This document shows positions 1 through 51,429 of a DNA stretch of 51,429 nt, in pieces. A program made the position numbers and the translations under genes. Under the pieces are notes generated by a model. The model made no database searches. It worked only from the letters and a program-made list of their open reading frames with translations, and had not been told where the DNA came from. The stretch is taken from the NCBI GenBank assembly GCA_013001685.1, contig JABDMD010000067.1, forward strand, positions 1-51,429, read 5' to 3'. How positions within the stretch are numbered: the first letter of the stretch is position 1; every line of letters starts with the position of its first letter. This DNA is from Gammaproteobacteria bacterium (lineage in GTDB: Bacteria; Pseudomonadota; Gammaproteobacteria; UBA4575).

Positions 1-1
1 C

Positions 2-1552
2 CTAAAATACGATCGTAGTGTTTTACTAAACCATGGCATTCGCCTTAATGGTATTCAGCACGATACGATGCTGGAATCTTATGTGTGTAACTCTGTTGCA
101 AGTCGACATGATTTAGACACACTGTGTGAAAAGCATTTACAACATACCAACATTCATTTTGAAGATGTAGCAGGCAAAGGTGCTAAACAGATTACTTTTG
201 ACCAAGTAGATTTAGACATTGCGCGAGATTATGCAGCTGAAGATGCCGATATGGTGTTGCGTTTGCACCAAGAGTTTTGGTCTGAGTTAAGCAAGAAGAA
301 AAAACAAAAAGAACTCTACGAAACGATAGAATTACCAATGCTAAAAGTGCTATCTAATATCGAACGCAATGGTGTATTGATAGACGACAAGCAGCTTGCT
401 AAGCAAGGCAAACAATTAACCAAAAGAATTGCCGAGGTAGAAAAAGAAGCCTTTGAATTAGCGGATACTCCATTTAATTTAAGCTCACCAAAACAGATCC
501 AAGAAATTTTATTTGAAAAGCAAGGTATACCTGTAATTCGTAAAACCGCAAAAGGTCAGCCTTCTACTGCTGAAGATGTTTTGCAAGAGCTTGCGGTTGA
601 TTACCCACTACCTAAAATAATATTAGAGCACCGTACTCTAAGTAAACTAAAATCAACCTATGTTGATAAACTGCCAACACTAATTAATCCTAAAACTGGC
701 CGCGTACACACTTCATATCATCAAGCCGTAGCAATTACTGGCAGACTATCTTCCTCTGATCCAAATTTACAAAATATTCCAATTCGTACCGAAGAAGGGC
801 GACGTGTACGCCAAGCATTTGTTGCAGAAAAAGGGTATCAAGTGTTGGCTGCAGATTATTCGCAAATTGAATTACGTATCATGGCGCACTTATCTCAAGA
901 CGAAAGATTGTGTGAAGCATTTGCGCAAGGTGAAGATATTCATCGTGCTACAGCAGCAGAAGTGTTTGGTCTGGAGTTGAACGCTGTGGAATCAGAGCAG
1001 CGTCGTGCTGCCAAGGCAATTAATTTTGGTTTAATCTACGGTATGTCAGCATTTGGTTTAGCTAAACAATTAGGTATTACGCGCACCGAAGCTCAGCAGT
1101 ATGTAAGCCTATACTTTGAGCGTTATCCTGGCGTGAAAAAGTATATGGATGGTATTCGCGAACAAGCACGTGAACAGGGATACGTAGAAACCTTATTTGG
1201 CAGAAGACTTTATTTGCCAGATATTAATAATAAAAATGTACAACGACGTCAATATGCTGAACGCACTGCAATTAATGCTCCTATGCAAGGCACGGCAGCA
1301 GATATTATTAAGCGCGCAATGATTAGCATTGATGCTCAGCTGCAAAATGAAAAATCTACTAAACAAAAATCTAAACAGGCAGAATGCATAATGATCATGC
1401 AGGTGCATGACGAATTGGTTTTTGAAGTTGAAGAAAGCGTGATCGAATCGACAAAAGAAAGTGTTGTTGAACAAATGGAAGCTGCTGCAGAGCTTTCTAT
1501 ACCATTAGTTGTAGATGCAGCAATAGGTGCCAATTGGGATGAAGCCCATTAA
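2..1552 (+). CDS. polA: DNA polymerase I, C-terminal part (5' truncated by window edge)
   Basis: Frame is open to the window start ([27 protein letters not shown]...); pol A motifs [67 protein letters not shown]. Confidence 0.98.
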
Positions 1553-1755
1553 TTCTAAGCCTGATTTTATTATCAGTTAGTTATCTTACAGATAAATGTA
1601 TAGTGCAGTTATATTCCCCACTTATCATTTTGCCCTCACCATTTATCTTGCCCTATGTGCAGAGGGCTAAAGTAAAAATATAATTCTTGTTAAATCACTT
1701 GAAGTTGGAATGCTTTACTAAGTGAAAATTACTTACTCTCGTTATAGGACTGATA

Positions 1756-2178
1756 ATGATAAGGAACATCATTACTACAGCCATACTTTTTGCGGCTTTA
1801 GTATCCATAGCTTCAACTGTACAAATTGTAAGTGCAGTAGAGCCAGAATTAGACTTAGATTTCTCTGCATTTGAAGACAACTTGGCTATTTCTAGTCACT
1901 CGTTTGCGCATCCATTTTCTTGGACGCCAAATATTTCTAAGCAACAAAAAATAATTAATTTATATGAGCGATTAATTCTGCCTCAGGTACTAGATAGCTC
2001 AAGTTTTGCTGGATATGCAGGACAGAATGCTGGCTCTGAACAGCGATTATTTTCCTTTGGAATATACCAAGGTGATGGCTTAGATGATTTACGTAAACGA
2101 TCTAAACATCACAACGATATAACGTTGCCAGATGAGGATACTGAAGCCTATGGAGTATCTGTAAAACAACGCTTTTAG
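1756..2178 (+). CDS. hypothetical secreted protein (N-terminal signal peptide)
   Basis: 140-aa ORF with hydrophobic N-terminus ending near ASTVQIVSAVEP; no family recognised. Confidence 0.6.
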   Translation: MIRNIITTAILFAALVSIASTVQIVSAVEPELDLDFSAFEDNLAISSHSFAHPFSWTPNISKQQKIINLYERLILPQVLDSSSFAGYAGQNAGSEQRLFSFGIYQGDGLDDLRKRSKHHNDITLPDEDTEAYGVSVKQRF

Positions 2179-2270
2179 TTATTCGACTGGGAATTAAACC
2201 TTAGTCGTTTTTTGAGTTTGGGCTGCCTATTTATTACCCATTTTGACCGTCTATCTAAGTCATTTCAGGC

Positions 2271-2297
2271 GAACTTTTTTAAGTAACTACCCTCTAA
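2271..2297 (+). promoter_or_regulatory. sigmaE/AlgU-type promoter candidate
   Basis: GAACTT (2271-2276) - 16 nt - TCTAA (2293-2297), matching the GAACTT-N16/17-TCTRA pattern. Confidence 0.6.
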
Positions 2298-2302
2298 TCA
2301 AT

Positions 2303-2414
2303 AACGCAATAGCGTTACCCGCTTCCCTCCCTTAGCGGGACAAAAAGACTCGGGCTCCCCAACCGAGTCATTCTTGGCCCCGGTTACTTTAATGTTAATC
2401 GGGGCGCTTTTTTT
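2303..2414 (+). ncRNA. candidate sRNA in the polA-engB intergenic region (Spot 42/ErsA syntenic position)
   Basis: Hairpins AACGC-AATA-GCGTT (2303-2316), CCCGC-TTCCCTCCCTTA-GCGGG (2318-2339), GACTCGG-GCTCCCCAA-CCGAGTC (2347-2369), then a terminator hairpin GCCCCG...CGGGGC with T-run (2377-2414); sigmaE-like promoter just upstream. Confidence 0.6.
2377..2414 (+). terminator. rho-independent terminator of the candidate sRNA, overlapping the engB 3' end on the other strand
   Basis: GCCCCG-N17-CGGGGC followed by GC and seven T. Confidence 0.7.
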
Positions 2415-3027
2415 CATTTTCATCGATCATAGCGGCGTCTAACCACGCTCTAATTTTATTTTGAGCTTGGCTTAAACCTATTTGCTTAGTGGCAGAGAAT
2501 GTTTGAATACCGCATTCAAAGCCTTTTTGTTCTAGCTTTGAACTGACTTGTGTCATGGTTTTGACAGTATGGTTGCGATTTACCTTGTCGGCTTTGGTTA
2601 ACAAAATATATAGAGGAAGATGGTTGTGGTTGGTCCAGCGAATCATGGTCCAATCAATTTCTGTGAGCGGGTGACGAATATCCATTAATAACACCAATCC
2701 GCATAGTGGCTTTCTATGCACCAGATAAGCTTCCATTAGTCTCTGCCATTGCTGCTGCACTTTGACAGGTGCTTTGGCGTAGCCATAACCAGGTAGATCG
2801 ACTAAACAAGTATCCCCATCTAATTTAAAGAAATTAACTAACTGTGTTCTACCCGGGGTTTTACTCGTACGGGCCAGCGTGTTCTGACGGCAGAGCGTAT
2901 TAATAGCACTGGATTTGCCTGCGTTAGAGCGGCCACAAAATGCAATTTCGGCTTTAATGTCATCCGGAAAGTCTTTTTCAGAAGAGGCGCTGCGCAGGAA
3001 TTGCGCTTTTGAAAGCAGGGTAGTCAT
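2395..3027 (-). CDS. engB: ribosome biogenesis GTP-binding protein EngB/YihA
   Basis: GRSNAGKSSAIN, DLPGYGYAK, TKADK motifs; adjacent to polA. Confidence 0.97.
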   Translation of the reverse strand: MTTLLSKAQFLRSASSEKDFPDDIKAEIAFCGRSNAGKSSAINTLCRQNTLARTSKTPGRTQLVNFFKLDGDTCLVDLPGYGYAKAPVKVQQQWQRLMEAYLVHRKPLCGLVLLMDIRHPLTEIDWTMIRWTNHNHLPLYILLTKADKVNRNHTVKTMTQVSSKLEQKGFECGIQTFSATKQIGLSQAQNKIRAWLDAAMIDENEKKRPD

Positions 3028-3271
3028 CTAGATGTCTAATTAAGGTAGATATTCAGTTAGTAAGATAGATTTTAACGTGTTTGAGCTGAACAATTGTATC
3101 TACAACAATCCAGCTCATTATTAGTGAGTTTGCCAGGTTAGGTAATACACCTTATGGTTTGGCTGTTTTGCGACCATAAGTGCTATATGCTATGCCCCAG
3201 AGAGGATTTAACGAGAAAGGTTTTGAATAGGCCTATATACCAATATTAATTCTGTAGTAAGGATTCTATAC

Positions 3272-3913
3272 ATGAAAAGAAAACAGTTTTTGCTAATCGT
3301 AATCTTAATTTTCACTGGATTTTATGTAACCGGTGTACAAGCAGCAGGTGATGCAGAAGCTGGCAAACATAAATCTGAGCCATGCGCTGCATGTCATGGT
3401 GTTGGCGGAGTGAGTGCTAACCCGGCTTGGCCTAAATTAGCCGGACAAGGTGAGAAATATTTGGTCGATCAACTCAAGCTTTTTAAAGAAAAAGTTCGTG
3501 TGAATACTCTGATGAATCCTCAAGCTGAAAATTTATCTGATCAAGATATAGAAGATATAGCAGCGTACTATTCAAGCCAAGCTGTTAATGCTGGTAGTGC
3601 AGATCCTGATAAAGAATTTCAAGGCGAAAAGTTGCATGTTATCGGTGAGCGTATCTATCGCGGCGGCAATACTGAAACCGGTGTACCGGCATGCATGTCT
3701 TGTCATTCACCTGACGGGATTGGCAATGGTCCAGCAAAATTTCCTCAGTTAGCGGGTCAGCACGCGGTATATACCGCAGCACAATTAAGGGCATACAGAA
3801 GTGGTGCTAGATATCAACCTGATGACAATTTGAATATGATGAAAGATATTGCGACTTATTTAAGTGATACTGAGATCGATGCGGTTGCAGAATATATTGC
3901 CGGTCTGCATTAG
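3272..3913 (+). CDS. dihaem cytochrome c4
   Basis: Signal peptide, two haem motifs CAACH and CMSCH, duplicated c-type domain. Confidence 0.95.
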   Translation: MKRKQFLLIVILIFTGFYVTGVQAAGDAEAGKHKSEPCAACHGVGGVSANPAWPKLAGQGEKYLVDQLKLFKEKVRVNTLMNPQAENLSDQDIEDIAAYYSSQAVNAGSADPDKEFQGEKLHVIGERIYRGGNTETGVPACMSCHSPDGIGNGPAKFPQLAGQHAVYTAAQLRAYRSGARYQPDDNLNMMKDIATYLSDTEIDAVAEYIAGLH

Positions 3914-4024
3914 AATTATTATCTTAAATTAACTAGATAAGCGGTAGTATTTGCCAAAGAATGGCAGAACTACTGGTTATCCTCAGGGTCTATACCAATA
4001 ACTAATACTTTGCCTAATAAAAAT

Positions 4025-4735
4025 ATGAATATGTACAATTACCAGCGTATTTTTTCGAGCGTGTTTGTCGCTCTAATTTTTACATTTTTATCATTTACTG
4101 CTAGTGCAGAAGATGGACATAACCACGAGCATGCTCCTGTTAAAAATTTTGTAGAAGGTAAACACTACCATCGCATTTCTCCGGCAGTAGAGACGGATGT
4201 GGAAGATGGCAAAGTAGAAGTATTGGAATTATTTTGGTACGGCTGTCCTCACTGTTTTGAATTTGAGCCACATTTAACAGGCTGGAAAGATACTAAAGCA
4301 GACTATATAACCTTCACTCGTATGCCAGCAGTACTTAATCGAGGCTGGTTAGCACATGCACGTGCTTATTACGCATTAGAAACCATGGGTGAGCTAGAAA
4401 GGATGCACCCGATATTTTTTGAAGCGATCCATGTCCAAGGAAGGCGCTTACGTGATGTTGAATCCATGGCGCGGTTCTTATCACAACATGATGTAGATGC
4501 AGATAAATTCAAAAGTGCTTATGACTCTCTATATGTAGAGACCAAAATAAATCGCTCAGGCCAGTTAGTTCGTCAATACGGCTCAAGTGCCGTGCCTACG
4601 GTTATCATTAACGGTAAGTTTCGTACCTCTGCGAGTGATGCAGGTGGATATGAAAATGTTTTAGGTGTGATTAACATGTTAGCAGAGCAAGAAACAGGTA
4701 CTACTGCAAGCACTGCCGAAGAAAATACTGAATAG
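4025..4735 (+). CDS. dsbA: thiol:disulfide interchange protein DsbA
   Basis: ELFWYGCPHCFEF active site, cis-Pro region SSAVPTVIINGKFR; track start 4010 is TTG, ATG at 4025 more likely. Confidence 0.95.
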   Translation: MNMYNYQRIFSSVFVALIFTFLSFTASAEDGHNHEHAPVKNFVEGKHYHRISPAVETDVEDGKVEVLELFWYGCPHCFEFEPHLTGWKDTKADYITFTRMPAVLNRGWLAHARAYYALETMGELERMHPIFFEAIHVQGRRLRDVESMARFLSQHDVDADKFKSAYDSLYVETKINRSGQLVRQYGSSAVPTVIINGKFRTSASDAGGYENVLGVINMLAEQETGTTASTAEENTE

Positions 4736-4743
4736 CTTTTGGC

Positions 4744-4899
4744 TTATTCTTTGCTGGGAACTTGGGTGTCCAGCTCCTGATAGTCGCGAATCATCTTGTC
4801 GATATCAACACGATCACTTCTGCGTGAGCTCATTTTGGGTTGTTTCTTTCTAAGATTATTAAAAATCTTTCGAACGGTGTCTTTTACTTCCTTGTCCAC
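4744..4899 (-). CDS. small basic/charged hypothetical protein (51 aa, GTG start)
   Basis: Not in the ORF track. Reads VDKEVKDTVRKIFNNLRKKQPKMSSRRSDRVDIDKMIRDYQELDTQVPSKE*; fills the gap between dsbA and the NlpC/P60 gene; SD weak. Confidence 0.35.
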   Translation of the reverse strand: MDKEVKDTVRKIFNNLRKKQPKMSSRRSDRVDIDKMIRDYQELDTQVPSKE

Positions 4900-5064
4900 T
4901 TTACGCTACCTTGATACATCCATGTTTCAGGTCCAACCATCTTAGAGAATATAAGGGTTGGTTTTATCTGGCTGGAGATAAGAGGGAGAGCCAAGGTGAT
5001 AAGAGGGTAAGGTTATTGCATATGTGGACGACTATGAGCGCGTGAAAGTAATGTTTCTAAATGG

Positions 5065-5571
5065 TTAATATAGCCGTCCTCCAGACACTATTTTTGTTTT
5101 CCAATATGCGTCAGTTAAGTAGGTCGCTTTTACTTGTCTACCACTTTGGGGTGCATGTATAAATCTTCCATTTCCTACATATATACCTACATGAGAAACA
5201 CGTGCTCGAGTAAGCTTAAAAAATAGTAAATCACCATTACGTAGCTCATTTAACGGTATGTTTTTTGCTGATTTAAATTGATGTAAAGAAGTACGAGGAG
5301 TGCGTAGCCCTACTTTGCCATGTGTGTAAAACACTAAACCACTACAATCAAAACCATATGGAGTCTCTCCACCATATTTATATGGGCTGCCTACAAGTGA
5401 TTTTGCCAAATCTGCAATTTTTTGTCCCTTGGCTTGAGTTTTTTTTGGTTTAACTACAGTGATTTTTTTAACTGGTTTGGATGCGGGTTCGTTATATTGT
5501 GGGGATGACGAACAAGCAAATAATAATGCAGTACAAAATAGTGAAAATATTAGATAGCGAGTGAAAAGCAT
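5065..5571 (-). CDS. NlpC/P60 (C40) family lipoprotein, probable cell-wall hydrolase
   Basis: Lipobox LLFAC, then YKYGGETPYGFDCSGLVFY, SHVGIYVGNGRFIHAP; likely start 5571. Confidence 0.93.
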   Translation of the reverse strand: MLFTRYLIFSLFCTALLFACSSSPQYNEPASKPVKKITVVKPKKTQAKGQKIADLAKSLVGSPYKYGGETPYGFDCSGLVFYTHGKVGLRTPRTSLHQFKSAKNIPLNELRNGDLLFFKLTRARVSHVGIYVGNGRFIHAPQSGRQVKATYLTDAYWKTKIVSGGRLY

Positions 5572-5796
5572 TTGGTTGAATATCCCTAATAACCGCAATG
5601 AATATACAATTTTATACCAAACTATCGATCTCAAGAATGCGAGGAAGTATAAAGACTAAATTATACTGGATGAATGACTACTCGAGACTTAAGCAGTGGG
5701 CATCGATAATCTAAAGTGATAAGCACAGTGACTTAAAGCTGTAAGTAAAAGTTACCATAACTGGTCAACTGTAATGTGTATTAGCGAATTGGAGAC

Positions 5797-6595
5797 ATGA
5801 TGTTGAGCTGGTTAAAGGGCCAGATTAGCAGTCTGCTAGTCAGTTATCTTAACAACTCCTGTAAAAAAATATGAGTCTTTCTCAGTTAGCTCATATGACA
5901 GTTTGTACGCAACATTAAAACCTGGTGATGTATTGCTTGTTGAAGGTGACCAGCGTTTTAGTGTTGCGGTTAAATACTTAACACAGTCTACTTGGTCTCA
6001 TGCAGCAATGTTCGTTGGTGACTTACCGGACAAGCATGATAAGAATACAAAGTTACCCATGCTGATTGATGCGGATCTTAAAAATGGTGTTCGGTTAGTG
6101 CACTTATCCCATTACAAAGGCTTTAATACTAGAATCTGTCGTCCAGTTGGCTTGAAAGATGAAGATCTTAAAAATGTAATAAACTTCATGCTCGAGAGTA
6201 TCGGATTAGGGTATGATTTAAAAAATGTTATCGATCTTGCACGTTATTTAATTCCCACACCGCCAGTGCCCGTACGCTTTCGACGAAGCATGCTTACATT
6301 TGGGAGTGGTGACTCTACTCGGGTAATTTGTTCAACGCGAATTGCACAGGCTTTTCAATCTGTAAAATACCCAATTCTTCCAAAAAAATGTGAAACGGAT
6401 GAATGTTGAAATTGGATTGAAAAAATATTTCAGATTCGCCACCATAGTTTGTTTGTTCCACGTGATTATGACTTGTCTTCATATTTCGAAATTATTAAAC
6501 CGACTATAGAAAAAGGCTTTGATTATAAAAGTTTGGTATGGAGCGATGACAAAAGTCTTCCATTTAATAGAGAAGGGTCTTTAGCAAGTCATTAA
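5797..6595 (+). pseudogene. YiiX/YebB-like permuted NlpC/P60 (lipid-binding hydrolase) gene, interrupted
   Basis: 5' part MMLSWLKGQISSLLVSYLNNS in frame 1, shifts to frame 2 around 5855-5862 (PVKKYESFSSYSYDSLYATLKPGDVLLVEGD...), then in-frame TGA at 6407-6409 followed in the same frame by NWIEKIFQIRHHSLFVPRDYDLSSYFEIIKPTIEKGFDYKSLVWSDDK... to TAA 6593-6595. Confidence 0.75.
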
Positions 6596-6618
6596 CAGGC
6601 TCTTTGTAGATTAATGCG

Positions 6619-8451
6619 CTACAGATCATAAATCCACGGCAATAGCCACGAATAACTTAACCACATAATAATTGTTAGTGGTGTGCCGACTTTTACAAAA
6701 TCTATAAATTTGTAACCACCTGCATTCATTACTAGTAAGTTAGTTTTATACGCCATCGGTGTTATGTAACTCATGTTGGCGCCAAATAATACGGCCAAAA
6801 TAAAAGGTGCAGAAGGTTGATCGAGTTGTTGCGCAATGCTTACCGCAACAGGAGTACCGATTACGGCAGCGGCATTGTTGGAAACAATATTTGTAAGCAA
6901 TGCCATTAATAACATTAAACCACTTAACACAATCGGTGCGCTTGCGCCGGCGGTGAGGTAAAGAAATACACTTGCAAGATATTCTGTGCCTCCTGTAGTT
7001 AGTAATGCGGCACCCATGGCTAAACTGGCTACGACAATAAGCACAATTGGTGTGCTGAGTGCTTGTGTGGCTTCGCGCCAGTTTAAACAGCCGGTAACTA
7101 TAAGTAGTAGCACTCCACAAACCGCGCTTAGGGCAATCGGCAGTATGCCAGCTGCAGCCGTTGCAACAATGGCAATCATGATCCATAAAGCCAAAGGTGC
7201 TTTTTCAGAATGGGGTAAATCTTCAGTAGAATCGAGAACTAATAGTTCGCCACTTTGTTTAAGTTTTTTCAGCGCCTCAGCTTTACCTTGTACCAAAATA
7301 ATATCGCCTGTGCGTAACCATACTTCGCGTACACCTGAATGCAAAGTGTCGATTGTGGTACCTGCATGATGCAGTGCAAGAGGGATTAACTGATAACGGT
7401 CACGAAAACGCAAACGAGAAAGTGTGGTGTTTTCTAAAGGTGAGCTTTGTGAGACGACAATTTCAGCCAGCTGTTGTTGTGAAGTGGATTTTAATTCATC
7501 TCCAGCAATGAGCTCATTATTTTTAGAATATAGTGTGGCGCCTAGAACGTCTTCATATTCTTTTAGTTCTTTAGGCGTGTCGCGTACAAACAAACGATCA
7601 CCTGGTTTTATTTCTATATCTGGTAATAAAGAAAGTTGTGTATCTTCACCGCGTTGTATGCGCTCTACTTTCATTGATCCACTAGTGAGCTTGATAATTT
7701 GCGCTAAGGTTTTTCCAGCTGCACGACTTTCTTCTGGTATGTGCAGCTGGGCTAGAAATACACGTGGTGAGCTATCTGATAAGGGTGTATCTCGTTCAGA
7801 AACAATAAGAGGTGCAATCAACCATAAGTAAGCTATACCAATTATCGATGCTATACTTGCTGGCAACAAGAAATCAAACATGGAAAACTTTTCTACACCG
7901 ATGTCTGCTGCAACCGAAACCACTAACAAGTTTGTAGAAGTACCAATAGTAGTGCACATGCCGCCAACCAATGTGGCAAAACCCATAGGCATTAATACTC
8001 CGGAAGGTGAGCGATTCGTTCTTAATGAAACGCTCACTAATATAGGCAGCAGTAGAACAACTACCGGGGTATTATTAATGAAAGCACTTAATACTGCACC
8101 AAGTATCAAAGTTAATAACAAGGATAGTATTGGGCTAACGCGCCAGAGTTTTGCAAGCGAACGCCCTATGGGTTCAAGTGCACCGGTCCGAACTAATGCT
8201 TGTCCAGCAATCATCAGAGCACATACCGCAATTAATGCCTCATGCCCAAATCCAGAGAATAGGTCTATGGAGTGAAATTTTTGCCCATCAATTTGATAGG
8301 GGAATAGCTCAAATCCGACCGCTAATATTGCTATTACTAATAGGCTAGATGTTTCTAGAGGGATGTTCTCTCTTGTAAATAATATTAAGGCGATGACGGT
8401 GAGTACCAGAATACTTATGGCATGGGGGTCTGGGCTAGCGGGGAAAGGCAT
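6619..8451 (-). CDS. SLC13/ArsB-like anion permease with two internal TrkA-C (RCK_C) domains
   Basis: Multi-TM protein with hydrophilic central region LAQIIKLTSGSMKVERIQR...GDRLFVRDTPKEL and RYQLIPLALHHAG...TGDIILVQGK; PMGFATLVGGMCTTIGTSTNLLV. Confidence 0.9.
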   Translation of the reverse strand: MPFPASPDPHAISILVLTVIALILFTRENIPLETSSLLVIAILAVGFELFPYQIDGQKFHSIDLFSGFGHEALIAVCALMIAGQALVRTGALEPIGRSLAKLWRVSPILSLLLTLILGAVLSAFINNTPVVVLLLPILVSVSLRTNRSPSGVLMPMGFATLVGGMCTTIGTSTNLLVVSVAADIGVEKFSMFDFLLPASIASIIGIAYLWLIAPLIVSERDTPLSDSSPRVFLAQLHIPEESRAAGKTLAQIIKLTSGSMKVERIQRGEDTQLSLLPDIEIKPGDRLFVRDTPKELKEYEDVLGATLYSKNNELIAGDELKSTSQQQLAEIVVSQSSPLENTTLSRLRFRDRYQLIPLALHHAGTTIDTLHSGVREVWLRTGDIILVQGKAEALKKLKQSGELLVLDSTEDLPHSEKAPLALWIMIAIVATAAAGILPIALSAVCGVLLLIVTGCLNWREATQALSTPIVLIVVASLAMGAALLTTGGTEYLASVFLYLTAGASAPIVLSGLMLLMALLTNIVSNNAAAVIGTPVAVSIAQQLDQPSAPFILAVLFGANMSYITPMAYKTNLLVMNAGGYKFIDFVKVGTPLTIIMWLSYSWLLPWIYDL

Positions 8452-8619
8452 GATGTGTCCAGATTAGGTCAGATTTGTAGGCATTATGTCGAACAGAATA
8501 GTGAACTCTATCTAGAAATTTACCCAAATATAACTGCTATAGGTAATTGGTTTAATTTCACGCATTCACTATAATTCGCCACGCTTAAGTCAGGAATCAA
8601 CTACAAATTAGGAGTTTGT

Positions 8620-9114
8620 GTGAAGGACAATCAGTTTGCAACGACATTGATGACTATTGTAGGTGTGCTAATAGGGCTCACAGTCATTATTTTAGTTATT
8701 TCAAATATACTCACAAGCACTGATTATTCTGAAGATAGTCTTGTGCAGGGAGATATTGAAGATCGAATTCAACCCGTCGGTACTTTGGCTATTGCAGGTG
8801 TCACACCTGTTAATGCAAGTGCAGGTAGTGATGGTTCAGCTGATACAAACGTAGCATCCAATGATGCTGGGGTGAGTAAAAGTGCTGAAGATCTCTATAC
8901 AGCTTGTGCAGCATGTCATAACGCAGGTGTACTTAATGCACCAAAACTTGGTGATAAAGCTGGCTGGAGTGCTCGCGTAGCAAAAGGTGTTGATGCGCTT
9001 TACAACAATGCAATAAATGGAATCGGTACGATGCCAGCTAAGGGCGGTCGCGCAGATTACTCTGATGACGACATAAAGAAGGTCGTCGACTACATGTTGG
9101 AATCAGTAAACTAG
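8620..9114 (+). CDS. cytochrome c5 family protein
   Basis: N-terminal TM anchor, CAACH haem motif, GTMPAKGG Met-ligand region. Confidence 0.92.
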   Translation: MKDNQFATTLMTIVGVLIGLTVIILVISNILTSTDYSEDSLVQGDIEDRIQPVGTLAIAGVTPVNASAGSDGSADTNVASNDAGVSKSAEDLYTACAACHNAGVLNAPKLGDKAGWSARVAKGVDALYNNAINGIGTMPAKGGRADYSDDDIKKVVDYMLESVN

Positions 9115-9134
9115 GCTACTTATTCAAATTCAAC

Positions 9135-10649
9135 CTACTTATTTAGTAGACGATCATACTGACGATAACTAATCGCCTCACTGAGGTGGTTAGTTTTGAT
9201 CGTATCTGAAGTATCTAAATCTGCAATCGTGCGCGCAAGCTTAAGTGTACGGTGATAGCCTCGAGCAGATAAACCTAATTGTTCAAATGCTTTATCCATG
9301 AGTTTGTCGCAGTCGTCATTAAGTGGACAAAATTTTTCAATTTCTTTGTTGCTCATGTAAGCATTGGGTTTTTGCTGTCGATTAATTTGTAAATCTCTAG
9401 AAGCACATACTCGAGTTTGTACATCATGACTTGTTTCACTGTTGTTGGGTGTTTTTTGTATTAGCTGATCTTTCGGTACACGTGGCACATCAATGTGAAT
9501 ATCAATTCGATCTAGTAGAGGTGCAGATATACGTCCTCGATAACGACGAATTTGTTCAGGTGTGCAAGCGCAATTTCCGTTTACATCAATGTCACAGCCC
9601 TGAGGGCAAGGGTTCATTGCAGCAACAAGCTGAAAACGTGCAGGGAATTGCACTTGTCTTGCAGCCCGAGATATTGCGATGTTGCCAGTTTCTAAAGGTT
9701 CGCGAAGCACTTCTAAAACATGTCGATCAAATTCCGTAAGCTCATCTAAAAATAATACGCCATAGTGCGCGAGTGATATTTCCCCAGGCATTGGATAGGA
9801 GCCGCCACCGACTAATGCGACACCCGATGCGGTATGGTGTGGTGCGCGAAATGGACGAATTCCCCATTGTTCATGAGTAAAACCCCCATGACTGATCGAA
9901 TAGATGGTGGCTGATTCTATTGCTTCAGTTTCACTTAGTGGTGGCAAAATGCTTGGTAGGCGACTCGCTAACATGGTTTTACCGCTACCAGGTGAGCCTA
10001 CCATTAACATATTATGTGAACCTGCGGCAGCAACTTCTAATGCACGTCTTGCACGGTGCTGACCACGCACATCATGGATATCTAATATTTCTATACTGCG
10101 CGTAGATGTAATGTGGTTTTCATAAGCAGTTAATATTTCTTGTCCAGATAAATGTGCGCATAGCTCTAACAAACTATTACTTGCAAAGATGGTGGTTTGC
10201 TTGGCAAGTAGTGTTTCACTGCCGTTTTCTATAGGCACTACAGTTGCGCGTTGTTGTTTGCCACTTGCCACTGCTGCTGGCAATACACCATGTATTGCAC
10301 GTAACTCACCACTTAGACTTAGTTCGCCTATAAACTCATAATGTTTTAAGGAATCTTGAGGTAATTGTTTGGATGCAGCTAAAATTCCAAGAGCAATTGG
10401 CAAATCAAACCTTCCGCCTTCTTTGGGAAGATCTGCAGGAGCAAGATTTACGGTGATTCGTCGTGTGGGAAAATCAAATCCTGAATTCAATAATGCTGCA
10501 CGCACACGATCTTTACTTTCTTTTACAGCAGCTTCAGGTAAACCAACAATAGACAAACCAGGTAAGCCATTAGAAAGGTCTACCTCAACAGTGACTAAGG
10601 GTGCTTCCATGCCCGTTTGTGCACGAGAATAGACAGTAGCAAGACTCAT
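9135..10649 (-). CDS. comM: YifB/ComM family Mg chelatase-like AAA ATPase
   Basis: GSPGSGKTMLASRLPSILPP Walker A, GVLFLDELTEF Walker B, N-terminal Lon-like GLPGLSIVGLPEAAVKESKDRVRAAL. Confidence 0.96.
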   Translation of the reverse strand: MSLATVYSRAQTGMEAPLVTVEVDLSNGLPGLSIVGLPEAAVKESKDRVRAALLNSGFDFPTRRITVNLAPADLPKEGGRFDLPIALGILAASKQLPQDSLKHYEFIGELSLSGELRAIHGVLPAAVASGKQQRATVVPIENGSETLLAKQTTIFASNSLLELCAHLSGQEILTAYENHITSTRSIEILDIHDVRGQHRARRALEVAAAGSHNMLMVGSPGSGKTMLASRLPSILPPLSETEAIESATIYSISHGGFTHEQWGIRPFRAPHHTASGVALVGGGSYPMPGEISLAHYGVLFLDELTEFDRHVLEVLREPLETGNIAISRAARQVQFPARFQLVAAMNPCPQGCDIDVNGNCACTPEQIRRYRGRISAPLLDRIDIHIDVPRVPKDQLIQKTPNNSETSHDVQTRVCASRDLQINRQQKPNAYMSNKEIEKFCPLNDDCDKLMDKAFEQLGLSARGYHRTLKLARTIADLDTSDTIKTNHLSEAISYRQYDRLLNK

Positions 10650-10694
10650 TAGAAATTATTTTTTTATTTTGAGTTTCTAATAACTCGTTGTAGT

Positions 10695-10961
10695 TTATTT
10701 ATTCTTAATAGCTTCTTCTAGCTCATTAATACGTTTTTCAAGCTCTTTAACTCGTTTTTGGCTTTTTGATAGCAACATTACTTGCACATCAAACTCTTCA
10801 CGAGTGACTAAGTCTAAACGTTGAAATGCACCCTCAACTGTGGCGCGGGCATTTTTTTCTAATCCTTGTTTTGCTGCTTTTAGATCTTCAGGCACAGCTG
10901 CGCTAATTTTGCGCACGATCTCGCTTACGGTTTGATCCAAAGCTTCAGTATCTAATTTCAT
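10695..10961 (-). CDS. ubiK: ubiquinone biosynthesis accessory factor UbiK/YqiC (BMFP)
   Basis: Short coiled coil, RLDLVTREEFDVQVMLLSKSQKRVKELEKRI; next to comM and glnK as in related genomes. Confidence 0.88.
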   Translation of the reverse strand: MKLDTEALDQTVSEIVRKISAAVPEDLKAAKQGLEKNARATVEGAFQRLDLVTREEFDVQVMLLSKSQKRVKELEKRINELEEAIKNK

Positions 10962-11016
10962 CTTTCTTTCTCCAATGTCAAGGCTATAAGTTTAACGGAA
11001 TCAAGCTTGATAAGAA

Positions 11017-11067
11017 CGCACCGTATTAGCGCACTGATGCCTGTTGGAGGTGCGTTATTTTGGTGCA
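11017..11067 (+). promoter_or_regulatory. two NtrC-like enhancer sites
   Basis: CGCACC-GTATT-AGCGCA (11017-11033) and TGCGTT-ATTTT-GGTGCA (11051-11067), each 9/12 to TGCACC-N5-GGTGCA. Confidence 0.45.
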
Positions 11068-11112
11068 ATTTACTTTTAAATACATAACTGATTGTTTTAT
11101 ATGAAATAAAAG

Positions 11113-11130
11113 TTGGCATGCGCTGTGCAT
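11113..11130 (+). promoter_or_regulatory. sigma54 (-24/-12) promoter candidate
   Basis: TTGGCATGCGCTGTGCAT: GG-N10-GC spacing, near match to YTGGCACG-N4-TTGCW. Confidence 0.6.
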
Positions 11131-11177
11131 TAACAATATTGAAATATAAACAACGCCTTTTTAGGGAGGAAATTGAG

Positions 11178-11924
11178 ATGAATAAGAAACTACAACACTT
11201 TGGTACTTCTGCCGTTCTGGCAACAGTTCTGGCAGCAGGCACAGCAGTGTTATCCACTACTGCATCAGCAGAAGCGACCCTTTCAGGTAACGCAGGGATT
11301 CTGTCTGAGTATATCTTCCGTGGCATCGTGCAAAACGATACGGCATCGGGTAACGGTGGCATCGATTTAGAAGTCGGTGGGTTTTATGCAGGCACATGGA
11401 TTGCCGACGTTGATGATGGTGTTGAGTACGACTTGTATGCAGGTTATGTGCATGAGTTTGCCAATGGATTTTATCTTGGTGCGGGTGGTACGAGTTACCA
11501 GTATTCAGACAGTTTTGATCGTGAGTACAACGAAGCGAATTTTTATGCTGGTTGGTCGAATGATCTATGGTCATTAGATCTTGAATACACCACGGGTGAT
11601 TACAACGGTGATTTTGTTGATGACAACGGAAATATCGAAGGTGATGAGTATGACTTTATTGCCGCTACTGTCGGTTGGAATGGTGTGTATTTAACCTATG
11701 GTGCATTTGGTGATGATGCAGATGATCAACTCGGTGAATACTTTGAGTTGGGCTATGGATTTGAAGTTGCAGGTTTTGATGTCACAGCAGCCGTAGTGCA
11801 TACCGATTTAGACGATGATCCTGCTGGTCTAACCAGTGATGGTGGAAGCCCTGGCGATGGGGATGAAACATCAGCTTACGTCGGTATCCACCGTAGTTTC
11901 GACATCATGAGCTGGGGTAGTTAA
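11178..11924 (+). CDS. TorF-family putative porin (TIGR02001-like)
   Basis: Signal peptide then ATLSGNAGILSEYIFRGIVQND...; beta-barrel-like; SD AGGGAGGAA before ATG 11178 (track start 11118 lies inside the promoter region). Confidence 0.88.
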   Translation: MNKKLQHFGTSAVLATVLAAGTAVLSTTASAEATLSGNAGILSEYIFRGIVQNDTASGNGGIDLEVGGFYAGTWIADVDDGVEYDLYAGYVHEFANGFYLGAGGTSYQYSDSFDREYNEANFYAGWSNDLWSLDLEYTTGDYNGDFVDDNGNIEGDEYDFIAATVGWNGVYLTYGAFGDDADDQLGEYFELGYGFEVAGFDVTAAVVHTDLDDDPAGLTSDGGSPGDGDETSAYVGIHRSFDIMSWGS

Positions 11925-11935
11925 GCCACAAAAAA

Positions 11936-11968
11936 TATAACCGTGTCGCGTAATTCGGCGCGGTTATA
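11936..11968 (+). other. intercistronic hairpin between porin and glnK
   Basis: TATAACCGtGTCGcgtaattCGGCgCGGTTATA, long imperfect stem without a clear T-run. Confidence 0.5.
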
Positions 11969-11984
11969 AAACAATAATTATTAA

Positions 11985-12350
<366 letters not shown>

Positions 12351-12383
12351 ATACTTATAAAAATTTCCTAATAGGAGGGAATT

Positions 12384-13616
12384 GTGGAAAACAATATATT
12401 TGAATTACAGTATGCACTAGACACCTTTTACTTTCTGGTGATGGGTGCATTGGTAATGTGGATGGCCGCAGGCTTTGCCATGTTAGAATCAGGTTTGGTA
12501 CGTTCGAAGAATACGACTGAAATATTAGCTAAGAATATTGCTCTATATGCAGTAGCTTGCACCATGTACATGATATGTGGCTACGCAATTATGTATGACG
12601 GTGGTGTTTTCTTAAAGGGTATCGTTGGTGACGGTGTAGCAGGCGCGGAAGAGGCAGCAACCTATGCACCTTCAGCTGATTTTTTCTTTCAAGCAGTATT
12701 TGTTGCAGCAACGATGTCAATTGTTTCTGGTGCGGTTGCTGAACGCATGAAACTCTGGGCATTTTTAGTTTTTGCAGTAGTGATGACGGGCTTCATTTAT
12801 CCAATGGAAGGAAGCTGGACTTGGGGAGGCAAGGCTGTTTTTGGCATGTATACATTGGGAGATCTAGGATTTTCTGATTTTGCAGGTTCAGGCATTGTTC
12901 ACATGGCAGGCGCAAGTGCTGCATTAGCTGGTGTTATTTTGCTTGGTGCTCGAAAAGGCAAATATACAAGTGACGGCAAAGTGGTTGCATTACCTGGTGC
13001 AAATTTACCTTTAGCTACATTAGGCACATTCATTCTATGGTTAGGGTGGTTTGGCTTTAATGGTGGATCAGTATTAGCTACAGCTAGCGTTGAAAGCGCT
13101 AACTCGGTTGCAGTTGTGTTCATGAATACAAATGCGGCAGCCGCGGGTGGTTTGATTGCAGCATTAATCATTGCGCGTTTGATGTTTGGTAAAGCAGATT
13201 TAACCATGGCGTTAAATGGTGCATTAGCCGGTTTAGTAGCGATTACTGCAGAACCATCTACACCAACTCCATTGCTGGCTACTATCTTTGGTGCCATAGG
13301 TGGAATTCTTGTGGTGTTTAGTATTGTTGCTCTAGAGAAGATGAAAATTGACGACCCGGTAGGTGCCATTTCGGTTCACGGTACTGTTGGTTTATTAGGC
13401 TTGTTGCTAGTGCCAATTACCAACGATGGTGCATCATTTTCTGGTCAGATTATCGGAGCAATAACCATATTTGTTTGGGTATTTGTGGCCAGCTTAGTTG
13501 TCTGGGGAATTCTCAAGGCCGTAATGGGCATTCGTATCTCAGAAGAAGAAGAGATGGAAGGTGCAGACATTACAGAATGTGGAATGGAAGCCTATCCAGA
13601 ATTTGTGACTAAGTAG
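12384..13616 (+). CDS. amtB: ammonium transporter
   Basis: AmtB family: MGALVMWMAAGFAMLESGLVRSKN, WTWGGKA, GFNGGSVL; GTG start with SD. Confidence 0.97.
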   Translation: MENNIFELQYALDTFYFLVMGALVMWMAAGFAMLESGLVRSKNTTEILAKNIALYAVACTMYMICGYAIMYDGGVFLKGIVGDGVAGAEEAATYAPSADFFFQAVFVAATMSIVSGAVAERMKLWAFLVFAVVMTGFIYPMEGSWTWGGKAVFGMYTLGDLGFSDFAGSGIVHMAGASAALAGVILLGARKGKYTSDGKVVALPGANLPLATLGTFILWLGWFGFNGGSVLATASVESANSVAVVFMNTNAAAAGGLIAALIIARLMFGKADLTMALNGALAGLVAITAEPSTPTPLLATIFGAIGGILVVFSIVALEKMKIDDPVGAISVHGTVGLLGLLLVPITNDGASFSGQIIGAITIFVWVFVASLVVWGILKAVMGIRISEEEEMEGADITECGMEAYPEFVTK

Positions 13617-13694
13617 ATACTCGTCCTAAACGTAAGTCTAGGGTACTTTAATAGTTAGTACTCTGGGCAAACGTTATACTTAAGACACAACCTT

Positions 13695-13722
13695 TAAGCG
13701 CCTCTATATGGGGCGTTTTTTT
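13695..13722 (+). terminator. rho-independent terminator after amtB
   Basis: AAgCGCC...GGCGTTTTTTT hairpin with T-run. Confidence 0.6.
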
Positions 13723-13738
13723 ATGGGCAATGAATTTA

Positions 13739-14587
13739 TTAGAGTTGTTTTGATACGAACTGAGGTGAAGCAAAACATGCTAAATGTATGGCGTGATTAT
13801 AATATTGAGTATCAAATTGCAGAGACTTTGTGTCTTGCTCACGAGAAAAATCAATCGAACTTTGCTTGTTTGCTAGCGTTGCTGACCACCATCCTGTTGG
13901 GTAGACGGGTAGTGGAAAGTTGAGTAATTGAGTGTTTCTGAAGCCCGCCTCTTGCATGCAGTTGTGCATGGGTTTGATAAGGCTCTCTAAGTGAATGATA
14001 GGAGATTCACTTTGTTGCACGAGCAAACCATCTATTTTAAGTGCACGAAAGCAATCTTTATAAAACGGAGTAGAGAACAACCCTTCGGCAGGTCCAACAG
14101 GATCGGTACTATCCACTATAATTAGGTCTATTGAATCAACAGGTGCATTTTTAACCCATTTAATTGCATCATCAAATACCAAATTCACGCGTGGATCACT
14201 ATTCGCAGTACAAAGCTGTGGGAAATGCTCTAAAGATAAATCTGTGACACGCTGATCGATCTCTACCTGGGTAATTTTTTCTACGCAGTCGTGTTTTGCC
14301 ACTTCTAATAAGGTGCCACAATCTCCACCGCCGACAATGACTGCGTTGCAGGGCATAGTATGGCTAAATAGAGCTGGATGACTCATCATTTCATGGTATA
14401 TAAAGTTATCGCGTTCCGTTAACATTACAAACCCATCGATTACCATAAGCTTGCCAAAACTTTTGGTTGCATAGATTTCTATTTTTTGAAACGGGGTTTG
14501 TTCTTCATGCAGCTTTTCATGTATTTCGAGTGAAAATGCCGTCCCTGCTTCTGCACACTCTTCTGTAAACCATTTATTATTTTGCAT
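13739..14587 (-). CDS. speE: spermidine synthase
   Basis: VIVGGGDCGTLLEVAKH, VDSTDPVGPAEGLFS. Confidence 0.96.
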   Translation of the reverse strand: MQNNKWFTEECAEAGTAFSLEIHEKLHEEQTPFQKIEIYATKSFGKLMVIDGFVMLTERDNFIYHEMMSHPALFSHTMPCNAVIVGGGDCGTLLEVAKHDCVEKITQVEIDQRVTDLSLEHFPQLCTANSDPRVNLVFDDAIKWVKNAPVDSIDLIIVDSTDPVGPAEGLFSTPFYKDCFRALKIDGLLVQQSESPIIHLESLIKPMHNCMQEAGFRNTQLLNFPLPVYPTGWWSATLANKQSSIDFSREQDTKSLQFDTQYYNHAIHLACFASPQFVSKQL

Positions 14588-14665
14588 TCTTTATTCCTGC
14601 GTATATTCTGAGTTCCGTTATCAAGTCGTACTGTAAATAAAAATATATAAAAAAGTCTAATCTTT

Positions 14666-16573
14666 ATGAATGATAAAAAAACATGGAGTGTGGAACAGGC
14701 TAAACACCATTATCGAGTAGATGATTGGGGTCTGCAGCACTTTAGTATTAATGCTCAAGGTAATGTAGTGGCTAAAATAACTGACACAGAACTTGATCTA
14801 TATGAGCTCAGTGAGCATTTGGGCGAAAAAGGTGTGAGCTTACCCGTTCTAGTGCGTTTTCCTCAGATTCTACAACAGTCATTGAGTAACCTATATTCAG
14901 CTTTCCAGCAAGCGATTAAATCTAATCACTACTCAGGTGAATATATTGCCGCTTACCCGATTAAAGTAAATCAACAAGCCACGGTTATTCAGCATTTTAA
15001 TGATCAGCAACAATGGCCAATCGCATTTGAGGTAGGGAGTAAAGCGGAGCTAATTGCATGCTTAGGGATTAATAATAAGCAGCAAACTATTATATGTAAT
15101 GGTTATAAAGATGAGGCATATATTCGACTAGCATTAATGGGGTGTTTACTAGGTCATGAAATCGTAATCATTATAGAAAGTTTGACTGAATTTGAGCATG
15201 TGCTTAAACAAAGTTCTGATCTTGATGTGCCGCCAAAACTAGGCATGCGAGTGCGCTTAACTTCCATTGCTAAAGGCAATTGGCAGAACTCTGGCGGAGA
15301 ACATTCCAAGTTTGGTTTAACTTCAAATGAGATTTTGGCTTTGGTAAAACAGTTGCAAGAGAATGATGCGTTGTATTGGATGCAGATGTTGCATTTTCAT
15401 ATGGGCTCACAAATATCTTGCTTGCAAGATATTCAGCATGGTATGCAAGAGGGTATGCATTATTTTGCTGAGCTGGCTAAACAAGGTGTGAAATTTAAGT
15501 TGCTCAATATAGGTGGCGGTTTGGCTGTAGATTATGAAGGTAGTAAATCCAATGCGTATTTTTCTATGGATTATTCATTAAATGAGTATGCTGAAATAGT
15601 TATAAAAACCGTTAAGTCCAGTTGCGTAAAGCATTCTTTAGTTTTGCCTACTATTTTTAGTGAAAACGGGCGCGCTATGTCAGCCTACCATGCGGTATTG
15701 TTAACTAATGTTATTGATACGGAGCGTCTACACTCAGAACCGGTAGATGATCAAGAGGAATTAGCCAATAGTGCTGTTTCAAATTCTAGTTTGAATCTGC
15801 TTAAAAAATATATAAAAAAAATTCAAACAACATCGCTTAATGAAAAAGACTCGCTAAAAATTACTGAGAGTTATAAAGAGCTGAGAAAGATTATCCAAGC
15901 AATTGAGCGAGAATTTTCTCAAGCAGATCTTTCATTGCTTGAAAAAGCAGAAACTGAAAAGTTAGCAAGTATTGCCTATCGAGAGATCTTGAAAGTTAAA
16001 CATGTTCTGCTTGACGAGGATCGCCTTCGCCTTGAAGATAAGTTCGTTGCTAAGTATTTTTGTAATTTTTCATTATTTCAGTCCACTCCTGATATTTGGG
16101 GCCTGAAGCAAATTTTTCCTATTATGCCTTTACATCGACTTACTGAGTATCCAGCAGTAAAAGCTAGAATTTATGATTTAACCTGTGATTCAGATGGGCG
16201 CATAGATAAGTATGTAGAGGCTGGATCAATCCAGCCTTATCTGTCTTTGCATGAATGTAGTGAACAGCAAGTATATGTTTTAGGTTTATTTTTAGTTGGG
16301 GCTTATCAGGAAATTCTTGGCGACATGCATAACCTTTTCGGTGATACCAATGCGGTCAATATAGTTGTAAATGCTGATAATTCATACCAAATCTGTGATG
16401 AAGAGCCTGGAGATACGATTGCAGAAATATTATCTTATTTGCATATAGATGCTGGTAGAATTCGCCAGGTTTGGTTGGAAAGGCTGTCGAGAAATAATGT
16501 GTCAGGACAAGACAAAGAACTTGTTATGGCTGAACTTGAAGCTTCTTTATATACAAACAGCTATTTAGCTTAA
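14666..16573 (+). CDS. speA: biosynthetic arginine decarboxylase
   Basis: AAYPIKVNQQ PLP-lysine region, HFHMGSQI, NIGGGLAVDYEG, ENGRAMSAYHAVL. Confidence 0.97.
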   Translation: MNDKKTWSVEQAKHHYRVDDWGLQHFSINAQGNVVAKITDTELDLYELSEHLGEKGVSLPVLVRFPQILQQSLSNLYSAFQQAIKSNHYSGEYIAAYPIKVNQQATVIQHFNDQQQWPIAFEVGSKAELIACLGINNKQQTIICNGYKDEAYIRLALMGCLLGHEIVIIIESLTEFEHVLKQSSDLDVPPKLGMRVRLTSIAKGNWQNSGGEHSKFGLTSNEILALVKQLQENDALYWMQMLHFHMGSQISCLQDIQHGMQEGMHYFAELAKQGVKFKLLNIGGGLAVDYEGSKSNAYFSMDYSLNEYAEIVIKTVKSSCVKHSLVLPTIFSENGRAMSAYHAVLLTNVIDTERLHSEPVDDQEELANSAVSNSSLNLLKKYIKKIQTTSLNEKDSLKITESYKELRKIIQAIEREFSQADLSLLEKAETEKLASIAYREILKVKHVLLDEDRLRLEDKFVAKYFCNFSLFQSTPDIWGLKQIFPIMPLHRLTEYPAVKARIYDLTCDSDGRIDKYVEAGSIQPYLSLHECSEQQVYVLGLFLVGAYQEILGDMHNLFGDTNAVNIVVNADNSYQICDEEPGDTIAEILSYLHIDAGRIRQVWLERLSRNNVSGQDKELVMAELEASLYTNSYLA

Positions 16574-16593
16574 AATACTTTAGGGATAAAAAT

Positions 16594-17319
16594 ATGCTAG
16601 CTCAGGTCGTTTTAATTCTTGCACTACTATTAATATTAGTGGGCATGATTATGGTTTTACTGGATGCATTCAATGAAAGTTTTTTTTGGGGGTTAATGGT
16701 TTTATTAGTACCCCCCGTATTTGTTCCTATTTATAGTTTTGTCAAATGGAATAAAAGCCAGGCGCGTAATGGTTTTGCTATGGCATTGGTGGGCTTACTT
16801 ATGGCGGGAGTAGGGGCTTACGGAGGAGGCTTAAGTGGTATTCCATTCTTAAATGATAATGAGATTGTTAGTAATTTACCTACTGCAACACCAAAAGATG
16901 AGCCATTACCGAATGAAGACGAAGCTGCTAAAGTAAAATTAGAAGATGAAGATGCTTATGACCCTGTGCTAAGCACTGATAAAGACCGATATTCAGCAGA
17001 TGAAATTGAGCCTTTAGCACCTGGAGAAGATAAAACAGTAAAAAATATCGGCAAAGGTAAATTGCGTGCAGTTAATATTCCGCTTGAAAATATTAGCGCA
17101 TCAATAGGTGCGAATATAGAAATCACTCTAAGTGATGGCGAAAAACATTCAGGCACACTAGTTAGAGCTACTGAAGATTCTATTTCAATTGAACAGCAAA
17201 CTAGTGGTGGCACTGTGTCTTTTGAGTACACTCTGGATAAAGTTAAGTCAGTTAAAAGATTTACCAAACCTTCTAATACGATAACTCCTCCTGTAGTTGA
17301 GAGTGGAGATAAAGAGTAA
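16594..17319 (+). CDS. membrane protein with C-terminal Sm-like/small beta-barrel domain (inferred)
   Basis: Three N-terminal hydrophobic segments, acidic linker, then IGANIEITLSDGEKHSGTLVRATEDSISIEQQTSGGTVSFEYTLDKVKSVKRF. Confidence 0.65.
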   Translation: MLAQVVLILALLLILVGMIMVLLDAFNESFFWGLMVLLVPPVFVPIYSFVKWNKSQARNGFAMALVGLLMAGVGAYGGGLSGIPFLNDNEIVSNLPTATPKDEPLPNEDEAAKVKLEDEDAYDPVLSTDKDRYSADEIEPLAPGEDKTVKNIGKGKLRAVNIPLENISASIGANIEITLSDGEKHSGTLVRATEDSISIEQQTSGGTVSFEYTLDKVKSVKRFTKPSNTITPPVVESGDKE

Positions 17320-17460
17320 AAACATAATCTGATCTTGTTACGAAAAATTTTTAATATACATTCCTAAAGGCATAAGCTGTTTGTAAAGTAATATTCGTTT
17401 ATATTGATTTTACTTAATAGCTAGGTTTTTATATGTCTCAAAAATATTTTGGTGTTGATA

Positions 17461-17706
17461 ATGAAATGCTTTGTTTATAAGAGTATTAGAAAAGCAGATA
17501 GTTATATTTATATTTATGAGAAAGATAATTTTGAGTGTATACCTGAGAAATTAATACAGCTTTTTGGTAAACCAGAATTTACTTTGGAATTTGAACTAAC
17601 TAAAGATCGAAAACTGGCCTTAGCAGACGCAAATCAAGTCATGCAGAATTTAGATGAGCAAGGATATTACTTGCAGATGCCGCCGAAAAATAATTTGCCA
17701 ATTTAA
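17461..17706 (+). CDS. YcgL domain-containing protein
   Basis: MKCFVYKSIRKADSYIYI...IPEKLIQLFGKPEFTLEFELTKDRKLA; ATG 17461. Confidence 0.85.
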   Translation: MKCFVYKSIRKADSYIYIYEKDNFECIPEKLIQLFGKPEFTLEFELTKDRKLALADANQVMQNLDEQGYYLQMPPKNNLPI

Positions 17707-17729
17707 TTTTTATAAATATTAAAGGTGCT

Positions 17730-18188
17730 ATGTCAGCTCGACTCATTATACATATCATTGTAACGATCGTACTATTCACAATCGGATGCTGGTTGTATAT
17801 GCGATTGGAAGATAGTAGTTTTGATGCTATTGACTCAGTCAGTGTTGCGACGTATTGGTTTGCAGCCTTGGTTTATATTTTATTTAGTTGGCTATTTTAT
17901 TGGTTTGTACACAGACTTAAGCTAAAGGCCTGGTTGATTGCGCAGATACTTGCTGTAGTAATTGCTGCTTTTACAACTGGTGTATTATTATACGTCTCGC
18001 GAGAGCATCAGCAGCAGCTTGAAGAGAAAGCTTTTCTAAAAGAACAACAAACAGAAGCATTAAACCAGGATGTAGAACAGGCGCAAGATCCTGCTAACGA
18101 ATCAGCGAGTAAACCTGAAACATTAAATCTTTCAGAAGAAGATGCGATTGACTTTGAGCCAGAACAAGAGCAGGAAGGGGAGCAGTAG
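17730..18188 (+). CDS. hypothetical membrane protein, three TM segments, acidic C-terminus
   Basis: Hydropathy by eye; no family recognised. Confidence 0.65.
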   Translation: MSARLIIHIIVTIVLFTIGCWLYMRLEDSSFDAIDSVSVATYWFAALVYILFSWLFYWFVHRLKLKAWLIAQILAVVIAAFTTGVLLYVSREHQQQLEEKAFLKEQQTEALNQDVEQAQDPANESASKPETLNLSEEDAIDFEPEQEQEGEQ

Positions 18189-18217
18189 TAGTAGTTTAAA
18201 AGCTATGCAAACAAGTT

Positions 18218-19414
18218 TTATAACTTGAACATAGATTTACTGGCTTTTCTTAGTTCAGTAAGAATTTCTTTTTGTAATTGATCTAGTTCAACAATTTTAT
18301 TCTCAGCTGCTCCACTAAGCCAGGCAGTAGCAGTATTTTTCTTTTTGGTGAAATAATTCAGAATAAACGTTTCTGACATTAATACAAATTTAATCGCTTT
18401 TTCAGGATCTACTTGTATAAATGGGTTTTTAGCTATTTGAATTGCAGATGCTTCTTGTGAAGCACAGAATTTGTTCAACAAGTAGAATAAAGAAATTCTA
18501 GCTTGTCGTAATGAATTTGTAACTCTCTGCTTTGAATCGTCATTTAAGCTAGCTTCAACAATCGCATCTAACCAGAGGATTAAATCACTTTCGGCAATAA
18601 CTACCTCGCTTGCTTTTATCTCGTTCACTAAATCGTAGATTCGTTGCTGTACTTCTTTAGTCTCGTCAATCGTCTTCTTGCGCTTCATGGTGCGATTCCA
18701 TAAAGTCTGCGCTTCTTTAAGATCAGCTTGCAAGTCATCAAGCTCTTGTTGTTTCATTTGTGTAGTCTCTTCACGAGTCTCGATCAGTTTGCGTTTCTGA
18801 TGTATGGCGCGCGCTAAAACTTTTAAACGTAATATATAATATTCGGAAAGGATTTTACCTACTGAATTAGTTTCTTTTTTCAGGATATAAATCGACTCAG
18901 CTAACCTTTTCTTGTCAGCATCGTTTGCAGGTTTTGTTCTTTGTAATAAAGACAGACTATCAAGCAGGTTAATTGTTTCGCTGCGCACATCGATTAACAA
19001 ATTATTAATTGATGTGATGTGCTTTACAAAAGTGTCATTGCCAATTTTCTTGGTGCCGCGTTGAGCAGATTGTAACATTTCAACTAAAAGTAGAATCTTA
19101 TTTTTAAACACTCGAAGATTAGCTGATCCTGAAGCAGTTTTAGCTTTATCTAATGCGTTTACTACTTCAGTACCATAAGACTCTTGATCACGCATACGAC
19201 GCTTAAGGTGAAATGAGTTTGCTGACATGATGAGATCATCAACAGCACTTCTTGACGCCATAGGAATCTTTTCGCTTATGTCTGCGGGTATATTATTTGG
19301 TAACTTCTCTATAGGAAGCGCAGCAATGCGTCCAGGCGGAAGCTTCTGCAACAGTTTAATAAATTGCTTTAGTGAGAGCGGGTTTTGAATTTCTATGCTT
19401 GCTTGAGCTGTCAT
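18218..19414 (-). CDS. hypothetical helical/coiled-coil protein
   Basis: 398-aa ORF, no shadowing gene on the opposite strand, heptad-rich middle (LIETREETTQMKQQELDDLQADLKEAQTLWNRTMKRKK). Confidence 0.75.
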   Translation of the reverse strand: MTAQASIEIQNPLSLKQFIKLLQKLPPGRIAALPIEKLPNNIPADISEKIPMASRSAVDDLIMSANSFHLKRRMRDQESYGTEVVNALDKAKTASGSANLRVFKNKILLLVEMLQSAQRGTKKIGNDTFVKHITSINNLLIDVRSETINLLDSLSLLQRTKPANDADKKRLAESIYILKKETNSVGKILSEYYILRLKVLARAIHQKRKLIETREETTQMKQQELDDLQADLKEAQTLWNRTMKRKKTIDETKEVQQRIYDLVNEIKASEVVIAESDLILWLDAIVEASLNDDSKQRVTNSLRQARISLFYLLNKFCASQEASAIQIAKNPFIQVDPEKAIKFVLMSETFILNYFTKKKNTATAWLSGAAENKIVELDQLQKEILTELRKASKSMFKL

Positions 19415-19424
19415 TAATTATTTG

Positions 19425-19484
19425 TCAGGCTGAATTATCAGTCCGCTGATAAGGTTCAATATCAGCGATTAGTGACTGATATTG
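19425..19484. repeat. cluster of three consecutive palindromes built on (TA)TCAG/CTGA(TA)
   Basis: TCAG-g-CTGA (19425-19433), TTATCAG-tccg-CTGATAA (19435-19452), CAATATCAG-N10-CTGATATTG (19457-19484). Confidence 0.8.
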
Positions 19485-19602
19485 CGTGAATTTTGGCGGG
19501 AAGTTTAGGGTCTAGTGCACAAAAGGCCAGAACGGGCGACGAACTCTATTATTCGGCAGTGTAGAGGGTAGTTTGTCCTATTTTTAGGCCCTTTAGAGGG
19601 CT

Positions 19603-20676
19603 TCAATGAGCAACAAATTCAAGCATACGGCTAGTGGATCGAAAGGCTTTTTGCCGAATCTCTTCGTCTACAAAAATTTCGTTCTCGCCAGATTTTAGGC
19701 CAGATTCCAAAACTGCTTCCAGGTTATGTAGTCCATTCATGGCCATCCATGGGCAATGCGCACAGCTTTTACAAGTTGCACCTTCGCCAGCGGTAGGGGC
19801 TTCAATAAAAATTTTGCCAGGAGCTTCCTGCTTCATTTTGTAGAAAATTCGATTATCAGTAGCAACGATAAACTCTTTATGTGGAAGCTCCTTTGCTGCT
19901 TTTATTAATGTGGTAGTAGAGCCAACTACATCTGCGATATCAATTACAGCAGCAGGTGATTCCGGGTGTACCAAGATTCCGGCATCAGGATGTTTTTCAA
20001 TTAATTCACCCAGTCCTCGCGCTTTAAATTCTTCATGCACAATGCATGCGCCTTGCCATAACACCATTTCCGCGCCAGTTACTTTTTGAATGTAATGACC
20101 AAGGTGTTTGTCTGGTGCCCATAAAATCTTTTTACCTTGATCCATTAAATGCGCTACAACTTTAAGTGCAATGCTTGAGGTTACTACCCAATCTGCACGT
20201 GCTTTCACTTCTGCACTGGTATTTGCATAAACAACTACTTCATGGTTAGGATATTGATCACAAAATTCACTAAATTCTTTTGCCGGACAGCCCAAATCAA
20301 GTGAACAGGTTGCCTCTAAGGTTGGCATTAATACACGTTTTTCTGGGCTTAATATTTTTGCAGTTTCGCCCATAAAGCGCACACCAGCAACGATCAAAGT
20401 TGTTGCTGGATGATTATTTCCAAAACGTGCCATTTCTAAAGAATCTGATACCACGCCGCCAGTTTCTTCAGCAATTATTTGTAAATCTTCGTTAGTGTAA
20501 TAGTGAGCAACTAGCACTGCATTTTCGCGTTTCAATAAACGCTTAATGTTGGCGATTTTTTCATCGCGTTGTTCAGCGTTGTAAACCGGCAAATTAGACT
20601 GAATTACTGCAGTTTCAGGTATGCCTTTTAAAGGTACAGCAAATTCAACAGATTTTTCCGCTATATTTTTAGGCAT
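19603..20676 (-). CDS. nadA: quinolinate synthase A
   Basis: [41 protein letters not shown] cluster ligand region. Confidence 0.97.
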
Positions 20677-20882
20677 GTTTTAGAATCGCGATTGTGAGTA
20701 ACATTAGTTAGTTAAAGATATATATGGGTGCAATTAGTAGCAAATTCAACCCTAAAAACTAAGGGTTTCTTTAAGCTACTAAATATAACAGGGACGATGA
20801 TAATAGGGTAATTTGGTTAAAATAATCGCAATTGTGGTTTAATTTAGTTCAAATTAATGCCAATAAGTTTGATGATGAATAC

Positions 20883-22691
20883 ATGGCAAACACAGATTAC
20901 ATAAGCCCTGAAGTTGCTAACACACTGCCTGGTTTATTACAGCAGCGTGTCCAGCGCTCTGCCAATGCAATCGCTTACGGCTACCATAATGACGAACATG
21001 GCTGGTGTAATCTAAGTTGGCAAAATGTTGCTGATCAGGTAGCAAAAATTCAACATGCAATTAGGCAAGAGCAACTTAAAAAAGGTGATCGTGTTGCAAT
21101 CATGTTGCGGAACTGTCCTGAGTGGGTGATGTTCGATATTGCTGCAATGGCTTGTGGTTTAGTAACTGTTCCTTTGTATACCAATGATCGACCTGACAAT
21201 GTTGCTTATGTCATAAAAGATGCAGGCGTTAAAATCCTGTTGATTCAAAACCAACGCCAATGGCGTGAATTATCAAATATATCATCTGTAACAGAAACAC
21301 TAAAACGTGTAATTAGTGTTGATGCTTTAACGGACGAGAATGAAAGATCACAACTAGTAAATTTTACTCATTGGTCAAGCACTGATAAGACTGCTTCAGA
21401 ATTTAATACTGGAGATTTAACGAGTGAAGACCTTGCCACAATTGTTTATACCTCTGGTACAACTGGGAAACCAAAAGGTGTGATGTTAAGCCATAAAAAT
21501 ATATTAGCGAATGCTTATGCCGCATTGCAGTGTGGTGAATTTTATCCTGAGGATGTTTTTTTATCATTCTTACCTTTGTCTCATACATTGGAACGTACCG
21601 GTGGGTGTTACTTGCCTATGATGGCGAGTTCGAAAGTATGTTTCGCTCGTTCAGTGCAACAGCTAGCAGAGGATATACAGGCTGTACGGCCAACTGCTTT
21701 TATATCTGTGCCACGTATTTATGAAATGATTTACGCTAGAGTGCAGAGTTCATTGCAAAAAGAATCGAAATTTAAGCAAATAATATTTGCACTCGCACAA
21801 AAAATTGGTTGGCGGCGTTTTCAATATCAAACCAAAATGAGAGGATGGCATTGGAGCTTATTGTTTTGGCCATTACTTGATAACTTAGTAGCTAAAAAAA
21901 TAAAACAAAGGTTGGGTGGAAGGCTCCGCTATGCAATTGCGGGCGGTGCAGCATTAAATAAATCGATTGCACAATTTTTTATTAGCTTAGGCATACCAGT
22001 TTATCAAGGTTATGGAATGACAGAGAGTAGTCCTACTATAAGTGTTGGGCGGCAACAGGATAATGATCCCTTTAGTATTGGCAAGCCGTTACCAGGTATT
22101 GAAGTAAAAATTACTGAGCAAGGGGAACTATGTACCAAAAGTGATTGCGTGATGTTGGGTTACTTTAATAATCCACAAGCTACTCAAGAGGTTATTGATG
22201 ATGAAGGTTGGTTACATACGGGTGATTTAGCTTCAATTAATGATGATGGTTATTTGTATATCACTGGCCGTATCAAAGATATTATTGTTTTAACCAGCGC
22301 TGAAAAAGTACCTCCTCAAGATATGGAAACCACTATTTGTGCTGATCCATTATTTGATCAAGCGATGATTATTGGTGAAGGGAAACCTTTTTTATCAGCA
22401 TTGCTTGTATTAAACGAAGTTGAGTGGAGGGACTTGGCGAATACATTAGGTTTAGATCGAAAAAAATCTGAGAGTTTGCACGATTCTGGTGCACATAAAC
22501 ATATCATTAAGCATTTATCAAAATGCCTGCGTGAATTCCCTGGTTATGCGCAAGTGCGACGGGTTAGTTTATACTTGGAGCCATGGAGTATAGGAAATGG
22601 ACTACTTACTCCAACTCTAAAAACAAAACGTCCACAACTTTTAAAGACTTTTGCTGAAGACATCGAGTCTATGTATGAGTCGCTTGCTTGA
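20883..22691 (+). CDS. AMP-dependent long-chain acyl-CoA synthetase
   Basis: IVYTSGTTGKPKGVMLSH, GYGMTESSPTISV, GWLHTGDLASINDDGYLYITGRIKDIIVLTSAEK. Confidence 0.94.
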   Translation: MANTDYISPEVANTLPGLLQQRVQRSANAIAYGYHNDEHGWCNLSWQNVADQVAKIQHAIRQEQLKKGDRVAIMLRNCPEWVMFDIAAMACGLVTVPLYTNDRPDNVAYVIKDAGVKILLIQNQRQWRELSNISSVTETLKRVISVDALTDENERSQLVNFTHWSSTDKTASEFNTGDLTSEDLATIVYTSGTTGKPKGVMLSHKNILANAYAALQCGEFYPEDVFLSFLPLSHTLERTGGCYLPMMASSKVCFARSVQQLAEDIQAVRPTAFISVPRIYEMIYARVQSSLQKESKFKQIIFALAQKIGWRRFQYQTKMRGWHWSLLFWPLLDNLVAKKIKQRLGGRLRYAIAGGAALNKSIAQFFISLGIPVYQGYGMTESSPTISVGRQQDNDPFSIGKPLPGIEVKITEQGELCTKSDCVMLGYFNNPQATQEVIDDEGWLHTGDLASINDDGYLYITGRIKDIIVLTSAEKVPPQDMETTICADPLFDQAMIIGEGKPFLSALLVLNEVEWRDLANTLGLDRKKSESLHDSGAHKHIIKHLSKCLREFPGYAQVRRVSLYLEPWSIGNGLLTPTLKTKRPQLLKTFAEDIESMYESLA

Positions 22692-22701
22692 TAATAATAA
22701 G

Positions 22702-23199
22702 ATGTTAACTAAATTCAAATCACTCTTTGCAGTTTTATTTTTTACCTTATTACTAATTTCTTGTGCAAAATCGGGAAACTTATTTGTTAATCCAACCTTT
22801 GGCCCAGTACAGGAAGAAGAATTTCAGAACGTCTTTCTAGAAAGTATTACAGAAGACCAGCAAGAAATTATTTTTTACAGTCGTGCAATCTGGTATCCAA
22901 ATAAGAATGGTTTTAAATTTCTGCCTGCAGGGAAGAAAGCGCGCAAAGGAGTAATTGTTTATACTGACCTAAGCATATATTTTTCAGAATGGAGTATTAA
23001 AAAATATAATACCGTATTTAGTGTTAACTACGATGAAGTAGAAGAGTTACGTTTGGCAGCAAATGATTTATTTGGTCGTATTGTAATGAAAAAAGGTAAC
23101 TACAATAGTTTTGAAATATTAGGAGTGAATGGCCCAGATCTACCTGATAAAGACGAAACTAAAGTTGCTTATGAAATTATTGTTCAGCAAAAAGAATAG
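22702..23199 (+). CDS. hypothetical lipoprotein
   Basis: Signal peptide with lipobox LLISCAKSG; C-terminal PH-like beta-rich region. Confidence 0.65.
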   Translation: MLTKFKSLFAVLFFTLLLISCAKSGNLFVNPTFGPVQEEEFQNVFLESITEDQQEIIFYSRAIWYPNKNGFKFLPAGKKARKGVIVYTDLSIYFSEWSIKKYNTVFSVNYDEVEELRLAANDLFGRIVMKKGNYNSFEILGVNGPDLPDKDETKVAYEIIVQQKE

Positions 23200-23209
23200 T
23201 AAAAAATAT

Positions 23210-23758
23210 TTACTTTTTAGCCTGCAATAGAATAGTGTCGATTTGGCTCGATTTTAAGCGTTTACGAAGTTTCTCTAGCGCATTGCGATCATTGGATGGG
23301 CCAATTTGTACGCGATGCCATTTAGTCTTATTTACTTCAACAGATTGAATGTTCGCTTCGACACCAATCAACGCTAAGCGTGCTTTTAAGCTATCAGCTT
23401 CATTAAATTGTTGGAACGAGCCTGCTTGTAACAAGTAACCACCTTTATAATCGGTCTGTTGTTTCGATGTGGTGGTGGGTGAAGAAGTTGGTTTTTGTTT
23501 AGGTGGTTGGGTTTCTTCTTGAGGAATTACAATTTCAAGTTCTGGTAGCAGTGTGTAAAAGTCAAACTTACGTTTGGTTTCAGGTTCTTTGGTGATTGCG
23601 GGTTGCGAAGGTGTAGCAGCTTGCTCCTCAACAAGACGATCGTTTGAACGTGTGAACATGGCGATACCTAGGCCGATTAAAATACCAAGCGTTAGCCATA
23701 TCCATGCGGGAATGATGCTGGATGATTTAGCAGTGGAACGTTTCTTTCTACGAGCCAT
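23210..23758 (-). CDS. SPOR domain protein (FtsN-like)
   Basis: Single N-terminal TM; C-terminal GGYLLQAGSFQQFNEADSLKARLALIGVEANIQSVEVNKTKWHRVQIGPS. Confidence 0.9.
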   Translation of the reverse strand: MARRKKRSTAKSSSIIPAWIWLTLGILIGLGIAMFTRSNDRLVEEQAATPSQPAITKEPETKRKFDFYTLLPELEIVIPQEETQPPKQKPTSSPTTTSKQQTDYKGGYLLQAGSFQQFNEADSLKARLALIGVEANIQSVEVNKTKWHRVQIGPSNDRNALEKLRKRLKSSQIDTILLQAKK

Positions 23759-23767
23759 TAGTTTTTC

Positions 23768-25528
23768 CTACATTTTTTGGGGCGAACTTACATCAAGCAG
23801 TGTTAAACCGTTATTAATCACAATCTTGGTTGCGTAAATTAATTTAAGTCTAGCATTTCGTAATGCTATATCATCCATTAAAACCTGGTTTTCTTTCTCA
23901 TTATAAAAACTATGCAAGGCATTCGCTACTTCGCGTAAATAATTTACTAAGATGTGTGGAGATAATTTTTCAGCAGCAGCAGAGACGTTTTCAGGATATT
24001 GGCTTAATAGTTTCAAGATAGTTTTTTCATGCTCATTGGAAAGTTGTTCACTATCCGCATCGGAAATTGATTTATCTTGCATGTCTACACCAGCTTGTTC
24101 AAATATGCTGCATATCCTCGCATGTGCATATTGCACATAATAAACTGGATTATCTTTTGACTGTGAAGTGGCCAAGTCTAGATCAAAATCTAAATGTTGT
24201 TCATGCTTACGCATCACATAAAAGAAACGTGCTGCATCTTTTCCGACTTGTTTGCGAAGCTCACGCAAAGTAACAAACTCACCAGAGCGAGTAGACATGG
24301 CAAGTTTTTCACCGCCTTTATATAAGTTGGCAAATTGCACCAGCTGAATTTGCAAAGCCTTAGGGTCTTTGCCTAATGCTTCCACCGCTGCTTTTATACG
24401 AGTTATATAGCCGTGATGATCTGCGCCCCAGATATTAATCAAGCGATCAAATCCACGTTGATACTTGTCTAAATGATAAGCTATATCAGATGCAAAATAG
24501 GTGTGTGTGCCATTTGCACGCACTAAAACTCTATCCTTCTCATCACCAAAGTCGGTAGATCGAAACCAAACGGCCTGGTCTTTTATGTAGCTGTAACCAT
24601 TTTCATCAAGTATTTTCAATGCAGCTTGTACCTTGTTGCTCGTTACTAATGATTTCTCCGAGAACCAATTATCGTAATGAACACCAAACAGCTCTAAGTC
24701 GTCTTTAATGTCATTAGTAATTGTTTCCAAGGCACAGTTAGTAAAAATTTCATAACCGTCCTCATCTAGTAATGCCTTGGTCTTTTGAATAATGGTATCG
24801 ATATATATTTCTTTATCTCCACCTTGAGGTTCATCTGAAGGTAAATCAAACATCCATTCTTTTGTGGCATGCAAATATTTATCACCGTGTTCACGGTGTA
24901 GAGTGGCAGCTATATCCCAAACATAATCACCTTGATATGCGTTGCTAGGAAAAGTGAATTTTTCATCACACAGTTCTAAATAACGTAGCCATACTGATGC
25001 GCTTAGAATATCGATTTGTCGTCCAGCATCATTTACATAATATTCGCGCTGTACATCATAGCCAACTGCGGCGAGTAGATTTCCAATGGTGGCACCATAG
25101 GCAGCCCCTCTGCCATGTCCAACATGTAAAGGGCCGGTAGGATTTGCAGATACAAATTCAATCTGCACTTTTTTACCTGCATATGTATTTGCTAGGCCAT
25201 AGTTAGCTTGTTGCTGCAATATGCTGTTAAGCACTTCGCCATGCAGGTTTTCCTGGATATAAAAGTTAAGAAATCCAGGACCAGCAATTTCAATTTTTGC
25301 AACGATAGGAGCTTCTGGCATATTAGCTAATAGTATCTCTGCCAATTCGCGTGGTGGCATCTGCGCTTGTTTAGCTAGTTGTAATGCAACATTACAAGCA
25401 AAGTCGCCATGGGTTTTATCTTTACTGCGAGTTACCTGCACATTGGCATTAAGGCCAGCAGATATACTTCCTGCAGAATTAAGGCGGTCAATTGCTGTGC
25501 TGATAAGTTTTGCTATTTGATCTTGCAT
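23768..25528 (-). CDS. argS: arginyl-tRNA synthetase
   Basis: FVSANPTGPLHVGHGRGAAYG (HIGH), ADHHGYITRIKAAVEALG, LAMSTRSGEFVTLREL. Confidence 0.98.
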   Translation of the reverse strand: MQDQIAKLISTAIDRLNSAGSISAGLNANVQVTRSKDKTHGDFACNVALQLAKQAQMPPRELAEILLANMPEAPIVAKIEIAGPGFLNFYIQENLHGEVLNSILQQQANYGLANTYAGKKVQIEFVSANPTGPLHVGHGRGAAYGATIGNLLAAVGYDVQREYYVNDAGRQIDILSASVWLRYLELCDEKFTFPSNAYQGDYVWDIAATLHREHGDKYLHATKEWMFDLPSDEPQGGDKEIYIDTIIQKTKALLDEDGYEIFTNCALETITNDIKDDLELFGVHYDNWFSEKSLVTSNKVQAALKILDENGYSYIKDQAVWFRSTDFGDEKDRVLVRANGTHTYFASDIAYHLDKYQRGFDRLINIWGADHHGYITRIKAAVEALGKDPKALQIQLVQFANLYKGGEKLAMSTRSGEFVTLRELRKQVGKDAARFFYVMRKHEQHLDFDLDLATSQSKDNPVYYVQYAHARICSIFEQAGVDMQDKSISDADSEQLSNEHEKTILKLLSQYPENVSAAAEKLSPHILVNYLREVANALHSFYNEKENQVLMDDIALRNARLKLIYATKIVINNGLTLLDVSSPQKM

Positions 25529-25608
25529 GTAGGCAGATTTAGGGTCTTTAAAGGCGTTGCATTGTACTGAATTTAAGGATTTTTTCTCAGCTCATTTCAA
25601 ATTCATCT

Positions 25609-27816
25609 CTAGTTTATTTCTAAGGGGTCAACCTCAATATCCCACCGTACTCGTCTCGCTAGTGGTCTTTCGGTAATAGCTTGAGTCCAATTTCCCAGAT
25701 TTTGTTGTATGGATTTTCTACGTTGAGTGAAGATAATCAGTTGGCTCTGATACATGCCAGCTTTGCGTTCCATCATTGCAGGAATTGGACCATAGATAGT
25801 GAGATCCTGAATATTATCTTTCTGCATAATAGATTTCACATCCTGTAAGAAGTTTTGCGTCAAAGTAATATTATTAGCGCGTGCTCGAACCATGAGCATG
25901 AAGGTATAGGGAGGTAATGCACATTCTTTACGAATCTTTAATGCTTCATTACTAAACGCAGCATAACCTTGCGATAACAGACAATTCAGTAAAGGGTGCT
26001 CAGGTAAAAACGTTTGTAATAACACTTTACCTTTCTTGGCACTACGTCCAGCTCTACCAGATACTTGTACTAATAATTGTGCGAGGCGTTCAGTAGCACG
26101 AAAATCTGTACTAAAGAGACCATGGTCCACATTTAATATGCCAACCAATGTTACATTTGGAAAATCATGTCCTTTAGAAAGCATCTGCGTGCCAATAATA
26201 ATTTGATATTTTCCATCATGTATTTCATTTAGTTTCTCTTCCAAGGCATCTTTTTTGCGTGTGCTATCTCGGTCAATGCGTGTTATCGAAGTGTTAGGGA
26301 AAATTTCTTTTAATTTGTTTTCGATTCTCTGTGTGCCTTCACCAAGCCACAATAAGCTTTCTGATTTACAGGCTGGACAACGTTCGGGAACTTTCTCTTC
26401 CTTAAGGCAATGATGGCACTTGAGGATATTTCTCTTTTTATAAAATGTCATGCGCGCATCACAACGTGAACACTCTGCTATCCAAGCACATTCTTGACAT
26501 AGTATCGTGGGCGCATAACCACGCCTGTTGAGAAATAATAATATCTGATTGTTGTTATCTAACTCAGTCTGCATTGCTTGAATGAGTTCATTAGATAAAC
26601 CATCTGATGAGGATTTCGAACGCATATCGACTAACTTAACATCAGGAATACTTGAATCTTTTGCGCGTTTTGAAAGAATCAACTTTTGATAACGCTTTTT
26701 ATTAACATTATGTTGGGTCTCAAAAGAGGGTGTCGCAGTGCCTAGTATAATCGGAATTTTTAGTTGCTTGGCACGGTACACTGCTATATCTCGAGCGTTG
26801 TAAAGGAAGCCTTCGTGTTGTTTGAAAGACAGATCATGTTCTTCATCGATAATAATTAAGCCAAGTTTGGTAAAAGGTAGAAAAACAGCTGAGCGAGTAC
26901 CGACTACTATATTTGCTTTATTTGTTTTAGTGATTAGCCAAGTTTGCGCACGTTGGCTATCGCTTAACCCTGAATGCATTAAATGCACTTTTTCACCTAA
27001 GCGAGTTTCGATACGTTGTAATAGCTGAGGTGTTAGCCCAATCTCAGGCACCATAATTAAAACTTGTTTATTTTTCGCTAATGTATCTTTTGCTAAAGAT
27101 AAATAAACCTCAGTTTTACCGCTGCCCGTTACTCCGTCGAGTAAGTAACAATTGTAATCATTGAGCTTGGTACTTAATTTATCATAGGCTTGTTGCTGTT
27201 CTGAATTTAATTTTAGGTTTTTAAAGTTGCTTTCAACAAGGACTGGTTCAGCTACACTTTCTTGATATATTTTTTTGACAAATATTTTATTTAATAATGC
27301 ATTCATTGCACTACGCCAGCCTGGTATATATTTTGTAATTTCGTCTGCGCTAAGGCCTCTAGGATTTGCTGATAATAGCTCTACGATTAAACGTTGTTTG
27401 GGTGCACGACCTAATTCAGTATCAAGATTATTTCCAGTAGCTAATTGATATAGCGTATTAGTTGTTGGGGTAATGAATTTTCCTTTGCGCAGCACGGAGG
27501 GAAGTGCAGTAAATAAAACTTCACCTATGGGCTGTTGGTAATAATCTGCAGCCCAAAATAATAATTTTAGTAATGCCGAATCAAATACTGGCTGATCATC
27601 TAATACTTCAGTGATGTGCTTGAGTTTATTTACAGGTAAGGAGCTTTTCGCCGCCTTATCTACTATCAGACCAATTAGTTTACGATTCCCAAATATCACA
27701 CGCACACGTGTGCCAATTTTGTAACTCTTAGAATCCAGGTTCCTAGCAGGTAAATATTCAAACCTCTTGTATAGCGGAACCGGAAGCGCAATAAGTAGAA
27801 CAGCAGGTGAATTCAT
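25609..27816 (-). CDS. priA: primosomal protein N' (PriA helicase)
   Basis: DGVTGSGKTEVYL, IDEEHDLSFKQHEGFLYNARDIA, zinc-binding CQECAWIAECSRCDARMTFYKKRNILKCHHC. Confidence 0.98.
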   Translation of the reverse strand: MNSPAVLLIALPVPLYKRFEYLPARNLDSKSYKIGTRVRVIFGNRKLIGLIVDKAAKSSLPVNKLKHITEVLDDQPVFDSALLKLLFWAADYYQQPIGEVLFTALPSVLRKGKFITPTTNTLYQLATGNNLDTELGRAPKQRLIVELLSANPRGLSADEITKYIPGWRSAMNALLNKIFVKKIYQESVAEPVLVESNFKNLKLNSEQQQAYDKLSTKLNDYNCYLLDGVTGSGKTEVYLSLAKDTLAKNKQVLIMVPEIGLTPQLLQRIETRLGEKVHLMHSGLSDSQRAQTWLITKTNKANIVVGTRSAVFLPFTKLGLIIIDEEHDLSFKQHEGFLYNARDIAVYRAKQLKIPIILGTATPSFETQHNVNKKRYQKLILSKRAKDSSIPDVKLVDMRSKSSSDGLSNELIQAMQTELDNNNQILLFLNRRGYAPTILCQECAWIAECSRCDARMTFYKKRNILKCHHCLKEEKVPERCPACKSESLLWLGEGTQRIENKLKEIFPNTSITRIDRDSTRKKDALEEKLNEIHDGKYQIIIGTQMLSKGHDFPNVTLVGILNVDHGLFSTDFRATERLAQLLVQVSGRAGRSAKKGKVLLQTFLPEHPLLNCLLSQGYAAFSNEALKIRKECALPPYTFMLMVRARANNITLTQNFLQDVKSIMQKDNIQDLTIYGPIPAMMERKAGMYQSQLIIFTQRRKSIQQNLGNWTQAITERPLARRVRWDIEVDPLEIN

Positions 27817-27821
27817 TTCTT

Positions 27822-27842
27822 TGTGGATAACTCTGTGAATAA
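27822..27842 (-). promoter_or_regulatory. tandem DnaA boxes abutting the priA start codon
   Basis: Minus strand TTATTCACA-gag-TTATCCACA, then 5 nt, then ATG of priA. Confidence 0.65.
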
Positions 27843-28281
27843 AGTTGCTAATAGGTATGAAAATAGTTGGATCTAAATGCTCTGGGTGGATATGCGCTCA
27901 ATTTATAGTTCTTTAAGGTACTGATTCATATAGTTATATCTATACAGTACAGCGTATTTAGCTGAAGTTTATGCTGAATATTCGAATTACCACATAATGT
28001 GAATAAACTACATTAACATTGTGAACTATCTGGTATTTTTAATGGATGAGGGTGTCAACCAAATAGGCGCAAAACCGTTGTTTAAATTATAAGGGCATTC
28101 TATACCGTGAAATGTGGATCCTTCCAGGATGGACGGTTATCGATATGTTAAGCGGTTAGGTTAGATTTAGTACTACTATATATGTCCTATGGTTTAAGCC
28201 CAAAGATTAATTATTTACAGCTGCTCAAAAAGTGAGGAAAGTTTGAATTCGACATAGTCACAGCAGCTGGAAGAGTTTCTA

Positions 28282-28785
28282 ATGAAGACAGAGCGTCGTG
28301 CATTTCGTATGGCGCAGTTATCGACTAGAAATCGTGAAGATGCTTTAGACATAGTGCAGGATGCCATGATGCAATTAGCGAGTAAGTATGCCAATAAACC
28401 AGCGGACCATTGGGCACCACTGTTTTACCGTATCCTGAATAATCGCATAATGGATTTTCATCGTAAAAATTCCACGCAAAGCCGCTGGCGAGTTTGGTTT
28501 AGTAAAAACGTTGGAGATGATGAAAGCTATGATCCAATACAGCATGCGCCAAGTGATGATTTAAGTCCTGGTGCAGTTGCTGACTTAGAAGATTCTGTTG
28601 AGCGTATCGATCATTTAGTTCAACAGTTATCTCCACGTCAGCGACAAGCTTTTTTATTGCGCGCCTGGGAAGGAATGGAGGTTGCAGAAACTGCAAAGAT
28701 TATGAAATGTTCACAAGGAAGTGTAAAAACCCATTATTCAAGAGCCGTGCATTTTTTACGTGAACAATTACAGGAAAACTTATGA
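28282..28785 (+). CDS. ECF-type RNA polymerase sigma factor
   Basis: REDALDIVQDAMMQLASKYANKP, FYRILNNRIMDFHRK, LSPRQRQAFLLRAWEGMEVAETAKIMKCSQGSVKTHYSRAVHFLRE. Confidence 0.93.
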   Translation: MKTERRAFRMAQLSTRNREDALDIVQDAMMQLASKYANKPADHWAPLFYRILNNRIMDFHRKNSTQSRWRVWFSKNVGDDESYDPIQHAPSDDLSPGAVADLEDSVERIDHLVQQLSPRQRQAFLLRAWEGMEVAETAKIMKCSQGSVKTHYSRAVHFLREQLQENL

Positions 28786-29132
28786 ACACAGATAACCACA
28801 ACGGGAAGGATGAAAAACTAGTTTCTCAAGTATGTGATGCTTTGGATAATTCTGTAAATCGTATTGATGCAGAAACTAGTCAAAAGATAATTGCTGCTAG
28901 AAAAAGTGCTTTAGAACGCACACCACAAAGATTTAGTTTACCTAAATTATTCGCTGTAGCCGCTACGGCACTATCTATTTTTATTGCAGTGATAATTGTA
29001 AAAACACAATTAAATCAACCTCTAGTAAATGAAGATACAACCATGGAAATGGTTGCTTCGCAAGATACTTTTGAATTGTATGAAGAGCTAGAGTTTTATA
29101 CTTGGTTGGTAGAGGAAGATGTTACTAGTTAA
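28782..29132 (+). CDS. DUF3619-like single-TM protein, overlaps sigma gene by 4 nt
   Basis: KLVSQVCDALDNSVNRIDAETSQKIIAARKSALE followed by one TM; co-located with ECF sigma. Confidence 0.75.
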   Translation: MNTDNHNGKDEKLVSQVCDALDNSVNRIDAETSQKIIAARKSALERTPQRFSLPKLFAVAATALSIFIAVIIVKTQLNQPLVNEDTTMEMVASQDTFELYEELEFYTWLVEEDVTS

Positions 29133-29153
29133 AAGTTAACATAACTGAATCAG

Positions 29154-29537
29154 ATGATGAGTAAAGCGCTAACGATAATTTTCTTGCTAATATTTTGTGC
29201 AGCATCGCATGCACAAGACCCAATCGCATGGGAAGATTTAAGCGCAGAACAGCAACGCGTATTAAGAAAGTTTGAGGGTAGGTGGTCAGAGCTACCTCCT
29301 CACAAGCAAAATAAGTTATCGCGAGGCGCTAAAAATTGGCAAAACATGTCACCAGAAAAACAAGATAAAGTTCGTGAACGTTATAAATGGTATAAAGACT
29401 TACCGCCTGAGAAAAGAGAAAAACTGCGTGAAAAATGGCAAAACATGTCACCAGAAGAGCGTAAAGAATTTCGTAAAAAACACAAAGACAAGTTCAAGCA
29501 CAAAAAGAAAAAAGGTAGTTGGAAGGAAGATCGATAA
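29154..29537 (+). CDS. DUF3106-like secreted protein
   Basis: Signal peptide, then repeated W.NMSPE.R...RE.Y.WYKDLPPEKREKLREKW motifs. Confidence 0.8.
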   Translation: MMSKALTIIFLLIFCAASHAQDPIAWEDLSAEQQRVLRKFEGRWSELPPHKQNKLSRGAKNWQNMSPEKQDKVRERYKWYKDLPPEKREKLREKWQNMSPEERKEFRKKHKDKFKHKKKKGSWKEDR

Positions 29538-29540
29538 TTT

Positions 29541-29584
29541 GACGCTATTTAATTACTTGTAATTACAATTATTTAATTAGCGCC
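29541..29584. repeat. 44-bp imperfect palindrome downstream of the DUF3106 gene
   Basis: GACGCTATTTAATTACTTGTAA|TTACAATTATTTAATTAGCGCC, 18/22 complementary positions, perfect centre TTGTAATTACAA. Confidence 0.8.
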
Positions 29585-29666
29585 AAAATTTGAAAAATAC
29601 TAAAATTGTTTTGCATTCAATTGTCTTTAGGATAAGGTATATTCTTTAACCAGTTCTATTTACTTC

Positions 29667-30620
29667 ATGACTATAGCGCCTGGCGACACTCGTCAACTTT
29701 CCACGCTATCACGCCTAGGTTTATTTGGTGCTGTAGACTTGGAACAGTGTTCCGAGTTGTTAGTTAAGTGCTCTAGCAAGTCTTTAAGCCCTGGCCAGAT
29801 GCTATTGTATAAAGACCAGGTAAACCATTCCATGTTTGTCATAGTTGACGGTCATTTAGGCATGCATCTGCAAGAAGACGCATCAGCAATAGTTATACTA
29901 AATCCTGGTGATACAGTAGGCGAGATGTCTGTAATAGGGGGTCAACCGACTAGTGCATTTGTTATTGCACAATCAAACTGTAAAGTACTAGAAATTCCTG
30001 AAAAACTTTTGTGGGAATTCGTCTCCAGTGATTTAAATTTTGCAAAAAATTTAATGAAGCTTTTCGTTAAACGCATGCTTGATTTGAATCGTCTGCTTTA
30101 CCAACGTCTGCATGATGAAGCCAGTAGTAAAATTAAAGCAGAGAAAGATAGTGCTACCGGTTTATATAATAAGGAGTGGATGAAGGAAACCTTGCCTTAT
30201 GAAATGACGCGATGCGCGATGCGTAATCGTGCCTTGTCAATTATGATTTTAAAAATTGATCGTTATGATAATTTTATTCGTTCTTATGGCTCCTACACCG
30301 CAGATAAAATATTTCAGGCAGTAGCCAATGCAGTACAAATTCAGCTGCGAGGTATGGATATGGCGGTTAAGCATGAAGATGGCTGTATCGCATTGTTGTT
30401 AATTGGCACAGATGAAATCCAAGCAGAAAATGTCGCGAAGCGAATACACAAAGCAGTTAATCACCTTGTTTTGTGTGATCAAAAGTTAAATGAAAAATTT
30501 ACTCTTTCGGTTGGCGTAGCAGAAATGGCAGATGAAGATTATGCGGATTTGCTTATTGCAAGAACTCAAGCTGCATTAGACCGTGCTACAAAAGAGGGAG
30601 GTAATCAAACCTCACACTAA
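29667..30620 (+). CDS. cyclic-nucleotide-binding domain + degenerate GGDEF domain protein
   Basis: N-terminal cNMP fold (GHLGMHLQEDASAIVILNPGDTVGEMSVIGGQPTSAFVIA); C-terminal GGDEF-like domain (ALSIMILKIDRYDNFIRSYG...) with active-site motif replaced by HEDGC. Confidence 0.85.
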   Translation: MTIAPGDTRQLSTLSRLGLFGAVDLEQCSELLVKCSSKSLSPGQMLLYKDQVNHSMFVIVDGHLGMHLQEDASAIVILNPGDTVGEMSVIGGQPTSAFVIAQSNCKVLEIPEKLLWEFVSSDLNFAKNLMKLFVKRMLDLNRLLYQRLHDEASSKIKAEKDSATGLYNKEWMKETLPYEMTRCAMRNRALSIMILKIDRYDNFIRSYGSYTADKIFQAVANAVQIQLRGMDMAVKHEDGCIALLLIGTDEIQAENVAKRIHKAVNHLVLCDQKLNEKFTLSVGVAEMADEDYADLLIARTQAALDRATKEGGNQTSH

Positions 30621-30799
30621 TTGATTTTTGTAAGTTCAAGACTAATTTGGTGCTTTTTTGTGCTATCTCACATAATTAATCTCATATTTTTAAGGGTTTT
30701 AAGAATTTTATAGCATTCATTTGGTCTAACCTTTGATTGCAATGCTTTGCGGTTTACCTATACAGTTTGCAATTTAAGACTATCGTTGGAGTAACCAGA

Positions 30800-31390
30800 G
30801 TGATTGACCTCGGTCTACAAATACTACGCACGGACGTGTCCGGTATGCCAATGGAATGGATAAACTACCAAGATGCTGCGCGTCTATATCACGGCGAGCA
30901 AGTTGCTTATACATGTGGTGAGCGTATGTATGTTATCCATGGTGGTATTAATGCGCGCAGCGGCTTAAGAAGTAAACTCGATGTACATTCAATTATTGCT
31001 ACCTACGGCAATAACAAATCTTTGCATGATAGTTACGTTCCTCCACTAAATAATCGAACATTATTCAAGCGTGATGCTAATTTGTGTTTGTATTGTGGTG
31101 AACACTTTGATCGTAAAGATTTATCACGTGATCATGTTCGTCCAATCAGCCAAGGGGGTACAGATCTGTGGAATAATGTAGTTACGGCCTGCAAACGCTG
31201 TAATAACCACAAGGCGGGACAAACTCCAGAACAAGCTGGTATGCAGTTGTTAGCGATCCCATTTATTCCTACTCATGCAGAGTATATTTATCTACAAGGC
31301 CGAAGAGTACTTGCAGATCAAATGAAATTTTTACTTGCTCACTTTCCTCGTACGAGTCCATTACATAAACGACTCAGTAAGTTGACCTAA
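30800..31390 (+). CDS. HNH endonuclease family protein
   Basis: CLYCGEHFDRKDLSRDHVRPISQGGTDLWNNVVTACKRCNNHKAG; GTG start with SD. Confidence 0.9.
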   Translation: MIDLGLQILRTDVSGMPMEWINYQDAARLYHGEQVAYTCGERMYVIHGGINARSGLRSKLDVHSIIATYGNNKSLHDSYVPPLNNRTLFKRDANLCLYCGEHFDRKDLSRDHVRPISQGGTDLWNNVVTACKRCNNHKAGQTPEQAGMQLLAIPFIPTHAEYIYLQGRRVLADQMKFLLAHFPRTSPLHKRLSKLT

Positions 31391-31527
31391 TGAGCCAATC
31401 TAATGGAATGCTCCGGTAGATTGAACAAGACAGATTGTCTATAAAAGCTCGTTCGGCTTTGCCTATAGGCTGCTATTTCCAGTAGTCTTAGTTTTCAGTC
31501 TTAATTTAAAAATTATTCAAATAACTC

Positions 31528-32628
31528 ATGCCCAAATTTCAAGGCAAAAATAATTATGTACATGGCAGCGATTCTTGCCTAGGTGTTCTTATTACCAATC
31601 TAGGTACACCCGAAGCGCCTACTCCAAGTGCGGTGCGCAAATACTTAGCTGAATTTTTATGGGACCCACGTGTTGTAGAAATTCCTAGGCCCATTTGGTG
31701 GCTGATTCTGCATGGTATTATTTTGCGAACGCGACCGAGTAAAAGTGCTGAGGCATATGAAAAAGTTTGGACTGAAGAAGGCTCCCCATTACTTGTTATT
31801 AGCAAACAGCAGCAAGATGCGTTGCAAAGCAAACTTAGTCAACTTTGTCCCGGTCCTGTAAAAGTCGAGCTTGCTATGCGCTATGGCAATCCTTCTATTG
31901 CCTCTGCTTTAGAAAATCTAAAGACACAGGGTGCGCGCCACGTAGTTTTATTCCCTTTGTATCCGCAATATTCTGCCAGCACCACAGCTTCTACTTTTGA
32001 TGCAGTTGCGAAAGTATTTATGAAGCAGCGCTGGATGCCAGAACTACGCATGATCAATAATTATGGAACGGATTCAGGTTATATCAATGCCTGTGTACAG
32101 CAAATAAAAAGTCATTGGCAACAAACACAACGTAATCAGAAACTAGTTTTTTCTTTTCATGGATTACCTAAGCGAAACTTGATACTAGGTGATCCATATC
32201 ATTGTGAGTGTCATGAAACTGCACGTTTAATTGCTGAAAAACTAAATTTAAAAGAAGAGGAATGGCAGCTAACCTTCCAATCCAGGTTCGGTAAGGCTGA
32301 ATGGTTGCAACCCTACACCATTAAAATCATGGAGCAGCTTCCGGGTGCGGGTGTTAAGTCAGTTGATGTATTTTGTCCAGGTTTTTCAGCAGACTGCCTT
32401 GAGACATTAGAAGAAATTAGTATGCAAAATTGTGAAGTATTTATGCAAGCGGGTGGGGAGGCATTTAGCTATATTTCTGCTCTCAATGATGAGTCTGCAC
32501 ACATTGATGCACTTGCTGATATCGTCATGCAACACACTCAAGGTTGGCCAGAAACGTCATCAAGTTATCTAGAGTCTAATAAGAGTGCTGTTAAAGAACG
32601 TGCAATGAAGTTGGGTGCGAAGCAGTAA
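31528..32628 (+). CDS. hemH: ferrochelatase
   Basis: GVLITNLGTPEAPTPSAVRKYLAEFLWDPRVVEIPR, VFSFHGLPKRN, VDVFCPGFSADCLETLEEI. Confidence 0.97.
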   Translation: MPKFQGKNNYVHGSDSCLGVLITNLGTPEAPTPSAVRKYLAEFLWDPRVVEIPRPIWWLILHGIILRTRPSKSAEAYEKVWTEEGSPLLVISKQQQDALQSKLSQLCPGPVKVELAMRYGNPSIASALENLKTQGARHVVLFPLYPQYSASTTASTFDAVAKVFMKQRWMPELRMINNYGTDSGYINACVQQIKSHWQQTQRNQKLVFSFHGLPKRNLILGDPYHCECHETARLIAEKLNLKEEEWQLTFQSRFGKAEWLQPYTIKIMEQLPGAGVKSVDVFCPGFSADCLETLEEISMQNCEVFMQAGGEAFSYISALNDESAHIDALADIVMQHTQGWPETSSSYLESNKSAVKERAMKLGAKQ

Positions 32629-32671
32629 TGAATGCCCGCCATTCATGGTGGTCGAAAATGTATGTTAGGAA

Positions 32672-33229
32672 TTAAATATTTAAATCACTCACATCAATGC
32701 TTTTGTGTTGACCTGGAGAAAGTCGGTCTATTTCAATCGGGCCAACACGGTGGCGAATTAATCTAAGCGTTGGGTGGTTCACAGATGCAGTCATGCGTCG
32801 TACTTGTCGGTTGCGGCCTTCTTTAATTACGATATCTAGCCATTGCGTAGGAACTGTTTTGCGAAAACGGATTGGTGGATCGCGTTCCCATAGGTTTTCT
32901 GGTTCATCAATATGAGTTACTTCTGCGGGTAGTGTCATACCATCTTTTAACTGAACACCTTGGCATAATGCTTGTAATGCTTCATCATTAATTTCGCCTT
33001 CCACTTGTGCCCAATAATGTTTAGCCCATTTGAATTTTGGGTCGGCAATACATTGCTGAAGTTTGCCGTCATCGGTGACAAGTAATAAGCCTTCGCTGTC
33101 TTTGTCTAGACGTCCTGCTGCATATACATTAGGAATACTGATAAAGTCTGAAAGTGTCTGTCGACCCTCAGCATCAGTGAATTGGCTGAGTACACCAAAG
33201 GGTTTGTTAAAGGCTATTAATTTTGCCAT
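32672..33229 (-). CDS. rluE: 23S rRNA pseudouridine synthase, RluE type
   Basis: IAFNKPFGVLSQFT, YAAGRLDKDSEGLLLVTDDG, KEGRNRQVRRMTASVNHPTLRLIR. Confidence 0.9.
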   Translation of the reverse strand: MAKLIAFNKPFGVLSQFTDAEGRQTLSDFISIPNVYAAGRLDKDSEGLLLVTDDGKLQQCIADPKFKWAKHYWAQVEGEINDEALQALCQGVQLKDGMTLPAEVTHIDEPENLWERDPPIRFRKTVPTQWLDIVIKEGRNRQVRRMTASVNHPTLRLIRHRVGPIEIDRLSPGQHKSIDVSDLNI

Positions 33230-34120
33230 TTAGGCAGCTTTTAAAAATCTCATCCATTTTTCACGTCGAAAATCACCAAAATTTAATACCTCAAATAAAT
33301 CATTTAACATGGTGAAGTCGGGGGTGCTGCGTTTTAGTTTCACATTATCATTAAGCTCAACTTCGCAGTGAATTTCAGTGAGCTTTTTATATAAGTGTAA
33401 TTGCTTTTGGTGTTCGTCAATTAAGCCTTGTACGCGTTTAGCGCCTCGAATTTTCATTTCGCAAATTTTAGGAATATTCTCTAATAGCTCATCGAGAGAA
33501 GTAAATCTATTTAATAATTTTGCAGCCGTTGCCATACCAATTCCAGGAACACCAGGAATGTTGTCAACTGCATCACCTGCAATCGCAAGCTGATCGGCAA
33601 TTTGATTTGGGTAAACTCCAAACTGTTTTTTGATTTGTGGGATGGAATTTCTTTCTCCTTTGGCGAAATTCCAAAAAATGTCATCTTCGGTGATAAGTTG
33701 TGCAAGATCTTTATCGGCAGAAAGGATTGTGATGGGGTGTCCCTTTTTGCGCATGCGTGAAGCTAAGGTACCTATTAAGTCATCCGCTTCATAATAAGGG
33801 CTGCCGATTTCGCAAATGCCTAAGGCTTCGATAAAATCACGACAATATTTAAATTGGCGTTTTAATTCTATAGGAGCAGGGTCACGATTAGCTTTGTATT
33901 CCGGATAGATTTCGTTTCGAAAAGATGATTTCAAACTCTCATCGAATGTAAAAGCCACGTATTTAGGCTTAGCTTGTTGCAAAAATTGATATACAAAGTC
34001 TGCGAAACCATACACTGCGTTTACGGGCTCATTAGCTTGATTTACGACACTATCAGGCACAGTAAACCAGGCACGAAAAACATAGATGCTCGAATCAACG
34101 AGATAAACGTTATCTGTCAT
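33230..34120 (-). CDS. 5'-3' exonuclease (ExoIX/PolA N-terminal-type)
   Basis: YLVDSSIYVFRAWF, FTFDESLKSSFRNEIYPEYKANR, GDAVDNIPGVPGIGMATAAKLL. Confidence 0.93.
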   Translation of the reverse strand: MTDNVYLVDSSIYVFRAWFTVPDSVVNQANEPVNAVYGFADFVYQFLQQAKPKYVAFTFDESLKSSFRNEIYPEYKANRDPAPIELKRQFKYCRDFIEALGICEIGSPYYEADDLIGTLASRMRKKGHPITILSADKDLAQLITEDDIFWNFAKGERNSIPQIKKQFGVYPNQIADQLAIAGDAVDNIPGVPGIGMATAAKLLNRFTSLDELLENIPKICEMKIRGAKRVQGLIDEHQKQLHLYKKLTEIHCEVELNDNVKLKRSTPDFTMLNDLFEVLNFGDFRREKWMRFLKAA

Positions 34121-34135
34121 ATCAATGAATAGGCA

Positions 34136-34168
34136 TAAAAAAGCGACTCTACTAGAGGGTCGCTTTTA
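34136..34168 (-). terminator. rho-independent terminator after the M48 protease gene
   Basis: AAAAGCGACCCTCTAGTAGAGTCGCTTTTTT on the minus strand. Confidence 0.75.
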
Positions 34169-34191
34169 AAACATTAAGTGTTTAAGAATTA

Positions 34192-35658
34192 TTATTGAAC
34201 AATTTTAATAAGCTGACCCGCTTTAGGTTCACCATCAGGATACATACCATTAAGTAGACGCAGTTGTTCTTCAGCATGGGTAGCAATATCAGAGCGCTTA
34301 GCTAGTGACGCAAAAGTATCGCCTGATTTTGCCCGAATTAACTTGATGTTTTTAGGTTTGGCTAATTTTCTCTCCGCGTTTTTAAGTTGGCGCATACTCT
34401 TAATAGTGGTTAGGCCTGCTGCATCATACTTGTTTAATGCATTGCCATCTTTACCTGCTATGAGTACTTGATAGATTCGTTTGCCTTGAAAAACTGCAGC
34501 AACGCGGCTGGGTACTTTTCCACCTTTTGTGGTTAGATTGGTATAGCCGGTATAGCCTTGAAAGTTTGCTGTTTGTACAGGCTGGCCATTACTGATTTGA
34601 CCTTTGAACTGTTCATTTAGATATTCTTTTGGAGTCTGTTTTTTATTTAAATCATCTACTGTAATTTGTAATTGCGCGTCGCCTGTTTTTGGTTGCGCGA
34701 TTAAACGATCTGGTAAATTATCGACTTTCCATCCTTCAGGAAACTCAACGAATAAATTTAAATCGGTATGATAAAACTTGTTTTTACGTATCACGCCATC
34801 TTGTTCTGATGTGCCAAGTACTGCACCATCCATATATTTTAAGAACTTCTCACGACCAGCTTCTCGAGTAGCAGCAGTTTTAATATTATTTGCTGCGCCT
34901 ACTACTTCTTGTAAACGTGCATCATTCGCCGGGTGGGTAGAGAAGGTGCCATGATAAGCACGCGGTTCTCGACCTTCTTCCTTAGCAAGTTGTTTATCAA
35001 ATTCTTCCTGGTCTTTTAAAATTTCAACTACATTAAGCATTTCTTGTGGGTCGTAGCCAACGTTTGCAAGATACTCAGCACCCAGACGATCCGCTTCTAA
35101 TTCATGGCTACGGCCATAACCACGGATCAATGCAGTGCTTCCAATATTGGCTGCCTGTGCAGCTTGACCACTACCGGTAAGAATGCCTACACCTGCACCT
35201 AATATGCCTGCTACGGTTCCGGCACTTTGTTGGCGCACACCATGCCTTGCAGTGATGTGTCCAAGTTCGTGGCCCAGTACGCCGGCCAACTCCGCTTCAG
35301 AATTCATGTAGGCCATGATGCCTCGAGTGATATAGAGATAACCGCCAGGTAAAGCGAAGGCGTTGATTTGTGGACTATCCAGTACCGTTACATGATAGAC
35401 AAGATTGGCTCTATGACTTTTCTTGCCCAGTTCATCGACTAAACCTTCAACATAACTTTGCAAAGCAGGGTCATTGTAAGGGCGGTACTGCTTCATCACT
35501 TGTTGGTGAGCTTGTTTGCCCAAATTGATTTCCTGAGCTTCAGACATCAATACAAAATCTTTTTTGCCCGATACTGGGTTTGTGGCACAACCTGAATAGA
35601 AAAGACTTCCTAGTAGTAATATACCCAAAACGTAAAAGTTTGTTTGCTTGCCCATCAT
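34192..35658 (-). CDS. M48 family metalloprotease lipoprotein with C-terminal LysM-like segment
   Basis: Lipobox LFYSGC, VLGHELGHITARHG, C-terminal KLIRAKSGDTFASLAKRS...LNGMYPDGEPKAGQLIKIVQ. Confidence 0.92.
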   Translation of the reverse strand: MMGKQTNFYVLGILLLGSLFYSGCATNPVSGKKDFVLMSEAQEINLGKQAHQQVMKQYRPYNDPALQSYVEGLVDELGKKSHRANLVYHVTVLDSPQINAFALPGGYLYITRGIMAYMNSEAELAGVLGHELGHITARHGVRQQSAGTVAGILGAGVGILTGSGQAAQAANIGSTALIRGYGRSHELEADRLGAEYLANVGYDPQEMLNVVEILKDQEEFDKQLAKEEGREPRAYHGTFSTHPANDARLQEVVGAANNIKTAATREAGREKFLKYMDGAVLGTSEQDGVIRKNKFYHTDLNLFVEFPEGWKVDNLPDRLIAQPKTGDAQLQITVDDLNKKQTPKEYLNEQFKGQISNGQPVQTANFQGYTGYTNLTTKGGKVPSRVAAVFQGKRIYQVLIAGKDGNALNKYDAAGLTTIKSMRQLKNAERKLAKPKNIKLIRAKSGDTFASLAKRSDIATHAEEQLRLLNGMYPDGEPKAGQLIKIVQ

Positions 35659-35926
35659 CGATTCCTCATTTTTTTGGCTTCAAATTCTTGGCCCAATATA
35701 TAGCCCATAATGTTGTTTGTATTTTGACGTAGATTAATCGTATAAAGTTTCCACTTTTATACTTGTGCTTTATGAATATTAGGCACAATCGTACCCTGAT
35801 TTGGCAATTAGCCAAATATCTCAAATACCAAAGGGCATAAAACCTTAAAACAGTAAGCGTTTTGAAAAAGTGGATATGAATGTTGTAGGAACCTGGCTCA
35901 ATAATGAACTAGGATTAAAACTTACG

Positions 35927-36136
35927 TTAGCTTTTATTACCGTAGCGTTTACGGAATTTATCTACCTGACCAGCAGTATCGACGATCTTTTGTTTGCCAG
36001 TGAAGAATGGGTGGCACTGAGAGCACACATCAATACTCATCGCATCATTACCATAAGTAGAACGTGTAATGAAAGTATTTCCGCAGCTACAGGTTACGTT
36101 AACTTCTTGGTAATTTGGATGTATGTCTGTTTTCAT
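35927..36136 (-). CDS. rpmE: 50S ribosomal protein L31 (zinc-binding type)
   Basis: [22 protein letters not shown]...[30 protein letters not shown]. Confidence 0.96.
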
Positions 36137-36309
36137 GACCTAATAATTCGCTATGAGTTTCTCTCTAGAGCCCGCGGATCATACGCAACCATAAACTCCA
36201 ACTCAAGTGCTAGCTAGATAATTCTCTTAAAGCGTTTAGTTTGAGTAATTCCTTTATAAGACTCCTGATGATTGAGCCTTAAGTGATTGTCCATATAGGG
36301 GTTTATCAC

Positions 36310-36332
36310 TTATCCACAAAATCTGTGGATAA
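36310..36332. promoter_or_regulatory. inverted pair of perfect DnaA boxes
   Basis: TTATCCACA (36310-36318) - AAATC - TGTGGATAA (36324-36332). Confidence 0.7.
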
Positions 36333-36564
36333 AACTGTGTGTAAATTTAAAGTCTATCGACAAAACACGAGAAATTTGGCATTTTTATTAAATCGCCTAA
36401 ATAATGTACAAGAATTTAAGTTGTTGATTATTATAGCGTTATGACTATCAAGTTTGGATTGATGATTTATTGACCAATAAAACTTACTGAAAGTGCGTGT
36501 TTTATTACACTTGTGTATAACCCGACCAATAAATACAAAATATATGGTCTGAAACAGTTAAATA

Positions 36565-36762
36565 TTAGTCTGTATCTCGTTTGGATCGAATGTCCACAAT
36601 CTGACCAGCTGAATCAATTTGCACTGAAATATCTATTGGCGAGCAGCACACTTGGCAGTCTTCGACATAGTCCTGATTACCAGCACTACCATCGATGAGA
36701 ATCGCCAACTTTTCACCACAATAGGGGCAATGAATAGATGAAGGGGTAAGCAAGTTAGTCAT
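36565..36762 (-). CDS. CPXCG-motif cysteine-rich small protein
   Basis: IHCPYCGEKLAILID...YVEDCQVCCSPIDI. Confidence 0.88.
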   Translation of the reverse strand: MTNLLTPSSIHCPYCGEKLAILIDGSAGNQDYVEDCQVCCSPIDISVQIDSAGQIVDIRSKRDTD

Positions 36763-36770
36763 TAAAAAGG

Positions 36771-38657
36771 CTAATTCGCTTCTTCAATCTGGTTTTGGTT
36801 TTCATCGCGAGGTAAGCGCGAATATAGCTGCTGTGCTCGTTGCGGATCGCTATTGGATATCTGGTCTGCAATTTGACGAATCAAGGCATTGCGTTGCTCT
36901 GCGCCAGGTACTCCTTGCGCAAGTTGTAGTGCGTAGCCGACATCACTACTGGCTGCAGTTCCTACTACAGATCTTAGTAGATTTTCATAAATCGATTCGC
37001 CTCTAAAGTTTTCAATCCAAGTTGCAGCCTCGGTTAAATCATAAGATGAATAATAATAAGTAATGTTCTCGGCCCAACTTTCACGTACGAGTCCATTTAG
37101 TTGTGGTAAGTAACTTGCTGCTAAATCAGGATCTACACTGGCAAGTTGGCTACCTATGCTAATTAAGCCATCGTCTCTAATTTGTCCACTCTTACTATTC
37201 ACCCAAGCCATAGCCGCATCGGGGTCACTGTTTGCCCAGTTGTAAACCACTGAGTTGATCGCTTCAGCACTTACATCTGCATAAGGCAGTTGATCGATTA
37301 TTCCTGCTGCGCTTGTTGGGTCATTATATGAAAGGCTATCAATTACCGTAACGATAAGTTGTTGTCGCAATGTTGGTTGCTGCGAACTCAATGCAATTTG
37401 TAAAGCACGTTCAGGATTCTCAGTTGCGATTTGAGAAACAACGGTATTTTGTAAATATTGTTGTCCGCTTGGATCTTGTTCTTTAGCCCAAGCTAATGCT
37501 TCATCAGGTGACTGGCTACTTAAATATTGAATTACAGTGGGCGCAAGTTGTTGCTTCAATTGTTTATTGTCTAACTGTGCTACAAAGTTTGCTGCAGCTT
37601 GCGCATCACTTGCAGCCCAAGTTTGTATAGTTGCGCTATACGCATCAGCTCGGTTACGAGAAGAAGGGATATTTTCGATAGCGTTTAATGCTTCTCTTGG
37701 GTTTTCGTTTGCTAAGTATGTAAAGACAGTATAATTAATGCCACTAGTTCTGCCTGCATTGGGAAGGGTTTGTAAAACATTATAGGCAGCTTGGGGGTCT
37801 AACTCTGCCCAACGGTATAACACTGTTTCTAGTACTTGTTGGCGCAAGCGATTGTCTAATATGCGTTCTGCATATGAAAATGCTTGCTGAGGGTTTTGTG
37901 TTACCCAGGTGTCAGCAATACCTTGCAGTGCACTATCACGTTCATGGCCTGCAGGCATAATCATGGCTTCTTGCATGGCAGCTTCAGGTTCTTGAGAGGC
38001 TTTTTCAACTAAAGCATTGCTGACATATTGCTCTTCTAAAGACTCTATACCTAAGCGTTTAGAAACCTTAGTTATTAGTTGGATATCATTAACGCTAATT
38101 GCAGATATTACCCCTTGTGCTGCAGTACTTTGTTGGTAAGTGTTCTTAATGTTGTTAGCGCTACTAATTGCAGCGTCTACATCAAGCTTTGCCCAGTGCA
38201 AATAGACCTGAGGCAGCAAGGTATAGTTTTTGTTCTCATAGGCTTCTTTAGCAATATTCGCAGCTGTCTGTGGGTCTATCTCGGTTAGGCGCGCAATTAA
38301 TATTTTCAATAAGCTTTCACGTTGTTGAGTATTGACTATTCCCGCTGCCTCTTTTATTAACTGCTGTAGCTGAATTCTATTGGTGCGTCCTGCTATGGCA
38401 TGTAGTGCTTCTTGTTGTGCAAATAATGAGGGTAGAGATAAAACATCAGTAATTCTAGTTAAGCTTTGGTAATGTTCATCGCGTTGTTGTTGTGCAGCTT
38501 CAGCCGTCATAGTTTCTTTAGCTTCGATAGGTGTTAAAGGCTTCTGACTAAACAGTTCATTATCAATGCCACCACTAATATTTTGCCCAATCCAATATCC
38601 ACCTGCGCCTGTGATGATTAACATTAGTGCAAATAAGGCTAGCCATTTTGTTTGCAT
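36771..38657 (-). CDS. membrane-anchored alpha-solenoid repeat protein (unnamed family)
   Basis: N-terminal TM; many repeats of (N/D)P..A......L......W...DP..A of roughly 30-36 aa. Confidence 0.7.
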   Translation of the reverse strand: MQTKWLALFALMLIITGAGGYWIGQNISGGIDNELFSQKPLTPIEAKETMTAEAAQQQRDEHYQSLTRITDVLSLPSLFAQQEALHAIAGRTNRIQLQQLIKEAAGIVNTQQRESLLKILIARLTEIDPQTAANIAKEAYENKNYTLLPQVYLHWAKLDVDAAISSANNIKNTYQQSTAAQGVISAISVNDIQLITKVSKRLGIESLEEQYVSNALVEKASQEPEAAMQEAMIMPAGHERDSALQGIADTWVTQNPQQAFSYAERILDNRLRQQVLETVLYRWAELDPQAAYNVLQTLPNAGRTSGINYTVFTYLANENPREALNAIENIPSSRNRADAYSATIQTWAASDAQAAANFVAQLDNKQLKQQLAPTVIQYLSSQSPDEALAWAKEQDPSGQQYLQNTVVSQIATENPERALQIALSSQQPTLRQQLIVTVIDSLSYNDPTSAAGIIDQLPYADVSAEAINSVVYNWANSDPDAAMAWVNSKSGQIRDDGLISIGSQLASVDPDLAASYLPQLNGLVRESWAENITYYYSSYDLTEAATWIENFRGESIYENLLRSVVGTAASSDVGYALQLAQGVPGAEQRNALIRQIADQISNSDPQRAQQLYSRLPRDENQNQIEEAN

Positions 38658-38787
38658 AACAATTACCTATTGATTGAGAGGACTATATTGTTGAATAAAA
38701 CTATGTTTTAAATGTGTCAAGATTGTGCAGATGAAAGCGATCGTATGCTGGTTTTACGGTAGTAAAAATCATCTGGTATATTAATTA

Positions 38788-39948
38788 TCAGGCAACAGCT
38801 GTTTTAGGTAGCCAGCTTTGTAAAATATTATCCAAAAATTCATAACCACGAGCGCTGCAATATATCTTATCGTTATCCATAATTAATAAGCCTTCTGAAA
38901 TATGAACTTGTAATGGCTGATTAATTTTTTCAACTGGTAGGCCAGTATGTAACTCAAACTGTTGTTTAGTAAAACCATGTTTTAAGCGCAATGCATTTAA
39001 CATGAATTCAAAAATTATATCTTGTTCTGATAAAGTATGAATTTGCGTTGAAGATTTTTCATCATTTATATATCGCATATATTGTTGTGGATGCTTGGGT
39101 TTTTCGCAACGCGTAATCAAATTTGGAGAGTCTAGCGTTAACTTTTGGTGTGCGCCGGCACCAATTCCAAGATAGTCACCAAATTGCCAATAATTAGTAT
39201 TGTGAACGCATTGATAATTTTCTTTTGCAAATGCCGAAACTTCGTATTGTTGGTAACCATGTTTGGCGAGTAAATCCATGCCTGCTTGCTGTATTTCCCA
39301 GCTTGTTTGGCTATCAGGTAGTTTAGGTGGTTGGCGATAAAAACTAGTATTTGGCTCAATGGTAAGTTGGTAATAAGAAATATGTGTAGGACTTAGATTA
39401 ATTGCTTGTTCTACGTCATTTAATGCTGCAGCTATCTCTTGTTGTGGCAAGGCATACATTAAATCGATATTAAAATTTTTAAACCCAGCTTGATGAGCAG
39501 CATGTGCAGCATCGATGGCTGTTTGTGCATCATGTATACGGCCTAGACTTTTTAATTGTGTGTTGGTAAAACTCTGTGCACCAATAGAAATTCGATTAAC
39601 TCCTGCATCATGCAAGCCTGCGAAATTTTCTTGATCGGTAGTACCTGGGTTAGCTTCAATAGTAATTTCAGCGGCGCTACTTAGATTTAGCTCATTTCTA
39701 ATCGCATCAATAAGACGCTGAATACTTTTAGCAGCGAATATACTGGGTGTGCCTCCGCCTATGAAAACACTTTTAACTTCCCTATTTTGTACTTCTTTTG
39801 CATAAGATTTTAGATCAATAATTAATGCATCAATGTATTGGTCTTCGGGCAGCGTATTTTGTATCTCATGCGAATTAAAATCACAATAAGGGCATTTCCT
39901 TATGCACCAGGGGATGTGTACATAAAGGGATAATGGAACACTATGCAT
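38788..39948 (-). CDS. hemW: radical SAM haem chaperone HemW (oxygen-independent coproporphyrinogen oxidase-like)
   Basis: YVHIPWCIRKCPYCDFNSH, FIGGGTPSIF, NRISIGAQSF. Confidence 0.95.
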   Translation of the reverse strand: MHSVPLSLYVHIPWCIRKCPYCDFNSHEIQNTLPEDQYIDALIIDLKSYAKEVQNREVKSVFIGGGTPSIFAAKSIQRLIDAIRNELNLSSAAEITIEANPGTTDQENFAGLHDAGVNRISIGAQSFTNTQLKSLGRIHDAQTAIDAAHAAHQAGFKNFNIDLMYALPQQEIAAALNDVEQAINLSPTHISYYQLTIEPNTSFYRQPPKLPDSQTSWEIQQAGMDLLAKHGYQQYEVSAFAKENYQCVHNTNYWQFGDYLGIGAGAHQKLTLDSPNLITRCEKPKHPQQYMRYINDEKSSTQIHTLSEQDIIFEFMLNALRLKHGFTKQQFELHTGLPVEKINQPLQVHISEGLLIMDNDKIYCSARGYEFLDNILQSWLPKTAVA

Positions 39949-39975
39949 GATGACGCATGCTAAACCTTTGTTAAC

Positions 39976-40581
39976 CTAATTTAGTTTAGAAATTAATTTT
40001 TGCAGAGCTTGCGCTCGGTGACTAATACGATTTTTTTCAGCAGGATCTAGTTGTGCCGAAGAACAGCCATGTGTAGGAACAAAAAATAATGGATCATAGC
40101 CAAAGCCGTTAGACCCGGCTAAGTCATATAATATTTTTCCTTCCCAAATGCCTTCGCAAATTAATGGCATCGGGTCTCCTGCATGTCGCATGTACACAAT
40201 GACACATTGAAAACGCGCGCCGCGATCTTCTTCGGCAACGTTTTTCATCTCACTGAGTAATTTTATATTGTTGGCCTCATCTGCACCATGTTCGCCAGCA
40301 TAACGTGCACTGTATACACCAGGTGCTCCTTGTAGTGCATCAACTTCAATACCGGAATCATCTGCTAATGCAGGAAGGCCTGTGAGTTGTGCGGCATGAC
40401 GTGCTTTGATAATGGCGTTTTCAACAAACGTAGTGCCTGTTTCTGGTACATCAGGCACATTAAGTTCTGATTGTTTAATAAGTTGAAAACGTTGTTGATC
40501 AAGAACTGCTTGAATTTCTCTTAGCTTCCCTGAATTGCCGCTCGCTAATACGATTTTTCCATTCTCAATATTATTTGACAT
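39976..40581 (-). CDS. rdgB: dITP/XTP pyrophosphatase
   Basis: VLASGNSGKLREIQAVL, PALADDSGIEVDALQGAPGVYSARYAG, GSNGFGYDPLFFVP. Confidence 0.97.
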   Translation of the reverse strand: MSNNIENGKIVLASGNSGKLREIQAVLDQQRFQLIKQSELNVPDVPETGTTFVENAIIKARHAAQLTGLPALADDSGIEVDALQGAPGVYSARYAGEHGADEANNIKLLSEMKNVAEEDRGARFQCVIVYMRHAGDPMPLICEGIWEGKILYDLAGSNGFGYDPLFFVPTHGCSSAQLDPAEKNRISHRAQALQKLISKLN

Positions 40582-40601
40582 ATATTTAGTTCTTAAGACT
40601 A

Positions 40602-41339
40602 TTAACTTAAGCTGGCTTTTTGTTGTTGAATAATCTCTTGAATGCCTTTATTGCCTAAAGCTAATAAGCTTCCAAGTTCCTCTTGAGTAAAGGCTTGTTG
40701 TTCAGCTGTGCCTTGAATTTCAATAAACGCTTCGCTGTCATTCATCACAATATTCATATCTGTTTCAGCAGTGCAGTCTTCAGCATAATCAAGGTCTAAT
40801 ACCGGTACATTTTGAAAAATGCCTACTGAAACCGCAGCGATATAGTTATTCACTGGGTCTTTTTTAAGGTCGCCAGATGCGAGCATTTTTTTAATGGCAT
40901 CATAGAGCGCTACAAAACCGCCTGATATAGATGTAGTTCGTGTACCTCCATCTGCTTGGATAACATCACAATCTATAGTGATCGAATATTCGCCGAGTTG
41001 TTTGAGGTCAACGGCTGCACGTAACGATCGGCCAATCAAGCGCTGAATTTCAAGTGTTCGTCCACCTTGTTTGCCGCGTGAAGCCTCACGACCCATACGA
41101 CTATTGGTTGAACGCGGTAGCATGCCGTATTCCGCAGTAATCCAACCTTGTCCCTGGCCTTTTAGAAACCTTGGAACTTGGTCTGACACGCTGGCAGTGC
41201 AAAGCACCTTAGTATCACCAAATTCTGCCAATACTGAACCTTCTGCATGCTTGGTATAGTTACGGGTAAATCGGATATCACGCATTTGGTCTGTTTGGCG
41301 GGCGCTAGGGCGTGAGATGGTCGAGCTTGGAGAATTCAT
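40602..41339 (-). CDS. rph: ribonuclease PH
   Basis: [65 protein letters not shown]. Confidence 0.98.
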
Positions 41340-41458
41340 AAAACTACCTGGTGGAATTGCAAAGAGTCGCGCATTATACGCAAAAATTTTACATAGTATT
41401 TCGACTTATAAAGGTGCATGCACTCTCAGTGGATAAATAAATAAAATAAGGATAACTA

Positions 41459-42325
41459 ATGCTTTGTAGTATGACGGGCTTTGCTCGAGTTGAAGATGTA
41501 TGTGATCAGGGTAATGTGAGCTGGGAGATACGTTCAGTTAATCATCGCTATTTAGAGATCAATTTTCGTCTACCTGAAGAAGTGCGACGAATAGAACCGC
41601 AGCTACGGAAATTTCTGCAGTCTAAACTGGCGCGTGGCAAAGTAGATTGCACATTTCGTTATCAATTGGCGGATGCTCAAGCGGCTGCATTAGAGCTGAA
41701 TGAACCTCTGCTTGATAGTTTAATTAAGCAAATTAATCATGTAAACGAAAAACTCCCACAAGCCACACCAGCTGAGGCAGTAGATCTTCTTTCTTGGCCA
41801 GGCGTGGTGCGTACGACCGAAACTGATATGAATAGTTTTCATGCTACTTGTATAGAGTTATTTAAGACTGCAACAGAACAGTTAGTAGATATGCGTGGTA
41901 CTGAAGGCGAGCGTTTGAAGAATATGTTACAAGAGCGCTGTGAAGAAATTGCAAATCTTGTCAAGAAGGTGCGCATACGGTATCCGCAAGTTTTAGAAGC
42001 GATAAAACAAAAACAACAACAGCGTATTGATGAGCTCAATGTCGAAATGGATCAACAGCGCTTTGAGCAAGAGTTAGTATATGCTTCACAAAAATTAGAT
42101 GTAGCAGAAGAGCTAGACCGGTTAGATAGCCATTTAGTGGAAATGCAGACTATATTTGATCGCAAGAATCCTATTGGTAGGCGCTTAGATTTTTTAATGC
42201 AAGAATTTAATCGTGAAGCGAATACACTAGCCTCTAAGTCTGCAGATATTGAGACTACGCAAGCCGCTGTAGATTTGAAGGTATTAATCGAGCAGATGCG
42301 TGAACAAGTACAAAACATTGAGTAA
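41459..42325 (+). CDS. yicC: YicC family endoribonuclease-like protein
   Basis: MTGFARVED, WEIRSVNHRYLEINFRLPEE, GRRLDFLMQEFNREANTLASKS. Confidence 0.95.
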   Translation: MLCSMTGFARVEDVCDQGNVSWEIRSVNHRYLEINFRLPEEVRRIEPQLRKFLQSKLARGKVDCTFRYQLADAQAAALELNEPLLDSLIKQINHVNEKLPQATPAEAVDLLSWPGVVRTTETDMNSFHATCIELFKTATEQLVDMRGTEGERLKNMLQERCEEIANLVKKVRIRYPQVLEAIKQKQQQRIDELNVEMDQQRFEQELVYASQKLDVAEELDRLDSHLVEMQTIFDRKNPIGRRLDFLMQEFNREANTLASKSADIETTQAAVDLKVLIEQMREQVQNIE

Positions 42326-42338
42326 GAGTAAGCAATAT

Positions 42339-42848
42339 ATGTTAAACAAAGAACATTCTAAGAAACATCAAGTTAAAATCTTTTGTACTGGCGGTACAAT
42401 TGATAAAATATATTTTGATGCGCTTAGCGATTATCAAATTGGTGAACCGGTTGTAGATAATATTTTAAAAGAGGCGTTGGCTAAATTTTCTTATGAAGTT
42501 GAATCGATATTAAAAAAAGACAGTTTAGAAATTACTGACGAAGACCGCGATATGATTTTCCAACAAGTTGCTGCTGATTCATGTGAGAATATTTTAATTA
42601 CTCATGGTACTGATACCATGATCAATACTGCGCAACGTTTGGAAGAGATTAAAGACAAAACCATTGTATTGACTGGCGCTATGCAACCAGCAAGGTTTCG
42701 TAATACTGATGCTATCTTTAATATTGGCTACGCAATTTCCGCTGCACAACACTTACCACATGGTATTTATCTAGCTATGAACGGGCAAATCTTCACTGCC
42801 GATGCTGTCCAAAAGAACCGTGCAGCGGCACAGTTCGAAGCCATCTAG
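42339..42848 (+). CDS. stand-alone N-terminal asparaginase-domain protein
   Basis: FCTGGTIDKIYFD, ILITHGTDTMINTAQRL, IVLTGAMQPARF; only about 170 aa. Confidence 0.85.
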   Translation: MLNKEHSKKHQVKIFCTGGTIDKIYFDALSDYQIGEPVVDNILKEALAKFSYEVESILKKDSLEITDEDRDMIFQQVAADSCENILITHGTDTMINTAQRLEEIKDKTIVLTGAMQPARFRNTDAIFNIGYAISAAQHLPHGIYLAMNGQIFTADAVQKNRAAAQFEAI

Positions 42849-42876
42849 ATCTCTTGAAAATAAGCAAGAAATTACC

Positions 42877-42902
42877 CTTGAAAAGCTAAAATTAGCCCAT
42901 AT
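42877..42902 (+). promoter_or_regulatory. sigma32-type heat-shock promoter candidate for hsp20
   Basis: CTTGAAA-N12-CCCATAT upstream of the Hsp20 gene. Confidence 0.55.
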
Positions 42903-42947
42903 CTTTTAAACATCAAAGTTAACAATCCAGTTGTAAGGAGGCTAAAA

Positions 42948-43382
42948 ATGCTTGCAAGAGTCTATCGGGATCCAATGGATACCTTCCGCGAATTTCGTGG
43001 AGAACTAGATCGTGTGTTTAATACTAATTCTGCCGGCTACACGGATACGGCTACAGATTGGGTGCCAGCTGTCGACATCAAAGAAGCTAAGGATGCCTAT
43101 GAAGTGGTTGCAGATGTTCCAGGTGTTGAGCCTAAAGATATTGATGTCTCACTAGAAGATGGTGTGCTAACCGTTAAAGGTGAACGTAAATCTGAAAGTA
43201 AAGACGAAGGTGAAGGATACACCCGTACTGAGCGAACTTATGGAAGTTTTTATCGTCGATTCACACTGCCGGATACTGCTGATGCGGATAATATTTCTGC
43301 GAAGACAGAACATGGCGTTCTAAAGCTACACATTCCTAAAAAGGAAAAGGCATTGCCAAAGAAAATTTCGGTCGAAGGATAA
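42948..43382 (+). CDS. Hsp20/alpha-crystallin family small heat-shock protein
   Basis: WVPAVDIKEAKDAYEVVADVPGVEPKDIDVSLEDGVLTVKGERK. Confidence 0.95.
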   Translation: MLARVYRDPMDTFREFRGELDRVFNTNSAGYTDTATDWVPAVDIKEAKDAYEVVADVPGVEPKDIDVSLEDGVLTVKGERKSESKDEGEGYTRTERTYGSFYRRFTLPDTADADNISAKTEHGVLKLHIPKKEKALPKKISVEG

Positions 43383-43419
43383 AATGATCTGACATGGATG
43401 TCAGTACATGGAGGTTTGT

Positions 43420-43447
43420 AAGCGCCGCGTTTATTCGCGGCGCTTTG
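43420..43447 (+). terminator. strong hairpin terminator after hsp20
   Basis: AAGCGCCGCG-TTTATT-CGCGGCGCTTT. Confidence 0.7.
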
Positions 43448-43488
43448 ATGTAGGGGATGTGAAAATTTACTAGTATCATTAAGATGTT

Positions 43489-44418
43489 ATGGAATACAAA
43501 GACTATTACAAAATACTTGGTGTAGAGCGCGATGCTAAAGAAGCTGAAATTAAAACAGCTTACCGTCGTCTTGCGCGTAAGTATCATCCTGATGTTAGTA
43601 AAGAAGCAGATGCAGAAACAAAATTCAAAGAAGTTGGTGAAGCTTATGAGGTGCTAAAGGATAAAGAAAAGCGCCAAGCGTATGACCAACTCGGTGCAAA
43701 TTGGAAACAAGGGCAAAATTTTAATCCTCCACCTGGTTGGGAAGATATTTTTTCCAGTGCAGGAAATACCTCTGGTGCAGGCTTTAGCTCTAGTGGTTTT
43801 AGTGATTTTTTTGAATCAATGTTTGGCGGTGGTTTCGCACAAGGTGGTGCTGGATTTAATCAATCTAGGGGATTTCAGCATCATGGTTATCAATCAAAAG
43901 GTGCAGACCAGCATGCAAATATTTCCATTGCACTTGAAGATGCGTATCAAGGTGCTAAAAAGAATATTCGCTTAAGTAATGGGCGCAATTTAGATGTAAA
44001 AATTCCCGCAGGGATTACTTCAGGTAAACGCATTCGTCTAGCAGGGCAAGGTGGTCAGGGAGCGGGCGGTGGGCCAAATGGTGATCTGTATTTGGAAGTA
44101 ACGATTAAACCAAATCGCATTTTTAAGTTAGATGGGAAAAATATTTTATTAGACCTTCCTATTACCCCATGGGAGGCTGTGTTAGGTGCAAGTGTTCATG
44201 TGCCAACATTGGGCGGGCGTGTAGAAGCTAAAATCCCAGCCGGTTCACAGTCAGGAAAAAAATTACGTTTGAAAAATCGAGGCTTAAAAGGCAATCCTGC
44301 TGGCGATCAGATCGTGACTTTACAGATTGTTATGCCAGAAAGTAGTAATGATGAAGACAAAAGTTACTTTGAAGATATGCAAAAACGCTTTGATTTCAAT
44401 CCACGCCAGAAACTATAA
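43489..44418 (+). CDS. cbpA: DnaJ-family co-chaperone, CbpA type
   Basis: J domain with HPD ([25 protein letters not shown]), G/F-rich linker, no zinc finger, DnaJ C-terminal domain. Confidence 0.92.
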
Positions 44419-44497
44419 GTAAGAAACTCTGAATAAGGGATATTTATACGTATAATTTGGTCTTACTGATTAAAATCACCAATAATACTTTTTAACT

Positions 44498-45853
44498 ATG
44501 AAGTTACAGATCATGCGCAGCTTTGTTTTAATTATTTTATCGCTTTGTTTTACAAACGTATTCGCTGGGCTTCCTAATTCTGTAGATGGTGAACCGTTAC
44601 CATCATTAGCGCCGATGTTGGAGCGTACAACTCCTGCCGTGGTGAACATTTCAACTACTGGCAAAGTGGTAGTTCGAGACCCGTTTTTTGATGACCCCTT
44701 CTTTCGACGATTTTTTGATGTCCCGCAGCAACGACGCGAGCGTCGCACAACTGGGCTAGGTTCAGGAGTGATCATTGATGCGCGTAATGGTTACGTGTTA
44801 ACCAATTCACATGTGATAGATAAAGCGCAAGACATCGTGGTGACTTTAGAAGACGGACAACGTTTTGATGCACAGGTAATTGGTAAAGATCCGGGTGCAG
44901 ATATCGCTGTGATTCAAATTGATGCAGCGAATCTAAAAGAAATCCCTCTAGGGGATTCTGATGTATTGAGACAAGGTGATTTTGTAGTAGCCATTGGCAA
45001 CCCGTTTGGTTTAGGTCAAACCGTAACGTCTGGAATTGTCAGTGCCTTAGGTCGTAGCGGTCTCGGCATTGAATCGTATGAAGATTTTATTCAAACAGAT
45101 GCTTCAATTAATCCCGGAAATTCAGGTGGTGCATTAGTCAATTTACGTGGTGAGTTAATCGGCATCAATACTGCTATTTATGGTCCAAGTGGCGGCAACG
45201 TTGGTATTGGTTTTGCGATCCCAATGAATATGGCCAAAAAAATTACTGAACAATTAATCGAGCATGGAGAAGTAAAACGCGGACGCTTAGGGTTTAGTGC
45301 TCAAGATTTAACACCAGAACTAGCAGAAGCTTTTGGAATTACACACAAAAAAGGTGTAGTGGTGGCACGTGTTGAAGCTAATTCTCCTGCTGATAAAGCT
45401 GAGATGGAAGTAGGTGATGTGATTGTTTCTGTGAATGGGCGAGATGTACAAAGTTCAGCACAAGTGCGCAATGAGATCGGTCTGTTGAGGATTGGTAATC
45501 GAGTGAAAATTGGAATTTTGCGTAACGGTAAATCACGCACATTGATTGCAACCATTGAAGATCAAGTAATTGATACAATACAAGGTGAAAAGCTAAGTAA
45601 ACTTTTGGCAGGTGCGATTTTTAGTCAAAAGCAAGAACATACTGCTCGTGGAGCTACCTCAGGAATAGAGGTGATTAATGTAAGTGCCAAAGCTGCATCA
45701 GCCGGTTTGCGCAAAGGCGATATTATTATAAGTGTGAATAAGCAACGCGTGAAAACAATTCGCGATATGAAAACTGCAATTCAAAGAAATAAAAGCGCAG
45801 TTTTATTAAATATTCAGCGTGATTCACGTGGTTTGTTTTTATTAATTCAATAA
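44498..45853 (+). CDS. Do/DegP-DegQ family periplasmic serine protease, two PDZ domains
   Basis: TNSHVID, DPGADIAVIQID, DASINPGNSGGALVNLRGELIGINTA, two PDZ-like regions. Confidence 0.95.
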   Translation: MKLQIMRSFVLIILSLCFTNVFAGLPNSVDGEPLPSLAPMLERTTPAVVNISTTGKVVVRDPFFDDPFFRRFFDVPQQRRERRTTGLGSGVIIDARNGYVLTNSHVIDKAQDIVVTLEDGQRFDAQVIGKDPGADIAVIQIDAANLKEIPLGDSDVLRQGDFVVAIGNPFGLGQTVTSGIVSALGRSGLGIESYEDFIQTDASINPGNSGGALVNLRGELIGINTAIYGPSGGNVGIGFAIPMNMAKKITEQLIEHGEVKRGRLGFSAQDLTPELAEAFGITHKKGVVVARVEANSPADKAEMEVGDVIVSVNGRDVQSSAQVRNEIGLLRIGNRVKIGILRNGKSRTLIATIEDQVIDTIQGEKLSKLLAGAIFSQKQEHTARGATSGIEVINVSAKAASAGLRKGDIIISVNKQRVKTIRDMKTAIQRNKSAVLLNIQRDSRGLFLLIQ

Positions 45854-45862
45854 AATTTTATG

Positions 45863-46174
45863 TTACATGCTCTCATAGCCTTTACGAATCAATAAGGTGC
45901 GCATCCACTGGTTACCTTTAAAGCCTATATAGAGGTGTATTGCAGCTAAAATAATGGTGGGCACGAAGTAATGCAGTTCGTGTAATTTCAGGCTGCTTAC
46001 TATTGAAGCCATGACAATAGAATGGAAAAAATATATCGGGATGTAAATTATCATTATTATTAAACCATGAGCCCAAAGTACTCGCGATAAAAGCCAGCCC
46101 CAAGCAAAGATGAATGCCCAAATATTAAAGCCATTAGCAACCGAAATGATTCGATCATTTTTAGTGTAATTCAT
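45863..46174 (-). CDS. DUF2628-like small membrane protein
   Basis: WAFIFAWGWLLSRVLWAHGLI...GFKGNQWMRTLLIRKGYE. Confidence 0.65.
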   Translation of the reverse strand: MNYTKNDRIISVANGFNIWAFIFAWGWLLSRVLWAHGLIIMIIYIPIYFFHSIVMASIVSSLKLHELHYFVPTIILAAIHLYIGFKGNQWMRTLLIRKGYESM

Positions 46175-46216
46175 GTGTGCAGCGGTGATCGGATTAAGAC
46201 TTAAAATGCTCTTAAG

Positions 46217-46450
46217 TTAACCACCTGTTACTGGCGGGAAAAACGCAACTTCATCCCCATCACACACTTCATTATTAAAATCTGCATACTCTTGATTCAC
46301 CGCAACCAATAATCGATCCGGTCGATGCATGTTCTGGGTAGCTAACATCCAAATTTCTGCAACCGTAGTGTTGTTTGTAATCAGTACATCATCGTGACTG
46401 CGGCCGATGCTCTCACGTAAGCTAGCAAAGTATTTAACATGTACAGACAT
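46217..46450 (-). CDS. moaD: molybdopterin synthase sulfur-carrier subunit (MoaD-like)
   Basis: Ubiquitin-like, ends [12 protein letters not shown]. Confidence 0.92.
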
Positions 46451-46506
46451 ACTTAAAATATAAACCTCGAAATCGTTGTCTACAAACCAATGCGAAATGG
46501 TACCAT

Positions 46507-46995
46507 TTGCATAGCATGAACAAACTAACCCACTTTAATAAAGAAGGTGAAGCCCACATGGTAAATGTGGGAGAGAAACCAGTGAGTCATCGCATTGCAG
46601 TGGCGGATGGGCGTATTCGTATGCAGGCAGAAACCTTAAAGCTGATACAAACGGGCGGCCATAAAAAAGGCGATGTATTAGGGATTGCACGTATTGCGGG
46701 GATTATGGGTGCAAAGAAAACCTCAGAGTTAGTACCGTTATGCCATCCCTTGGCGTTAACTTCAGTTGAAGTTGAATTCGATATTGAACAGGCACCTATA
46801 GCTATTTACTGTAAAGCGACTGTTGAAACACATGGTCAAACCGGTGTGGAAATGGAAGCCTTGGCTGCAGTACAAGTTGCGCTTTTAACGATCTATGACA
46901 TGTGTAAGGCGGTCGATCGAGGTATGATTTTGCAAGATATTGCGCTGCTGAGTAAGACTGGTGGAAAATCAGGCACATGGACTCGCAAACCCTAA
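46507..46995 (+). CDS. moaC: cyclic pyranopterin monophosphate synthase
   Basis: [59 protein letters not shown]. Confidence 0.97.
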
Positions 46996-47056
46996 GCTAC
47001 ATGTAATGCTAGTTGTCTATTAAGTTATAACAAAAAATGTTGTCAGGAGAGTATCG

Positions 47057-49024
47057 ATGAAAATAATTAAGTATTTATTTATAGCAATTATTTTATTAAT
47101 TGTAGTAGTAGTTGGTGCGGGTGTATTTTTTATAAAAACTCTTGATCTAAATAATTATAAAGAATTAATTGTAAATAAAACTAAAGAAGCAACGGGCAGA
47201 AATTTAATCATCGCAGGTAATATCGAGCATACTTTGTGGCCGCGGTTAGGGTTGACATTAGGTCAAACTACTTTTGGAAATGCATCTGGATTTGGCGACA
47301 AACCCATGGCAACAGTTGAGAAAGTTAATATCAATGTTGCAGTATTACCGTTACTAAAGAGTAAGGTTGAAGCTTCAAAATTAGTTTTGCATGGTTTGAA
47401 AATGAACTTGCATAAGAATGCAAAGGGCGTATCCAATTGGGATGACTTAATGCCGGAAGAGCCAGCTGGAGAAAAGATGCCTGCTAAAAAATCTGCAGCT
47501 TCTGAGGTTGATGTGGTAATCAATGGTATTGAAATTACCGATGCCGAATTGCTTTGGCAGGATGATCAAACTGGTACTAAAATTCAAATTGCTCCATTTA
47601 ATTTATCCACAGGTGAATTAATAGATGGCAAGGCAACTGATGTAAAAATGGATTTAAAACTAAAGAATGCCTCGCCAGTTATGGATGCTAGTTTAGTTAT
47701 CGTTACCAAAGCATTGTTTGATTCAAAAGCACAAACTTTAAGTTTGCAAGGTCTGGATGTCGATCTGCACAGCACAGGTGAATCGTTTCCGAATGGTGCG
47801 ATGAATCTAGACCTTACTTCTGATGTAAGTGGAAATTTTTCTATGCAAAAATATTCTATGCAAAACACGGATATTAAGATTACCGGAACAGGGGATGCAT
47901 TCCCCGAGGGTAAGTTAGATGTTTCCATGCAAACCAATATTGATGCGGATATTGCAAATGAAGCCCTGAGTCTTTCGTCTCTTGTGGTGTCTATGTTGGA
48001 CACGCAATTAGCGGGTAATGCTTCAGTAAAATCGTTTAGTAAGCCTGATGTTAAGTTTTCATTAGCTTCAGAATTATTAGATCTCGATAAATTATTGCCG
48101 ACTTCAAGTGCGGAAGAAAAAGCCGAAAGTACTCCAGCAGATGAGAATGAACCGATTGAACTGCCAACTAGCACACTGAGAGATATGCGCGTGAATGGCG
48201 ATATAACTGTTGGCAAACTAATCGTTTCCGGTATGACCATGACGAATGTTAAAGCAACGGTTACTGCTAAGGATGGTTTATTGCAAGTTACCCCAATGTC
48301 GATGAATCTTTATGATGGCACTATGAAAGGGAAAGCGAGTGTGGATGTGCGTGGGGATACCCCAAAATATGCACTGGCTACAGATTTGGCCGGCGTCCAA
48401 ATCGATCAACTCAGTATTGATTTTTTAGGTGAAGAACAAGCCTATATGCGAGGCGTGAGTAATCTTTCTTTAGATATTAATACTGTCGGTAATAGTGTAG
48501 CCGAATTAAAACGAGCACTCGATGGTAACGTCAAGCTCGATGCAGGCAACGGTGCGCTAAGAGATGCGAAAATGGCCGCCAATATTGAAAAAGCGGCAGC
48601 GTTTATGAAGGGCAGAGACCCGAAGCCTACTGGTGAGGAAGTAGTGTTTGATAAGTTATTTGGGACTTTTAATATCGTGAATGGTTTATCGGATAACAAG
48701 GATTTCACATTCGACTCCCCTATTGTTTTTGCAAAAGGAGAAGGCAAGGTTAATATTGCGGAGTCTAAAACGGATTATACAATTTCGATTGGTTTATCTA
48801 ATGAGCCAGGTAAATATGCCATACCAATAACCATCAAAGGGCCATTTGATGATTTAAGTTATGGTATTGATTTGCAAGCTGCAATTAAGGCCAAGCAAAC
48901 TGCGATCGTAGAAGAAAAGAAAGAAGAACTAAAAGAAGACTTTGAGGAAAAGAAAGCAGAAAAAGTTGAAGAACTTAAAGAAAAATTAGGCGATGAACTA
49001 AAAGATAAAATTAAACTATTCTAG
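47057..49024 (+). CDS. AsmA family protein
   Basis: N-terminal TM, GRNLIIAGNIEHTLWPRLGLTLGQTTFGNASGFG; AsmA C-terminal region. Confidence 0.9.
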   Translation: MKIIKYLFIAIILLIVVVVGAGVFFIKTLDLNNYKELIVNKTKEATGRNLIIAGNIEHTLWPRLGLTLGQTTFGNASGFGDKPMATVEKVNINVAVLPLLKSKVEASKLVLHGLKMNLHKNAKGVSNWDDLMPEEPAGEKMPAKKSAASEVDVVINGIEITDAELLWQDDQTGTKIQIAPFNLSTGELIDGKATDVKMDLKLKNASPVMDASLVIVTKALFDSKAQTLSLQGLDVDLHSTGESFPNGAMNLDLTSDVSGNFSMQKYSMQNTDIKITGTGDAFPEGKLDVSMQTNIDADIANEALSLSSLVVSMLDTQLAGNASVKSFSKPDVKFSLASELLDLDKLLPTSSAEEKAESTPADENEPIELPTSTLRDMRVNGDITVGKLIVSGMTMTNVKATVTAKDGLLQVTPMSMNLYDGTMKGKASVDVRGDTPKYALATDLAGVQIDQLSIDFLGEEQAYMRGVSNLSLDINTVGNSVAELKRALDGNVKLDAGNGALRDAKMAANIEKAAAFMKGRDPKPTGEEVVFDKLFGTFNIVNGLSDNKDFTFDSPIVFAKGEGKVNIAESKTDYTISIGLSNEPGKYAIPITIKGPFDDLSYGIDLQAAIKAKQTAIVEEKKEELKEDFEEKKAEKVEELKEKLGDELKDKIKLF

Positions 49025-49034
49025 TGTAATTGTT

Positions 49035-49586
49035 TTGATGAAGTCCGTATTCTGCATTTTGCTATTTTGGCTAAATGCATGTGTGATTTCTTATGCGACA
49101 GAGGTAAATGTTCGTTATGAAGATAAAACCTATTATTTAAATGCCGAATTTATTGTCGATGCCTCGCAAGCGCGTGTCATGGCGGTATTAACTGATTTCG
49201 AAAATATTGCTGATCTTAATCCCGCTATCATCGAGAGTGAATTACAAGACTCGATTAAACAAAAGGGTCTGCGAGTAAAAACCGTTATTAAGGACTGTAT
49301 TTTATTTTTTTGTAAAAGCATTACACGAGTGGAAGACATCACTAAAACTGGCAATGAAAAGCTTGAGGCATTCGTGCTACCTATGCTAAGTGATTTGCGC
49401 TCTGGCTATGCAGTGTGGGTTCTAACTCAAAATCCATCAGGCACCATGGTGAAGTATGATGCAAACACGCAGCCTAAGTTTTGGATTCCTCCCATCATAC
49501 GTTCGTATCTACTGAAAAAAAAGTTTAAACAACGCGTAATTGAAAGTGTTGAGTTGTTACAACAAAAAGCTAAAAATAAGTACTAG
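49035..49586 (+). CDS. SRPBCC (START-like) family periplasmic protein
   Basis: Signal peptide; VDASQARVMAVLTDFENIADLNPAIIES. Confidence 0.8.
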   Translation: MMKSVFCILLFWLNACVISYATEVNVRYEDKTYYLNAEFIVDASQARVMAVLTDFENIADLNPAIIESELQDSIKQKGLRVKTVIKDCILFFCKSITRVEDITKTGNEKLEAFVLPMLSDLRSGYAVWVLTQNPSGTMVKYDANTQPKFWIPPIIRSYLLKKKFKQRVIESVELLQQKAKNKY

Positions 49587-49593
49587 CAATAAA

Positions 49594-50688
49594 ATGAAAA
49601 AAAGTTTTAGCCAGCAAGTATTGTCTTGGTTTGATGTGCATGGCCGTAAAAATTTACCTTGGCAGGTTGATCGTGATGCATACAAAATTTGGGTCTCTGA
49701 AATAATGCTGCAACAAACACGTGTGGAAACTGTGATCCCATACTACGCAAACTTCATGCAATATTTTCCTACCGTAAAAAAACTTGCTACCGCGAATATT
49801 GATGAAGTGTTGCACTTATGGACAGGCCTTGGATATTATGCACGTGCGCGCAATTTGCATGAAGCTGCAAAAAAAATTTGCGAGCGTCATGATGGTACGT
49901 TTCCTAAAAATATTGATGACGTGATGGCCTTGCCGGGGATCGGTCGTTCCACGGCAGCAGCAATCTTAGCGTTAAGTTTCGATCAAGCTCATGCCATTCT
50001 TGATGGCAATGTTAAACGTGTATTAGCTCGATATTTTGCCGTGCAGGGGTGGCCAGGCAAGCGAGAAGTGGAATTGCAACTTTGGCAACATGCAGACGCC
50101 TTACTTCCTCCGCAACGTTTTGCAGAATATACACAAGCAATGATGGATTTGGGTGCTACGCTTTGTACCCGTAGTAATCCAAATTGTAGAATCTGTCCTG
50201 TTCAAGGTAGTTGTGAAGCTAATGTGCAGCAAAGACAGAGTGAGTTGCCTACACCAAAACCATCTAAAAAAATCCCTCAACGGGATGTGGTTGTGGCGAT
50301 TATTCAAGATAGCGACGACGATTCAATTTGGTTAGAAAAGCGTCCGCCGGCAGGTATTTGGGGTGGCTTATATAGCTTCCCGGAGTTCGAAGATAACACT
50401 AAGCTAGATATATGGCTGAATCAACACTATAAAAACTGTTCACCAAGTTTTCAGTCATTGCCAGTTATTTCACATACTTTTTCTCATTTTAGGCTACATA
50501 TGCACCTAAGACTCATTCAGATCAATAAAAGACCCAATGGTGTAATGGAAGACAATCTTGGGGTTTGGTATAAACTTACTGGCCAAAAAATTGGTTTGGC
50601 GACTCCTGTAAAAAAGGCGTTAGAACAAGTCTTAAACTATAATAAGGAACAAGCTCATGACGCGCATGGTGCAATGTGTGAAGCTTAA
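49594..50688 (+). CDS. mutY: A/G-specific adenine glycosylase
   Basis: [49 protein letters not shown], 4Fe-4[18 protein letters not shown]. Confidence 0.97.
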
Positions 50689-50932
50689 TAAAGAAGCTGA
50701 AGGTCTCGAATACTTACCCTATCCAGGTGAGTTAGGTCAGAAGGTGTATGACAATGTCTCACAAGAAGGCTGGCAGATGTGGGTAGGTCACCAGACCATG
50801 TTAATGAATGAATATCGCCTAACCCCTGTAGATCCAAAAGCGCGTAAGTTTCTTGAGGAAGAAATGGAAAAATTCTTTTTTGGCGAAGGTTCAGAAGCCC
50901 CTAAGGAATTTGTCGATCCTAATGCAAAATAA
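50657..50932 (+). CDS. yggX: Fe(2+)-trafficking/oxidative damage protection protein YggX
   Basis: [53 protein letters not shown]; overlaps mutY 3' end. Confidence 0.95.
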
Positions 50933-50953
50933 CGTTTAGTTATTAAAAACGTA

Positions 50954-50982
50954 TTGACTCATTTTATAGAGCCACGTTTAAT
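50954..50982 (+). promoter_or_regulatory. sigma70 promoter with GC-rich discriminator, ahead of the tRNA-Phe leader
   Basis: TTGACT-N17-TTTAAT followed by AGCCCGC. Confidence 0.6.
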
Positions 50983-51010
50983 AGCCCGCTTCAAGTAAAT
51001 CCCAAATTTA

Positions 51011-51119
51011 GCCTGCATAGCGGGGTCGCCGTATGACACGACTGTATGGATGCAGGAGATAGAGCAACGCAGGAGCAGTTGCCGAAGTAGGTTAGGACTG
51101 AAAATCTATTTTCAGTTCC
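51011..51119 (+). other. structured leader/candidate ncRNA upstream of tRNA-Phe
   Basis: CCTGCAT...ATGCAGG (51012-51056), GCAAC-N9-GTTGC (51064-51082), CTGAAAA-TCTA-TTTTCAG (51098-51115). Confidence 0.5.
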
Positions 51120-51151
51120 TGTGACAAAAACGGTAGCCCGTTTCAAAATAT

Positions 51152-51227
51152 GGCCAGGTAGCTCAGTTGGTAGAGCAGTGGACTGAAAATCCTCGTGTCG
51201 GTGGTTCGATTCCGCCCCTGGCCACCA
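51152..51227 (+). tRNA. tRNA-Phe (GAA)
   Basis: GGCCAGGTAGCTCAGTTGGTAGAGCAGTGGACTGAAAATCCTCGTGTCGGTGGTTCGATTCCGCCCCTGGCCACCA; cloverleaf with CTGAAAA anticodon loop and encoded CCA. Confidence 0.97.
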
Positions 51228-51255
51228 TTAATTCAAGCACTTAACTCAAATCTAC

Positions 51256-51305
51256 TTTTTCTATTATAACTCGGTGCTACCCTGGTGCTACCTTTAATAG
51301 AAAAA
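51256..51305. repeat. 11-bp perfect inverted repeat enclosing a 9-bp direct repeat, downstream of tRNA-Phe
   Basis: TTTTTCTATTA (51256-51266) / TAATAGAAAAA (51295-51305); GGTGCTACC at 51273-51281 and 51284-51292. Confidence 0.8.
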
Positions 51306-51429
51306 TTTTTAGGATTTTTAGTCACGTCCAAAAAATTCATAGACACCCCCCGGGGGCCCTAATTGAGATTAGTACACGTTTACGTACTTTCTCTCCCACA
51401 CCAAACAGGATTTAAGAAAAACAATTTGT

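Follow-up and report, generated by a model that had tools for sequence, protein, structure and literature searches.

Genomic locus and predicted structure of the RNA

The window analyzed here, a contig of 51,429 nucleotides from a gammaproteobacterium of the lineage UBA4575, shows the gene order polA, ORF140, small RNA (sRNA), engB (convergent), cytochrome c and a dsbA-like gene (Table 1), which we take to be the order around ErsA in Pseudomonas; engB and a cytochrome c gene as neighbours of ErsA were seen directly at loci read in this analysis. The initial annotation had placed the RNA in the gap between polA and engB, where Spot 42 and ErsA also reside. The shared locus holds, but polA is separated from the RNA by ORF140, a reading frame of 140 amino acids for which neither Pfam nor NCBIfam contained a match. 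ORF140 has a terminator-like hairpin at 2184-2207. It adjoins polA in close relatives too (L002-L005, L013, L014) and is apparently also found in more distant family members, judged by a conserved YGVxxKxxF end. The statement that no ORF covers the RNA is true for most of its length, the exception being the terminator: the final codons of engB, whose ORF ends at 2395, extend into it, so that the two genes converge with an overlap of about 20 nt.

Table 1. Features of the RNA locus and candidate target genes in the window
Feature	Position	Strand	Remarks
polA, 3' part of DNA polymerase I	68-1552	+	ORF, named from its own sequence; upstream neighbour
ORF140 (140 aa)	1756-2178	+	between polA and the RNA; signal-peptide-like N-terminus
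Promoter boxes GAACTT-N16-TCTAA	2271-2297	+	GAACTT 2271-2276, TCTAA 2293-2297; conserved in relatives
Hairpin 1 (HP1)	2302-2317	+	5' end of the RNA, 5 nt after the TCTAA box; fold and compensatory changes
Hairpin 2 (HP2)	2318-2339	+	CCCGCU-UUCCCUCCCU-AGCGGG; first C-rich loop 2324-2333; fold and compensatory changes in the family
Hairpin 3 (HP3)	2347-2369	+	GACUCGG-GCUCCCCAA-CCGAGUC; second C-rich loop 2354-2362; fold and covariation
Intrinsic terminator	hairpin 2377-2405, T-run 2408-2414	+	fold; conserved; 3' arm overlaps the end of engB
engB (YihA/YsxC GTPase)	2395-3027	-	MMR_HSR1; convergent neighbour
TorF-type putative porin, candidate target	11164-11924	+	SD AGGGAGG 11163-11169; start codon 11178; TIGR02001
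Ammonium transporter amtB, candidate target	12384-13616	+	GTG start; SD GGAGGGAA; TIGR03644

Reading of the sequence confirmed four hairpins (2302-2405) and a T-run downstream of the promoter boxes; the first of the two C-rich loops, UUCCCUCCCU, had been given with the closing UA added. The RNA from 2302 to 2415 folds with -46.4 kcal/mol, compared with -27.6 +/- 3.1 kcal/mol for dinucleotide shuffles (n = 200; z = -6.0), and none of the 200 shuffles was as stable. Transcription is predicted to start at about 2302-2304, which would yield an RNA of about 112 nt ending at its own terminator, whose loop, unlike that of most family members, is not C-rich.

Distribution and conservation of the RNA family

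A DNA search of 55 genomes located the RNA in 12, one of them the genome of the window, and adjacent to engB in every case; boxes and hairpins are kept in the 11 related genomes. GAACTT is present in all 12 sequences of the close-relative alignment, together with a TCTAA/TCTAT or GTCATA box; HP2 is identical in the closest 11, and HP1 shows a compensatory change from ACGC/GCGT to GTGC/GCAC. A covariance model built from 11 sequences (R1) matched in 152 of 369 sampled gammaproteobacterial genomes, corresponding to 116 of 271 genera; the genus count was obtained with strict filters and is probably an underestimate, and among the genomes sampled for the class are some whose 'beta' status was inferred from anti-hemB matches. 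The RNA is thus not specific to one lineage, as had been proposed initially, while its interpretation as an independent sRNA gene agrees with promoter boxes of its own and with hairpins conserved in 11 relatives and far beyond. E-values obtained with our own covariance models, R1 and the wider family model R2, are rough.

We examined 100 loci with 110 hits. A polA homologue, engB or both were located within 1.5 kb at 84 of these loci in nearly fixed orientation: polA at 60 loci, upstream and on the same strand in 57 of them, and engB at 71 loci, convergent in 68, with a median distance of 30 bp. Among the 16 loci without polA or engB nearby, six have a cytochrome gene and 14 show a GAACTT-type promoter recognizable by eye, which indicates that false hits are few. 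Several genomes carry multiple copies of the RNA, with six anti-hemB-type hits on several contigs of G282, four copies within about 1 kb in another genome (G578:C8:6557-7495), and two or three copies in several others. At three further loci (L129, L136 and L118) the gap on the polA side of engB contains other hairpins with C-rich loops (AGCUUCUCCCC...). The gaps at L129 and L136 matched no Rfam family at the gathering cut-off, and it is possible that all three harbor further types of sRNA.

Covariation in relatives, suggested at the outset as a check, is extensive. In alignment A3, both partners have changed in 26 of the 27 base pairs, amounting to 638 cells, compared with 144 in shuffles and at most 89 with partners slid. 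A3 was fitted to the structure, and the MAFFT alignment A2 served as independent check, in which nine pairs were counted versus 3.8 in shuffles and at most one in slides. On this computational evidence the structure of the RNA is under selection.

The C-rich apical loops, to which the initial annotation had pointed, are the conserved feature. CUCCCU occurs in the HP2 loop of 99 of the 110 family hits, CCCC in the HP3 loop of 95, and CCC in the terminator loop of 78, whereas HP1 loops and linkers are far less C-rich across the family.

A conserved promoter of the sigma-E type

The promoter, which reads GAACTT-N15-CTCTAA for the window in the family alignment, is conserved family-wide. Of the 110 hits, 81 have GAACTT within the 55 nt upstream, where 1.6 would be expected on the basis of these loci. 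In an alignment anchored solely on GAAC, the columns at 22-26 nt downstream contain T (88%), C (87%), T (63%), A or T (79%) and A (75%), and a single spacer of 15 nt to GTCWWA is kept in 89 of 102 cases. The resulting matrix, TGAACTTT-N15-GTCTWA, has the layout of sigma-E/AlgU promoters, and the window thus possesses a promoter of consensus form with conserved spacing. Computationally, selection on the promoter sequence is evident.

An RpoE gene scoring above the NCBIfam cut-off is encoded in the genome of the window, and in two relatives that carry the RNA the hit of the RpoE model is the single one. A further ECF-type sigma factor, a weak hit of the RpoE model, is encoded in the window at 28270-28770 (+). 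No autoregulatory GAACTT box was found upstream of rpoE in the genus, and the strict GAACTT motif showed no convincing enrichment genome-wide; the assignment to sigma-E therefore rests on the consensus, from which we infer that the RNA is transcribed by sigma-E (RpoE/AlgU). In two genomes of the genus, conserved GAACTT-N16-TCTAA sites are also located just upstream of the gene for an exported thioredoxin-like protein (L407 and L396; G000:C179 and G002:C1:950599), possibly representing a further sigma-E promoter. Within the family of the window, the GAACTT box survives at loci where the body of the RNA has diverged (L366/L374 in G009) or decayed (L376 in G017).

Relationship to anti-hemB and sX13

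The region was compared with Rfam using a query of 601 bases, first at gathering thresholds, at which no match was obtained in the stretch, and then at E-value thresholds. The initial annotation had suggested the ErsA and Spot 42 models for such a comparison; neither identified the RNA, and it was two related families unmentioned there, anti-hemB and sX13, that emerged. Matches to MIR169_7 and RefA1 were attributed to chance.

Anti-hemB (RF02837) aligned over its full length (model positions 1-81) with 36.4 bits and an E-value of 7.2e-7, which is below the cut-off of 49.5 bits, and the window RNA shows its architecture of three hairpins, a C-rich first modelled loop and a terminator. Since the gammaproteobacterial loci L077 and L081, which were found with R1, pass the anti-hemB cut-off, the window RNA belongs to the same wider family, though not to RF02837 as curated. 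Both RNAs share a CCCGC-(C-rich)-GCGGG hairpin, most of the strong anti-hemB matches in other genomes adjoin engB and cytochrome c, and several members possess a GAACTT box and a hairpin 1, the latter absent from the Rfam model. Unlike the window RNA, anti-hemB mostly lacks a C-rich hairpin 3 (the consensus loop in Rfam is uuuuua), and the genome family f40 contains relocated or extra copies without GAACTT box. These copies (L233, L235, L237, L240) lie away from engB, as if relocation or duplication of the gene had brought an exchange of its promoter. Anti-hemB corresponds to ncS04, a transcript detected in Burkholderia cenocepacia, whose level was unchanged under the seven conditions tested (PMC5688073).

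The sX13 model (RF02232) scored 22.4 bits with a cut-off of 50. The sX13 architecture, stems with C-rich apical loops downstream of polA, was found in the window with two C-rich loops (HP2 and HP3) instead of three, and one ORF away from polA. In the reverse direction, R2 recovered sX13 at its own coordinates and in full length (30-35 bits); RF02232 reciprocally finds members of the family, and two loci at polA (L217, L234) look intermediate. In Xanthomonas, sX13 is located downstream of polA and is induced by stress, accumulating in high salt, at 37 °C (heat) and in minimal medium; its hallmark is a set of three C-rich loops, through which mRNAs carrying G-rich motifs close to the start codon are repressed (PMC3771888). 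It differs from the window RNA in that GAACC is kept but the -10 region has become TATA-like, in that engB is not found within 1.5 kb in genomes with strong sX13 matches, and in that it has been reported only from Xanthomonadaceae.

It is thus well supported that the window RNA forms one family with anti-hemB and sX13, each being a branch of it; Rfam lists the latter two as separate entries. Among the papers searched, we found none joining the RNAs of this locus (the window RNA, anti-hemB, sX13, ErsA and Spot 42). A similarity to sX13 has been noted for the alpha-r7 sRNAs of alphaproteobacteria, which are located at polA and contain three C-rich stem-loops (PMC3771888). R2 yielded only weak hits in same-phylum genomes, with E-values near 1e-4; those examined represented terminators, tRNAs or unrelated sites with neither polA nor engB nearby, and we rejected them as members outside the class.

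Candidate targets and proposed mode of action

Duplexes of the HP2 loop with the start regions of the 51 genes of the window were ranked by energy. The start region of amtB formed the most stable duplex (-14.9 kcal/mol), that of the TorF-type porin gene the second (-13.9 kcal/mol), and glnK, located between these two genes, ranked seventh. Eleven genomes contain both an intact RNA and an amtB start that could be read; the Shine-Dalgarno sequence of amtB is fully complementary to the loop in seven of them and partly so in the other four. The complementarity is missing in G004, G009, G012 and G017, for which R2 gave at best a weak match. The RNA of G009 has diverged (loop CUUCCUCU) and that of G017 has decayed, with the promoter box retained in front of it; the contig of G012 ends before the locus, and the locus in G004 is unread. 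This is suggestive of amtB complementarity following the presence of the RNA, with about two independent losses. In G009, the amtB Shine-Dalgarno sequence was inspected for a change compensating for the diverged HP2 loop, and none is present; GGGAGG Shine-Dalgarno sequences showed no convincing enrichment genome-wide. Three genomes of the genus also share such a sequence at a gene of the agcS type. On the basis of these predicted duplexes, amtB and the TorF-type porin gene are putative targets of the RNA.

Taken together, we consider it likely that the locus encodes a trans-acting sRNA of an old family residing between polA and engB, which is transcribed by sigma-E and blocks Shine-Dalgarno sequences with its loops. 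Under envelope stress, RpoE/AlgU would transcribe the RNA from its GAACTT-N15-CTCTAA promoter up to its own terminator. Stable stems are expected to keep the two C-rich loops open, and these loops would pair with purine-rich Shine-Dalgarno sequences and hinder the entry of ribosomes, thereby reducing the synthesis of selected envelope and transport proteins. Most likely, the RNA would thus work like sX13, and the target rule that it offers is the loop UUCCCUCCC against purine-rich Shine-Dalgarno sequences.

An alternative is that the RNA represents an ErsA ortholog in the strict sense, which would use an unstructured U-rich region, together with Hfq, to pair with its targets. Both RNAs occupy the polA-engB-cytochrome c locus, their promoters are laid out alike (GAACTT-N15-GTC; GAACTT-N15-GTCAGA at L115), a C-rich loop is present in the ErsA terminator as in that of most family members, R2 scores 22-27 bits at the coordinates of ErsA, and a gene for Hfq is present in the genome of the window. 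However, the ErsA model (RF01719, Pseudomon-1), which found ErsA itself at L112, L113, L115 and L122, gave no match in the window up to E = 10. The R2 score comes largely from the terminator and hairpin 3, hairpin 2 of ErsA does not fit the alignment, and ErsA has another arrangement of hairpins including an unstructured U-rich domain of 34 nt (PMC8575079), to which nothing in the predicted fold of the window RNA corresponds. We therefore regard orthology with ErsA as unlikely.

It is also improbable that the RNA is a sponge or decoy that captures a protein with its C-rich loops or acts as a competing mimic of the anti-Shine-Dalgarno sequence, with no specific pairing to mRNAs. The resemblance of the loop to the anti-Shine-Dalgarno sequence of 16S rRNA, CCUCC, and the retention of CUCCCU in very distant genomes, beyond what changing mRNA targets would require, fit such a function, yet Shine-Dalgarno sequences are themselves constrained, which would also account for the conservation of the loop. 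A sponge for CsrA/RsmA would require GGA motifs, whereas the loops are C-rich, and changes in either the sX13 loops or the G-rich motifs of its targets abolish the regulation of specific mRNAs (PMC3771888). That the stretch is nothing but a 3' untranslated region with the terminator of surrounding genes, as the overlap with the 3' end of engB might suggest, is very improbable, because ORF140 upstream is followed by a separate terminator-like hairpin, because strong conservation of the promoter boxes and covariation of three further hairpins are not needed for a terminator, and because Xanthomonas and Burkholderia produce related RNAs as independent transcripts.

Comparison with other sRNAs and implications

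The trans-acting sRNA proposed here belongs to a family that is very widespread and mostly uncatalogued, and that takes in two RNAs known as isolated local families. Whether the polA loci of other bacteria encode sRNAs that act alike was asked by the authors of the sX13 study in 2013 (PMC3771888). A large share of the sampled gammaproteobacterial genera carries a recognizable relative, mostly with a sigma-E-type promoter, and a link of such a promoter to anti-hemB or sX13 is absent from the Rfam entries and the papers we found. For many lineages that have received little study, the family is thus a candidate sRNA branch of the sigma-E response.

A role like the one proposed here is played by the MicA/RybB-type sRNAs of enteric bacteria, which depend on sigma-E and lower porin synthesis. 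These sRNAs differ in locus and sequence, were not matched by Rfam in the window, and pair through unstructured 5' ends with Hfq and not through C-rich apical loops. Spot 42, which is controlled by CRP-cAMP and the carbon source, has a different structure and shares with the window RNA solely its position on the chromosome; its model (RF00021) scored 15.4 bits with a cut-off of 80. Identity with ErsA or Spot 42 is thus supported by neither Rfam model, the weak R2 scores leaning on the terminator. A common descent at a deeper level is a more tentative idea: sX13, anti-hemB, ErsA, Spot 42 and the window RNA might possibly all derive from one ancestral sigma-E-dependent sRNA with C-rich loops that resided beside engB before the split of beta- and gammaproteobacteria. 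If so, this would be among the oldest traceable loci of trans-acting sRNAs, and the sigma-E promoter would have been lost in a lineage-dependent manner, as in Spot 42 and the relocated copies of anti-hemB.
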